Shown one piece after another: positions 1-64,000 of a stretch of 64,000 bases of DNA. The stretch is from contig NSJX01000034.1 in assembly GCA_002286715.1 (NCBI GenBank), forward strand, positions 186,001-250,000, in the 5' to 3' direction. The first letter of the stretch is position 1. The number at the start of each line of letters is the position of its first letter. The position numbers were made by a program, and so were the translations under genes. Source of the stretch: Dentipellis sp. KUC8613. Its lineage: Eukaryota; Basidiomycota; Agaricomycetes; Russulales; Hericiaceae. The notes beneath the pieces are model-generated. The model ran no database searches. It was given only the letters and a program-made list of their open reading frames with translations, and was not told the DNA's origin.

Positions 1-767
1 ATGTTGACAAGATGTGCGATATGCAAGAAAACGCAACGAGGAAGATAGCGGAGGCTGGCACGAGCGGTAGATACGCGTGCTTATTTAAGGCGACTGCGGA
101 TGGCAACGAGGATGCGTCATGTTTGACGGATCCTCGCCTTCTGAATCCATGTACACAAAGGCGGCGTCTGCGCTAAGTTTATACCCGATCTGTAGACTCA
201 AGCGCGGCTAAATGCACGCCCTCTTGGACGATGCTTTCTATGGGAAGGCCGAGGGGCGCCAACGCCGCGTCATCTGGTCCTAGGATAGCGATGATGAGTA
301 CGATAACGGGAGCAAGCGTGATAGAGAAGGAAATGAAAGGCAAGGCGGCGTTCTGGGTTCTCGGATCGAGGGGCTGCTTTGAACGTGGGAGGGGCTTCAC
401 AGGAACGTTACGTCCCGTCTACTTAGAAGAGCCGTCCTTTGTCCACGGCACGATGCACACTGCAAAAGACCCGGGATTGGTTCAGCCGTCGGACAAGTCG
501 AAAGACGAGACGCCGTTACCCTAGAATCGTACCTTGATCTGCACGGCACCTTCCTGGCGTTTGCCAGTCAATTAGGATCCTGCTAGTATTGATGTCGGCG
601 TTGTCCATGTCTTCTTTCGGCAGCAATCTATGCTATATCAAAGAAAAAAAAATACCAGATTTGCGCACACCACAGTGCCGAGATGACTGCGATTTTTTGC
701 GGTCAGAACGGCGAGGTTGAGCATTTCGTATACAGGAAAGAGAGCAGTTGCAGGCCGCGGCGAGAGT
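1..767. other. 5' flank, no gene supported
   Basis: No coding region can be supported here. A 73-residue minus-strand ORF (179-400) holds one hydrophobic segment that could be a membrane helix or the last exon of a gene lying outside the window, but it has no recognisable family and no supporting splice structure. The rest is AT/GC-mixed spacer. Confidence 0.4.
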
Positions 768-934
768 GGGTGACTTGCCACAGGATAGATTTTATTCTAT
801 GATATGTTTTTGACCCTTTTCAAATGGCTGGCAGCCAATAGGCTTCGTTGAAACCGGTCTTCTCGTCCCCATAAGGAAGGCAAAAGTGATCGAAACATAT
901 CATATCATATTTTTTATGCTGTGGCAAGTCACCC
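768..934. mobile_element. Small TIR element (MITE-like), 167 bp
   Basis: A perfect 16-nt terminal inverted repeat opens the element (gggtgacttgccacag) and closes it as its reverse complement. The inverted similarity continues imperfectly for about 20 nt more (both arms carry atgatatg). The trinucleotide agt lies directly outside both ends (765-767 and 935-937), consistent with a 3-bp target-site duplication as seen for Harbinger-type elements. The interior is AT-rich and non-coding, unlike the flanks. Assignment to a superfamily is inference. Confidence 0.6.
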
Positions 935-1113
935 AGTGAAAGCGGGTATGTAGTGAAGGCCACGTGGGTGCGCGTGGCGCGCCTGGGCAAGACGACAGCG
1001 CCCAGCTTGGCCTGTTACCGCACCTCCCCACTCACCCCCACCGTGTACGTCCTCTCTTCCTCTCCCTCCTCCGAGGCCTCGCTCACACAATCTACGCTCG
1101 CTAGCCGGTCAAC

Positions 1114-2060
<947 letters not shown>

Positions 2061-2594
2061 GCAGACGCACCCCACCCCCTCCCCCCCATCCCATGCATAC
2101 ATCCTCCGCACCCGTGAAGTGCGCCCCGGCGGTCGTGCACACGCTGTTGTTGTACATATAGGCCTAGGATACTTATATATCCTGCACTTTCACTGTCCCT
2201 GTCCGCGCGTCCCCGTGTCCTGCGCCCCCGTGTCCTGTGTCTGCGGATGCGAGTGCGGGTGCGGTTTCTTGCCTGTTCTGTGTCCGTGTGTCCGGCGTCT
2301 GCATTTGCGTACGTACGTAGCTCGTCATCGTTATCGTTACATAGGCCGTGTCTCTCTGTCTGTAATGCGTGCAACGGACAGCCCTATCGTTTTCTTTCCC
2401 CGTCTATCAGCAGCAGCCCGTCTCCGTCTCCACCACAAATTAAAGAACAAGCACATGATATATTCTACAGGTTGCAATCTGGAAAGCACCAACAGCGCAA
2501 TACATACATCACCCCAAGTCCAAACCCACCACCGAAAACCTCTCATTCCTCAACCTCCCACACCCTTCCCACCCCTCAACATGCCCTAGCCAAT
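2061..2594. other. Convergent intergenic region SEC4/ARP5
   Basis: Shared 3' space of two convergent genes. It contains CT- and GT-rich sequence and no ORF that resembles a protein; it presumably carries both 3' UTRs. Nothing else is seen. Confidence 0.5.
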
Positions 2595-5500
2595 CTACAC
2601 GACGCTCAGATTCCAGTTCCCGCCCCACCACCGCCGCACGCGCTCGGGGCCCCACTCCTCGTACTCCGCGCGCGACACGCCCGTGCGCGCAAACGCGGGC
2701 GTGCGCGCAAAGTCCGCCATCCCGCGCCACGCGTCGCACGCGGGGTCGCGCGCGCGCACGATGGAGAGCGCCTGCTCCGGCGGCAGCAGCGGGCGCAGCG
2801 TCGCGTGCAGCCGCGCGGAGAGCCCCGGGATGTGTGCGGGCGCGCCGGTGAGGAAGACGTTCTGCGTGGTGGGCGTGGTGGTTAGCATTCAGCATACAGG
2901 CGTTTTTGAAAGAGAAAGGCAGCGAGGTGGAGGCAGGGAGGGGGGAGCGAGCGAAGGGAGAGGGAGCGCACCTGGACGAGCCGCCCGCGCTCGGGGGCGG
3001 AGAACGCGCTGAGGACGGTCTGCATGACCTCGCCGAGCCCCGCCGAGTCGATGCCCGCCATGCCGGGCGAGAAGTACGCCTCGCAGACGCGCCAGCGTTC
3101 CGTGCTCAGGTGGATCCGCGTGTTGCCTGTGGGCCGGCAGATCGGTGAATCAGGGCCGGATTCGCGGGTATAGAGGGAAAAGAAAAGACGCGAAAAGGCG
3201 AGAGAAGGAGGATTTGGGAGGTAGGAAGGGGAAAAGGAAGAAAGAAGGGAGAGACGCACCCTCGGCGTCGCCGTCCTCGTACTTGGGCCGGAACGCGCTG
3301 ATCAGCGCCGAGCGCTGCGACGCGCGCGCCGCGTGCGTGTGCTCCGCGCCGAACGTCGGGTCGTGCGCGAGCAGCTTCGTCTCGATCGCCTGCAGCTGCG
3401 CGAGGTCCTCTTCCTCGTCTTCCGACGCCGCGGCCGTGTTCTGCCATCGCCCACGCCCACGCGCGTCAGCCTCGGCGCTACAAAACGACAGAGGGGAGAA
3501 AGATGGGTGGGTGGGACGTACGATTTTGCGGTAGATCATCCAGTCCGCGTCGTCTGCGCCGAACGTGTCCTCTGCGGCATGATAAGGAAAAGGGCTGTGA
3601 GAAAGGGAGAGAGGAGGGGGGGAAGGTGCGTACCGCCGCCGACCTTGCGCCGCTTCTTCGACACACGCTCGTCCGCCGCGAGCGTCGCGATGCTCTTCAT
3701 GCGCGCCTGCGACGCCGCGCTCTTGCGGTCGCTCAGCGCCGTCTTGCGCCGGCTGCGCTCCTTCATGCGCGCCATGATCGCCTGCGCGCCGCCACCCATT
3801 CAGCACATGCGGCGGAAGACAAGATTTTGGAACGAGAAAGCATGTGCGAGGAATGAAGGGTAGAGGAGAGGGACGCACGCACGCACCTCCTGCTCCGCGC
3901 GCATCTTGCCCGCCCACCCCGCGAGGTCGCGCCCGCGCTCCTCTGCCTCGCGCCGCTCCTCCGCCTCGCGCTCCTCGCGCTCCTTCTCCTTCTCGCGCCG
4001 CGCCCGCGCGCGCGCCTCGAAGCCGGCCTTCATCAGCTTCTGCTTGCGCTTTTCTTTCAGGCCTTCTTCGTCGAGCTGCGTGGTGCGTGTGTCAGTTCGT
4101 TCGGTGAATAAGAGGGAAGGGAGGGAAGGGGATGGGAGGGAAGGGGAAGGGGGGGGAAGGGGAAGGGAGGGAAGGGGAAGGGAGGGAAGGGGATGTACCT
4201 CGGCATCGGGGACGTCGACGAGGGGGAAGGAGGGCTCTTCCTGCTGGAGGCACAGGTCAGGAGTGAGTATGAGGGGGCACGATGATAGTGAGATAATGCG
4301 CACCGTGCCATCGTCGCCCTCCGCCGCCTCCTTCTTGCGCGCCCGCTTCAGGTCGCCCTCGAGCTTCTTGATCGCCTGGTCGAGCGCGCCGTCGTCGCTG
4401 AATCCCTCCGCCTGCAACGAATGCTGGCGCACCACAAACATCACATGAGCGCGCTGGCAGGGAAAGAAAGAAGGTGCAAGGAAGAGCGCACCTCCCACTC
4501 GCGCCGGCTCTCCTCCGCCTTGCGCGTCTTCAGCTTCGTCAGGTACTGCAGGTCGTTTTCCTTCTCTACAAGCTGCACCACACACAACGCCACAACTCAG
4601 TCAGAACATGCTACCTCCCAGAACCAGGAGAGAGCAAGCGCACCTTCTCGACACGCGCCTTGGCCGCGATCTCCTGCAGCTTGCGCCCCTGCTCGCGGCG
4701 GCGCTCCGCGATGCGCGCGAGCTCCTCCTCGGAGCGCTCGTCCGCGGCGGGCAGCACGAACGGGAACTGCACGATGCGCTCGGCCGCGCGCAGCGCGTCC
4801 GGCGCGCGCAGCTGCCGCAGGAGCGCGGGGTAGTCCGGCGCGACTTCGCAGAATGTCTGCAGCATCCACTGCGGCATATATAGTGTGAGGCACGTTTCGT
4901 GGAGGGGGGGGGGGTGCGTGAGGCGCGTTGATAAGCAGAATGCGGAACGGGAGCGTACGTTGGTCTGCGCGGTGGTGACGCGCGTGGGGAAGTTGGGGTA
5001 TTTGAGCTGGATGAGCTTGAGGAGGTATTCGGTGGACTGCTGTGCGCCCCATGGTATCCTGCACACGCACCCGCGTCAATGGCCGTCAGATGTGTTTTGT
5101 GGAGGGACGTAGGGAGGATACCCACCGCTTGGCCTGGCTCATGATGCCCTTGCCGTCGAGGATGGGGATGACGGCGGTGGAGGCCGTGTTGAAGGAGACG
5201 ACGAGCCCGTCCGCGGCGAAGGGCGCGGTTGGGGGCGATGGGAGCTTGTTGTGGTAGAAGGACATGATGCCGTCGATGGCGTACGTCACGGACGGGACGG
5301 AGTAGAGCTCGAAGAGGAGCTCGGAGGTTACTGGTGGATGTGGGGTTAGGAGAGGGGGGAGGAGTGGAATGGGAACGTACGGGCGCGGGAGTGGAGGGGC
5401 GAGGCGAGGCGCTCGGTCATGAGGATGGGGTGGTCGATTGTTGGGGTGTCGATGCCGAGTTGGATGAAGGTGTAGTCGAGGGCGTGCTCCTACTTCGCAG

Positions 5501-6200
5501 AAAGTGATTCAGGTAGTTAGTCGTGGCACAAGAGTGAGGAGGAAATGGTATGTGTCATGGCAATTCCGTGGACTATGCTGGTCTTACAATCGAGGATAAG
5601 TATGAGGTTCAGATATATGGCCACGGCGCATCGAACATATGGTGTGCTCAGTCTCACTGGATGAATGTGGGGAAGGCGATATAGTCCATGGGTTCAGCAA
5701 TCGCGAGGTTTAAACCTCTCGTCCCTTGATAAAAGATTTAATTTGGTAAAGAATGCACAATAGGGTACAAAGAATGCGTGTCGTCGAACACTCCGGAACG
5801 AAAGACGCCACCACGCACCTCATAGCCTCCACGGAATTGCCATGACACGAACAGACACGACAGGTCACGTCAAGGTGAACGCACTCACCAAAGCGTCAAA
5901 GTTCAGCAACACGTCTCCCTCCCACGGCGTCTTCGCCTGACTGCGCGCAGTGCTGTCCGACTCGACTGCATCTCCGAACAGCAGCACCTGGCGGCCGAGC
6001 TTGCGCTCCTTGTACTTCGCGACGACATTCGGTGCGCAGTGCGGGGAGTCTGAGGTAGCGAAGCCGAAGCGGAGGTTCGTTGAGCCATTATCTATGATGA
6101 GCGGGGTATGCGCGGAACGCGCAGCATCGTAGGATTCGGGGGTGGGATGCGAGGGTGGGGAGGGTGTCGGGAGGCGCGTGATATTCAGTTCTGTGTCCAT
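2595..6200 (-). CDS. ARP5: Actin-related protein 5 (INO80 complex subunit)
   Basis: Nuclear actin-related protein that works in the INO80 chromatin remodeller. The N-terminal actin fold is seen in the first exon (PLIIDNGSTNLRFGF, residues about 32-46). The C-terminus carries VFLTGAPAHIPGLSARL and ends in RRWWGGNWNLSVV. Between them lies the long charged insertion that separates Arp5 from actin, including the basic stretch MARMKERSRRKTALSDRK. About 14 exons with 50-65 nt introns give roughly 780 residues, normal for fungal Arp5. Intron 1 (5490-5888) is about 399 nt because it contains an inverted-repeat element. A later intron (about 4110-4195) is a G/A microsatellite. The start is the first in-frame ATG, before the divergently transcribed APH gene. 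Confidence 0.92.
4112..4193. repeat. G/A-rich microsatellite in ARP5 intron
   Basis: Tandem copies of ggaaggg/gagggaagggg run over about 80 nt inside a short ARP5 intron. On the plus strand there are many runs of three or more G, so G-quadruplex formation is possible; in the transcript this is a C/U-rich tract that could serve as polypyrimidine tract. Confidence 0.8.
5551..5849. mobile_element. Inverted-repeat (MITE-like) insertion in ARP5 intron 1
   Basis: The 20-mer gtgtcatggcaattccgtgg (5552-5571) recurs as its reverse complement at 5829-5848, with imperfect extension inward. The roughly 297-bp interval is more AT-rich than its surroundings, non-coding, and accounts for the abnormal length of the host intron, whose other part would be close to 100 nt. 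No clear target-site duplication is visible, so the exact ends are uncertain. Confidence 0.6.
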
Positions 6201-6744
6201 GGTCGATCAGCAAAGGAGTTTCATGGAAAGATGGACGTGGAGGTGGACAAGGAGCAAGTAGAGGGAGAGTGCTGGGAAGATTGTTGAAAGCGTCCGTCGA
6301 CCCAGGCGCTCAAGCGCTCGAGTGCAACATATCGAGATTCGAAAGAACGTCTGGATGTCGACATGTCGACATGCTGCGTATTGTTCTACGAGCGCCAAAA
6401 ATTGCGATAACCCCTTGGCAAGTGGCTTAGAGAAATCAAATTTGGTTATATATATCAATTTGTCAGGGACAAGGACTTTGCCCGTAGCGAGCCCGACGAC
6501 GGGGCCGGTGTTTGTCGGCAACTTTGCCCATGACCATGTTCCAATCGATGCCGTTTCCTTTTGCTCCTTTTGCTGCCTCTCGTCCTCTCGCGCCTCTCGT
6601 TCACGGTAGTGTCGGTTCGCAGCGTACTGACTTTGCGCCATCTGTGCAGTGCACACCTTTCACAGCAATCACTTGACACGTTCATAACAGCCCTTATCCG
6701 GATCGCTCGCCGGCGTGCTGAACCAATTTTAGGAGTGTTCAACC
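6201..6744. promoter_or_regulatory. Divergent promoter region ARP5 / APH kinase
   Basis: The 544 bp between two divergent start codons must hold both promoters and 5' UTRs. A short AT-rich block (ggttatatatatcaat, 6442-6457) is the only TATA-like element noticed. No ORF of note. Confidence 0.4.
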
Positions 6745-8105
6745 ATGAGCTACAATGACCCTGTCGAACAGCGCCTGGCGCGACTCAACGAGTTCACGCT
6801 TGGCCTCTTGAAGGAGGCCCTGGAGGCGGACTACGGCGCAGATCTTACACCCGTGCTCAGGACAGCACTGGGAACATATACCATCAAGCGGTCCGACATT
6901 CTCGACAGGTCAGACACGGACTCGACGTATACTGTGTCAGAAGTCAACTATGCTGTATCTGAATGTGAGTCCTGTCTCGCCTTATACCATTTTCACTCCA
7001 AGCTCACGCGTCTCGCCCAGACGAAACCCCCACCATTGCCGGCTTCGAGACCGATGCGCACTCGATATACTCTGCGGCCTCCTCCATCCCATCCACCATC
7101 GTCGAAATCCGGCCCTTCTTCTCGCACATCACCGGCCCCATCACGCTCCGCTCGTTCCCGCACCCCGACGTGTTCGCGCAGGTCACCGGCTCGCCGCAGA
7201 ACACATACATGCAGGACCCCGCCGCAGCCTTCACCTACCTCCCGCAGATCCTCGACCGCGGGCGCGTGCTCTGGTCGACGCACGCGCGCAGCATCGTGCA
7301 GCTGAGCGCGACGATCGCCGTCAAAGCGGGGCCCGCGGGCGCCGTCGACCCGACCGAGCACGCGCTCCTCGCGACGCTCGCCGCGCGCGCGCCGGGCGTG
7401 CCCGCGCCGCGGCCGATGGGCATCGTGCAGATCGGCGGCGTCGTGTTCATGTTCATGTCGTGCGTGCCCGGCACGCCGCTCGACAAGTGCTGGGGCGAGC
7501 TCTCCAAGGCGCAGAAGGTCGCCGTGCGCCGCCAGCTGAACCAGGCGCTGCACCAGCTCCGCAGCGTGCCGTACACGCCCGGCACGCCGCTCGGCGCGCT
7601 CGCGGCGCCGTTCGCGTGCAAGGACACGCGCCCCGCCGCCGCGCTGGCCCCGTACGCGCCGGCGCCGGCGTATGTCCATACGAGTGCGCGCGCGATATAC
7701 ACGGAGACGGGGTTCAACGACTTCCTGCTCGCGACGCCGCGCGCGCGCGTCGCGCCGGCGTATGCGCGCTGGGTGCGCTCGCTGCTGCGCGACACGCACC
7801 GGATGGTGCTCACGCACGGGGACCTGCGGCCGCACAACATCCTCGTCGCGCGCGAGGGCACGCGCGCGACGCTCGCCGGGATCGTCGACTGGGAGCGCGG
7901 CGGGTGGTACCCCGAGTACTGGGAGCTCCTCAAGGCGCTCCGCACGCGCACGCCCGAGGACGAGAGCGACTGGTGGGAGTGGATGCCCGAGGTCATCGCG
8001 GGCTACCGCGCGGAGGTGGCGATTGACCGCGTGGTGGAGGCGACGATTGCGCCGCCCGGACAGGTGGGGGGAGCACAGGGACAGGGCAGTCAGGGCGCGG
8101 GGTGA
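6745..8105 (+). CDS. APH-family (aminoglycoside phosphotransferase fold) kinase
   Basis: Protein-kinase-like small-molecule phosphotransferase of the large APH/choline-kinase-type family expanded in fungi; the substrate is unknown and antibiotic resistance should not be assumed. Two exons (6745-6964 and 7021-8105, intron of 56 nt) give 434 residues. The Brenner motif LTHGDLRPHNILV holds the catalytic Asp and Asn. It is followed by the metal-binding Asp in IVDWERGGWYPEYWE, a signature of fungal APH proteins. The first exon (acidic, about 73 residues) is not part of the fold. The gene shares a promoter region with ARP5, and its 3' end lies about 150 bp from the LINE insertion. Confidence 0.85.
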
Positions 8106-8432
8106 GCGGGGTGGGTGGATTTTTATTGCGAGCTTGGAAAGCGGATGGGCCGCGCTGGGCCTTCGACTACGTCTCAACGTTCTCCGGGCTGTGTGCTCCC
8201 CGGAGACTATAGCCGGTCAAGACGGGAGGGGGAAGGGAGGTTGTAGCAAAGGTGCTGGTGCATGATGCTTCAATGGTTCGCATTCCTACCAAGGATACTG
8301 AGTATCATGTCCAGTCTAGTCGAAGGTGCACAATTCGAGGATGGTTGAATGGCTTGGTGGACTTTGAATACCCTTGCCTGAAGCTTTCGGGCACCGCGGT
8401 GCTAGAAGGAAGGTATATTCCGACGCGGTCCC

Positions 8433-9509
8433 ATGGATAGTTCACGTTCAGTGGTGAGGTCATCCACGTGGTTGTCTCAGCCTGCTGCACCGTCGGCCGC
8501 TTCCCGTGGGTCGACTGCTAAAAGCTCTGCCGCAAAGCCCAAGGGCGGCGCTAAGGGCAAAGGGAGGGCCCTACTTTCGTCTCCGTCTCTGACGGCGGGA
8601 CCCTCTTCCTCCTTGTCTGGCAGCTCGTTCCCGTCCGATGATGCCCTCGCGGCATACGGCTTCTTCCCTCTCCCTGATGCCAAATCCACCGCTTCCCACT
8701 CCCGCTGGTTGGCTGGCGCTGCCATCAATCGCTTCAAGCACATCGAGGACATGATCACAGAGCACCGCGCCCATCTTGACCGCGAGCTCGACACCCAATC
8801 CCTCTTGCTCGAGGAGCTCCATGGTGCTCCCGCTCCTGTTCACCCGAGCTCCTTCCGAGAGCTCCATCAGCAGTCTGTGGATACACGTCATGCATTGAAC
8901 ACGTCCATCCAAGACATTCGATCCCTTGCCACCGATGTTCAACATTTGCAGGAAGCGGTAGCTGACATTCGCAACACAGTTGCTCAACTGTCCATCACCA
9001 CCCGTCCGCCTTCGTCGGCTGCCTCTACGGCAGCCGCCCAGGCTGCCCTGACCATTCTCCCTCCGCTTCCTCCCTCCAATGCGCCCCGATCTTATCTGCC
9101 CAAACGCCATGCGTCTCCTCTAGCTGCTGCGCGTCCCACGAAGCAAGTTCGTCCCAATCACTCAAAACGTCCTTTTCTTCGCTTCGGCCCACTGCGAGTC
9201 CCTGCGGGCGAATCGCCTGCGACTACCTTCGGCCGCTTTCATGCCTTGGTCCGCGGGTCGTCCAGCCAGGAGACTGTTGCCTCTGTGCGTATTGCCGATG
9301 ACGACCCTTCCTTCCTGGAGGTTGTCTTTGCGCGCGGTGCCAACACGGCATCTATCTGGTATCACAACTGGTATAACTCTATCCCAAATGGCTTTGCCCA
9401 TATGGCACCGTTGGTTATCGACCCGTCCGCATCGGTGCCTCTTACGCCACCTTCAATCTCGTCTCTTCCCCCACTACCTACTCCTGTCCCGTTCTCTTCT
9501 GTCCGGTAA
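8433..9509 (+). CDS. LINE ORF1 protein
   Basis: A 358-residue protein with a Ser/Ala/Lys-rich N-terminus, then a helical heptad-like region (about residues 95-190, including LDRELDTQSLLLEELHG) that probably forms a coiled coil for trimerisation, then a Pro/Ala linker. It ends in a C-terminal globular part (about 245-330) that could be an RRM-like RNA-binding fold. No CCHC knuckle is seen. The role inferred from the LINE family is RNA binding and RNP assembly. It reads in the same frame as ORF2. The TAA stop lies inside a GTAAG sequence that could be a 5' splice site, so a longer ORF1-ORF2 fusion product is possible. Confidence 0.8.
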   Translation: MDSSRSVVRSSTWLSQPAAPSAASRGSTAKSSAAKPKGGAKGKGRALLSSPSLTAGPSSSLSGSSFPSDDALAAYGFFPLPDAKSTASHSRWLAGAAINRFKHIEDMITEHRAHLDRELDTQSLLLEELHGAPAPVHPSSFRELHQQSVDTRHALNTSIQDIRSLATDVQHLQEAVADIRNTVAQLSITTRPPSSAASTAAAQAALTILPPLPPSNAPRSYLPKRHASPLAAARPTKQVRPNHSKRPFLRFGPLRVPAGESPATTFGRFHALVRGSSSQETVASVRIADDDPSFLEVVFARGANTASIWYHNWYNSIPNGFAHMAPLVIDPSASVPLTPPSISSLPPLPTPVPFSSVR

Positions 9510-9583
9510 GATCTATGGCTGCGACGTGATCTGGTCTGATGCTTATGTACGACTTTGTGTTTTACTATCATATGTAATCCTAG
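9506..9583 (+). other. Candidate 78-nt intron between LINE ORF1 and ORF2
   Basis: The sequence starts GTAAGA, has a CTGAT branch-like motif at 9535-9539, and ends TAG after a T-rich stretch. It holds the ORF1 stop (TAA 9507-9509) and a second in-frame stop (TGA 9537-9539). Its length is a multiple of three, and its removal joins the ORF1 frame directly to the ORF2 frame (CG plus T, then CCT CAA TCA ATG). Splicing itself is inference. Confidence 0.5.
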
Positions 9584-9593
9584 TCCTCAATCA

Positions 9594-12500
9594 ATGTCAC
9601 CGCTTTCTGTCTCCTCTGACCTCTCCCCCGGTGACACGACGTCGCCCGTTTGCCAATCTTTCCTCACGATGTCTGTGCTATCATGGAACATAAATGGCCT
9701 TGTCTCGCTGAAACTTTGCGACCGCACTATTTCACAGTGGCTTTTTCAGTTCGACATCATTATTTTGCAGGAAAGTCATCTCCGGCCTGATGAGCATCTT
9801 ACGTTGCCTTTTCCGAATACACATGCTTGTTACTCGTTTGGCAGGCCACTCTCCGACACACTGCAGCGTCGTGGTGGCGGAGTATTGGTCTTCATTCGTG
9901 CGTCAATCACACACAACGTGCGATCCGACCTTTCTGGTCCTGACTTTGCCGTCCTGACAATTGCTTCATCTTGGACCCTGGTGGGAGTCTACATCCCTCC
10001 TGCTTCCTCCAAGTGGCATCGACGGGCAGCTGCGCCACCTGCAACTCGTTTGGCAGAAATTATCACATATTGTACGCGCTGCACGGCCATTCCGGTACTT
10101 CTCTTGGGTGATTTCAATGCTAGATGTGGATGTTTGTCGCCATCCTCTTCGCTTGAGCATCTGTCTCTTGACAACACTGTCGATGCTTCTGGTCGTTCTC
10201 TCCTGGCATTATGCAAGAGTACGGATTTGTGTCTCCTAAATGGGACCCATGTCGAGGATACCTCGCCCGGTCATCTCACTGACTTTCAATCCAATGGGAG
10301 TGCGACCGTCGACTATGCAATTGCAGCCTCATCCCTGATTCCATCAATTCTTCAGCTCTCTTGCTCCCATGTATTACCATCATCTTCGGATCATGCTCTG
10401 CTCCGACTTCTGCTCGCCCACCCTCTCTCCCAATCTGTGGATGCAGCCCATTCTTCTTTTGCCCCACACGAAATTCGTATCTCTCCCACTCTGCATGCGC
10501 CTGCTCCGCTGCACCATAGCCTTAGCCTTCACAGTGTTGATGATGTTTTGGCTTCGACTCTACGCAGTCGTCGATCCCCGGCCAGTGCAGCTGCAATGTT
10601 TTATGGACCGATCACATGTGCTTGTGTATGTGCTCTGCTCACTGTCTATACTGACGGTTCAGCTCGTCGCATTGCAAACGTTCTCTGTGCCGGAAGTGGC
10701 ATCTACTGGGGTCCTAACTGCCCTGCCAATGCCTTGTTTCATGTTCCAGGTACTTCCGTACCATTTCCGTCTACTCCCTCTCTTGTTCACTTGCATTGTC
10801 CTTTATAGGTCTGCAGACCAATAACCGCAGAGAGCTGTTTACTGTTCTACAGGCGCTGGATTCCGCACGCCTACATCATCCTCTGAATATTTGCACTGAT
10901 TCCACGTATGTCATTCATACTTTCTGTCATTGGATCGGTACCATTGCAGATCTCGGGTGGTGCGTCCCCAACAGCGATCTCATCCACGCCACTGCCCTGC
11001 GGCTGCACATGCACTGTGCTCCTGTTCAGTTCATCAAAGTTAAAGCACACTCAGGCAATGCTCATAATGACTGTGCCGACAGTTATGCTGCTCAGGGTGC
11101 CCTCCTGCCACCTGTGGAGCCGGTACTCCCTCCATTGTCGATGTTGGCACCGTGCATGGGTGCTGCATGTCCGGCATCCTTGAAGATCTCAACCAGACTT
11201 CCCCGCCTTCCTTTTCCTGTGGAGCACTCTTCCGGACCTTGTCACTCTCCATCGCCACTGCCTTGCGCATTGGTCTCAACCTCCTCTCATGCTGCTCAGG
11301 TGGCTCATCGTGGTCGTGCAGCTTTGCAAGCAACACAGCGCCAAAACTTACGGGAGCTTATTGACTGCCATGGTGATGCTCACTTCTGGCGTCTAGTCCA
11401 CGAGTGGTCTGATCCACGCATTGGCCCTCCGGCTGTTGCTCTGGATGCGTTGCGCGAGGAATTTGAATCTCGCATGAATCCGGCACCTGTTTTGCCAGAG
11501 CAATGGGATTCCCGGTCCTTCCATCGTGCAATTGGGCAGCTACACTGCATCCCTGCTTGTACCGACCGCATGCATCTCCCTTCGTGCCTCTCAGCTGAAT
11601 TTGTGGCATCGGATGTCGCTGCCGCTAAGGTACACCTTCATGATCGACATCAGCGCACGACTGCATGTGGCATTGACAAGGTGTCTTATGCGGATCTTAT
11701 GGAAATTCCAAACAACAGTCTCGCCACCCTTGCGAACAAGTGTCTCACATCGCCCATCCTCCCACGCGAGTGGCTGCCAACCGTCCTTGTGGCAATTTTG
11801 AAACGGGGGAAGCCTGCTGCATGTGCCTCCAGTTATTGCCTCATTGGTTTGGAGAGCTGCTTGTTGAAATTCGTCACATTGCTCATTGAGGCCCGTCTGC
11901 GCACATGGGCCGATGAATCGTGCCTTCTTCCAGACTCTCAAAATGGCTTTCGACCGGGCTTCCGCACAAATAACAATGTATTTATCCTTCGGTGTGCGCT
12001 TGATGCAGCGCATGCCACGGGCATGTCTGTTTATGCAACTTTCGTCGACCTCACCAATGCATTTCCCTCCACAAATCACCCTGCACTATGGCTGAAGCTA
12101 TATCGCCTTGGGTTCCATGGTCCCATGTTCGATTTCCTCCGCATGCTGTATTCGTCGATGACCTATTCCGTGCGTGCAAATGGGGAATATTCTGCAGATT
12201 TCAAGTCCACTCATGGGATCCTTGCTGGTGACACCCTTTCTCCCCTCCTTTGGCTGCTCTTCATGTCGGACCTACACATTCCAGACGACAGTGCCGATGT
12301 CAGACTCAATGGGCGATATGTGTCCCATCTCGAGCAGGCAGATGACATTGTTCTCTTTTCAACCTCAGCCTCTGCATTGCAGCGAAAGCTCGACGCCCTT
12401 GCACGGTGGTGTTCAAGGAATTTCTGTGTTATCAACATGAAAAAGACCCAGGCTCTTGTATTTGGGCGTCTACCGCATGTGCGCCCGACTCTTCGTGTTG

Positions 12501-13708
12501 ATGGCGTTTCTGTCTCATGGTCCCCGTCCTACACCTACATTGGAGTTATCTTCCAGACAACCACTGCTAACATTTTTGCCGCTCACTATTCTTGGAAAGC
12601 AGAGAAAGCAGCGCAGCTCGCAAACGTGTCGTTCACCCTTAGCTCCATGGTCGGTGTCATCCTGCCGCAGCAAGGCAAGCTTCTCTACACCGCCCGTGTT
12701 GACCCCCATCTCATCCATGGCTGCGATGTTGTCCTGGATGTCTCGCCACGTCTGCTGCATCCACTTGAGGACGTGCAGCATCGCTTCCTCAGGCGTCTGC
12801 TCGGACTGTCTTCCCGATCCACACTTCTCTTCCTATTCACTGAGCTTGGGCTGATGCCACTGCGATATCGGCGTGTCAAGCTAGCCCTGCGCTTTCTAGC
12901 ATATGTCGTTTCTGAACCTCATTCGCGGCTCGTTCGTCATGCCATCGAACATGCCCTCACCCTTGCTCATCAGGGATTTCCCTCATGGGCGTCTGACCTC
13001 CTCCATGTCATGCAGGACCTTCCCTACCCATTTGTGGCACATCTTTCCATGCTTGAAACTCCTTCTTCCATCGACGCATTGTCGGACCGCCTCATCTCCA
13101 ACATGAAACAGTGCATGGCGGCCGAGCTCGCAGCATCTGCACGCTCAGAATTCCTCGTCACTCGTGAACAGTGCAGTGACAACAGTGTTTGGCACAAGCT
13201 TCCTATTCTGCATTTCCGTCACTATCTCAATGCTTCAATCCCGGCCTACCGCGTCTCTCTCACAAAGCTACTATTTTCTGACCACAGTCTTGCCATTGAG
13301 GCTTTGCGCCATAACGACCGCCACCGCCAGTATGTTCCGCCTGCTTTTCGTTTGTGCCGCATGTGTCGTCACAGCGTGGAAGACCCGGTCCACGCTTGCC
13401 TCGCCTGTGTCGCGCTCCCTGAACTCTGCGAACTGCGCTCTTCCTTTCTGAATGATGTTGATCGCACTCTCCCCGGATGGCGTTCCGACGTGATTGGCAA
13501 GCCTCTCGAATACCAGTTCAATTTCCTGGTGGCGCACGTTCGGATCATCGGGCGCCTCGCGAAATTTGTGCATGATGTTCTGCAGCTCTACGCACAGCGT
13601 GAGCTTTATGTCCCTGCACAATTTCGCCTCCATGGTATGCCCACTGATCTCTTTTCCGTGCTCACTACTCACTCCATGCATTGGATCTGCAGGCTAGCAT
13701 TTGGGTAG
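9594..13708 (+). CDS. LINE ORF2: endonuclease, RNase H, reverse transcriptase
   Basis: From the first ATG and with intron 10750-10808 removed, this gives 1351 residues. The AP-endonuclease domain (about 26-255) has WNINGL, LQESHL, LLGDFNARCG, ATVDYAI and SDHALL, so all catalytic positions are present. RNase H follows at about 345-475: VYTDGSA, the Glu in NNRREL, the Asp in CTDST, then KVKAHSGNAHNDCADSYA. RT comes next: motif A FVDLTNAFPS (about 797), motif B GILAGDTLSPLL, and motif C LEQADDIVLF (about 895; Gln replaces the usual aromatic residue before ADD). A CX2C-H-C knuckle (CRMCRHSVEDPVHACLAC) is at about 1235. The order EN-RNH-RT differs from the common EN-RT-RNH. A second possible start is the ATG at 9669, just before the endonuclease. 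Confidence 0.88.
10750..10808 (+). other. Candidate 59-nt intron inside the RNase H domain of LINE ORF2
   Basis: The sequence begins GTACTT and ends CTTTATAG. Read through, ORF2 terminates at the TAG at 10806-10808 and the downstream RT lies in another frame. Removed, the frame is restored exactly and the protein reads FHVPG-LQTNNRRELF, which is the expected RNase H sequence around its catalytic Glu. This homology fit is the main support; no good branch-point motif is seen. Confidence 0.65.
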
Positions 13709-13856
13709 ATGGGCACTGTCCCCGTACATTACTGTATTCTCTTCTCACTCATTTACCCTTTGTTCTCCTGTTTGTGACAATAAATTGGATGAGAAGTGGG
13801 TGCTCCGCGATATGGCAATGCGCCGTGTCATGTGGCGCGGATAGGGCTGTTCCTCA

Positions 13857-14165
13857 ATGGGACCTCCCCCGAATTTAAACTCCTCCTCCTCCTCCTCTCA
13901 CAATTCCGCCGCGAGCGCATGGGCCTTCGTGGCCGACGAGGAAGTCGGAATGCAAGATGTGGAGTTGGACCAGTGCGGAGCACCACATGTACAGGGCCGC
14001 GGGCAGGATAGCGTCGACCCTCTACTGGTGCCATACCCGTATGTCCCAGCAGATATGTTGGAGAAGTATGTGAGGGTGCGTCAGGAGACATTGGCTCGGA
14101 AAGAACGCGAGGGCTTGGAGATGATGGTCTGCTCGTGGAAGGATGGATTCGCAATTGGCCCTTGA
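13857..14165 (+). CDS. Small hypothetical protein, 102 residues
   Basis: An ATG-started ORF just downstream of the LINE. It encodes a Ser-rich N-terminus and a predicted helical, charged C-terminal half (YPYVPADMLEKYVRVRQETL and onward). No family is recognised. It may be a genuine small gene, a remnant of a gene broken by the LINE insertion, or chance. It lacks obvious introns and its promoter would lie in the LINE 3' end. Confidence 0.3.
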   Translation: MGPPPNLNSSSSSSHNSAASAWAFVADEEVGMQDVELDQCGAPHVQGRGQDSVDPLLVPYPYVPADMLEKYVRVRQETLARKEREGLEMMVCSWKDGFAIGP

Positions 14166-15055
14166 AATCTACGTTGTAGGTGGCCGTTCCAGCTTTGCTG
14201 GCGAGCGAGTTGCCTTTGAGGCTGTCGTAGACAGATCCCCCGGCCCTCACTATGTTGTCTCCGAGTCTCGGCGTGTTCGTATTGGCGTTGATCTCAACCG
14301 CGCGCCGCGTCCTTGCGCCAGTCCGAGTCCTACCAGACTAGACTGCGTTGCTTCGGACCAAGTACGCGTTTGAGCCGGGTACTTACGAGTCGACATGACT
14401 CGGATGTTTCGAGGACAAAGTCTAGCCAATCACGCGCCGGGGGCCGCGGGTATAATATGTGGCCGAGCGAGGCAAATAATGATCGATGTTGCTTCGACGG
14501 GAAGAGATGGTTATGCGGGACTGCGTCGCTGTTGGCCGTACATAGAGTTTCGCATCAAGTATGCAGCTGAAGTCTGCATTGCCTTCCATTCGTACCCGAG
14601 GACAATGCGTTGTACACCATACCTGTCTCCCCCGAGTCCAGGGGAAACGGGTGCCTGGCTTTGAATTTTTTGGACGGGCGTATGGCGACAGTTGGACGAC
14701 GACGCTCGCAAGCAGGGGGCCCGGTGAGGACATTTATTCAATCCATCCAAAGCGGACTGGGCCGAAAAGCACGTGATGTGGTAGCGAGTTTGCGATTTGA
14801 ACAAGTTTTCATCGCGACAAGACGACGCTTGGCGCTAACCCGTGCGGGGGGACGCTCCAATGATAACAGGCACCGCACTAAACAGTCGGGATTGCAACAT
14901 TTCGCGTGCTCGTGCCTGCAATGCCGCCATCCTCCTCCATGTCCCCGCCGCCTACAAAACCCGCCCGACGCGCTCGCTATGCAGTGTGCATTCTCGCCTA
15001 TCGCCCAGACGCGCTGATCCCTCCCGGACGGACGTAGGAATCAAGACAAGCCAAG
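14166..15055. other. Intergenic region upstream of the MFS transporter
   Basis: About 890 bp with no supportable gene. The last 100 bp (CT-rich with cctcctccatgtccccgccg near 14930-14950) probably holds the MFS promoter and 5' UTR. Confidence 0.4.
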
Positions 15056-16991
15056 ATGTCGCGCGACGAGAAAGCCTCCATCCGTTCCGAGACTGCCCTG
15101 TCGACGCGTTCGGACACCAAGTCGGACGTGTTGCGCAGTCCGACGAGTCCAACACCTCTGGATGATACCCTTGCCCAGTTCAGCGAAGAGGAGATCGCGC
15201 AGGCATGGAAGAAGGTCGACTGGTACATTATGCCGGTCGCCGTTCTCTTGTACCTCGCGTCCTACATTGACCGGTGCGTTCTCAATCGTTCGCCCTCGCG
15301 TCTCGCTGACGAACATGCACAGCGCGAATATTGGAAACGCGAAAGTGCTTGGGATGTACAAGGCTCTGGGACTCACGGACCAGCAATACACCACCGCGCT
15401 CTCCGTATTTTTTGTCGGCTACGTTGTTTTCGAGACGCCATCAAACATTATTTTGAAGAAGACAAGCCCTCGATTCTACATACCCGCCCTCACTGTGAGC
15501 TCCTTCGTCCCCTTCTGCATGCGCTCTATGTATTCATACATGATTCGCACGTCTTCAAGGTCATCTGGGGTATCATCTGCGCGCTATTTTCCGTCGTCAA
15601 CAGTTCCTCAGGGCTCATTGCCATCCGGTTCTTCCTCGGGTTTGCAGAGGCGGGATTCCTGCCTGGCATCGTCTACTGGAGTACGTTTCTACTTTGCTGA
15701 TTATCTACGCGGAAATTCACGATGATCACATGTGTACAGTTGGATGCTGGTATCCACGACAGATGCAAGGTCGGCGCTATGCCGTCTTGTATAGTTCGGT
15801 ATCGGTGAGCATACTCGAACTTGAGGGTTCGCGAATCAAATATTGACAAGCGATGGGCAGCTGACTGGCGCGTTCGGCGGCTTGCTTGCGACCGCCATCC
15901 ACACGCTCGACGGTGCTCATGGCATCGCGGGCTGGAAGTAAGGCGACCAGCTCTCTATCCGACTCGACTTGCTGACTTTTGTCTCGCTTTAGATGGATCT
16001 ACATCGTCGAAGGTTGCACGACTGCAGGCCTTGGCCTCGTTGCTGCCCTCATCATGGTGTCCTACCCCGACACCGCGCACTTCCTCACGGACCGACAGCG
16101 CCAGATCATCCTCCTGACGAACGAAGCCGACCGCGCGCTCAAAGCGACCGAGACGTTCTCGCGCCCGCAGATCGTGTCCGCGTTCACCGACTGGCGCACG
16201 TACCTCTGGGGCCTCGTCTTCATCACGACCTACATCCCCGTGTACAGCGTCATTCTCAGCCTGCCGACCGTGGTGACGGGCCTCGGGTACAAGGGCACGA
16301 CGGCGACGCTGATGGCGTGCCCGCCGTACGGGCTCGGGTTCATCGCCGTGCTCGCGGCGGGGTGGACGGCAGACAAGTACGGGAACTGGTTCTGGCACTA
16401 CACCGTGGGCATCAGCGTGACGATGGTCGCGCTCATCGTGCTCATGGCGGTCGAGAACCTCGTCGTGCGCTACGTCATGTTCTTCTTCATCATGTTCATG
16501 TGCGCCCTTCCCCTTTCTGTCCTCTCGTTGCGCATTGCTGACGATGATGTCCGGTGGATGTCTGCAGGTTCGTCCCGATCTCCATCATGTGGGCCTGGCT
16601 GTCGTCGAACGTCGCGGGCTCGAACAAGCGCGCGGCCGCGACGGGCTTCATCTTCTCGATGGGCAACATCGGCGGCACGGTCTCCGGGCAGATCTACCGC
16701 GCCGCGTGGGCGCCGCGCTATGTGCAGGGCCACGCGATCAACCTCGCATGCTACGTGATCGCGCTCGTGGCCGGCACGGCGCTGTGGTGGTCGTACAAGC
16801 GCGACAATGCGCTGCGGGACGCGAAGGCGGCGGCGGAGGTCGGGGCCGAGGGGGGGCCGAAGGAGGCCAACATGCTCGGGGAGGATCTCGGTGATCTGGG
16901 TGACAGGTGAGTCGTGCTTGATGCTGTTACTTACTCGTGCTGGTGGCTGACAGTTCCTTGCAGACACCCGAGCTTTAGATATTATCTGTAG
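15056..16991 (+). CDS. MFS transporter, allantoate/Dal5-type anion:cation symporter
   Basis: Plasma-membrane major-facilitator permease of the Dal5-like fungal group, which imports organic anions such as allantoate, nicotinate or pantothenate; the actual substrate is not predictable. The soluble Ser/Thr-rich N-terminus is followed by VDWYIMPVAVLLYLASYIDR, the typical TM1 of this family, then ANIGNAKVLGM. LFSVVNSSSGLIAIRFFLGF and AEAGFLPGIVYW carry the family motif of TM4/5. Introns interrupt several loops. The last is 16907-16963, after which a short exon encodes HPSFRYYL, the usual C-terminus of the family; stopping at the longer ORF end (16910) would miss it. About 490 residues, full length with no damage seen. 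Confidence 0.88.
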
Positions 16992-17865
16992 GGTGGAGGT
17001 GGGGGTGTTGCTGATGATGTTGATGTTGCTACGACTAAAACTCGATATTGAGGCCCCTTGTATTTTTTTCTACGACTTGCTAGCTGACCCTCGATGACAT
17101 ACATAATGTGCAAATACACTATTGCAGTACAATCGATATAGGCTGCCGTATACGGCACCGGACTGTACAAGCTGCGCTCCCGGTGAGTCATGCTTCAGGA
17201 CTATGAGGACGACGAGCGCGAGCGGAGTCGATCGTATTGAAGATAAAAGTACTTGCCGGCATGTCCGTCGTCGGCACTTTCCGAAACCGCACCGCCACTG
17301 CACTGCCACTGGGATACTGCTCCTTCTACAGACAATGAACTTGTCTTCATGTCTCGTAACATGGTTACATCTCATGTCAATGGTTGTTTAATGCCTCCGG
17401 TAGCCACAATATGCATGTCACAGTACGCGAAGCACATTCCTCATTTCCCGGATGTCCCGTTTTGACCTTTTGCATAGGACGACCACCAGGGCAGTCGACT
17501 GCGACTGCCAGTGGAATCTACTGATCCCCGGTCTTCGATAGGCCAGACTACAAGCATCGTGGCCTCAGATATGAAAGTGGACCAATGTCGTCACTTGTGG
17601 ACAATACGCTTCGATGAGACAGCCTATTGTGCTTGTGGCTTCCTGTCGCGTGCTTTGACCTGGTGCGATGATCAATGCATAAGCGACTTCTTCAACCGCT
17701 CCCTACATAAGTGACGCTTTTCGGGCCTTCCACACCATTACATCCCCCCCTCCCAGCTTCTCTTGCACCCCATCTTTTCTGCGTTCTGCTAGTGAACTTT
17801 CATCTCAACTCGCACTTCAAGTTAGATATCGACTTGCGCTCGCGTCTCTCGATCCATAGCTCACC
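16992..17865. other. Intergenic region, CT-rich promoter at its end
   Basis: No gene is seen over most of the 874 bp. The final 150 bp (about 17715-17865) is strongly pyrimidine-rich on the plus strand, as is common in basidiomycete core promoters, and leads directly into the next gene. Confidence 0.45.
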
Positions 17866-19400
17866 ATGCCTAGGTCAGTTCATAATCGGCTTCTTGATAT
17901 TGTCAGATTCCGGCCCTGATACCTCCTAGCGCATCACCTATCGTGATTTCTCAAGTTCAAGACCCACAGATCATGCTCAATCTGCTCAATCGAGCAGGCA
18001 GAGGAACGGCTCGCGGGTTCACCCTTGTTCACAGAGACCATTCTGAAGACGGAAAGGACGCCGCCCTCAACGTACTCATAACCGAAGTTCCGAGCATTAT
18101 GCAGCACGCGCGATCCATCGAACTGTGTTTGGCATCCAAGGAAACATTCCAAGAATTCTTGAATGATATGGTCGAGGAGGCGCCGACCCTGGAACACCTC
18201 GACCTTACGTTCTCTTCTCTGTTCGATGATCTCGTCGAGATTCCACCGCATTTCCTGCGCAGTACAGCGCCGAACCTGTCCCACATCAGGATTCAGAACT
18301 GCAGTGTCCCCTGGGCCTCTCCTCTCTTCCAGAATCTCTCGTCCTTGGATATCGGGCTCCCAGCTCCGCCAGTCGACGACTACTTCAACACCTCCGTGCT
18401 CAAAGACGTGCCCTCCATCCCGACCCTCGTGGAACTCTTCAACGTGCTCAGAAACTCGAGCAGCATCAAGCGACTGAGGCTCTTCCACGCACTCCCGTTC
18501 AAGTCCCCAGCAGAATGGGCTGATGCAGCCGCAGCCGACCATCTGACCCTGCTGAAGCTGGACACCCTTGAACTGGCAGGACGCCCCTGCGACTGCCTCG
18601 GGCTGATCGGCTGCCTGCGCATCCCGCACACCGCGTCGCTGCACATCGACGTGTCCTACAGCTCCGCGAGCGACTGCCGGCGGAACATCGGCGCCGTCAT
18701 CGACGCGGTTGCCAGCCACAGCAAACGGGGTCCGAAGACCCAGCCACTCAATCGTGCGTCGATTGAGCTGTGGGAAGACGAAGCGCTCGTGATGTCGGTC
18801 ACCCGTGCAGGCGCCTCCAACTACGCATCGAAAATTACAATCCACCATGGCGACTTGGCCGAGCGCCCGCACATGGACCTGGTCGCGATGTTCATGCACG
18901 CCGTGGTCAGGGGTGGCAAGCCTTCGACTTTGGACGCCTTGACGGTGGTCGACCATCGCGCGGCGCACCTGTCGCCGAAGAACTTTGGCGTCATGCTTGC
19001 GCGCGAGCCGCAGCTGACGCACTTGACGCTCTGCCTGTGCAGCGTACCCGCGTTCGCGCAATTTTTCGCCCAGCACGAGACGCCGCCGACGCATCGCGCG
19101 TGTCTTCTGCCGAACCTGCAGAAGCTCACCATCCGCACGCCGAAGGGCAGAGGCTCGCTCGACTCCGCGTGCCGCGAACCGGAGTGCGAGGCCTTGGAGT
19201 TGAGTTCGAAGGTTGATGAGTATGTGGTCTCGGCAATAAATGCATGGGACCGGTCGACTCTTCGCCTGCGAGAGGTGGAGTTGATTGGATGGCTGGAGGC
19301 TGATCATGAGGACGAACTCAGTGACATACATCGCCGAATCAAGGCGAGTCTGGAGGCTGTTGGCGTCGAGACGATATTCGTGAAGAGATCAGTGGCATGA
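17866..19400 (+). CDS. F-box-type leucine-rich protein lacking an F-box
   Basis: A 492-residue protein with irregular leucine-rich repeats (for example LEHLDLTFSSLFDDL, LSHIRIQNC, LQKLTIRTPKG) resembling the C-terminal part of the very large mushroom F-box/LRR family. The ATG at 17866 is followed by an 8-nt first exon and a 56-nt intron (17874-17929, branch CTGAT, acceptor TAG). This extends the reading frame past the GTG at 17943, the first start-like codon of the uninterrupted frame. No F-box is encoded at the N-terminus, so either it was lost or the protein acts without Skp1. Function is unknown. Confidence 0.7.
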
Positions 19401-19853
19401 ATGCCGAGCTCGGACGATTTTGATTGTATGCCCATGGGACTGTGCCTGTAAATATATGCGTCGGTTCCTGGGATATGAGATATGTTTCACGTTTTCGGGA
19501 TTTCCTCTTGTGTTGTCGTGAGGAATTCAGCCGCGGTATTGAGACGCGGGCATTCTTTCAAGCTCAGCGTTGATTGACCCCATGATCGAGCAAGTTCGTA
19601 CCTTCAGACCAAGCATTGCCGCAATACCCAGTCGTTGGATCAGACGACGTTGGTGAGTTAAAATTTTGGGAGAGCCATGATCGCTCGAATTGATTTTACA
19701 GATGGTCTTTTCCTTTCGCTATCTATGACGGTAACATATTGCTTACATGGTTGCTGGCTTGATGTTGAGGTTTTCGCCCCCAACGTCCCTAGTAGAAACA
19801 ACAGGAAGTCATACACTGCATAGAAACTTAGTTATTCGCTCATGCCTCTATCC
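19401..19853. other. Convergent intergenic region
   Basis: 3' flanks of two convergent genes. No ORF or repeat of note was seen. Confidence 0.4.
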
Positions 19854-21575
19854 TCACTCTCCCATCGCCCAATCCTCGTCATCCTCGTCCTCCAACACCG
19901 TGCCCAACTGAACCTGCTGCGGCACCCACTGCTCCTCGAACTCAGACGCACCCTCCACCTCCACCTGCGCGGGGGCCTCCCGCACCGGCACCTGCCCGCC
20001 CTCCAGAAAATCCAAACACCCAATCCCACAGCCACGCCACAGCAGCGGCACGGGCGCGCCGATGTCCACGCCCGCGAGCCGCGACACCCACACCACGCGC
20101 TCCTCCATGTGCTGCACGAACGGCGCGCCGCGGCGCACCCACTCCCACTCGCCGTCCCACAGCCCGCGGTGGCGCGGCGCGGGGCAGCGCCCGACGCCCA
20201 TCCCGGCGCACTCGGGCTCGCCCTCCGCATCCGCGTCCGGCACGAGCGTGGTGCCCGACGCCCAGCTCGCGGCGGACGCGGTGCGCTGCAGCTTGCGCAT
20301 TGCGGGCTGCGCGCCGCGGAAGCAGGACGCGAGCGCGTCGGCGGCGTCTGGGGGTAGCGAGTGCGGGAGGGGGAGTGTGTAGTATGCGGAGAGGTTCGTG
20401 TCAGGTGGGACGGGGCCGGGGGCGACTAGCCAGCGGAGGGTGATCTCGGTTAGGGGCGGGATGCAGGAGGGAGAGCGGGATGTTGGGCCGATGTGAACCG
20501 GTTTAGTGGGGTCGAGGGTGGGGACAGGGGAGGGAGTGGGCTGTGAAGTGGCGAGCTCTGGGGCTGGAGGAGGCTCGAGGAGGGGGTTGGGCGTGACGTA
20601 GCATTCGGAGAGGTGGAGGGAGTTGAGCTCGGCGGGGAGGTGGCGGAGCTGGTTGACGGCGACGTTGAGATGACGCAGAGTGCGTAGCTCGGCGATTTGG
20701 GGTGGTATATGCGTAAGTGCATTATTTCCTGTTGTACGAATTTGGGTCAGTGCTGAGGATGAACGCATAGTACGTTTGGTCACTGCGTACGTAACACCAG
20801 CACAGTGAGGTTTCGCAGATTAAAGAACTCCCTTGGCAGCCCAGCGATTTGGTTCTTGCCTAGATAAAGCTCAAGGCCGCGTTCCTTCGGCAGCGCCTCC
20901 GTTGAAGGGGACGAGGACCCAAAGACGGCAGCGGGAGCGGTCTGCACCCGCGAAAAAGTCCGCACGGTAGGCTGACGCGGGGTGACGACAGGGATAGGTT
21001 TTGGCGCCGCGCGTGGTGGAGGCATGATGACGAGATTCGCGAGGTCGCCAATCTCAGACGGAATGGTCGTGAGGCCATGGGCTCTGCAGACACGTTCGTT
21101 AAAAATCTTACCGGGCTGGTTATAGACGTAATTGTACGCACGAAAGATCGATAACCGGGTCTGCGCCATCAATAGCTTCGGAGATCGTCTTCTTCCAAAG
21201 ACGCGCCTCGCGTTCTTCACGAGTTTCGAGCTCCGTGCTGAAGAGCACGCGTCGAACCGGGGTTGGGCTTGTGGGTGGTTTAGGAGCCGCTAAGGCGCGA
21301 GCAGGCGGCGTTTGTGGTGGTGTACGAGGTGTATACGGCGAATCAGGATTCATCGCATACCGAGGAGGCGGGCGGTCGGAATTAGTAGATCCGGCGAACG
21401 GGTGGGCGGGGCCTGGAGGTGAGTACGCCGCATTGTCAAAACGGGTTTGCTGGGGCGGCGGGGTAGAGGGGGGCGATGAGTCGGTCCATGCAATAGGTTC
21501 CGGTGATGCAGATGATGCGGGGGAAGATGAAGGTGACATATACGCACGGTCATCTGCACTGCGAAAGTCGGTCAT
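19854..21575 (-). CDS. Conserved fungal leucine-rich repeat protein
   Basis: Three exons (21575-21142, 21083-20791, 20728-19854) give 533 residues. The N-terminal 120 residues are Pro/Ser-rich and disordered. LRRs follow: VIDLSAHGLTTIPSEIGDL, LELYLGKNQIAGLPREFF, LTVLVLRNNALTHIPPQI and LRHLNVAVNQLRHLPAEL, all with the ribonuclease-inhibitor/SHOC2-like pattern. A C-terminal region rich in Trp and acidic residues (GEWEWVRRGAPFVQHMEERV) is shared with a widespread uncharacterised fungal family. Both introns are 58-62 nt and preserve LRR spacing exactly when removed, which supports the model. A signalling scaffold role is only inference. Confidence 0.82.
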
Positions 21576-21951
21576 CGTGCTATGCTGCTGCTAATCATAT
21601 GTCGAGAGAAATTTATGGGAGAAGGTTTCGAAGGACTTCATTAGGCATGCTTACGAATGATAACACAAAGAATATTGGACTTGAGGAGGAGAGAAAGAGA
21701 GAAGGGATAAGCGCACACGACCCGCATTATAAGTATGACATTCACCCATCAACAATGTCAAACAGTGAGCGCGTCGCGCGTTGTTTTGGCTTGTTGACGC
21801 GTCACTTACGTGATGAGATGACAAGTGCTAAACACGTGGGTGAGACCAACCCAGACCAACCCAACCCCATCCACCACTAAATATCCCCAGGAATTGATCT
21901 AGCCTTCACGAAAAAATGAAATTAAAAGCTAAAATTCAGTGTATTTTTCCA
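21576..21951. other. Intergenic region, promoter of the LRR gene
   Basis: 376 bp between two minus-strand genes. It must contain the LRR gene promoter and the 3' end of the neighbour. The direct repeat cagaccaaccc/ccagaccaaccc near 21850-21865 is the only pattern noticed. Confidence 0.35.
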
Positions 21952-23696
21952 TTATTTGTCGCCAACGTCTACATTAAAACCTGCTCCCCAAGCTTTCTCT
22001 AGTACCGCTAAAAGCATTCCCTCCTCCACTTCGTCCAGCTTGTCGCGTTGCCGTTTACCATGGCCACCCTGACCAACCTTGTTCTTCATAAATTCTGCGA
22101 GCCTTTCGCCGAGTATTTGATCCAGCGTCGTGCCAGTTTCCGAAGCTGAAGCCACAAGAGGAGGACGAGACAGGCATAACGAAAACGCTGCACAGAGATA
22201 GTACAGCGCGTCCTTTCGTGCCAGACGGTGAAGTCTTTCGTTGCGCGAGAGCTTTTGAGACGACGGTGTCGATGGCGTGGAAGTCACGCTGATAGGTGAA
22301 CACGGAGAGGAAGAGACTCCAGTGGTTTGTGGATGAGACCCTCTTGGAGAGAACAGCCTATGGAGCTCGGAGATGACATCCAAAGCAACGCGTTTCCTCA
22401 TGAAGGATACACATTGCAAGAGGGCATCGCGCTTCCCGTTTTCTGGCATGGCAGTGGATACGCGATATAGAGCATTGAAGGTCACGGTGAGAAGGCAAAA
22501 AAGATGTTTTGGCTGACATGAATAGTCGGAATGAGGTGTGAGACGCCGAGAAGCTGATTGAGGTCTTTTCGTTGACGGCAAGGGAGTTCGATCGAGGAGC
22601 AATCTGGTGTTGGCTTCGATAAGTGGCAGGAAAGACCTGATGATTGGAAGCAGAATACGAGAAGTGAGCGGCTCCAGGATAGCGTCAAGAGAGGCGGCGA
22701 CTTCGCCCTCGGTGTGTCTAGTCAGGCTGTATGATCCAGAGGAGCTGCTGTTCGTCCAGAATGAGGAGCTTTGGTGATCCTGAGTTCGTAATTTCTTTCC
22801 GGAGGAGGTATATGCGCGCAGAAGAGGAGGAAGGAGCGTAGAAAATGCTTCTGGAAGCACCGTGATGAGCAAGTCCAGAGCGTCGACTGGGGCTTTCGCA
22901 GCAGAAGCCACCGCTGATTCCAGGAGGCTTCCGAGAGACTCTATGCATCGTGTTGCCGTGGTAGTAATGATAGCAGGCGGAACAGTCGTCTCCGCGCTCC
23001 TCTCGATGGCAGACGAGAGCGCATTCAGTGCCTGCAGTGCAGGAAAGAGGGATTTGTGCGTAGAAAAAAGCGAGGCTAGAGAACACAAGAACGCCGTAAA
23101 GCTGGAGTAAACGTTTATGGTTAGATATAGGGGTTACATACCTGCGTCTGTCAGTATCTGAGAAAGGTGAGTTTTTTCTGGCGTGCGTGCGGGGGGCGCT
23201 ACTGCAACAGGTCCTTTCTTCGTCTTTTTCTTCTTGGTGGGTGGTTCAACAGGCGGAGGCTGTTGCGATTCCCCGTGGGACGCAGCTCGAAGGGCCAAAA
23301 GCTCTACAGTCGTATCTAATGTCATCTCACGGCACTGTGTGCTCCTTTGAATTGTCTCACCTATTCGCTCTGAATCAGATATCCCCCGAGCTTCACAAAG
23401 CAATGTCTCTAATTCGAGAGCACGTTTTCGCCATGTGTTGCTTTCTCGGACAGCCCCAGGTGTAGAAACAGAAAATGCATTTTGGAGGTCCTCAACGTAT
23501 GCTATTTGTGAATGTTCAAAAACGGATAAAGGCTAGGTACGAGTGTGGAACCACGCACAGGGGATGTATTGCCCCGGAGGTTTGAATTTGATTGCGACAA
23601 GGCACTGTAGGCAAACTGAGACCGGTGAAAGTGTGTCAGCTTCACATGGCTCACGATCAATAATCTGATCTCCTGCGAGGGTGTGGGTCGCTTCAT
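21952..23696 (-). CDS. Unrecognised fungal protein, mostly helical
   Basis: No family is recognised. The reading frame runs from an ATG at 23696 through three exons. A central Lys tract (PPTKKKKTKKGP) may be a nuclear localisation signal, and the downstream 360 residues are Leu/Ala-rich and look helical (SLFPALQALNALSSAIERS, LLITVLPEAFSTLLPPLL). The second intron, GTATGT to CTCTAG (about 23079-23144), restores the frame to give LTDA-ASLFSTHKS. The first junction, near 23500-23570, is ambiguous: either a rare GAG acceptor or a GTGGTT donor is needed. The N-terminus is therefore tentative. Roughly 500-520 residues. Confidence 0.55.
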
Positions 23697-24138
23697 GGCG
23701 CCCGGGATGAAGAGCGTCTGGTGTGGGAAGAGTTATGTAGTTGTTACGGAAGCAGTTTCAAGCCTTGCTTAGTGCTCGGCAAAGTCCGGTTGCTTCATAT
23801 TCGAACCAGCGTCAAGGCCAGTACTACTAACTAACCCTTGACTTCGACCAGATTGAACAGGTTATCTTCATACTTCGAACAAAGAAACAGAAGAAGCGAG
23901 AGCGCTTAGACTTCCTGGTCGGCGGCGAATTGACTCCGCAAACACGGTATATTGTCCCTCAATCATCGGGCGCCTTCAAGTTCCAATTCCCATCTGTCGT
24001 CGCCAATGATGAATGATCCATCGCCATCCAGGTTCAAAGCTCACCTGACCGTGTTTCTCTCGTCATGGGTTTCAGTGTACGAACATAAATGCCGCATATG
24101 CTGAGCTCTCGCAGCCAGGTTTCCGAACCTCGTCCACC
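23697..24138. promoter_or_regulatory. Divergent promoter region
   Basis: 442 bp between the divergent unrecognised gene and the GMC oxidoreductase. It must hold both promoters. No clear motif could be assigned. Confidence 0.35.
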
Positions 24139-26421
24139 ATGATGTCTTCCATGGTCCTTCTCGCCTTCTTACCCCTCGGCACTCTTGCAGGGCCCGGCAC
24201 GTCCTTTAGCGCACGCTCAAACCCCTCCAACGCATCTGCGTATGGTGTAACTTCGGACCCTGCCACTGCCGCGAACCAAACCTTCGACTACATCGTGGTG
24301 GGAGCGGGCACCGCCGGAACGACCATCGCCGCGCGTCTGTCCGAGAACGCGAATGTGCGTGTGCTGCTTGTAGAGGCAGGGGGCGACAATAGGACGAACC
24401 CGCTTGTGGACGACATTTATGAGTTCACCGTCGCGTATAACACGGCGCTGGACTGGGCTTGGGATACTGATCAGAATAGGACTATTCATGGGTACGTACA
24501 TTCTTTCGCGCATATATGCACGTAGATGTCAGCTCATTTTCTCCCAATTTAGTGGTAAGACACTCGGTGGTAGCTCGTCTATCAACGGCGCGACGTGGAC
24601 AAGAGGGATGAAGGAGCAGTATGACTCCTGGTCGGAGTTCTTGGACCCATCTGAAGCCAATGCGGGGTGGAATTGGGACGGAATATTCCCTTATATGAAA
24701 AAGGTATCTATCCTATACATCCTCAAATCGAAGAGAGGATCTTATGTACAACGCGGACAGGCCGAAGGATTCCACCCACCGAACGCGACTCAACGTGCGG
24801 TCGGCGCTAATGATGTCCCAGAATATCATGGCTTCACAGGACCGGTTCAAGCCACGTTTCCAAAGCTGATGTTTGCAGGACCCCAAGAACCATATTTCGC
24901 GCAGACGGCTGCTAATGTCACTGGTCTCGAGATATTACCGGATCTGAATGGTGGCGACCCGCACTGCGTGTCATTCGTGCCAAATGTACGTATCAGTTTA
25001 CTAGATGCACTTCCGAAATTCTTAAATAAACGGCTGTGTGCAGTCCCTAGACCCGCAAAAGAATGACAGTCGCTCGTCTGCGGCGACCGCGTATCTTTCT
25101 CCTGCAGAGCATAAGCGCACGAACTGGCTTACCCTGATAAATCACCAGGTATCTCACAAACGACATCCCCCGATATATATATGATACTCATAAGTGACAG
25201 GTGACAAAGATTATCTTCGCTCCCAATAGTACCGAAAACCAGATCGCAACCGGTGTATCATTTGCTACTCAAGGAGGACCAACGTACACCGCGAACGTCC
25301 GACGAGACGTCATATTGTCCGCGGGCGCCATCAGCTCTCCCGCTCTCCTCCAACTTTCAGGGATCGGCAATGCCACGCATCTCTCTTCAATTGGCATCAC
25401 TCCCTTAGTCGACCTTCCAGCTGTTGGACTCAATCTACAGGAACAGACGCTAGGTGCCGTGGGTGCACACGGAACGGGATTCGACCCTAAGGGAAAGGGC
25501 CCGTCGGATGTGATAGCGTTCCCTGGTCTGAAGGAGGTATTTGGTGATGATGCCGAGGAGCTAGGACAGGGTATTGTGGCAAATTTGACCAGCTGGGCAC
25601 AGGATATGGTGGGCAGGGGTGCAGCGGTGAGTGTTGAGGAGCTGGAGAAGGCATACAAGATACAGGCGGGACTGATCATCAATTCAAGCGGTAAGCTTCA
25701 GCATTCAGACATAATCAGTCACACTGACTCTGACTGGCCTGCAGCGCCGATTCTGGAACTCTTATATAACACGGGTTCCCCAGAGTAAGGCTGTTTATCT
25801 TTCGTTGTAGATTCAGCCTGACAGGAGTACAGTGACCTTGGCATTGTAATGTGGCCTCTCCTGCCATTCAGTCGGGGAAATGTTGCTATAACTGTACGCA
25901 TCTTTCTCCTTCTGTTCTTCCGGATATCACTAACACGGCGTATCGTATTAGTCTACGGACCCGTTCACAAAGCCGGAAGTTAATGTCAACTACTTCGGCG
26001 TCCCCTTTGACCTCGAAGTGGGAGTCGCTGGCTTGACGATGGCCCGCAAGATATTCCAGACGCCACCTCTCAGGTTCGTTCTCTTCTTTGTCCACGCTTC
26101 ATCTTCAGTGCTTGATCCAGAATAATGCATCTCAGCTCACTTTCCGTCGGCGAAACGCTCCCTGGGTTTACCATCGTCCCCGCTGACAACCCCTTCGACG
26201 CCTGGGCGGACTGGTTCAAGTCCATTTTCCAAGCGAACTGCCATCCGATCGCGACGACGGCGCTCGGCGGTGTGGTCGACGCGCAGCTCAAGGTGCATGG
26301 GACGGCTAACGTGCGCGTCGCGGACGCGGGCATTATTCCGCTGCAGCTGAGTGCGCATCTGCAGAGTACAGTATATGGGATTGCGGAGAAGGCGGCGGAT
26401 ATTTTGAAGAGTGGTCTCTGA
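24139..26421 (+). CDS. Secreted GMC oxidoreductase (AA3-type)
   Basis: FAD-dependent glucose-methanol-choline oxidoreductase, the family of fungal aryl-alcohol oxidases, glucose oxidases and related enzymes that supply peroxide or quinone reduction in lignocellulose decay. A hydrophobic signal peptide (first about 18 residues) precedes several N-glycosylation sequons. The Rossmann motif is [17 protein letters not shown] with [11 protein letters not shown] signature 1 is [12 protein letters not shown] and signature 2 is [18 protein letters not shown]. The C-terminal catalytic pair sits in [12 protein letters not shown] (His) and [20 protein letters not shown] (His/Asn position). Eight introns, all GT-AG, join cleanly to give about 600 residues. 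Substrate cannot be told from sequence. No damage seen. Confidence 0.88.
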
Positions 26422-26596
26422 TGGTATTCGACTCTGCATAATTTTTCCTTTCGATAGGACGTCCATGATACTACCAAGTTTTCAAGACATTAGTTAAATA
26501 ACGACGCATGCTACTATGGTTCCTATTTTCGAAACCGACTCTTAGTACCCCGTTGACTCTGCTTAGTTGTAATTACTGCTACTCAAAATGAATCAC

Positions 26597-29267
26597 TCAA
26601 AGAAAAGGTTGCGCCTGTAGCGTCCAAAGCCGTGCATACTCCCCCCCTTTCGTTAGCAGCTGATTATGCGTCCCTACCTCGATAAGTCGGGAATCATTCA
26701 TGTACCTGTTGCCTTGGTCAGATACCTCGAGAAGAGAACAGAAAGGGGAGATTTGCCGTACACAATCACATCTGCATGCCTCGTCAAGTTGCCGAAGCGG
26801 TGCGAGGAGAATATCATCGTTTTCTGTCCTCTCAATTCGCGCAATCTCGCGAACAGATCTAATGAACTTCATGATAAGCTTTTGGGGCGGCTGCTCATGA
26901 AAAGAACGAACCGTGCTCGGCTGTTGGGTCCAGCGAAGCGCTGGGTTCATCGAACATAAGTAGTCCTATATCTGTCGAGGCTGGCCCGACAGCGAACCGC
27001 ATAAATGTCCTCGATCTGTCGCAAATCGGTCCCCTGTAAGAGCGAGAAGAATATCGTAATCCAAAATCACGAACAGCGCAAGTCTCTGCATTTCCCCTCC
27101 ACTCAAGTGGATCCTCCGCGGGGTACGAATTGCATCATGAGTGGGCGGCTTGGCATCTCCGGGCAGGGCATGAGTAGAATACAAGTTTGAGACAGGCCTT
27201 TCAAGGTATGTCTCCCAGCCGTCCGGGAGGCGGTTGATCACCTCTTCCGCCCCGCCGAGTCGGGCGGCTTCTCGGATTTGCTCTTCATTGTGAGTTGCGT
27301 CAGGATCGCCAAGCGCGATGTTTTCACCGACCTGAAGGGCGGAAGGCGTCATGGTAAGTATGCAATCTGGTAATAAGAACAGCTTACTGACCGACAGCGG
27401 GAAATGAGTGTAGTCCTGGAACAGGATGGCCATTGCACGTCGAAGGTCTGCTAATTTCAGTGTCTTAATATCGATTCCGTCAATCAAGATCTCGCCGTCA
27501 GTCGCATCATGTAGGCGGGCCACTAGCTTGAGGATAGTGCTTTTTCCGGAGCCATTGGCCCCGACGACGACCTGGAAGACGATGTAATGCAGGGTCAACT
27601 TTGGGAGAAAAGATCGCTCACGCATAATTGGCCTGGTTCAAGCTTGAAGGAAGCATTTCGTAAGGCGTATTCTTCCGTGCCGGGATACTTGAATGAAACA
27701 TTCCTACAAGCAGCATAAGATTGACGTTGACTTCCCTGTATTGCGGTCGCGCGTACCTGAATTCGACGCCTATCCCAAAACGAACCGTCTTGCTGTCTTC
27801 AGGAAACGGCTTTTCCCCGTCTAGCACTTGATTAGGTATATTCCCTACCTCGTACAATTTCTGAAGGTTAGACATGTTTCGTGAAAGCGATTGTGCTTGA
27901 TAGCGAAGGGTCCTGATCTTTTCTATGAATGTCCCTGCGGAGTTCTGGATCAAGTTGAGTGAGACGAGCGACACGGGGATCGACGCCGGGTATTGCGCAG
28001 CGCGCAGAGCAAATGCGACCTAAGTGCATAGATTAACATATCGTCGTGCAGGGGTTTGAAATCCGAACATGAGATGAACGCACCTGCGGCAGTTGATGTA
28101 ATGGCTTTTCGAGGATCCTGCGTAACATTGTATATCCGCCCCGCGAGATGGTTAGAAAGCTCCAGTAAGTACTCGCGAGGTCGCCCACTCGGTCTACAGC
28201 TTCACGATATTCTGATGCGGGGATCAGACATGCCAATGAGTCGACGCGTATGTAGAGGTATAGCGAGGAGACTCACGAGTAGTCATGCGGTCCGTGAGAG
28301 ACCCTGCCACGATTTCTTGCCTATATACATACTCCGATATCGCCAGCCTCAAGCCCTTCATCCTCAAGAAATCTTTGTTGTGTATAGTAGCGGACCAGTC
28401 TGCACAACATTCGATCAGAAACGTACAGCTCAGGCAGAAAGAATATGAACTTGCGTTTGCACGACCCAATTATCGACCTGGAGTTAATCCAAGGCGTATA
28501 GCGAGTCAGCAAAATCAGCACAGCAAGCAGCATCCCATCCCTCTGTCCCCACAGCACTCCGAGCAGCACCAGCGCCTCCGACACGGCCTGCAACCCGACA
28601 GACACAGAATGGAAACAGCTGTCTATCGCTTGCCACGCCACACTGTTCGCCAAAGGGGCCGACGCCGCATCCACCTGCGCCTGCACGACCCCATCCGTGT
28701 ATGTAGGCACGTCCAGCCGCGCCTCGGCGTGGAACAGGTACACGTCGTAGTGCCTTGCGATGCGCTCGTTGAGCCGATTGGAGCTGGTCACCAGGAGGGC
28801 GCTGAGAAGCCCCAACGCGAGGTCGCAGAGAAAGTGGCCACCCGCGCTTTGGAGCAGCAGCCTCTTGTCGACCGTCCTGTGGTCGACTGCGGTCTGCACC
28901 TAGAGAACCATCGAAGCCTCTGAGCCCTGTATTTTCGAGAAAGCGAGGGATCAAAGCGACTTACGACAGCCAGCACCTGGCCGCTGTACCAGAGACTCAA
29001 AGCAGGCAGCAACGACTGGGCCACAGTGCCGAGAGCATGCACAAGCAACCAGTACCCACACGTGCGACTGACGTCCCGGATAGTACGCCACAGGTACGGC
29101 AGGTTTTCGATGGCGCTGGCGTAGTCGTCCCACTGCTCCCTCCAGCTGCTGGGCAAGAACGTTCGTCGGGGCTCGTCTTGGAGGTACACGTCCCAAACGC
29201 CGTATTTGTAGTGTCGTACGTGGCCTCCGTCTCCATCGACTGAGGTTTCTGTCTCTGCATGTCCCAT
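26597..29267 (-). CDS. ABC half-transporter, copy A
   Basis: One transmembrane domain fused to one nucleotide-binding domain, so it must dimerise. The N-terminus has GVWDVYLQDEPRRTF and LPYLWRTIRDVSRT, then TM segments (YWLLVHALGTVAQSLLPAL and more). The NBD has Walker A GANGSGKST, Q-loop ILFQDYTHFP, signature LSGGEMQRLAL, Walker B GLLMFDEPSASLDP and the H-loop in FSSHRFGNL. The Walker B and H-loop regions look frame-broken until three 50-60 nt introns are removed (the last with donor GTACGG), after which the protein is intact to LWTLQAQPFL. About 700 residues. It is a paralogue of the adjacent copy B, in the same orientation. Substrate is unknown. Confidence 0.85.
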
Positions 29268-29775
29268 GGCGGAGTCGTGTTAAGTCGCGTGGCGTTGCCT
29301 GGGGATGACTTCTGGGGGTGATTTGGCGGAAAGAAGGTATAAAGAGGGCACCTAGCACCTACCTGTATCCTCTTATACTAAGACCGAGAAGCTGGTGGAG
29401 TTAGAAATTATAGCTCAGCTTTGTTCCTAACTGGTATCAGATTTACCGCCCTAGGGACGTTATCTGACGGTATCAGTAGAGGCGTCGACGTACCACTCGC
29501 GATGTGCACGTAGCCAAAGATCCGCACTACATCTCCCAGGCGCAGCTGACATGTAGAAAGACGGTGGACGAGCCAGTACCGATGCTGCAGACTCACTGTT
29601 CTCAGCACAAGCACACTAATACCAACAGCTGTCGGATAGCTGGATGCTGGTGATAGGTGCAGATAGCTGGAGATTGGCGATGGGCTGTGCATCAGAGAAG
29701 CCCGCCAGGCACTCCTAGGTTCGACGTTCGACGTTCGACATTCACGCCTGAGGACCGTGTGCAACTCGTTGTCAT
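29268..29775. promoter_or_regulatory. Spacer between tandem ABC genes
   Basis: 508 bp holding the promoter of copy A and the 3' end of copy B. A short direct repeat of ttcgacg occurs three times at 29720-29741. No coding sequence. Confidence 0.4.
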
Positions 29776-32567
29776 TCATAAGAAGGCCTGGGCCTGCATC
29801 TTCCACAGCCGCGCGTAATCCCCTTCACGCTTCAAGAGCTCGTCGTGCGTCCCTGCCTCTAGGATCCGGGAATCGTTCATATACCTAAAACGGATGAAAG
29901 GCGAAGACGACGGGCACGTCCAAAATTTAGAGCTGTATAAGGTTTATGAATGGAAGCCAAAGCTTACAAGATAACATCTGCATGTCGCGTGAGATTGCCA
30001 AAGCGGTGCGTGGAGAACACCATCGTCTTGCTGCCACGCAATTCGCGCAGTCGCGCGAATAAATCTACAAGTCAAAGCGTTCAGCTTTGTGCTCTAGGTG
30101 GTAGGGATAAAAGCTTACCGTGCTCAGCCGTGGGGTCCAAGGAGGCACTCGGCTCATCAAAGAGCAAGAGGCCCACTTTCACCTCGTAAGGTGATGATCG
30201 CATGAACGTACGTGCCCTAGGAGCCCATCAGCAACACGGATAGACGCGTGGGAACAACTACCTACACTGCAAGCCTCTGCAGCTGACCGCCACTGAGACC
30301 AATCTTAGTGGCGTCCGGTGCTGCCATGTGAGCCCGCAGAATATCGAAGTTGACAGGTTTCCCGAAGAGGGTCTTCGAGGCCTTCGGCACACCCGAGTAC
30401 AAATCGCGAACGGGCCTCTCGAGGTAGGTGTCGAAGCCTTCTGGGAGGCGGCTGATGAGCTCCTCGGCGCCGCCAAGCCTGGCAGCGGAACGGATCCTCT
30501 CATCGTCATGTGCATTCTCTGGGTCGCCTAAGGCGATGTTATCCCTAACCTGAGAGCCTCACGTTCGTGAGGACACACATGGAGATATGGGGAAGCGAGG
30601 GCCCACTCACTGAAAGAGGAAAGTGGGTATAATCTTGGAATAATATCGCCATCGCTCGTCTGAGATCTTCTAATTTGAGCAGCTGGATGTTCTTGTTATC
30701 GACAAGAATCTCGCCCTCGGTTACATCGTACAATCTTGCCACCAGCTTCAATATGGTGCTTTTTCCAGAGCCATTTGCTCCAACAATAACCTAGGCGGAG
30801 GATTGTAATCAGTTGAGCAGCCTTCCTGATATCGCAAATCACTTACGCAAAGCTGCCCCGGCTCAATTCTGAACGAGACGTCTCGCAGAGCGTACTCTCT
30901 ACTGCCGGCATATCTAAAAGACACACGTCTACTCATACACATTTCAATCGCCATGCACGCAGCTAGCATTGAAGGGGACTTGCCTAAATTCGAGCGAAAC
31001 GCCCGCATGCACGGTTTGCGAATTTTCAGGGAAAGGCATCCTGCCGTCAGGGATCTTATTTGGGATGTTCGCAGCTTCGTAGAGCTTCCGCAGGTTAGCC
31101 ATCTGTTCAGACAGTGACTGCGCCTGGGAGGAGAATTGTGAAATCGTAGACACAAAGGTCTGTGAGGACTGTTGGATGAGGTTGAGGGAAACGAGCGATA
31201 TAGGTATGGAGGCTGGATACTGCACAGCGCGCAGTGTGAATACAATCTAGAGGATATTGAGGTTAATCGAGTAAGAACAGCTTTCCGTGTTGAGATGTAT
31301 GAACGCACCTGCGGCAGCTCGGTCAGTGGTTCCTGCAGCGAATCGCGCAGGCTTGACAAGCGTGAAGCTGACCACGTGGAGTAGATGCTCCAGAAATCGC
31401 CCGCTTTGTCCCCAAGCTTACCCACAAGCTCGCGATATTCTGGGCACCGATTAGAATAGTGTCGGTCCCATCACTGCATCACTTACGTTCAGTGAGATAT
31501 TTGTCCATTGAACCTGCAACGAGCTCCTGCCGATGGCGGGGGTCAGATATGATGCGTTTTAGACCCTCCATCTTCAAGAATTTTCTGCTGCGCGTAGTCG
31601 CCGCCCAGACTGCAGAATATACCGTTATTGAAAACAGGGACAGACCTATGACAAGATGTCATACCTCCGTTCATCGGGAGAATCGTATGCTCCGACCAAG
31701 CGACCAGGTGGTGACATTGCGACAAAAGAGCGAGCACAAATCCGTCGCGATGTTCGCTCAGCACTCCAACGAGTACAACAAATTGAGAGAACACGCGCAG
31801 CGCAGTCGACGCAATCTCGAATAAGGTCGATATAGACGACCATGCGATACTCGTCCGGTCAGACGGGACGATAGCATCCAGCTGTCTCGCAATGACGGGA
31901 TCCTCGTATGTCGGCACGTCCAAGCGTGCCATGGAGTGGAATATGTGTATCGAGTAGTAGCGCTTGATGTGCCCATTGAGCTGTGTTGATATCCGCGTCT
32001 TGACGTGGATCAGCAGACGTTGTGCGACGGTGCATAGCACACGGCCGCCGGCGATTCGGAAGAGGAGCTGCTTGTCGACTTTCCGGTGGTCGACCGCGTC
32101 TTGGACCTATCCCGTTCTACAATTGGCACTAAAGCACGAGCTGAAGTATGATGGCAGACTCACAATATTCAGCATCTGGCCCGAATACCTTCTCCACCTT
32201 CAACACGCGCCCAGCCCAGAAGTAATACGAGTACTCACCAGAGCGTCAAGGCCGGTGCTAGCGAGAACAGAAACACCACAAGGGCATACGTGAGTAGCAA
32301 ATGCCACCCATCCCTGCTGATGTCCCGAATCGTTCTCCAGAGGTAGGGCAGGTCGTGGACGATCGTCGCATACTCCTCCAGGCGCACCCTCCACGCGCTC
32401 GGGAGGTACGACACGTAGGGCTCCTCGGGGACATAGAGCTCCCAGACGCCTATGCGGTAGTGCTTGATGCGTGTGGCATCGGACTGCGAGCTCCGGGAGC
32501 TGGTGCGAGAGGATGAGCTGCGCTGGGTTTGCGTTTGCGGTTGCGGTTGCGGGCGGTGGCCGTTCAT
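29776..32567 (-). CDS. ABC half-transporter, copy B
   Basis: Same architecture as copy A: N-terminal GVWELYVPEEPYVSY and LPYLWRTIRDISRD, TM domain, then an NBD. The NBD has KSTILKLVARL after Walker A, ILFQDYTHFP, LSGGQLQRLA, GLLLFDEPSASLDP and the end motif YMNDSRILEAGTHDELL. The stop is TGA at 29776-29778, far beyond the last long uninterrupted frame; it is placed by continuing the homology with copy A to LWKMQAQAFL. The N-terminus differs by a Gln/Thr/Ser-rich lead (residues 1-32). Introns lie at positions similar to copy A, supporting tandem gene duplication rather than retroposition. Confidence 0.85.
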
Positions 32568-32940
32568 GGGCGCCTGTGCGATTTACGGTGTACGGTCGAT
32601 GGTTTCGCGAGAAAGAGTCAGTTGGGTATGCGCGTCCCGTGGTCAGTAGTGTCGTGGTTATTGGACGATGGGGTGGTACAGAGGGCGAGGCCGTAGCGAC
32701 AGGAGAGATGAAGCAGGATATGGGGTAGTAGTGTACAAGAGCATCGTGTTCGCATTCAATTGAACGCGAGTTCATTCTAGCTCTCGACGCGCGTGACGGA
32801 CGCGTCGACGCACCTCATTGGCTGTTCAGCTTTTTCAACAAAATCTCTTCCAAAGCGATACTCGAGAGATTATAGATCATGAAGTTCATTCACAAGAGAA
32901 CGGCCAGGTACATCGCGTATACGGTACAGCAAACCATGTT
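32568..32940. other. Spacer: ABC copy B promoter and NIC96 3' end
   Basis: 373 bp with no gene. A run of cgcgtgacggacgcgtcgacgc near 32790-32812 is a CpG-rich near-palindrome that could be a binding site, with no further support. Confidence 0.35.
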
Positions 32941-35900
32941 TTACAGAGCAATTTCAACATCCAACCTCGCGAGATACGAGTACACGTCCGGCGACAAGCG
33001 ATACTTGAGCAGACCAGCGAAGATCATCAAGGATCTCGACTTGCGCCGCAGCGTAGTGAGGGTCTGAAGGATTCAATGATCAGAGAGACTTCAGGGAAAT
33101 TGGCAAAAATATCACATACCATCTGTCTCGTCGCATCTGGCACCGAGGACACCTTGACCTTCTGGTAGACAGCAGCAATGCAGTCCATCGCGAGCGGCAG
33201 GTAGGTCTGCAGGTTCCGCTGCAGCGCCTCATGCAGGTCTTTGAACTCTTCGGTTCTGCGCGTAATCTTGCCAACGTCACCGTCAAGAGGAATCAAGTCT
33301 AGCGACTCCATGATCTACAAAACACGTTAGCCAACTGCACTTCCTCTTCACATTATGGGCGATCACTCACATCAAGCGCGATATCGACCTTACCCTCCGC
33401 CTTCGCATTCATCGCCTCGCGGATCCTGAGCAGACGCACCACCGCCTCGCGGTCCTTGCCCACCGCGCGGTTCGTGCGCTCGTAGTGCCGGATGATGTCC
33501 GCCGCGGTCTGCTCGACCGCCTTGCCCTTCTCGCCGCCGCCGTTCGGCTGCGACACTGTGTTCCCGAGCGCCTGCGCGAGGCACGAGACGACGGTCGGGT
33601 AGTCGCTCGCGAGGTTGTACAGCTTGATCGCCTCGAGCACGCGGTCGTTCTCCTCCGAGTGCTTCGCGGCGCGCACGAGGATGTGTGCGTTGAAGTCGCG
33701 TGCGTCCTGCAGCTTGAGAAGGGGCGCGCCTTGCTCGATGGCACCGGTCTGCGCAGGGTCAACAGGTCATCTATAGAGACAGAAGGGAGCGACTCACGAA
33801 GCGCGATCCATCGGGTCTGAACCCGCCGACGAGCTCGTCCCATGCAGGGCCAGAGTTGGCGAGAATGATGATCCTGCGCACCAATTCCCAGGCGTTCTCG
33901 ACCTGCTCCTTGCCCACACCGGGCTGATCCGCAGAGAGCGTCACGCAATACACATATTGCAACGCCTCCTTCGCGTCCATCTTGACAAACTGGCGGACAT
34001 AGCGCCAGATGAGCGTCGACAGGCTAAGGGCTGGCGGCTGACCGGGTGAAAGTGTCACTGAATAAGACAAGCTCAGTCTGTCATTCAGATGTGATATAAG
34101 GATGAGCACGTACAGGGCGTCACATCGGAAGTTTCTGCGCGCGAAGGGACGCGGAGCAGCCCGTGATACGCAAGTGCAATAGCCATATGGACGGCCTCAA
34201 TCTCGGTTTCGGGGTGATCCCAGAGTGCAGCAACAGCCTAGAAAGGAAGTCTCAGCATGACCCCGACCCGGGATACGAGCGCTGTGACTGACCCTCTCGA
34301 ATTGGCCAGACATGAGCAGTACCATTGGCCACAGACCAGTACGGCCGCCCTTCCCAGGCGGGCCTTCGAAGTGGCGCTCGCCATAGCCAAGGAGAATCTC
34401 ACCAAGTGCACGGAGGCCGCCGGTCTCTTCCTCATCAACCTATCGCAAAGTGAGCGAGACACTTGAGAGGTTTCGACTGTACGATCATACCATGCTCAGC
34501 TGGAACCAGAGCCAGTCCTCTGCGGTGTTGGTGACGAGAGGGACAGTGCGGCGAGTGTGGTCGAGCTTGCCCATCAGCTTGTACAAGGCGAGCTTGAAGG
34601 GATCCACTGTCGCCGAATGCAACATATGTGCATTGTAGATCGACTGAATGTGATCCCGATGCGGTTTCGGGAGACTGAATATGATATCAACAACATGGTA
34701 CTAGAAAGGTGAGCACGAGAGCATACCGTCTGTCGGGCGACTCGAGCCACGCACGGAAGTGCGACACGAAGCTATCCTCACGGTGCTCAATCGCCTGCTG
34801 ATACTGCAGCGCCTCCGCAAGCGCCTCCTGCGCATGCCCCGTCCGCACCAAGAAGAACAACTTCGCCCACAGCGGCTGGCTCGCCACCAGCTACCCAACC
34901 CGAAGTCCCAATCAGCCTCACCACCCCAAACAAACAAATACACAGGAGACCAAACGCACCTCAATCCGGTCTTGCCACTCCCCGCCGCGGTAGTACCTTA
35001 CGAGCAAGAACGCGCGCACCTTGTTCGCAAAGCTCGGGTCGCCGCCGAGCCGCGCCTCGAACGGGCGCGCCTGCACCGTGCGCTCGACGACGTCCATGTA
35101 CTGCTCCTCGAGCGCCGCGCGCGCGCCGGCCGCGATCTGCCGCCGCAGGTCCGCCGCCTCGCGCGACTCGGGGTCGGCGAGGTACGCGCGCGCGTGCTTG
35201 CGCTCGAAGAGCGGCGTGTTGAGGATGTGCGCGCCGGCGTGCTCGAGCGGCGGGAGCGCGGGCGGCTCGCCGGTGATTTTGGTGAGGGTGTTGAAGAGCT
35301 GGGGGACGGGGTGTGCGCGCTGTGCAATGAGAACAGGCCGTGGTTAGTTTTTGTGTACAGAGATGGGTGGATGGAGAAGGAGACGGACGTCTTGAACGAG
35401 GGTGAGGGAGGCTTGGAGGAGGGCGTGCACGATAGGGAAGGAGATGCCGCGCAGACGGGCGGCGTTGAGTTCTGTCACGGGGCGGTCGTACGCCATCATC
35501 TTGCTCTGCATCTGCAGACTAGGGCTTGGCCCTGTGCTCAGCTGCCATACCCCACATTCTGTCAGTGGCCGACACACGCAAGAGGCTTGTACGAGGGGTG
35601 CTCACCGCGAGCGAGCTCTTCGCATGGTGGCTCTTCTTCCACTCCGTCAGGGCCGTGTTGTCCCCGCCCACCCGCCCGCCGAGCTCCTCGAACACGCGCT
35701 TCTTGCGCGCCTCCCAGTCGCGCCGCCCGCGCTCCTCCAGCACGCGGTAGAACTCGTCCTGCGTCTCCCGCCGCGCCTCTTCTATTGTCGAGATGATGTT
35801 TTGCTCGTGTGCGTGTCGGAGGTAGCCTGCGATGTCGGTGTCTTGCAGTGGTTGGAGCGGCGAGAAAGTCGTGGATGTGTTTAGGTGCGCGATGGAGCTT

Positions 35901-36184
35901 GCGAGTGCGGGAGCATCGACATGAGCTTGCGCGAGGAGGTAGTTTCTAGGTTACGAAATAGGATTTGGGAACGAAAGCGTAAATGAGGATGGTCGGAAGG
36001 GCTCAGAAAGAGAATGAACGTACGCGCGCCCGCTATCTGCTGCGGCACCAGGCTGGCGAGACACCAGCCGACGCGACTGCGCCTCGATTTGATCGAGTGA
36101 GAGATTGACATGAGGGAGATCAGGTTTTGAGAGGTGGGAGGTGAGGGCCTTGGAAGAGGTGAGGAGGGAGGACAGGTCGGCCAT
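32941..36184 (-). CDS. NIC96: Nucleoporin Nic96/Nup93
   Basis: Scaffold linker nucleoporin of the nuclear pore inner ring. Many exons translate to a helical protein without membrane segments. The N-terminus is MADLSSLLTSSKALTSHL, then a coiled-coil-like region (ISTIEEARRETQDEFYRVL, VLEERGRRDWEARKKRVFEE). The Nic96 helical domain follows, with FANKVRAFLLVRYYRGGEW, ELVASQPLWAKLFFLVRTGH, NTAEDWLWFQLSM and SLSTLIWRYVRQFVKMDAK, all family hallmarks. The last exon ends SLMIFAGLLKYRLSPDVY...EIAL, with stop TAA at 32941-32943. The start is the first ATG after the CT-rich leader. Intron-rich but intact; roughly 850-900 residues, as usual for the family. Confidence 0.92.
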
Positions 36185-36650
36185 GGTCGTTGGAAGTTCT
36201 TTCTCTCCTCGTTGTAGTGGCGTCAGCGGGCAATGCTACCTTTACTTGGTTCGGATCAATGTCCCTCTGGAAGTGGTAGACAACAAGGAGCATTCACCTG
36301 CACGTTGGCCCTTAGAGCATGTAATGAGGGAGGGAAAGAACACAACTGAACACGCTTGACGCGACGCGCCTACTTACGCGGCTACGCTGTAGCAGGCTCC
36401 GCCACAGTTTCAGACATCACAGCATTCACTTTCTTTAGAATTCATATTCCTTGTAGATCCAGACATGGCATGGTATATTTTACAACGAGGATACAATACA
36501 CAAAGTCACGTATTTTACTGAAACAGAGAAAGGACACTTACGACAGAGATCACGCCTGAATTTCATGATCACTAACAGTAGCTTTTCGATCAACACCTTC
36601 ATATATTCGCAAGTCCAGGAAGATCTACCCACATAGATGCCAGTAACATT
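36185..36650. other. Spacer: NIC96 promoter and SMN 3' flank
   Basis: 466 bp without coding evidence. It presumably holds the NIC96 promoter on the minus strand. Confidence 0.35.
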
Positions 36651-37894
36651 TCATCGCTGCGTGGACACGAGATCCTTCTCCTCATCGGCTGGAGCATTCA
36701 TACTCTCGTCGGCATCTGCTGCATACTCACCCTCGCCTGCCGCGTCCTCACCTTGCTCGTCCGCACTCGTACTTGCCTTCTTTCCAAGTTTCTGGTGGCT
36801 CTGCATAATACGAACGTGAGACTCTGCAGTCGGAATGACCAGCGCAACGACTTACGTGGTAGACGGCAGTCCAGTACCCCGACCAATACATCGCGCTCAT
36901 CGCACGTGAGAACGCTTCATCCTGGCTTGGCCACCCAGCCGGGACTTCAGCAAGTTGGGCCTCGCTCACGAGGCCATTGGGCTCAGCGGGGAGTGCCAAT
37001 GAGGCATCGTGTTGAGGCACGAAAGTGTCGAAGTCCAGTGGCTGCGAGGTTTCAGCCTCAGCGACCGCTTCTGCAATCACAGCCGCTAGGCCGCTCGCTT
37101 TTGGCTCCTGGGTAGTTTTGAGTTTTGAAGGAGGTGGAGGGATGTTGTACCATCTATGGATCGTGTCAGACGTGTGAGAGCTCAGGATAGGCTCTTGGAA
37201 ACGCACAAAGGAGACTTCTTGACTGGTTCATTCTTCCACGATTTACCTTTTCCATGAAACGCCTATAAACCACGAGCAGTCAGCACAACATTCCAGAAAC
37301 CAGCAGGACGAAGCACACCTCATACTCAGCCGTAGCCGACTCCCAGGCATCGATCAGCGCCGAATCGTCCCAGATGTCCTCATGCGTCAGCTCCCTGCTC
37401 TCCTCTCCTTCTTCCGCCGCCGCGCCCTCATCGCCCAACTCCCCGTCCTCGTTATCGTACGACTCGTCATCCTGCAGCAGAATCGTCGTAGTCACGCCCT
37501 CCTCCTCGTCCCCGCCGTACGACATCGCCGGCGCCGCGCTCCCAGGGTCGTCCCAATGCTGCACGTACTTCCGTCCTGCATTCGCGCCCGGCCCACCACC
37601 TCGACCACGATAGTTGTGGTAGTTGCCTCTGTTATTGCCATACCAATTGTTTTGTTGGTGGTGATTATGGTTATTGTAACCACCACCGTTGTTGAAACCA
37701 TTGCCATTGTTGTAAGTATTGCCGTTGTAAACGAAATTATTGCGCTTGCGCTTTTTGTTGGGCGGTCCGCCCTGGGCACGCGAGGTCGACGCGAAGGCAG
37801 GTGGGAGCATCTGTGTGCCTATGGCTACGGATGGCCCGGCTGTGGGTGGGTTGTGTGCGGCGATGTCGTCGTACGAGACGACGGGGCGTGCCAT
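36651..37894 (-). CDS. SMN-like protein (survival motor neuron homologue)
   Basis: Core of the SMN complex that loads Sm rings on spliceosomal snRNAs. Two diagnostic segments are present: the Gemin2-binding box LTHEDIWDDSALIDAWESA and the oligomerising YG box AMSAMYWSGYWTAVYH. Four exons are joined by clean GT-AG introns (SPL-WYNIPPPP; AVYH-SHQKLGKK). The protein is about 360 residues. That is longer than the compact yeast-type homologues because an Asn/Gly/His-rich, RG-containing stretch (about residues 52-100) and an acidic segment (EDGELGDEGAAAEEGEE) precede and separate the boxes. No Tudor domain can be seen between them. The C-terminal tail after the YG box is acidic and Ala-rich. Confidence 0.85.
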
Positions 37895-38153
37895 GGTGGA
37901 CGTGCACGAGGAGTCGCGGACGCAACACGACGTAAACGGGAAACTCGGATTATAGGCCTTGTTACACGTGATGTCATATCCGTGTGCACGTGCCATATAT
38001 AGGACGCGATCCTCTCATGATCAGTTCAGAGACTCAGAGATTTCGATTGTGGCTCGAGGATACGGTTGGACAAAGCATAGATCGTCGTGGTATATCGCGC
38101 AGTACATAGTACAAGTGCATCCGAAGAAAGCAAGGACAGAAATAAAAGATGTC
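37895..38153. other. SMN-like gene promoter
   Basis: 259 bp between the SMN start and the thiolase stop, both on the minus strand. Two cacgtg-type elements occur (cacgtgatgtc near 37966 and cacgtgccatata near 37986), E-box-like; functional meaning is not shown. Confidence 0.4.
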
Positions 38154-40205
38154 TTACAGCTTCGCGAACTCCAGCACCCGCTCGCTCGTCAGCTTGGACT
38201 TCACCTTGTCCAAATCCCTCCGTGTGATCGGCTTGCACTCGTGAGCATGATTGTATCCAAGCCTATCATAATTCCAACATGTTCTCAGCCCACACAGTAT
38301 CGAAGAGACTGATGCAGATTGCTCACCTATCACGTCCGTCTGGCCCGCCTTCCTTGAAGAACTCGGGCCTCCGGAGGAGGCTGACGACAACTGCGCCGCC
38401 GAGGCCCAAGTTATGCACCAATCCGTATTTTCCGCGCTTGTCCGCGATGTCGAACAAGCCAGGAGCTTGCATAGGTCCCGCCCCTGGAAACATGATCAGC
38501 CCCAAAAATAAAACCCGGATTACAAGGGCGTACAGTTGCGCAGTTGCACTGTCAACGGCATGGTGAGTGACTGATCAATAGTGTACGAGATGGGAGAGAC
38601 GTACTGGCGATGTAGAAATGCATGCCTAAACCCGTCGCGCCGAGGGGATGGCCCTTGGCCTCGAGTCCACCGCTGGGATTGACGACATATTTGCCGCCGT
38701 ACTAACCCATTATCAGCACCTGTCAGGCAGCACCTCCGTAACGTAGACAAACTCACCGTGTTATCCCCACGCTCTGCAAATTTCCACGCATCCTCGAGAG
38801 GGCACAAGCCCAACGCGCCATACGTGACCAGCTACGTACCCAATCATCAGCACCAATGAGCACCACCCAAAGTTTCTTTGTATGTAGAGGCCTGAACGCA
38901 CCTCATTCGCAGCGAAACAGTCGTGCAGCTCTACGACGCCAACCTCATCTCGGCTCGCGCCCGCCTGCGCGAAGACCGTGTCCGCACAGCGCTTGCTCAT
39001 GCCGTACCCAACGACATTCATCGCGTCGTCGCCCGCGAACGCGTCGGGTGTGTCGGTCTGCAGCCCCTGCGCGACGATCTCGATCGCCTGGTTCTCGAGC
39101 CCGTGTGCATGCACGAATGCCTCGGACGCGAGGATGCAGCAGGCCGCGCCGTCCTGCCGTGGATGAGAATTGTGTCAACAGGTGAAGAGGTGGAGAAGAA
39201 AGCGAGAGAGCGTACGGAGGTCGGGCTGCACATGTACTTCGTCAGCTCGTTCGTGATCTGCGGCGCCGCGAGGACCTGCTCCTCCGTCCACCCATTCCTG
39301 AACTGGGAGTACGGGTTGTTCACCGAGTGCTTATGGTTCTTCGCCGCTGCATTCACATCACATCAGCACCCCCAGCCCCACACCCTCCTCAACATGGCAA
39401 TCAGCACGCACCAATCTTCGCAAGGGTGCCCTTCCCGCCACCATACCGCTCGAAGTACTCCCGCGCCGCATTCGAAAACTGGCGGGGCGCGCCCGGGCCG
39501 TGGTTCTCGCCGAGCCGCTGCTCCGCCGCCTGCGTCGCCGCGCTCAGTGGGCGCATCGGGTTCGCGCGGTCCTTCCACATGCTCCCGAGGCTCCCCGGCA
39601 TCATGCGCTCGAAGCCGAGCGCGAGCGTGCAGTCCGCGAGCCCGCCGCGGATGAGCGTCGCCGCGTGGAAGAGCGCGGTGCTCCCCGTCGAGCAGTTGTT
39701 GTTCACGTTCGTGATAGGGATCGAGGTGAGGCCCAGGTTGTAGAGCGCGGCCTGGTGGATTGGTGTGAGCCTGGGGGTTGTTCTGGTATGAGCATGAGAT
39801 GGAGGAGAGCGGTACCTGGCCGGACGTCGAGTCGCCGTAGCAGTACCCGACAAAGGCGGCCTCGACAGCGTCGTAGGTGATTCCTGCCAGCCCAATCAGC
39901 ACTGGCTCTCATTGCGTCGTGCGGAGGCTAAGAGCCCCTACCTGCGTCAAGCAGCGCCTTCGTAGCCGCTTCCAAGCCCATCTATGCATGTGAGTCAGTA
40001 TACTACGTCCCGAGTGTCATGTACGAAGCTCCAAGAAGGCTCACGTCGCTTGTCTCCCTCGTCGCACGCGGCTACAAGAACCTCACATATTTAGCCTATT
40101 ACCACGAGAGCTGTAGTTGTTTGAGGATAACCATACCTTGATGAACGCCGTGCATCCGCCACCGACGATGAACACCCGCTCGGCTTTCCTACCAGTAGCA
40201 GCCAT
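38154..40205 (-). CDS. SCP-x-type thiolase, peroxisomal
   Basis: Thiolase-superfamily enzyme of the sterol-carrier-protein-x group, which cleaves branched or side-chain 3-ketoacyl-CoAs. N-terminal strand [12 protein letters not shown]; nucleophile Cys in [25 protein letters not shown] and [16 protein letters not shown] give the other active-site residues. The C-terminus is intact after two small introns that flank MQLRNWAGPMQAP. The protein ends in AKL, a good PTS1 signal, so peroxisomal location is likely. There is no SCP2 lipid-transfer domain, so this is the thiolase part alone, about 450 residues. The start is the ATG at 40205 giving [15 protein letters not shown]. Confidence 0.9.
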
Positions 40206-40624
40206 GGAATCTGAATAAAGTTCAAGAACGGTTAGTGTTAGAAGCAGCCAGACGACGAGGGTCAGGTCAGCAAAGTCCGAATGACCTTATAGAGAGCTTA
40301 TATATAGTCAGGCGTCAATGAGAGCGCAGCGGTCGAGTGACATGTGGGGTGCGAACGACCCCGCATAACCGGCTACTTCGGCTACTTGCTTCCCCACATC
40401 CACAATTACCGACATGTTTCGGGTCAAGTGGACCAGTCACCACGGCATAAGTTGATACCAACGGAAGTCAGACGGACACCTTACGCGACGCACATGGGCC
40501 GATGTGTCAACTGCAGTCACTACAATATATTCCGGGAACAGAACAGAAGCAACACGGTATGATGTACCAGATATTGTCACGGAGATGGTGGATACAGGTC
40601 CCCAACCAAGAAATTGTCAGAACT
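40206..40624. promoter_or_regulatory. Thiolase promoter and eIF5 3' flank
   Basis: 419 bp. A TATA-like agcttatatatagtc at 40296-40310 sits about 90 bp upstream of the thiolase start on the minus strand. No coding sequence. Confidence 0.45.
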
Positions 40625-41958
40625 TCAATCATCGTCTTCCTCGTCGTCATCGTCCTCGGCCTCATCGAGCCACTGTTCAGAGACTGAAGTCAGACTTCAC
40701 GTAGCAAGAAAGAAGAAGACTGATACACACCTTGAGGAAGGGCTCGCTGGCTTTGCGGACCTTCTTGCTAGTGTCCTTGTCGACATACTTCTTCGAAACA
40801 TGCGTGCCCCACTGCTTGACCACTTCCTCGTCCAACACGTCCACCTGGTAGAACGCCATGAGGATCTTGGGGATAGCAGGGATGAGCTCAGGGTGCGTCA
40901 GGCCAGCGAGGCGCTCGATACCGCCGAGCAACGACTTCTGATGCTTCTCCGACGAGATCATCTTCACGAAGACAGGCGCGTACTTCGGGATCTCGACGAG
41001 GGCGTTCTCCGTGAGGAGCGTCTGCGCAAGGACCTGCACGGCCTTGTGCTTCTTCTCGAGCCCGAGCTCCTGCACCTTCTTGAAGACTTCCACGGCGCTC
41101 GCCTCGCGATTCTCCTGCACCCATCGGCCGAGCTGCGAGTAAGGGCTATCGGCGTCCTCATCGCTGTCGTCTTCGTTGCCGAGGGTCAGTCCGGCAACAC
41201 CGGCCTGCAACGCGCCCATGCGGGCCTTGACGGCCTCAGGCGAGGTATCGGCAGACCAGTCTTCCTTCTCGAGGGTCGCCTCAGGGTTCAACTCTGCAGC
41301 TTCGGCCTTGAGACGCTTCGTGAGCTCGTCATCCGTGCCTCCACCCTCATCGTCGTCTTCGGGACTGCCACGGCCATTCTCCCCCGATCCATTGCCGTCC
41401 AGGCCTGCAGGCGACGGCGCCTCGGCATGCTCGCCCTTCTTGCGTTTGCCCTTCTTCTTAGGCGGGTTCTTGACGATGTACGTCGTCAGCTTGTGGCGCA
41501 TGTCGACGTTCGAGCGCACGCCGCACGCCTTGCAGTCGCGCACAATCATGTCGTTCTTCGTGAGGATGAGGTCCGTCTCGGGGTTCTTGCACGCGCCGCA
41601 CAGCACGAACTTGTCGATGAACGCGTCGAGCAGCTCGCGCAGGCGCGCGGCGTCGTGCGCACCGTTCACGATGAAACGGTCGTTCTTCTCGTCGATCGAC
41701 GTCTGCGCGCCAAGCTCCGAGCCGAAGAATTTGGTGGGGTACGTGGGCGGGCGCGAGAGTGCGCGCGCGACATCAGACATGTTCGGGATGACTGTCTTGA
41801 TGCCGTTCCCTTTGCCCTCGATCTTGGTCATCAGGAGCGGCATGCTACGGGCACAGGGTGTCACTGGGAATATAGGGTAGGAAGAAGAGCGTAACGCACC
41901 GGTAGCGGTAGAACTTGTCATCGACGTCGCGACGAATGTTAACGACTCCGGATGCCAT
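40625..41958 (-). CDS. TIF5: Translation initiation factor eIF5
   Basis: GTPase-activating protein for eIF2 in start-codon selection. The first exon, MASGVVNIRRDVDDKFYRYR, carries the N-terminal GAP segment with the essential Arg. Then KIEGKGNGIKTVIPNM, PPTYPTKFFGSELGAQT, and the zinc finger CGACKNPETDL with its second pair CKACG follow. The basic/acidic linker (KKKGKRKKG, then Glu/Asp runs) leads to the C-terminal W2/HEAT domain, with AKILMAFY-like PKILMAFYQVDVLDEEVV. The last exon ends in an acidic run DEAEDDDDEEDDD, the AA-box type tail that binds eIF2beta and eIF3. Three exons, about 420 residues, complete. Confidence 0.94.
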
Positions 41959-43937
41959 GCTGGGCGAGTTTTAGCGCTGTAGAGAGGGGGCGTGTGAGCG
42001 GGGAAGCTTGAAGAAAAAATAATCTGAGCGACTGACAGTACTGGAAAGTATATTCGGGTGCAAGAAACGCTGTACCTGTGGAGTGGTGGTTGGGGGTCGA
42101 AGCATGAATCCTCTGCTCGCACAGAAGATCGCAGATGGGGTGGGGCTTGAGTAGGAAGAAATTGTGGGCGAGGACGAGGGCTACGAGGAGGTAGTGGTCA
42201 AGGTGAAGGGCTTCTCGCGCTGGCGTGGCCGCTTACTTATCCTCTCCGCCCGGCCGTTCCCGAGCCTCCCACGCTCATATGCCGAGACATATGCGTGGCC
42301 TCAATCTCTTGACCCATCTGTTCAACTACGTACATCTCTACGTGGAAACGGTATAATGACCGCAGTCATTCTTGATTTATCTATTGCACGACGTTGAACT
42401 TGCAGAACGTACAGAACTCTCACGTTTCAGCGACAACAACCAGCTTCTTTCCAGAGGACGTACGTGGTAAGCACTGCTCATGCCATTGTTACATTCCTGG
42501 TCGGTTCGTGGGCTCTCAGTCACTCCTACCGATACCCTGCTATTCAAAATTATCGCGGACTGTAGACCCTATTTTGCTACGCATCTGGCGTCTCTCACCT
42601 TTTTCCAGCGATAGCCCGTATATTCTGGCAGCTTCTGGTATACATGGACGAAGAGAACGTTGTAGACGGCGGACGCAGCGTCATCGCAACCGGCGTTTGT
42701 GTTGTTGCTATACTCGCGCTGTCCCAAGACTACGTTTCTGCACACGTTGTGATTTCACAGACAACGGGGATCTCGCCGCAAATATAGGTCCATTCCATTT
42801 TTCTACGTTGGCTTGACTTCGCTTCTACGGAAGTAGCATCGCTCGTCGGGCGATTTAGGTAGGGCGAGGCTATGCGTGTCATAGCAACGTCGGAGGTAAG
42901 TATCAATATGTCTACGTATGTCCCGACAATTGACAAACATTTCCGCAGGCCTCAGGCGTCTCGATAGCGATGCCGATAGGGAAATGCTAACTCCTTTGGA
43001 AGCCTCATTGGCGTAGAACACCGCAGGTTGTATACTCCCTGCTTCTGTGAGCGTCCACAGCCGTCGGAATTGCACAGAACGACTCGATTATTCCCATTCA
43101 GCAAACCATACTGCCAGTGGATTGTCGCTCTCTCTGTCAGCGCTACTCCATTTGCATAGCCAGCGGAAGTTATTGATGCATCTCCACACTTCCGAAGATC
43201 AGCCTGACGCCCCCGCGAACGATTATGTTCACTTCATACACGAACACCATCGAAGCATCCGATCAATCGATCATCCATCACATACGAACTGGGTACTGCT
43301 TCCCCCTGCAGACAGACAGGCATGCTGTTCATATGTCGCATCCAGCCTGCGTTCTTGTGCACTCCAGCCCCTCCCCTCGCATCAATCGCGGCGCGGATCA
43401 TCACACACATGCGCACAACCTTCTGTGACGGCTCCATGAAACGGCGTTCGACACACTGCCTATGTTTGCCCTTGCGGCGTGATGTCTGAAGTGCATCCTT
43501 ATCACTAGTGCAGACGCCCACAAATGGCATACATCACGGGGCAAATATGCACAAAATACGCCCCATCAGCATCGCTGGGCTACGCCATGTTGGGTATGTG
43601 GAGCATTCGGTAAGTCTTCATGAATGCAGTGCATAACTATTGACCTCTGAGATGCTGCACAGTTGAGATTAAGGGCGGCAATTGCGCTCTGTCTCATCTC
43701 CCCGGCTTCAAGGATGCTCACCGTGATGATCGGCAGCCGATAGTGGTTATTTAAGATTCGCTGGCGGTGCGGTTTCTGAATGGCGATGGACAGATGGGCA
43801 GATGGGCGAAACTTGCAATGTCGCCAGCGTTCTGGAGGTAGACGGGAGACGAGCAGGGCCAGAAGATGATCTTTAAAAGTAGCTGAGCCTGTCTTCTGCG
43901 TTGATTCTCTCACGTCTCGCCTATCTCTTTCCCCAGA
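41959..43937. other. Long spacer, no gene recognised
   Basis: Nearly 2 kb. Short ORFs on both strands look like noise (no domains, no splice continuity). The eIF5 promoter occupies the left end. Weakly coding-like stretches cannot be connected, so an old decayed gene cannot be excluded. Confidence 0.4.
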
Positions 43938-45665
43938 ATGTGTGGAGAACAGTACTTTGTTGTACGTTCGCCGTGTGCTTCTTGTCCTGATCCGTTGGCT
44001 GACCCCGCTCTATCCAGGCGCGGATATTGGATCTATGGGTACGTGACGTCGTACCGACTAGTTTCGTTGCATGCTCATGCTGGAGCAGGTCATGACAGTG
44101 GTTTATGGTATAATCTACCTTCGTTTCTCCTACAGGCACCGCAATTGACCCTCCGCCAGGCCTCTACGTCGCACTATTCGGCGGTTCGATCTACGTGCTG
44201 CGCTACCGACGGCCGAACAAGTACTACCTCGTGACATCAGTCGCGCTGTTTCTGCTCACCACTGGATACATCGGGGTAACCCTGGCCGCCGTCCTCGATG
44301 AGCCGCTCGCGGTATCGTCGAGCGTCTACCGCAACAACACGCTCGAGTCGTGCAACTTGGATGATCCCGAGAAAGTGTACGATGAGCTTACGAATGCGTA
44401 TATTATTGGGGTTGCGCAGGCTGCGATGTCTGCGTGTATAAAGTTGGGATACATGATCTCATTCTTCCGCATTCACGACTAACGAATATTCGGAAGTTTT
44501 TTAGCAGATGGAGTCCTGGTAAGCCTCACCGTTGTATGCCAGTGCATGACTCAGGAGTTCATGTTGGCGGCCTAGATCTATCGCTTCGTAGCCCTGTGGC
44601 CACAGCGGCGCTGGATCGCATTCCCATTGGGAGCTCTTCTCCTGGCACCAGCTGGTACGTCCCTTCCCCGTGCCATAACAAAATCCAATCATATACCATT
44701 CAACTGTTTTGCCTCATACAGCGGCGAGCCTTGCCTTGCTGTACAAGGTCGTCCAGATATACCTACTCATCCACTCGCGGAGCATGACGACCGTTTCGCT
44801 GCAATATCTGCAAGTGGGCGTCAGCAGGCTGAACATCGCGTATAATTTTCTGCAGTTGGCGTATACCACGACGACTACCGTGCTTATAGGTGCGTTGCGA
44901 TTGTTCCTCACAGTAGCTGGGATGGTCTTCACTGATCTCATCACTTGACCCTGACAGCATCGCGGATATGGTTGCTCGCCCGGCAGCTCGAGAAGGTGTT
45001 AGGCAAGGGCGCAGGAGCACGCTATCGTACTGCCGTCTCGATACTGTAAGGTTTTCTACTTTTCACAAATCCCGGCGCAGAGGTTGACAATGTTCTCCCT
45101 TCTACCTGCAGCGTGGAATCTGGCGCCTTGCTGTTCGTCTCGCAGCTGGTCCTTATATGCGTGCTATACGAACTCCCCGACGGCCCAATATACGAGGCGA
45201 GTCACGGCCCAGTCGTATGTCGTACATGTATATTCTGATGCAGGCGCTTCGCCACTTTGAAGGTCATATTCATCGATGTCACCCAAATATTGACCGTCAG
45301 TCACTCTGAACATATCCTGATGCTGTACTCTCATTTAACAGTGCTTTACACGACAGGTGATCGCCCCGACATTGATCATCGTGCGCGTCGGAGCAGGCAA
45401 AGGCTTCGACAGCGTCGTGGAGACGGCCCACCAGGACCACGGCTCTCAGGGAGTACGAGAGACGCAGGTCAGGTCGATCCGATTCGCGGAGCGGCGCGCG
45501 ACTACCACCGATCTGTCGCACCTTGCATCCCTTGGTGGAGTCGCTCGGGACGCGGTGTACGAGTCGGATGCGGATGTCAGCAGTGGTAGTGGGCCTTCGG
45601 AGGTCTTTGGACGGGAGGAGGGCTCGAAGGTGGAAAAGGTCGAAGTTGATTCGAGTGTTGTTTGA
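43938..45665 (+). CDS. Seven-TM protein of a mushroom-expanded family
   Basis: Multi-pass membrane protein of a family very common in Agaricomycetes and of unknown function. Exons encode hydrophobic segments in order: PGLYVALFGGSIYVL, YYLVTSVALFLLTTGYIGVTL, AYIIGVAQAAMSA, IYRFVALWPQRRWIAFPLGA, ASLALLYKVVQIYLLI, LQLAYTTTTTVLI, ALLFVSQLVLICVLYEL and IAPTLIIVRVG. Then comes a soluble acidic/Ser-rich tail ending SKVEKVEVDSSVV. Each junction is a short GT-AG intron. The N-terminus is unsure: the ATG at 43938 needs a phase shift to reach the first membrane exon, so an upstream exon may exist. The terminal exon is the start of a tandem duplication. Confidence 0.7.
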
Positions 45666-48115
45666 GAAGTACGTTGTTAGATGCTTTATATCGTCCAGCA
45701 GAACAGTGTCTCGGCCAGGATTTATTTATTACTATTTCATTATTGTAGAGTCGCAGTATAGTGGGGTGAGTGTCACATTCAAAAGATCAAGACCATCACA
45801 TGTAGAAAAGCCAGAGTTCAAAAAAGCCAGATGCTCGCAAAGAGTATCAGTCAAGGAAAAAAATTGTGGCCATGACAATCCAAGAGCCGTCTGATCCTGA
45901 TTACAGGTTAGTACGGGCGCTGAGGTGCCCGCACCCGCGATCCATGAAGGGCACCCTCTTTTCTCACAGGTAGCCATCCGCCTCATACACGTAACACACT
46001 AGCCGAGTAGTCCCAGCGTCCGACCACCTCGCACATACCTCTCCACTGCTGACGGGCACAACCTTGTAGACGACAATCGGGCCGCAACTCTAGTCCCTTT
46101 CCTCATCGTCTCCCGGGGGAATGAGGGGATGTTAGAGTCTCAATCTTCCGCGATCGTGTCCACAAGACCCGACAGCACATTGCGGAGAAGACCATTGGGT
46201 GGGACAAGGGAGCAAGGCGGCAGCGGCTGTCGCGTACTCAAGTGTGTGGTGCGATAGCAGGTGGAGCAGTGTGCTGCAGAGAAAGAGAGTACCCGATGCT
46301 CACGACAGCCTATTTCCTGTTGCGCATTAATCCCACCCGCTAAGAAATATGTAGGCATCGACGACGCATGTCGGATGATGTCGTGCTGCCTGTTGAAGCA
46401 GGGCTCGTTAGAGCCATTCGAGTTCCAGACGAGTTCCTCACGAATAGGACGTCGGTGGGACGTCCAGTGCGGAATGAGGGTCGCAGTCCTTCGACTGTCA
46501 TGGTGTGAGGAAGGAGAACACGAGGCGGGGACCGCACTTTATACGAATCGACAAGCACTCACATGACTCGCTAGGAGAGGACATCGGAATTCTGGTGTGG
46601 AGATAGTAGGGCGCGTCTACCGGAGGAATGTTTCTGATTGGACACCTGTATGTGATGAAAGTACTAGTCTTCTTGTAGCAGAGATATTCAATGTCCTAAA
46701 ATATCCTCCACATGCGGGATACCCTTTGGGAAATCTGAGAAAGATATAAATTGCGCGTCGGAGCAGGCAAAGGCTTCGACAGCGTCGTGGAGACGGCCCA
46801 CCAGCACCACAGTTCTCAGGGAGTACGAGAGACGCAGGTCAGGTCGATCCGGTTCGCGGAGCACCGGACGATCACTACCGATCTTTCACACATTGCATCT
46901 CTTGGGGGTGCCGCTCGGGACGCGGTGTACGAGTCGGATGCGGATGTGAGCAGTGGTAGCGGGCCTTCGGAGGTCTTTGGACAGGAGGGCTCGAAGGTAG
47001 AAAAAGTCGAAGTTGATTCGAGTGTTGTTTGAGTAGTAGGTTGTTAGATGCTTTATGTCGTCTCGTAGAGCGGTGTGTACATTCGGCCAGGTCCAGGATT
47101 TATTTATTCCTATTTCATTATTGAAGAGTCGCAGTGAAGTAAGGCGGTTATGACCGACACTGTCATTTGTACACACGTCCGGAAGCCTGAGGGTCAGAGT
47201 CCCAAAAAGCAAGATACTCGCGAAGAGTAACGGAAAAGGAAAAAATTGCGGCCATGACAGCCCAAGGATCGTCTGATTGCATTTAGCTGTGCGGAGGCTG
47301 AGCTCTCTGCACCCTCGATCCGTAAAGGGTGCCCACTTTCCTCAGAGGTCCAAGACTCTGCCTCATACGCCGAGTGCCCCCCAACGTCTGACTACCCCGC
47401 ATAACCCCCCTCCCAACTATGAACCGAACATCCTATGAGTATCAAATGCGCGATTTACACCGGCCTCCACACCATTTCTTGGTGAAAAAGTTCGGCTTAA
47501 GCACATTTGCCATAGGAATAGGCTGTTAGCTTGACGCAGGAGGTCGTCGAGTGGGTCGACTAGTGGAGCGGTGGAGGCCAGGATGACGTGTGGCGCGATA
47601 GCAGGAGGCCACAGGGAACGAGAGCACCCAACCCTCACGACAGCCTTCGTGTCCTCACCCACCGGGGACTATGTAGCTGGGCTACAGGCATCGACGGTGC
47701 ATAAAGATGCATCGGTTTATATCGTGCTGCTTGTAACAGCAGGGCTTGCTGGAGCCATTCGAGGAGGGAGAATTCCAGACGACTTCCTCACGAATAGGAC
47801 GTCGGTGGGACGTCCAGTGCGGAATGAGGGTCGCGGTCCTTCGACTGTCATGGTGTGAGGAAGGGGAACACGAGGCGGGGACCGCAATTTATACGAATGG
47901 ACGGGCGCTCACATGATCCGCTGTAAGAGGACATCGGAGTTCTGGTGTGGAGATAGTAGGGCGCGTCTACCAGAGGAATGTTTCTTATTCGACACCTGTA
48001 TGTCATGGAAGTACTAGTCTTGTTGTAGCAGGATTCGACGGGGGCTTGCGATGCTTCGAGATACCCTCCGCATGCAGAATACCTTGTAAGAAACCTAAGA
48101 CAGATGTGAGAGTCG
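45382..48115 (+). repeat. Tandem duplication, two copies of about 1.37 kb
   Basis: Copy 1 (about 45382-46751) starts inside the last exon of the seven-TM gene and copy 2 (about 46752-48115) follows head to tail, both opening tgcgcgtcggagcaggcaa. Matching blocks throughout (tail exon; 3' UTR ttatttattnctatttcatt; gaataggacgtcggtggga at 46442 and 47792) have offsets of 1350-1370 with visible substitutions and small indels, so this is an old duplication rather than an assembly artefact. Confidence 0.85.
46752..47032 (+). pseudogene. Duplicated 3' exon fragment of the seven-TM gene
   Basis: Encodes RVGAGKGFDSVVETAH onward to SKVEKVEVDSSVV, parallel to the tail of the intact gene with several substitutions, but lacks every membrane exon and a start codon. 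The frame is still open across about 93 codons despite divergence. It has no visible promoter of its own, so it is best treated as a truncated pseudogene. Confidence 0.75.
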
Positions 48116-48778
48116 CAGATTGGTCTGAAGCTGAAAGCATGGTCAAGAGCAACGAATGGAAGAGATGTGACAAACGCGCGCGTCGGGACGCGGGTGTCAC
48201 ATCGGCCGAGCTGTGACAGACGCGTCGAGGTGATGTCTCTTCCCTTCCTCTCTCTTCGTCCCCTCCTCCAAGACTGCACGCCATCCCATCTCCTGCACCA
48301 GCTTTCCTCGAGCTGACTCCCATCTCATCTTTTCAGTAGCGCGCAATTTTTATTGTCTCACGATGCTTTCCTCTAAAGAAATCGCGTCGAACATCTTGGT
48401 TGTCGTCGTCAGGGCACGTGTGCCCGCACGGTACGCTCGTCTCCACACCACCATCTTGCTCTGATCTCGCCTAACCACACGAATAGCACGTATCAACAGG
48501 CTCACTATCATTCCAAGAGCCCCAAAGCACAATAATCTAACTACAAGCACACATCGGCGAGCAGCCGAACCGGCAGCGTCCGACCCCACCAACCGCAAAG
48601 ACTCGACAAAAATACACAAAAGCACACGCGTCAGACGCGACAAGACCTAGTACACCGTACGTATACGCAGCACTCCGATGTCCGCAAGCAAAATTAACCG
48701 GCTAAACGCGTGCATCAGCATTTTTTCCTCCCCATCACGCGTCGCGCTCACCTGTACTACTACCATACCGCATACACC
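48116..48778. other. Spacer downstream of the duplication
   Basis: 663 bp. No coding sequence is supported; a 97-residue minus-strand ORF (48350-48643) has one hydrophobic stretch but no homology recognised. The PHD gene 3' flank is at the right end. Confidence 0.35.
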
Positions 48779-51700
48779 TCACCGCCCCACCCGCTCCTTC
48801 GCCTTTCCCTTCCCCCGAATCACCGGCGACTCCGCGAGCCCCGGCGCGCCATACCGCACATGCCCGCGCCCCATCAGCGGCGAGTCGAGCACCTTGCGCG
48901 CAGGCAGCGCCGCCACGGGGCGCGGGCCCGTTCTGTCCACCGGCGTGTCGTCGTACACCCCGCCGCGGCCGCGGTACGGGCTGCCCGACGGCAGCGCGTG
49001 GCGCGCGGGCGGCGTGCTCATGCCCGTGCCTGCACCGCGCGGCGCGAGCCCGGGCTTGGGCGTCGCGAACGGCGCGCCGAACAGGAACCCGCGCGAGGGC
49101 GTCGACGTCGGGTCGAATGGCGACCCGCCCTCCGGCATGAAGTTGCGCTCGTACCCCGGCGTCGTCGCCTGCACGCGCACGTGGGTGGGCGGTGCGTGGG
49201 ACGGCGGGGTCGCGGGGTGGTCATGGTCGTGGTGCGCGGTGCTGCCGTCCGTCCAGGACGAGCGCGCGAGCGAGATGTTGGACGCGCGTGCGCCGCTGCC
49301 GCGCGTGGGGGTCGTTGGCATGTCCGGGAACCGGCCGCGCCATGCGTCCGAGGGCGACTCTTGCGACGCGATGGCTTGGAAGAAGAGCGGATCCGGGTGC
49401 GGGCGGTGTGGCGTCGGGCCTTCGTCCGTCGGGGCGAAAGTTGGCTCGCTCGACGGTGCGTCCTCTTCACCATCGCCATCGACGCAGCGCGGACAGTACC
49501 ACGGGTCCTCCTCGCGTCCGAGCTCCGCGACGTCGTGGATGCCGATGCATTCCAGGTGGTACCAGGTCCGACACGAGTCGCACTGCACGAGCTCGCGCCC
49601 GTCGTCGCGGCCGCGGCACACGCACACGATCTCGTCGTCCGCTGGCTCCGGGCCGGGGTCGAGGTCCATCGCGAGCTGCCGGCGGTACGCCAGCGCGCGC
49701 ACCTCGCGCTTCGAGAGCAGCGCCGCGCGCGCGTCCGCCGGGTCGCTGGGGAACGCGACGCGGCCTGCCGGGGCGTTGTGCTCGTGCAGCGGCACCGTCT
49801 TCCCGCGCCCGCCGCGGAACCACGCAGCAGGGCCTGGCGGGGGCTGCACGCCCTCCATCGGCGCCACCGCATCCTCGCCCTCGCCCTCCTCGTCGCTCTC
49901 CGCACTCTCCTCCTCCAAAAACCGCTCGATCCACCGCAGCTTCTCCTCCTCCTCCGCCTGCTCCTGCTCCTTGCGCTCCATCGTCCGCACGCACCACGGA
50001 AACTCCCTATCCGGCCAGTCCAGCACGCCCTCCCCCGCATCCGCCGCGCGCACGCGCGCCCGCTCCTCCGCCTCGCGCCGCCCCACCTCCTCGCGCGCCT
50101 TGCCCTTCCCGCGCCCCGCGCCCCGCCGCCGCCCGCCTCTCCGTCGCGGTGCCGCGGCCTCCACGAGCGCCTCCGTCTCCGCGCGGCTGACATCGACCAG
50201 CACGCGGCCCTTGCCCTCCACCTCGACCGGGCGCAGCAGCCCCGGCGCCTCCGCGCGCGGCGCACTCCGGAACGCGTCCAGCCGCCTTCGCTTCGTCGCC
50301 TCGCGCGCATCCAGCACCGCGCCCGCGCCCTGACCCCCATCTTCATCCCTCCCCTCGTCCTTGCCCACTGCCCCTATTCCCACTCCCGCTCCAACTCCCG
50401 CGACAAGCTCCCCGCCCGTCGACCCGTACCCGCCATACCCGCCCGCCATGAGCCGCTCCTCGAAGCTCTCCTCGCTCGTCTCCGCGAAGCCCCACAGCGC
50501 GATGCGCCGGCCCTTCGCGGGGCTCTCCGTCACGCCCACGCCGGCTCCCGTGGTCGAGGTGGAGGCCACGCCGGCCCCAGTGGTTGAGGTGGAGGGCGCG
50601 GGCGCAAAGGAGGGCACGCGCTTGAGGTAGTCTGGGCGCCGCAGCTCCGCTTCGGCGCGCGCGCGCGCCTGCGAGGCGCGGATGCGCGTGAGCTCGCCGC
50701 CCGCGGGGCGCGTGGTGTCTGAAGGGTCGGCGTCGGCGTTGGTGTCCGGGATCGGAGCGGATGTGGTAGATGTGGATGTGGATGGGGTGGGGTGGGCGGG
50801 AGAGGGCGACTGCGGGTGTGGAGGTGTCGCGGGCGGGGAGTGAGCGCGCGAGGCTGCGACGGGGGTCGGTGCGAATGGGGACGACAGGCGGGATTGGGTG
50901 GGCGTCTGTTGTAGTGGCTGCAGCGGCGGGCTCGGCGATTTTCGGTGCTGGGACGAGGTGGGTGATTCGGTTTTGATCGTGCTGTGCGACGAGGATGAAA
51001 ATGGTGAGTGAGTATCTCTGTGGGGAGAGGGCTGTAGGTGTAGGAGGGGGGGGAGGTGACGCACAGTGCAGGGCCCGCGGTGGGCGGCGGTGTTTTGGGT
51101 GACATGCGTCGCCTGGCGGATGGGTGTCAGTCAGAGGGAGAGAGATGGGGATGAGAATGGAGGTGCGTACCTTTTTGTGGGCGTCGTGTCTCCCGCGCCC
51201 GGCCCTGACATCCAGCGGCGCGCGGCGAGCGGGCTCGAGTCGGGCGTGATCATCTGCGCGCGGGACGTCGATGCGACGGGCTGCGGCTGTGGTTGTGAGG
51301 CGGTCAGGCGCTGTGGGAGCGGAGAGGCGGAGGCGCCGTTCATGTAGGGTTGGAAGGTGCTTGGGCTGAGGAAGGTCGGTCAGTAAGCGATGCGAGAGGG
51401 GCGAGCGGGTCGTGATTGCGGGAACAAGGTACGAGTGCATTCGGGCGCTGCTAATACTGCAAGCACAGTGGTGCAGTGTCCACGAACGCAAGGGTCCACC
51501 GTCCTTGCTCGCTCGCCACAGAATCCACGCACGGCCCAGAAGAGACTGTCGACTCACCTCTGCGGCGTTGGGAGATGCGCCGTGCGCACATCACCCGTGA
51601 ATGGCGGGCCCAACTCCATCTCTGGTCTGAGGTACGGGAGGGCACGCAGACGTCGGCGATGGGACAGTCAGCATCTCGACATCGGCGTGCGAGCGCGGGG

Positions 51701-51938
51701 GGGAGGCGGGGACTCACCGCACGTTCATGGCGCGGGGCTGCTTATCGAGCCGGTGTGCGCCTGCGTCGGGCGGGAGCGTGAGCACGTATGCGTCGGTGTC
51801 GAGGCTGGTCGCTGTGGATGCGGATGCGGATGTGCTTGCGGGTGGGAGCGCGGAGGGGTCGGCGCGCTGGAAGAAGGCCGAGTCGGGGTCTGGATCTGGG
51901 TGGGTGCGCAGCGAGGCGTCGGGCGCAGCGTTCTGCAT
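48779..51938 (-). CDS. PHD-finger protein
   Basis: Large, mostly disordered chromatin-type protein of about 950 residues. A single PHD finger near the C-terminal third (CVCRGRDDGRELVQCDSC, then WYHLECIGIH and WYCPRC) fits the Cys4-His-Cys3 pattern with the Trp of methyl-lysine readers. Upstream are Pro/Ser/Thr-rich segments and a long charged helix (MERKEQEQAEEEEKLRWIE). Downstream is a Gly/Arg/Pro tail ending KGKAKERVGR. The N-terminal exons (MQNAAPDASLRTHPDPDPDS; RPEMELGPPFTGDVRTAHLP; MNGASASPLPQRL) are connected by short introns and are less certain than the single 48779-51064 exon block. It is divergently paired with DNMT2. The GC-rich sequence generates long antisense ORFs that are not genes. 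Confidence 0.78.
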
Positions 51939-52249
51939 GTGTCTTTGGGGAACAATGTTGTGTTTGTGATATCAGGCAAGCGGAGGGCTCTAGAGTGCAG
52001 AAAGCAAAGGGCGCAGAGGAAATGGAAAGTGAAACCGAACGAAAGGGAAGGACTTGCTTATCGCAGCTTCCCCGGTCCGTGGACCGCCGGACCATGCGTG
52101 GGAACTTTGCGAGCTCTAGAATCTCGCGCGCGCTCAGCGACGCACGCAATTGCAAGCGACTGTCCAAGGCAACAAGGTCCCCGCGCGTGTCGACGTCCAT
52201 CATCACAATATTTCCTTCGCAATTTCACGACCCCGCAAAATTGCCTTAG
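51939..52249. promoter_or_regulatory. Divergent promoter PHD gene / DNMT2
   Basis: 311 bp between opposing start codons. It contains the dyad-like gcgagctctagaatctcgc (52107-52125). No TATA-like box was noticed. Confidence 0.45.
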
Positions 52250-53749
52250 ATGCATGGGGAAACGCCTCAATTCGACCACACCCGCAGCGGCGAGACGGAG
52301 CCCGCGCGCGGTGTTCGCGCGCTCGAGTTTTACAGCGGAATAGGTCGGTCCTGCTCGTGCTCGCTTTTCGCTTGGACGGGGGCATTGACGGCGCAGGCGG
52401 GCTGCATCTCGCGCTGGCGCGCAGCAGCGTGCGGGGCGAGGTCGTGCGCGCGTTCGACTGGGACCAGACGGCGTGCCAGGTCTACAGCGCGAACCACGGC
52501 GCGGGTCTGGTAGAAAAGGTGCGTCCCAGCCGAGCCTCCGCGCCCCGTCATGATTCCATTCGTGATCGCTGCAATTCATTGCACCACAATCCCCCGCTGA
52601 GCGCGCCCCGCCCGTGCAGGTCGACATCGGCACCCTGACGCCCGGCGCGCTCGCCGCGCACAACGCGGACCTCTGGCTGCTCTCGCCGTCCTGCCAGCCG
52701 TACACCGTGCTCAGCCCCGCGCCCAAGGGCGCCGCGGACCCGCGCGCGCAGTCCTTCCTCCACCTCGTGCGCACCGTCCTCCCCGGGCTCGCCGCCGCGC
52801 ACCCGCACGCGCTCCCGCGCCGCCTGCTCGTCGAGAACGTCGCGGGCTTCGAGGTGCGCGCGCCTCTTCCAGCTCCTGACTCTGTCCTGCAACGGCTGAC
52901 GCGTGGGGCAGACTTCGAGCACGCGCGAGGTGCTGCTGGACACGCTCCGCGGGCTGGGCTATGAGACGATCGAGCTGCTGCTCACGCCGCTGCAGTTCGG
53001 CGTGCCGAACTCGCGGCTGCGGTACTATCTGCTCGCGAAGCGCGCGCCGCTGGCGTTCGGCGCGGGGTTCGAGGAAGAGGAAGAAGGGAAGGTGTGGCGG
53101 TGTATTCCTGGCCGCGGTGTGCCGTGGGTGGATCCGAGGATGGGCGCGCGGACGGAGGGCGTGGAGACGCCGGTGGACTGCGTGCGTGCGTATTTGGACG
53201 CGGGCGATGGGTGCGCGGAGGGTCACGGTGGGCATGCGCATGCGGTGCCGGACAAGGTTCTGGGGAAGTGGGGTCGTTTGTTTGATATCGTCCTGCCGTC
53301 GGCGCGGCGGACGTGCTGCTTCACGCGAGGTGCGTCGCGTCTCGTGTTGGTCACGTTGGCGCTGGTGAACGAGTACATATCGCAGGATACACCCAGCTCG
53401 TTGAGCGCGCGGGGTCTATTCTGCAAGAGAACGAGGAGCTAGACGTGAGTGGCCACTCCAATCCATGCCATAACTACCCGTCCTCATTGTGAATGCGCTA
53501 CAGACGACCGCCACATTCGATGCATTCCTGCAAGCCCAGAAAACGGGCGCCCCCGACGCCCTGGCGGTCCTGCGCCCGCTGCGGCTGCGCTACTTCTCCC
53601 CGAGCGAGCTGCTCCGGCTGTTCTGCTTCGACGCGGAGGCGTTCCGTTGGCCCGGGGGCGTGTCGACGAAAAGTAAGTACCGGCTGATAGGGAACAGCGT
53701 GAATGTACGGGTCGTGAGCGCGTTAATCGAGTATTTGTATGCGCCGTGA
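52250..53749 (+). CDS. DNMT2/TRDMT1 tRNA (cytosine-5) methyltransferase
   Basis: Methylates C38 of tRNA-Asp in characterised members. Motif I is rebuilt across intron 1: FYSGIG-GLHLALARS. Motif IV is SPSCQPYTVLSP, with the catalytic Cys in SCQ rather than the usual PCQ. Motif VI is LLVENVAGFE and motif VIII FGVPNSRLRYYLL. The DNMT2-specific CFT motif occurs in RRTCCFTRGYTQLVERAGS, and motif X is KYRLIGNSVNVRVVSALIEYL. About five short introns, about 400 residues, ending YAP. The N-terminal 22 residues before motif I are variable. Catalytic residues are otherwise complete, so an active enzyme is likely. Confidence 0.9.
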
Positions 53750-54559
53750 GGGTCTGGTCTGGGTGGCTGCGAGGTGGTCGTCGTGATTGCATCCTGGGAG
53801 AATGCTGGCTTGCGACCGGTATGCAAGGGAGGGTAGGCTTTGCGGTACGCGGTCACGGTACCGCATACCAGCTGGGCACACGGTGACGTCACGCAGGATG
53901 CCCGGCCTTTCCTTTCTCAACCACACCTCCCCAAGCTAAATTCCCCTACACCAGTAACCAGCCTCCAGGTCAAAAGGTACACCTGCGCCTCCGTGTAGAC
54001 GAATTCAGCAGACCAAAAATCCAGAGAGTAGATGTCGGCGTCCTCCTTAGATTCAAAGGAGGGCCCTGCGCTCTCGCAGGGAATTGCATCGAGCAGGACG
54101 TTCACGGTATTCAATTGCAGGCCTAGGTTGTTTCCGGACATCATGGTCATGCATGTGCAAGTTCGCTCTAGATCTTATGACCCAGGAGAATCATACGACA
54201 GGATCCCAGGGCTGCTTGCTTGCCACTACCCTGATTCAGAGCTTCGGCTCCGGCACCTTCGACTCCCGTCCACCATCTATATCGCTGTCCGAGATCCCCG
54301 TGTGCCGTTCAAGCTCTCCATCGCCGCACACTCAGGGCAGCATGGAATCGACGCGTCCATCCGTATCCCCTCCGCGTGCGCCAATTTCTGTGATCATGGC
54401 GTTGAGAGACGCCTCTGCTTCCGGGACCTGGTGGGTGTCTTCTGCGGTAAGCGACGACACGATCCACACGGTCCTTTAATTGCTGTCTCAGAAACCTCAC
54501 GCACCATCTATCTCTCTAGCGACCTGAGATAACTCGGATATAGAGACAGGCGAGGCCCC
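53750..54559. other. Spacer with unassigned ORF fragments
   Basis: 810 bp. A minus-strand 77-codon frame (53917-54150) and plus-strand frames over 54032-54532 overlap each other and match nothing recognised. Some of this may be the decayed 5' part of the kinase pseudogene that follows. Confidence 0.35.
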
Positions 54560-55080
54560 ATTCAAGCTACAGGGGGCCTTAGACTCCCTTCAACTCCCTC
54601 CAGCCGCCGCGCGAAAACGCGCGCGATCCTCTGAATCCGAGTGCATCGAAGACCTACCTTCCGAGACGCAGCGGGTCGATATCGATATCGATATCACCAT
54701 AATGCCCCAGCTCAGCTCAGCGGAACTTCAAGCACACTGCGCCTGTTCACGAAGGCCGTGCACCTCCTCCCTGCGTCAGATTATCTCGAGCTTTAAGGTC
54801 GGCGGCCGACACGCCGGTCGCTCGTCGACTTCGGAGGACCGCAGACTGGCGTCCCGCGGCTGCGCGAGATTTTGCAGACGATTCGGGACGCGGTGGGAGG
54901 TGCGTTATGATGCATGGCTTGCTGGATTCGACTGACCTGGAGATGTTGTAGACCACCGGGCTCTCTTCATCTACGGGATCCTGCATCGTGACGTGAGCGT
55001 TGGGAGTATCGTGCGCTTCCGCAAGCCTAGGTGCCATCGTCTGCCTCGCCCTTCTTTTGTGCGCGTTTGTGGATGTTGAT
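54560..55080 (+). pseudogene. FunK1-type fungal protein kinase, degenerate
   Basis: Fragments match the order of the mushroom-expanded FunK1 family. First comes a basic/acidic linker (RKRARSSESECIEDLPSETQ). Next is KAVHLLPASDYLEL followed by an in-frame TAA, then REILQTIRDAVGD-HRALFIYG across a 50-nt intron, and the catalytic-loop remnant ILHRDVSVGSI. In working members this reads HRDxSxGN; here the metal-binding Asn is Ser. Nothing after it continues into the DFG-like region or C-lobe. The ATP-binding lobe is not identifiable upstream. A stop, a lost catalytic residue and truncation together argue for a dead copy. Confidence 0.55.
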
Positions 55081-55896
55081 GGAGCGTGGTGTAGCTAGGG
55101 TTGCTCGTACGAAGAGGCGGGGTTCGTGGCACTGCCGGGGGTGGTTAGGTGACGAAGACAGGCGGGCAGGCGGTGCGATGGCGTGCGGATGATGTGGGAA
55201 CGGTGTCCGAACGATGTGTGAGTCGTCGTGTGCTTCTCATTCTGATGCAGAGAGTATTGCTGAGATACGTGCGCTGCAATATTTCGCAGTGTGCATCGTG
55301 ATCGCCGTTCTTTTCCACCCGTCTGATCATCTCCATCCGAGTCGTAGAACGCGAGCCGACAATACACACTGCAATCGACGACCTCGAGTCCTTCTCGTCT
55401 GGTCTGGTCCACCGCGCACACCCTCGACCATCTCAAACAAGCTACCGGCAATGAAAGCGTGCTTCGCCGGACAGGATACCGATGCCCGGCGGGCTGTGAG
55501 TTTCTGGAGTAAGTAGTCTCGGGTATACTACTAGTATGTGCCAGTGGATCGCCGGTCGTGTACGAGTACATTATTGACGCTTTTTGATTTTCATTGGATG
55601 CAGTTGCATCCATGATGATGTTATGATAGAATCATGGAATACGTACCGGGGCCAGCGGTAGCAATCGACGACGCTCTTCCAATGAGGAGGTGGTTATGAG
55701 GAGCTCGAGACAGGCGGCGCTGCACTCAGACCGAAATACAATCATGAAAATCGCACCGTGCTCGAATTTATACCGGCACTTCTCCTGCCTCTCAGATCTC
55801 ATCGAGTGCACAGTATCATCGAAGGCAGGGCAACCAGGATAATCTGATTATAAATTATCAATGCACGGGAGCAAAACGGACAGCATAATTACAGAG
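55081..55896. other. Spacer between FunK1 remnant and tRNA
   Basis: No supportable gene. A 172-codon minus-strand frame (55095-55613) shows no domain and biased composition. Confidence 0.35.
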
Positions 55897-55971
55897 TAGC
55901 AGCACCTGGTTTCGATCCAGGGACCTCAGGGTTATGGGCCCTGCGCGCTATACCAGCTGCGCCATGCTGCT
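55897..55971 (-). tRNA. Initiator tRNA-Met (CAT)
   Basis: Read on the minus strand, 75 nt fold perfectly: acceptor AGCAGCA/TGCTGCT plus discriminator A; D stem GCGC/GCGC; anticodon stem CAGGG/CCCTG with loop CCCATAA; T stem CCTGG/CCAGG with loop ATCGAAA. C33 before CAT, three G:C pairs next to the loop, and A54/A60 in the T loop (no T54) mark it as the initiator rather than elongator species. No intron; CCA is not encoded, as usual in eukaryotes. A 68-codon ORF over it is a shadow. Confidence 0.95.
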
Positions 55972-58900
55972 TGAGTTTGTGGGTGAATTGTGAGTGTATG
56001 ATTGGATGATTTCGAAGCTGCCGTCCTCTTCATTCCGGGGCCCCTGTGACGTTTCTTCTGACTTGCAGTCTTGCACCCCGAGCGACGGGCGTGTGCCGTA
56101 CGCGTGCAGTGACTAGTGACCTGGCCCACAACATGCACTCCCGAGCTGCGCTAGATCTGCCATGGCGGTCTAGTATCACGCTAGGCTTGACGAACGAGGA
56201 AATCTCAAGACTCGGGGACTTTAGCTAGGCTCGAGCACACCGCGGTACCGTGACAAGAAATAGGGTGTGCTGCAAGATCGAATGTAAGCGGTACGTGTCC
56301 CTTTCAGTGTCTCGCAGCGCAGGATCGACTCGATGCAAGTGCAGGAGCTCTAATTCGTTCGGACGATACACTACTTATGCATGCCGGGTGCCCAGTGCCC
56401 AGTGCCAGTGCCGTGAAAGGCTTCCCCGTGCACGTCGATACGTATTACAACACAAAGACCACGGCGTACGCGCACATGACGCCGTTATACCGCCGTTCAC
56501 TGGCATCTTTGCTTGGACTAGCACCTTTGGGTTGGGCGTAGTAGTCTTGGAATGTTCGCGGGCCACCGCACCCATCATGCCTGTGCATCCCATATAACCG
56601 ACACCCCTCGCACCCCACTTCCTCACACTCGACACCTATAACAAAACAAAGCCGCTTCTCGCTTCTCGTCCCTCCACACTGCACCCCACGAGCTCTCGAT
56701 AGCTCCTATCAACCAGCCCGCCCACCCACACCACGACCACGACCACGACCACTACCGCACCCCCGCTCGTTCCTGGTTCCATGCTCCAGCGCGCACCGCC
56801 CGCATGGAGTTGTAGCCGTAAAATAATGCGGTCTGTCAGGGTGATTGGTGCTGTCCCGGGCGGGGGACGGCGTATGAGGTGCTGGTGGTGTGCGCGTGGG
56901 TTGGGTTGGGTTCGGGCCGTCAATTGACGGCGCGAAGCTCCGAGATCTTAGCCTTGGGCTGCGATTTCGGACCTCCCCTTGCTTGGTAGCTCTGCGAGAG
57001 CTGCGTATCCGTTCAAGATCGGGACAGCATCAGCCGATACGTATTCGGTGTGGCGTATGGGTGTGGACATCGACCTGCTGGAGCTTCTGCTCGCGCTGGC
57101 GCGTTAGGTCTTGTGGTTTCCGGGCCCATGGATCTGTTTTGAGCTGCTTTTTTCGGCTTGGCTGGAGTCGGCTTGAGGCCTAGCTATAGGTTGGATTGCG
57201 CTCCTTCAACTCATCATGCACCTGCCGAACTCTTCCTGCCCGGGCATGCGCATCTAGAAGACGAGAGGCATGCGCTTCTCGAAGACGAGAGACAGTGTCG
57301 GCGAACTCGCAAAGATTTCTTCGAGACTCTTGCTTGTCCCGAATAAACGCAAACGCCGAACGAACAGAATTCGAAGTCCCGTCATCCTCGCATCTAGGCT
57401 CTGAACGTTAGACCCTACGACCCTAATTATGCTTCAGCGTTTAGCGTTCGTGCTTGTGCTTCTTCTGAGTCTCTTCGCAGTCTTCGAGCGCCATCGATGC
57501 TTCACTCGCTTCCCTTGCCTTGTGTCTAACTTTGTCCTCGTACGACCACCCTGATGCTCCCGGGTGCCACCAACCACCTCGTTCATGCCCGCATTCCCCG
57601 AGAACGGACTCCCGAATCGGAGTCCACACCAATTATTGACCGTCTACGGCATCCCACTTCCTGCTTCCGGAAGCCACCTCTAACGTCAACGCGCCCCGCC
57701 CGGTCCGAAAAACTTCGAGGGAGGCTTCGATTGTGCAGAGCGCAGTGTTTATACACACGCGTACGCAACTGACAGGCGCGCATCAATCCTGACGTCGACG
57801 TCGCCGCACGCACCCCCGAAGCTGCTCGCTTTGCTGGCACGCACGCAGATCCCCCGCGCCCAATCTTCCAGAAAACGTGGCTCAAGCTCGCTGACAGTGG
57901 ACACCGTCGATCGTGGATCGCGACTGTCGGCCCCGTCCGCTTCCCCAGCGAGCAGGACGTCCGTGACGATATGCAGATGCCGCACGCCGTACGCAGCTAC
58001 ATATGTCCTTGGGCTCAGCGCCCTCCATTGATCGCGTCATGGCATCTCCCGCCGTGCCGCAGTCCGTCAGCTCGGCGGGACAGTGGACACCAGACGCCCA
58101 ACGCCCTCCAAGCTCTCCTTCCGGACATGCACTCCCAGGTCGCCTTCGTCCGTCTATATCGCGCGGTGACGGTACTACCGGTGCCAGCCACAGATCACGA
58201 CGACCCTGCATCGGCGGGGGCGCGTTGCCCGCGAGCGTTGACAGTGTGCGAGGGACCTTGGATCCCCGTACGTCCGCGGAACGCATATCTGTCTAGGTCG
58301 TGGATGCCAAAGCTTAGACTGCATGCAGCATCTGGGCTGTCTCAGCGACAGCAAGCTCTGGCACGCAACTGGTCGCATTCTAGAACGTCGTGGCGTCGTC
58401 GCACGCACGCATGCATGCATATCCTTCTCGCTCGCTGTCTGTCGTCCTCGCTCTGGATCTCGTCGACGGATCGGCGCTGGAACGCAGCGCGGGCATCGCC
58501 GACTCGGGTGGCGCACAGGCACGTCCTCGGAGGAGCCCTGCGCTGCTTCCCGTCCGCCGACATACTGCCACTGCCACGCCCACACATGCACAGACGGGTC
58601 GCTCCCAGGCTGTCTCCATCCCCTGCCCCCACTGCCGCCGGGCCATGTGCTCGACGCAGCGGTGGCGCGCACGCTTCCGAGGATGGATACAGTCGGCGTC
58701 TTGTCGCGCATCCATTCCGGGCGACCTCGGCAGTCCGAGGCAGGCCTCGCGCTTCTCAAACGCACCCGCCCCGAGCCTCTTTGAACCCAATCACCCCGCG
58801 TTCCCACCATCACAGGCCGCAGCGCGCGCGGGCTGTGGCGTCAGTGCTTGCGAGGAGCCTGCTTATGGTGCGCGTACCACCGGTGGCGGCGGCTGTGTCA

Positions 58901-59998
58901 ATGTCCTGTGGATGTGTATCTGGATGTCGAGTATCCTGATGTCTCGTTTCAGTTGCCGGCCGGCGTTCAAACGCGGACGCGGATGCGGAGCCTCTTTGCG
59001 GTGTATGACTAGGACTCTCCGGGACCTGTATTGCGGATATCAGGCGCTGCCCGGATAGCACGAGGGCTGCGAGTATCGTGCACTGCTCGAGTGCTAGACA
59101 CGTCTACGCGCTGCATCGGAGGTGCTCTATCACAGGCTACTCACAACCACGAACTAGGACTGCGCCCGACATCATCGTCATCCCGGGCTGCCATCAGGCC
59201 GATAACGAACGCGGAACCGGGATCGGAGTCGGACGGATGGAGATGCGAGAGCACCAGTACCAAGTAGCACTGTGCATGATATGATCCCGGATCGTATGGG
59301 TACGCATCTATCAGCTGCACACCACCATCTATCAACCAGCAGCACCAGCACAGTATGCGTACTCAGCCCTAAGGTCCTCTATGCAGAGTAGGCAAGTATC
59401 AGCCTGACTGCATGCAGCGGGACACGCACAGCACCAGCACCCCATGGGCCAGTGACGTTTGGCATCAAGGAGCCCCAGGGGTGCGCACTGATGCATACGC
59501 ACATGCTTCACCAGCGATAAGTAGCGCCACGAGCCCACCGCCTGCTGCCTACCGCACAACGCAACAATCAGCCTCCATGACCCGACGCACGCACGCACTT
59601 ACTGTGCCTGGCTGATGATGCGCGTCGCGGGTCGCGGATCCACCGCACACTAGTACTGCGAGATGTCGACTTGCTGCGTCGCCACGGCCCACGGCCCATT
59701 GGCGGTTGGCGATCTGATGCTACACGCGAACACGCGCAGTGCAGGGACGCAGGGGCACATGAACATCACATGCGCGAAACCGAAACTTAAAAGCATGATC
59801 TGCGATCTCGGGTTTCAATTTTTTAATGCTTGCATCTTGTACGGTTATTCAGTTGTAAGTATGTACGTTGGGGTTCTGAACCCTAGATGCAGAGGGCAGA
59901 TGCGCGTTGCGTACCTGGCCGTGCACTCTACTGTAACCTACGCGCGGACAGACACTGGGCGTTGCGTACGCACTGCCGAGTGCTCTACGTGTGTATTG
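55972..59998. other. Gene-free GC-rich region
   Basis: About 4 kb with no recognisable gene. Several long plus-strand ORFs (for example 57971-58939) have arginine/serine/alanine-rich, domain-free translations expected by chance in GC-rich DNA. An imperfect (accacg)n array is at 56731-56753, and a short direct repeat of gcttctcgaagacgagag type is at 57249-57290. Confidence 0.5.
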
Positions 59999-62900
59999 TA
60001 TGTGTGCTTTTGCTGCTGCTGCTGCTGCTGCTGCTGCCCTGCAGAGGCAGAGGCGCTGGGATATGCGTATGCTATCCGACTCGGACCATCTGCACATGCG
60101 AGCATGGTGCACCATACCATTCATCTCAGGCCTAGGCTCTTCCCGCGGCAGCCCACTATCTTGGTAACTCTGACCGAATACAACGTTTCCATCCAGCCTG
60201 CTCCCAGCGCCCGTTCATGGGTACAGTAGGCTACATCGGCAGCTGCAGAATGTATCGAGATGGACAAGTAAAGGCCTCTCGATTCGAGGCTCTCGACTCG
60301 ACCTCGCGCGCGCGGCTCTCGACTCGACATGCCGCGACGGCGACGCTCGCCACACGCCGTCGATCGCTAGAGCTAGCAGTTGCGCACCGACGTCAGAGCT
60401 AGAGGCGCAAGCTCACATGCACAAGCTGCAAGGGCTGGCCAGATCAAGGAAAGTTCAAGTTCGGTGCCGATACCATTCGATTCGATAAGCACTTAGTCGA
60501 TCGGTCCGTAGGCTCTTCGAATTGAGAAGGCCCAGGCCGTACCGACGCGTACGGTCGCGTCGTCCCAGTCTGAGTTTGTATACTTATATGCGACGTTCAA
60601 CGTTCAACGTCAACGTTCAACGCTCGACCTCCTGAGCAGATTAGGATCGGTAGTCCAGAACGCCCGCATGATCACAACGTACTGTACGTAGCACGTATCT
60701 AGATGCGAATTCGAGGGTTCAGCGCGTTCTACAAATTGCACTCCATCCGGGGCTACGAACCTGACGCGACCTCGCTAGTTGCGGCGTGCGGCGTGCTACG
60801 GCGGAGTCCAGTAAGCAGCTGAAGCTTCTTCGCGAGGGGATTTGTATTTACGACGCTGGGTCCAGAGTTGGGAGTCCAGACACGGACACGGGCTCGGACG
60901 CGGAGGCTTTAATTGACGCTCGAGGCTCGGAGAAGGAGAAGGAGGAGAAGAAGCAGGAGGGGAAGGGGAAGGGGGCTGCTTAATTGAATTGGATTCGAAG
61001 TTCGGCATCCCGGGTGTATATGCTGGAGCTGTGGTGACAATGAGTGCCGGGGCGGCATCTAAGGCTGCGAGATACGGAACATAGAGCCCGTTCTATAGGC
61101 TGCTATAGCACTTGGGTCAATTGGAGTGGTCTGGAGGATGGACCCGGTGCGTTTCAAGAGGATGCATATGTATTGTGCTGTACTCGAATACGCGAATTGA
61201 GGCTGGAGTCTGGGCTGCATGCTCTGGACTGGGTGTGCAGACTCAGCACTCAGATCGAAGTCAATGTTAGATATCGAAGATCGACTATGTAGTAGCCCGG
61301 GGCGGTGGGGCGTCGAGAGCCAGACCTAGACATGGCGCGAAAAGAGAATGCTACTGTAGTCTGTGGACGCGGGCGTAGATGGCGCCTCGAAAGTCGGAAA
61401 TGGACTTGCGAGGAGTGCTAGTCACGGGTGGTGGGTGGCGAGATACATATGCATATGCGCGCACAGGTGGCCATGGAGCGCGTCGGAGCGGGTGGAGAAA
61501 ACATCATTACAGTATCCATTGTCCGATATTCGAGATTGATATCCAAGCCAGCTGCAGCCGCTACATAGCACCACAGCAGAGAGAGCTGATACCCGGAGCA
61601 AGATCGAGAGGAGCGCGAAATGGAGCGCATCGCGTGCAGTTGGGTACGCGAGGTCCGCGGTTGGGTATGTATGTGATTAATATTGAAGACGAGGCCTGAG
61701 CTGGCGCTCCTTCCGGTCTAGTACTTGCGGACGTGGCGCAGGGCGGAGCGGATTCATTCTCGTTCCCTGTTTCCTGTTTCCTGTTTCTTGTTCCGCGTCC
61801 TGCAGATAGACAGCAGAGGAGCGGAGGACAAGTACTGGACGGAGAGCGGAGGAAGACGCACATGTGACCGCGCCGCGACTCTTGCGCACGCGACTTACGC
61901 GACGTCCTCTGGCGCACGCGGCATTTGCGCGACCATCGGACGTAACGAACCTAACCTTTCATCTCTAGTCTCAGGCATGACGCGTACGTCGACGCCAGCG
62001 CCGTTAACCCTCCGCCCTCCGCCCTGCTCATCGCGCACGCCTATAACGCGTGTTGATGTTCATGTTGGCTATTGGCGGCGATGATGCAACGGAGCTGGGA
62101 CGGGGATAGCGCGGCGGGCTCGGGGATCAGGAAAGAGGGACGGAGGGACGGAGGGACATAACGGCACAATCGCCGCCTGCCCGCCTGCCTGCGTGCGTGC
62201 GTGTCCTGCGCGTGCGTCGTGGCGTTTTTGATCACCGCACGCCCACGGGCCACGGAGTGCTGGGTGCTGGATCAGGATATGTACCCATGCACGCGCTGAG
62301 AACTGGATCAACACGCACCCACAAGAAGCCACGGCAGCGAAGCGAGGAAGCGTCTTTGGACGTTTCGACTCCTCGTGCGTGTCAGAGGCCGCGGGTGGTG
62401 GTGGGATTACGTGCGGGTTATGTTTGTCTTTGTTCGTTCGCGGTTCGTGGTTCGTGGTGCGTGGGTCGTGGTTCGTGGTTCGTGGTTGATGTTCAGCGAG
62501 CGGGGATTAGAGAGGAATTCCGGAGGGATGGTGGTATGGGATGAGATGAGATAAGATGGGACGCGTGCGGTGGAGGGGCTCGAGGACTCGAAGACGCGTA
62601 CTCGATGGGCGAGGAGGTAGAGATGAAGACGGAGATAGAAACTAGATTCCCTCCCGTACGCCGTCAGCAACCAATTTCCAGCAATACCACCCTCGCAAAC
62701 CGACGTCAACGTCAACTTCAACGTCAACATCTCGCACCAGTACTTACTCGCGGTCACGGTGGACACCAAGTAAGCAACACCATTGAATATTGAATATTGA
62801 CGTCCCATCCCCGTCCCCCGTTCTCGTTCTCGTTACCCGCATCCGCATCGGCCCTGACGTCTAACTCTAAACCGCTCCCCCGCCCATACGTACATAGCGC

Positions 62901-64000
62901 ATACTGTAGGTCTGAATATTGGATAAGTATACTAGTGGGCACTTACCGCACACCCCGTGCTCTGCGCTGAGCCGCGCCGCGTCCGATAACCTTCTGCTCT
63001 GCTCTGTGCCGCGCCGCGCCGCGTCCAACAAGCTCAAGCTTAGACTCAGGCTCGAGCTTGTGCTCGAGGCCCTGGTCGACTGCACGGTACCGTCCACTCG
63101 CTAGCTAGCAGGCCGATTGGACTCGAGCTCGAGGCCCTAGTCGACCAGCTGCCGTGGTGCACGGCCCAGTGCGCACGGCACCGTCCACCCACTCACTCGC
63201 TAGCTAGCAGGCCGATCGCAGCAGCAGCAGCAGCTGAAACGCGACCACCTCCTAACCTCCTAACCTAACCCGACCCGCCGACCGCGCAGGGGGCCCAGAA
63301 CGCGCCTCCTCCTCCTCCTCCTCCTCCTCCTCCTCCTCCGATGACGGCACCATACCCGTAGCCGCGATCACGCTCATGAGTGGGCAGACTGGCTATAGGC
63401 AATAGGCAATAGGCAATTGCGATTGCGATAGCTCGAGCTCCGCCACTTGCGATGGACAGACAGACAGACAGACAGACAGCTCGCGGCGTGCGGCGTAGGG
63501 CGTATGGGTGTGGTGGCTGGTGGCTGGTGGCTGGTGGCTGGGTGTGGTAGCTGGTGTCGCGTAAGTTGCCGTACTCAGGGGAGAGATGGGGCTCGAGATG
63601 GTGATGCCAATTCGCGTCGCGTACGTAGTGTAAGTACGTGAGGATCCACCGCCGCGCCCGCGCCCGCGCCCGCGCTGGTTATCCCCGGGAATCATTAATC
63701 ACGAGCATTTGCCATCCCATTGCCATTACCTTCCTGCCCGGTCCAGTCCCGTGTCTTTTCGCGACCAAGTTCAAGTTCCAAGTTCAAGTTCACGTTGAAT
63801 GTGAAGTCCACGCGCACACACGAGCCAAATTGTAATCCAAACAGCATATGATTCAGTACGGGAGGGTGTGTCGATGTATACGTATGTATGTATGAAAGTA
63901 TGATGTATAGCCGGCTCTACGAATATACGACTATAGCGGTGCCAGCCTGGGTATGTATGTCTGCGCATACGGGATACGGGATACGGGGTACGGTAATTAT
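59999..64000. repeat. Gene-free region packed with diverse short tandem repeats
   Basis: Arrays seen: (tgc)n 60010-60037; acgttca-type 60592-60623; tttcctg-type 61761-61791; gggacgga-type 62135-62157; ggttcgtg-type 62441-62488; aacgtc-type 62701-62730; (cag)n 63218-63235; (ctc)n 63305-63338; aataggc-type 63393-63416; (gaca)n 63454-63479; ggtggct-type 63511-63540; gcccgc-type 63651-63674; aagttc-type 63765-63793; atacggg-type 63966-63993. A larger imperfect duplication with cgctagctagcaggccgat lies at about 63063-63118 and 63121-63226. No gene or telomere repeat is seen. Confidence 0.75.

What the first reader, a model, noticed from the sequence alone, without database searches (positions are those of the whole stretch)
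10750..10808. Spliceosomal intron inside the RNase H domain of a retrotransposon
Without removal of 59 nt the RT is out of frame and a stop ends ORF2 in mid RNase H. Removing GTACTT...TTATAG restores exactly VPG-LQTNNRREL, the conserved RNase H block. A LINE copies its own RNA, so a spliced transcript would lose the intron. Its presence means that unspliced RNA is the template, that the intron arose after insertion, or that intron retention is used to separate genomic RNA from mRNA.
Basis: partly seen in the sequence, partly recalled or inferred. Interest (0 to 1): 0.8.

Follow-up and report, generated by a model that had tools for sequence, protein, structure and literature searches.

The report
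Possible weak intron in fungal LINE
A jumping gene of a fungus (Dentipellis) carries 59 extra bases in its RNase H region that the relatives compared do not show; they are placed like a small intron but have weak splice signals, so either a new intron or a disabling insertion is possible.

Summary
Confirmed: relative to the 16 relatives aligned over the site (33-49% identical), this LINE ORF2 has 59 extra nt at 10750-10808. EN and the 5' part of RNase H lie in one frame, the rest of RNase H and RT in another, and the first frame stops at the TAG ending the insert. The host is Dentipellis sp. KUC8613 or nearly identical. The copy looks full length and recent, with the RNase H acidic residues present; no second copy of this region was found.

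Not established: that the 59 nt are spliced. Homology fits removal of 59 nt about equally at 10 registers (10748-10758); two are GT-AG. The favoured one sits at CAG|GT...AG|G, rare by chance, but its donor GTACTT lacks the +5 G of 33 of 35 host introns, and its total score lies below all 32 introns of the strict host set (5 of 35 are lower in the fuller set). No XXXYYYZ slippery heptamer was found. I give about 0.5 to a young, weak intron gained in this copy and about 0.4 to a non-spliced disabling insertion. Regulated intron retention has no positive support. More solid: these elements have RNase H upstream of RT (EN-RH-RT).

The parts
8329..8336 (.). candidate 5' target-site duplication CACAATTC
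   Evidence: only repeat of 7 nt or more between 8201-8440 and 13871-13930; its other copy is 13899-13906, directly after the 3' tail
8337..13898 (+). LINE, apparently full length, with a (CTC)n 3' tail
   Evidence: 3' end shared with L003, L008-L011 and L021, whose matches cover only the tail; 5' end inferred from the duplication
8433..9509 (+). ORF1 (first ATG to stop), no Pfam family above cut-off
9594..10749 (+). ORF2 first part: EN (Exo_endo_phos 9678-10394) and start of RNase H (VYTDG at about 10641)
10750..10808 (+). 59 extra nt, GTACTT...TTATAG, at CAG|GT; candidate weak intron, phase 1; its last three bases are the in-frame stop
10809..11101 (+). rest of RNase H (QTNNRREL onward)
   Evidence: PF00075 in P0002 residues 31-128; alignment with 16 relatives
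11807..12550 (+). RT domain (RVT_1) with QADD box; a near-invariant Arg is Cys at codon 11837-11839
13899..13906 (.). candidate 3' target-site duplication CACAATTC

Best explanation
A recent APE-type LINE of Dentipellis, found in one near-complete copy, carries a 59-nt insert private to it or to a narrow lineage, placed at a CAG|GT proto-splice site inside ORF2. The most likely reading is a young spliceosomal intron gained as DNA after the element inserted. When U2-type splicing removes it, EN-RNase H-RT is one protein; when it is retained, translation ends at the TAG of the 3' splice site and gives EN with half an RNase H. Shown: the insert, its length, the frame break, its absence from the relatives aligned, open frames on both sides. 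Inferred: that it is spliced, and that it arose after insertion. Its weak signals suggest inefficient splicing at best.
For: A 59-nt gap is recovered without a motif requirement in 14 of 15 relatives, within the allowed 50-68 nt; none of 16 aligned relatives has an insert at the site, though P0017 is poorly conserved there and has small gaps. GT..AG flanked by MAG and G: 3 of 100,000 random inserts against 5 of 35 host introns. Length 59 is typical: 14 of 35 host introns are 55-63 nt. The second frame is well kept: 3 deviations at 82 near-invariant columns, 13th of 27 sequences by rate, and RNase H acidic residues are present on both sides. No XXXYYYZ heptamer at 10600-10810.
Against: Donor GTACTT lacks the +5 G found in 33 of 35 host introns (48 of 58 with weak rows included); best branch-like motif is TTCAC; acceptor TAG occurs in 2 of 35. 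Total score 11.5 lies below 32 of 32 strict host introns (minimum 11.8, median 19.0); 38 of 849 antisense GT-AG pairs and on average 7.7% of pairs in 20 Markov sets do as well. In the laxer sets 5 of 35 and 17 of 58 host rows score below it. The same donor with the CAG at 10816 scores better (16.1), and that 67-nt removal does not restore the frame. A hairpin GGUAC-UUCC-GUACC (10749-10762) covers the donor. When GT-AG is not required, alignments never choose 10750 itself and score 0-3 higher. No transcript evidence; the strain's annotated protein P0040 does not cover the site.
Confidence: 0.5

Rival explanations
1. A non-spliced insertion mutation (filler DNA or small insert with a 4-nt AGGT repeat at its ends) that put ORF2 out of frame; the copy is young but dead, and the GT-AG ends are partly coincidence.
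For: Weak splice signals; GT-AG arises in 2.2-10.0% of shuffled inserts given the local flanks; a near-invariant RT Arg is Cys, so the copy may be inactive anyway; the insert is more pyrimidine-rich (0.746) than each of 33 host introns (maximum 0.71).
Against: MAG|GT..AG|G is very rare for random inserts, although an insertion duplicating AGGT at such a site would make it too; length is typical of host introns; no source for the 59 nt found elsewhere in the assembly; apart from this break ORF1 and both parts of ORF2 are open.
Confidence: 0.38
2. An intron carried by the active family: genomic RNA stays unspliced as template while a spliced mRNA makes the full protein.
For: Element copies by RNA, so a lasting intron would need this; a 3' fragment L003 is 99.2% identical over 374 nt, so the lineage was recently active.
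Against: L003 matches 13524-13897 only and does not cover the site; none of 16 aligned relatives has the insert; none of the 4 hits to the EN part ends at the site, the nearest (P0037) ending about 13 codons before it.
Confidence: 0.05
3. Programmed -1 frameshifting in the 91-nt overlap, with the 59 nt translated as a loop in RNase H.
For: The frames overlap at 10718-10808 and the relation is -1.
Against: No XXXYYYZ heptamer at 10600-10810; other kinds of shift site were not tested. Local folding not unusual, z -1.22; the aligned relatives lack the loop.
Confidence: 0.02
4. Assembly or sequencing error in the draft contig.
For: Single locus in a 171-contig draft; no reads available.
Against: A unique 59-nt insert with intron-like ends is not a usual error; the RT stretch downstream agrees with the annotated protein of the strain, which does not bear on the insert itself.
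Confidence: 0.05

Closest known systems
EN-RH-RT LINEs of Agaricomycetes (Hericium alpestre EWM64_g8810, Dentipellis fragilis EVG20_g10896, Ephemerocybe and Coprinellus proteins, metagenome ORFs)
   Same: same order EN, RNase H, RT in 7 of 7 scanned; QADD or HADD in most of the sequences printed
   Different: none of 16 aligned shows an insert at this RNase H position
Penelope-like elements with introns (PMC3846280, passages seen)
   Same: a retroelement ORF holding a spliceosomal intron is reported there
   Different: those with an endonuclease carry GIY-YIG and are another class; splicing is not shown here
Oomycete Utopia LINEs (PMC4640811, passages seen)
   Same: RNase H upstream of RT, a position the paper calls unique
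   Different: Utopia has a restriction-like endonuclease and an archaeal-type RNase H; here an APE-type EN precedes the RNase H
Introners (PMC9860276, passages seen)
   Same: some families have 3-9 bp repeats flanking the insertion; that such repeats supply splice sites is recalled
   Different: the 59 nt were found once in the assembly, so not a repeated introner family

Membership tests
U2-type spliceosomal intron of this host | GT..AG ends | tested here: met
   10750 GT, 10807-10808 AG; not the only register that homology allows
U2-type spliceosomal intron of this host | donor consensus GTRNGY | tested here: not met
   GTACTT; +5 G in 33 of 35 host introns
U2-type spliceosomal intron of this host | branch point CTNAY near the 3' end | tested here: inconclusive
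   best is TTCAC, score 2.4; 4 of 32 host introns score lower
U2-type spliceosomal intron of this host | length in host range | tested here: met
   59 nt; 14 of 35 host introns are 55-63 nt
U2-type spliceosomal intron of this host | removed from RNA | not testable with these tools
   no transcript data
APE-type LINE | EN and RT domains | tested here: met
   PF03372 and PF00078 over cut-off
APE-type LINE | copies reduced to the 3' end, 3' tail repeat, target-site duplication | tested here: met
   the duplication is a candidate of 8 nt
Tad1/I-type LINE with RNase H after RT (order recalled) | order EN-RT-RH | tested here: not met
   RNase H lies before RT here and in 7 of 7 relatives scanned

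The most novel reading that the evidence does not exclude
An autonomous fungal LINE uses inefficient splicing of a newly gained intron in RNase H to divide its transcripts: retained RNA serves as template and makes EN with half an RNase H, spliced RNA makes EN-RNase H-RT.
Probability: 0.05. Interest if true: 0.75.

Novelty: new variant of a known kind. Interest (0 to 1): 0.4.

Why it matters
A spliceosomal intron in an RNA-copied LINE would be a dated case of intron gain, because the element looks young and the relatives compared lack it; it would let one test whether splicing hinders the element's own spread. If it is not spliced, it is one inactivated copy. The surrounding family is of interest in either case: it has RNase H before RT in an APE-type LINE, a position that the Utopia paper (PMC4640811, passages) calls unique to oomycete Utopia.

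Tried and rejected
De novo intron finding by open frames alone had no specificity: GT-AG gave 1323 pairs against 1484-1886 for six control dinucleotide pairs; replaced by spliced alignment. The first spliced alignment used a wrong reference frame and was discarded. A strong GT-AG pair at 13635-13692 (score 20.9) looked like a second intron, but its donor is not kept in L008-L011 and its score is within the maxima of 20 Markov sets (16.5-23.3); none of 849 antisense pairs reached it, which speaks the other way. Matches of the clade on C112 and C162 are fragmentary and do not cover RNase H. Viral contigs: 3 stretches matched a pattern, none confirmed. Papers: 10 searches (others found nothing). 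In the titles and abstract starts listed (20 of 23, 12 of 24) I saw no intron in a LINE ORF2 and no EN-RH-RT family in fungi; the library is open-access only. For the strict host set I dropped 3 of 35 rows by eye or length (GTTCCT; GTCTTA; one of 146 nt); 23 of 58 rows had low flank scores. All three sets are reported. An unconstrained spliced alignment timed out and was redone smaller.

Full report
What is there. The window lies in a 34.1 Mb draft genome of 171 contigs. A partial RT protein annotated for Dentipellis sp. KUC8613 (P0040, 199 aa) agrees with the window over its first 98 and last 100 residues; its gene model has one other residue in place of 22 between them. So the host is that strain or nearly identical (Russulales, Hericiaceae). 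At 8337-13898 lies a LINE: ORF1, then ORF2 with EN, RNase H and RT in that order. It ends in (CTC)n and has a candidate 8-nt target-site duplication. A fragment, L003, matches 13524-13897 at 99.2%; L008-L011 and L021 match the tail at 76-84%.

The insert. ORF2 is split between two frames with a 91-nt overlap. Of 36 homologues searched with tblastn, 14 have matches that reach the site from both sides, and most of these pass from the first frame at about 10748-10763 to the other at about 10787-10814 (P0006 and P0018 less neatly). Spliced alignment of 15 relatives recovers a 59-nt gap in 14 of 15 without any motif requirement, within the allowed 50-68 nt. In an alignment of cut-out RNase H regions none of 16 relatives has an insert at the site; P0017 is poorly conserved there and has small gaps. 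Eight relatives that span the site come from metagenome sources (lgn P0005, P0006, P0010, P0015, P0018; jgi P0007, P0008; ena P0011) and are most simply continuous frames; the gene callers are not stated, so this is an inference. The NCBI proteins are gene models and could hide an intron.

Edges. The 59-nt length is firm, the edges are not: ten registers from 10748 to 10758 fit within 5 score units, the first five giving the same sequence, and two of the ten are GT-AG. The finding's word 'exactly' is therefore too strong, although the closest relative reads PGLQTNN as the 10750 register would. GT-AG has a chance of 2.2-10.0% given the flanks and 1.4% for a random place in ORF2. The fuller pattern MAG|GT..AG|G came up in 3 of 100,000 trials, and 5 of 35 host introns show it. 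This is the best evidence for an intron, although an insertion that duplicates AGGT at such a site would make the same pattern; ORF2 has 4 MAGGT sites.

Splice signals against the host. I mapped introns in actin-family and Rab genes of the same genome: 58 rows, 35 with good flanks, 32 after dropping three. The donor is mostly GTRNGY with G at +5 in 33 of 35; the candidate has GTACTT. Its branch-like motif TTCAC ranks above 4 of 32, its acceptor above 4 of 32, its donor above 5 of 32. The total, 11.5, is below all 32 (minimum 11.8), above 5 of 35 in the fuller set and above 17 of 58 in the unfiltered set; under the strict model 38 of 849 antisense pairs score as high, and 7.7% of pairs in 20 Markov sets on average. 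The same donor with the CAG at 10816 scores 16.1 but removes 67 nt and leaves the frame broken. These introns come from conserved genes, so weak introns may be under-represented.

Other readings. No XXXYYYZ heptamer lies at 10600-10810 and the RNA folds without unusual stability (z -1.22), so -1 frameshifting is unlikely; other shift sites were not tested. The 59 nt were found once in the assembly, so they are not a repeated introner. The region 10550-11100 was found once and the EN part once, so siblings cannot be compared here; the tool calls its counts lower bounds. ORF2 is otherwise open and its second part well kept: 3 deviations at 82 near-invariant columns, 13th of 27 sequences by rate, one of them Arg to Cys in RT.

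Judgement. An intron gained in this copy and a disabling insertion are close; I put 0.5 and 0.38, by judgement and not by a formal calculation. The step from 'intron' to 'unspliced template' or 'regulated retention' has no evidence. Intron-bearing retroelements are known in Penelope-like elements (PMC3846280, passages), so the kind is known; for an APE-type LINE I saw no report in the listings of my searches.

The family. RNase H precedes RT here and in 7 of 7 relatives scanned with Pfam. In the same genome, six contigs with an RT and an RNase H hit close together (C1, C91, C102, C113, C139, C161) have RNase H after RT. The Utopia paper calls an upstream RNase H unique to oomycete Utopia (PMC4640811, passages). 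In 5 of 16 relatives at least one of the first three RNase H acidic residues is lost (P0008, P0011, P0017, P0018, P0028; that these are the catalytic ones is recalled).

Noticed in passing
window 9594-13708; P0004, P0006, P0011, P0013, P0016, P0022, P0028: APE-type LINE family of Agaricomycetes with RNase H between EN and RT, a position the Utopia paper calls unique to oomycete Utopia; six other LINE loci of this genome have it after RT.
   Followed up: partly
P0008, P0011, P0017, P0018, P0028: RNase H of this family has lost one or more of the first three acidic residues in 5 of 16 relatives; Pfam still recognises the domain in P0011 and P0028.
   Followed up: partly
window 11837-11839: A near-invariant Arg of the RT domain is Cys in this copy, also in the annotated protein P0040.
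   Followed up: partly
window 10749-10762: A perfect 5-bp hairpin GGTAC-TTCC-GTACC covers the candidate donor; 3.6% of shuffles of 10740-10775 reach such a stem.
   Followed up: partly
window 13635-13692: A strong-looking GT-AG pair near the end of ORF2, probably chance since the donor is not kept in the L008-L011 tails.
   Followed up: yes
P0041: A Rhodotorula protein with PF01693 and RNase H, probably cellular, is 39% identical to the LINE RNase H piece; possible origin of the domain.
   Followed up: no
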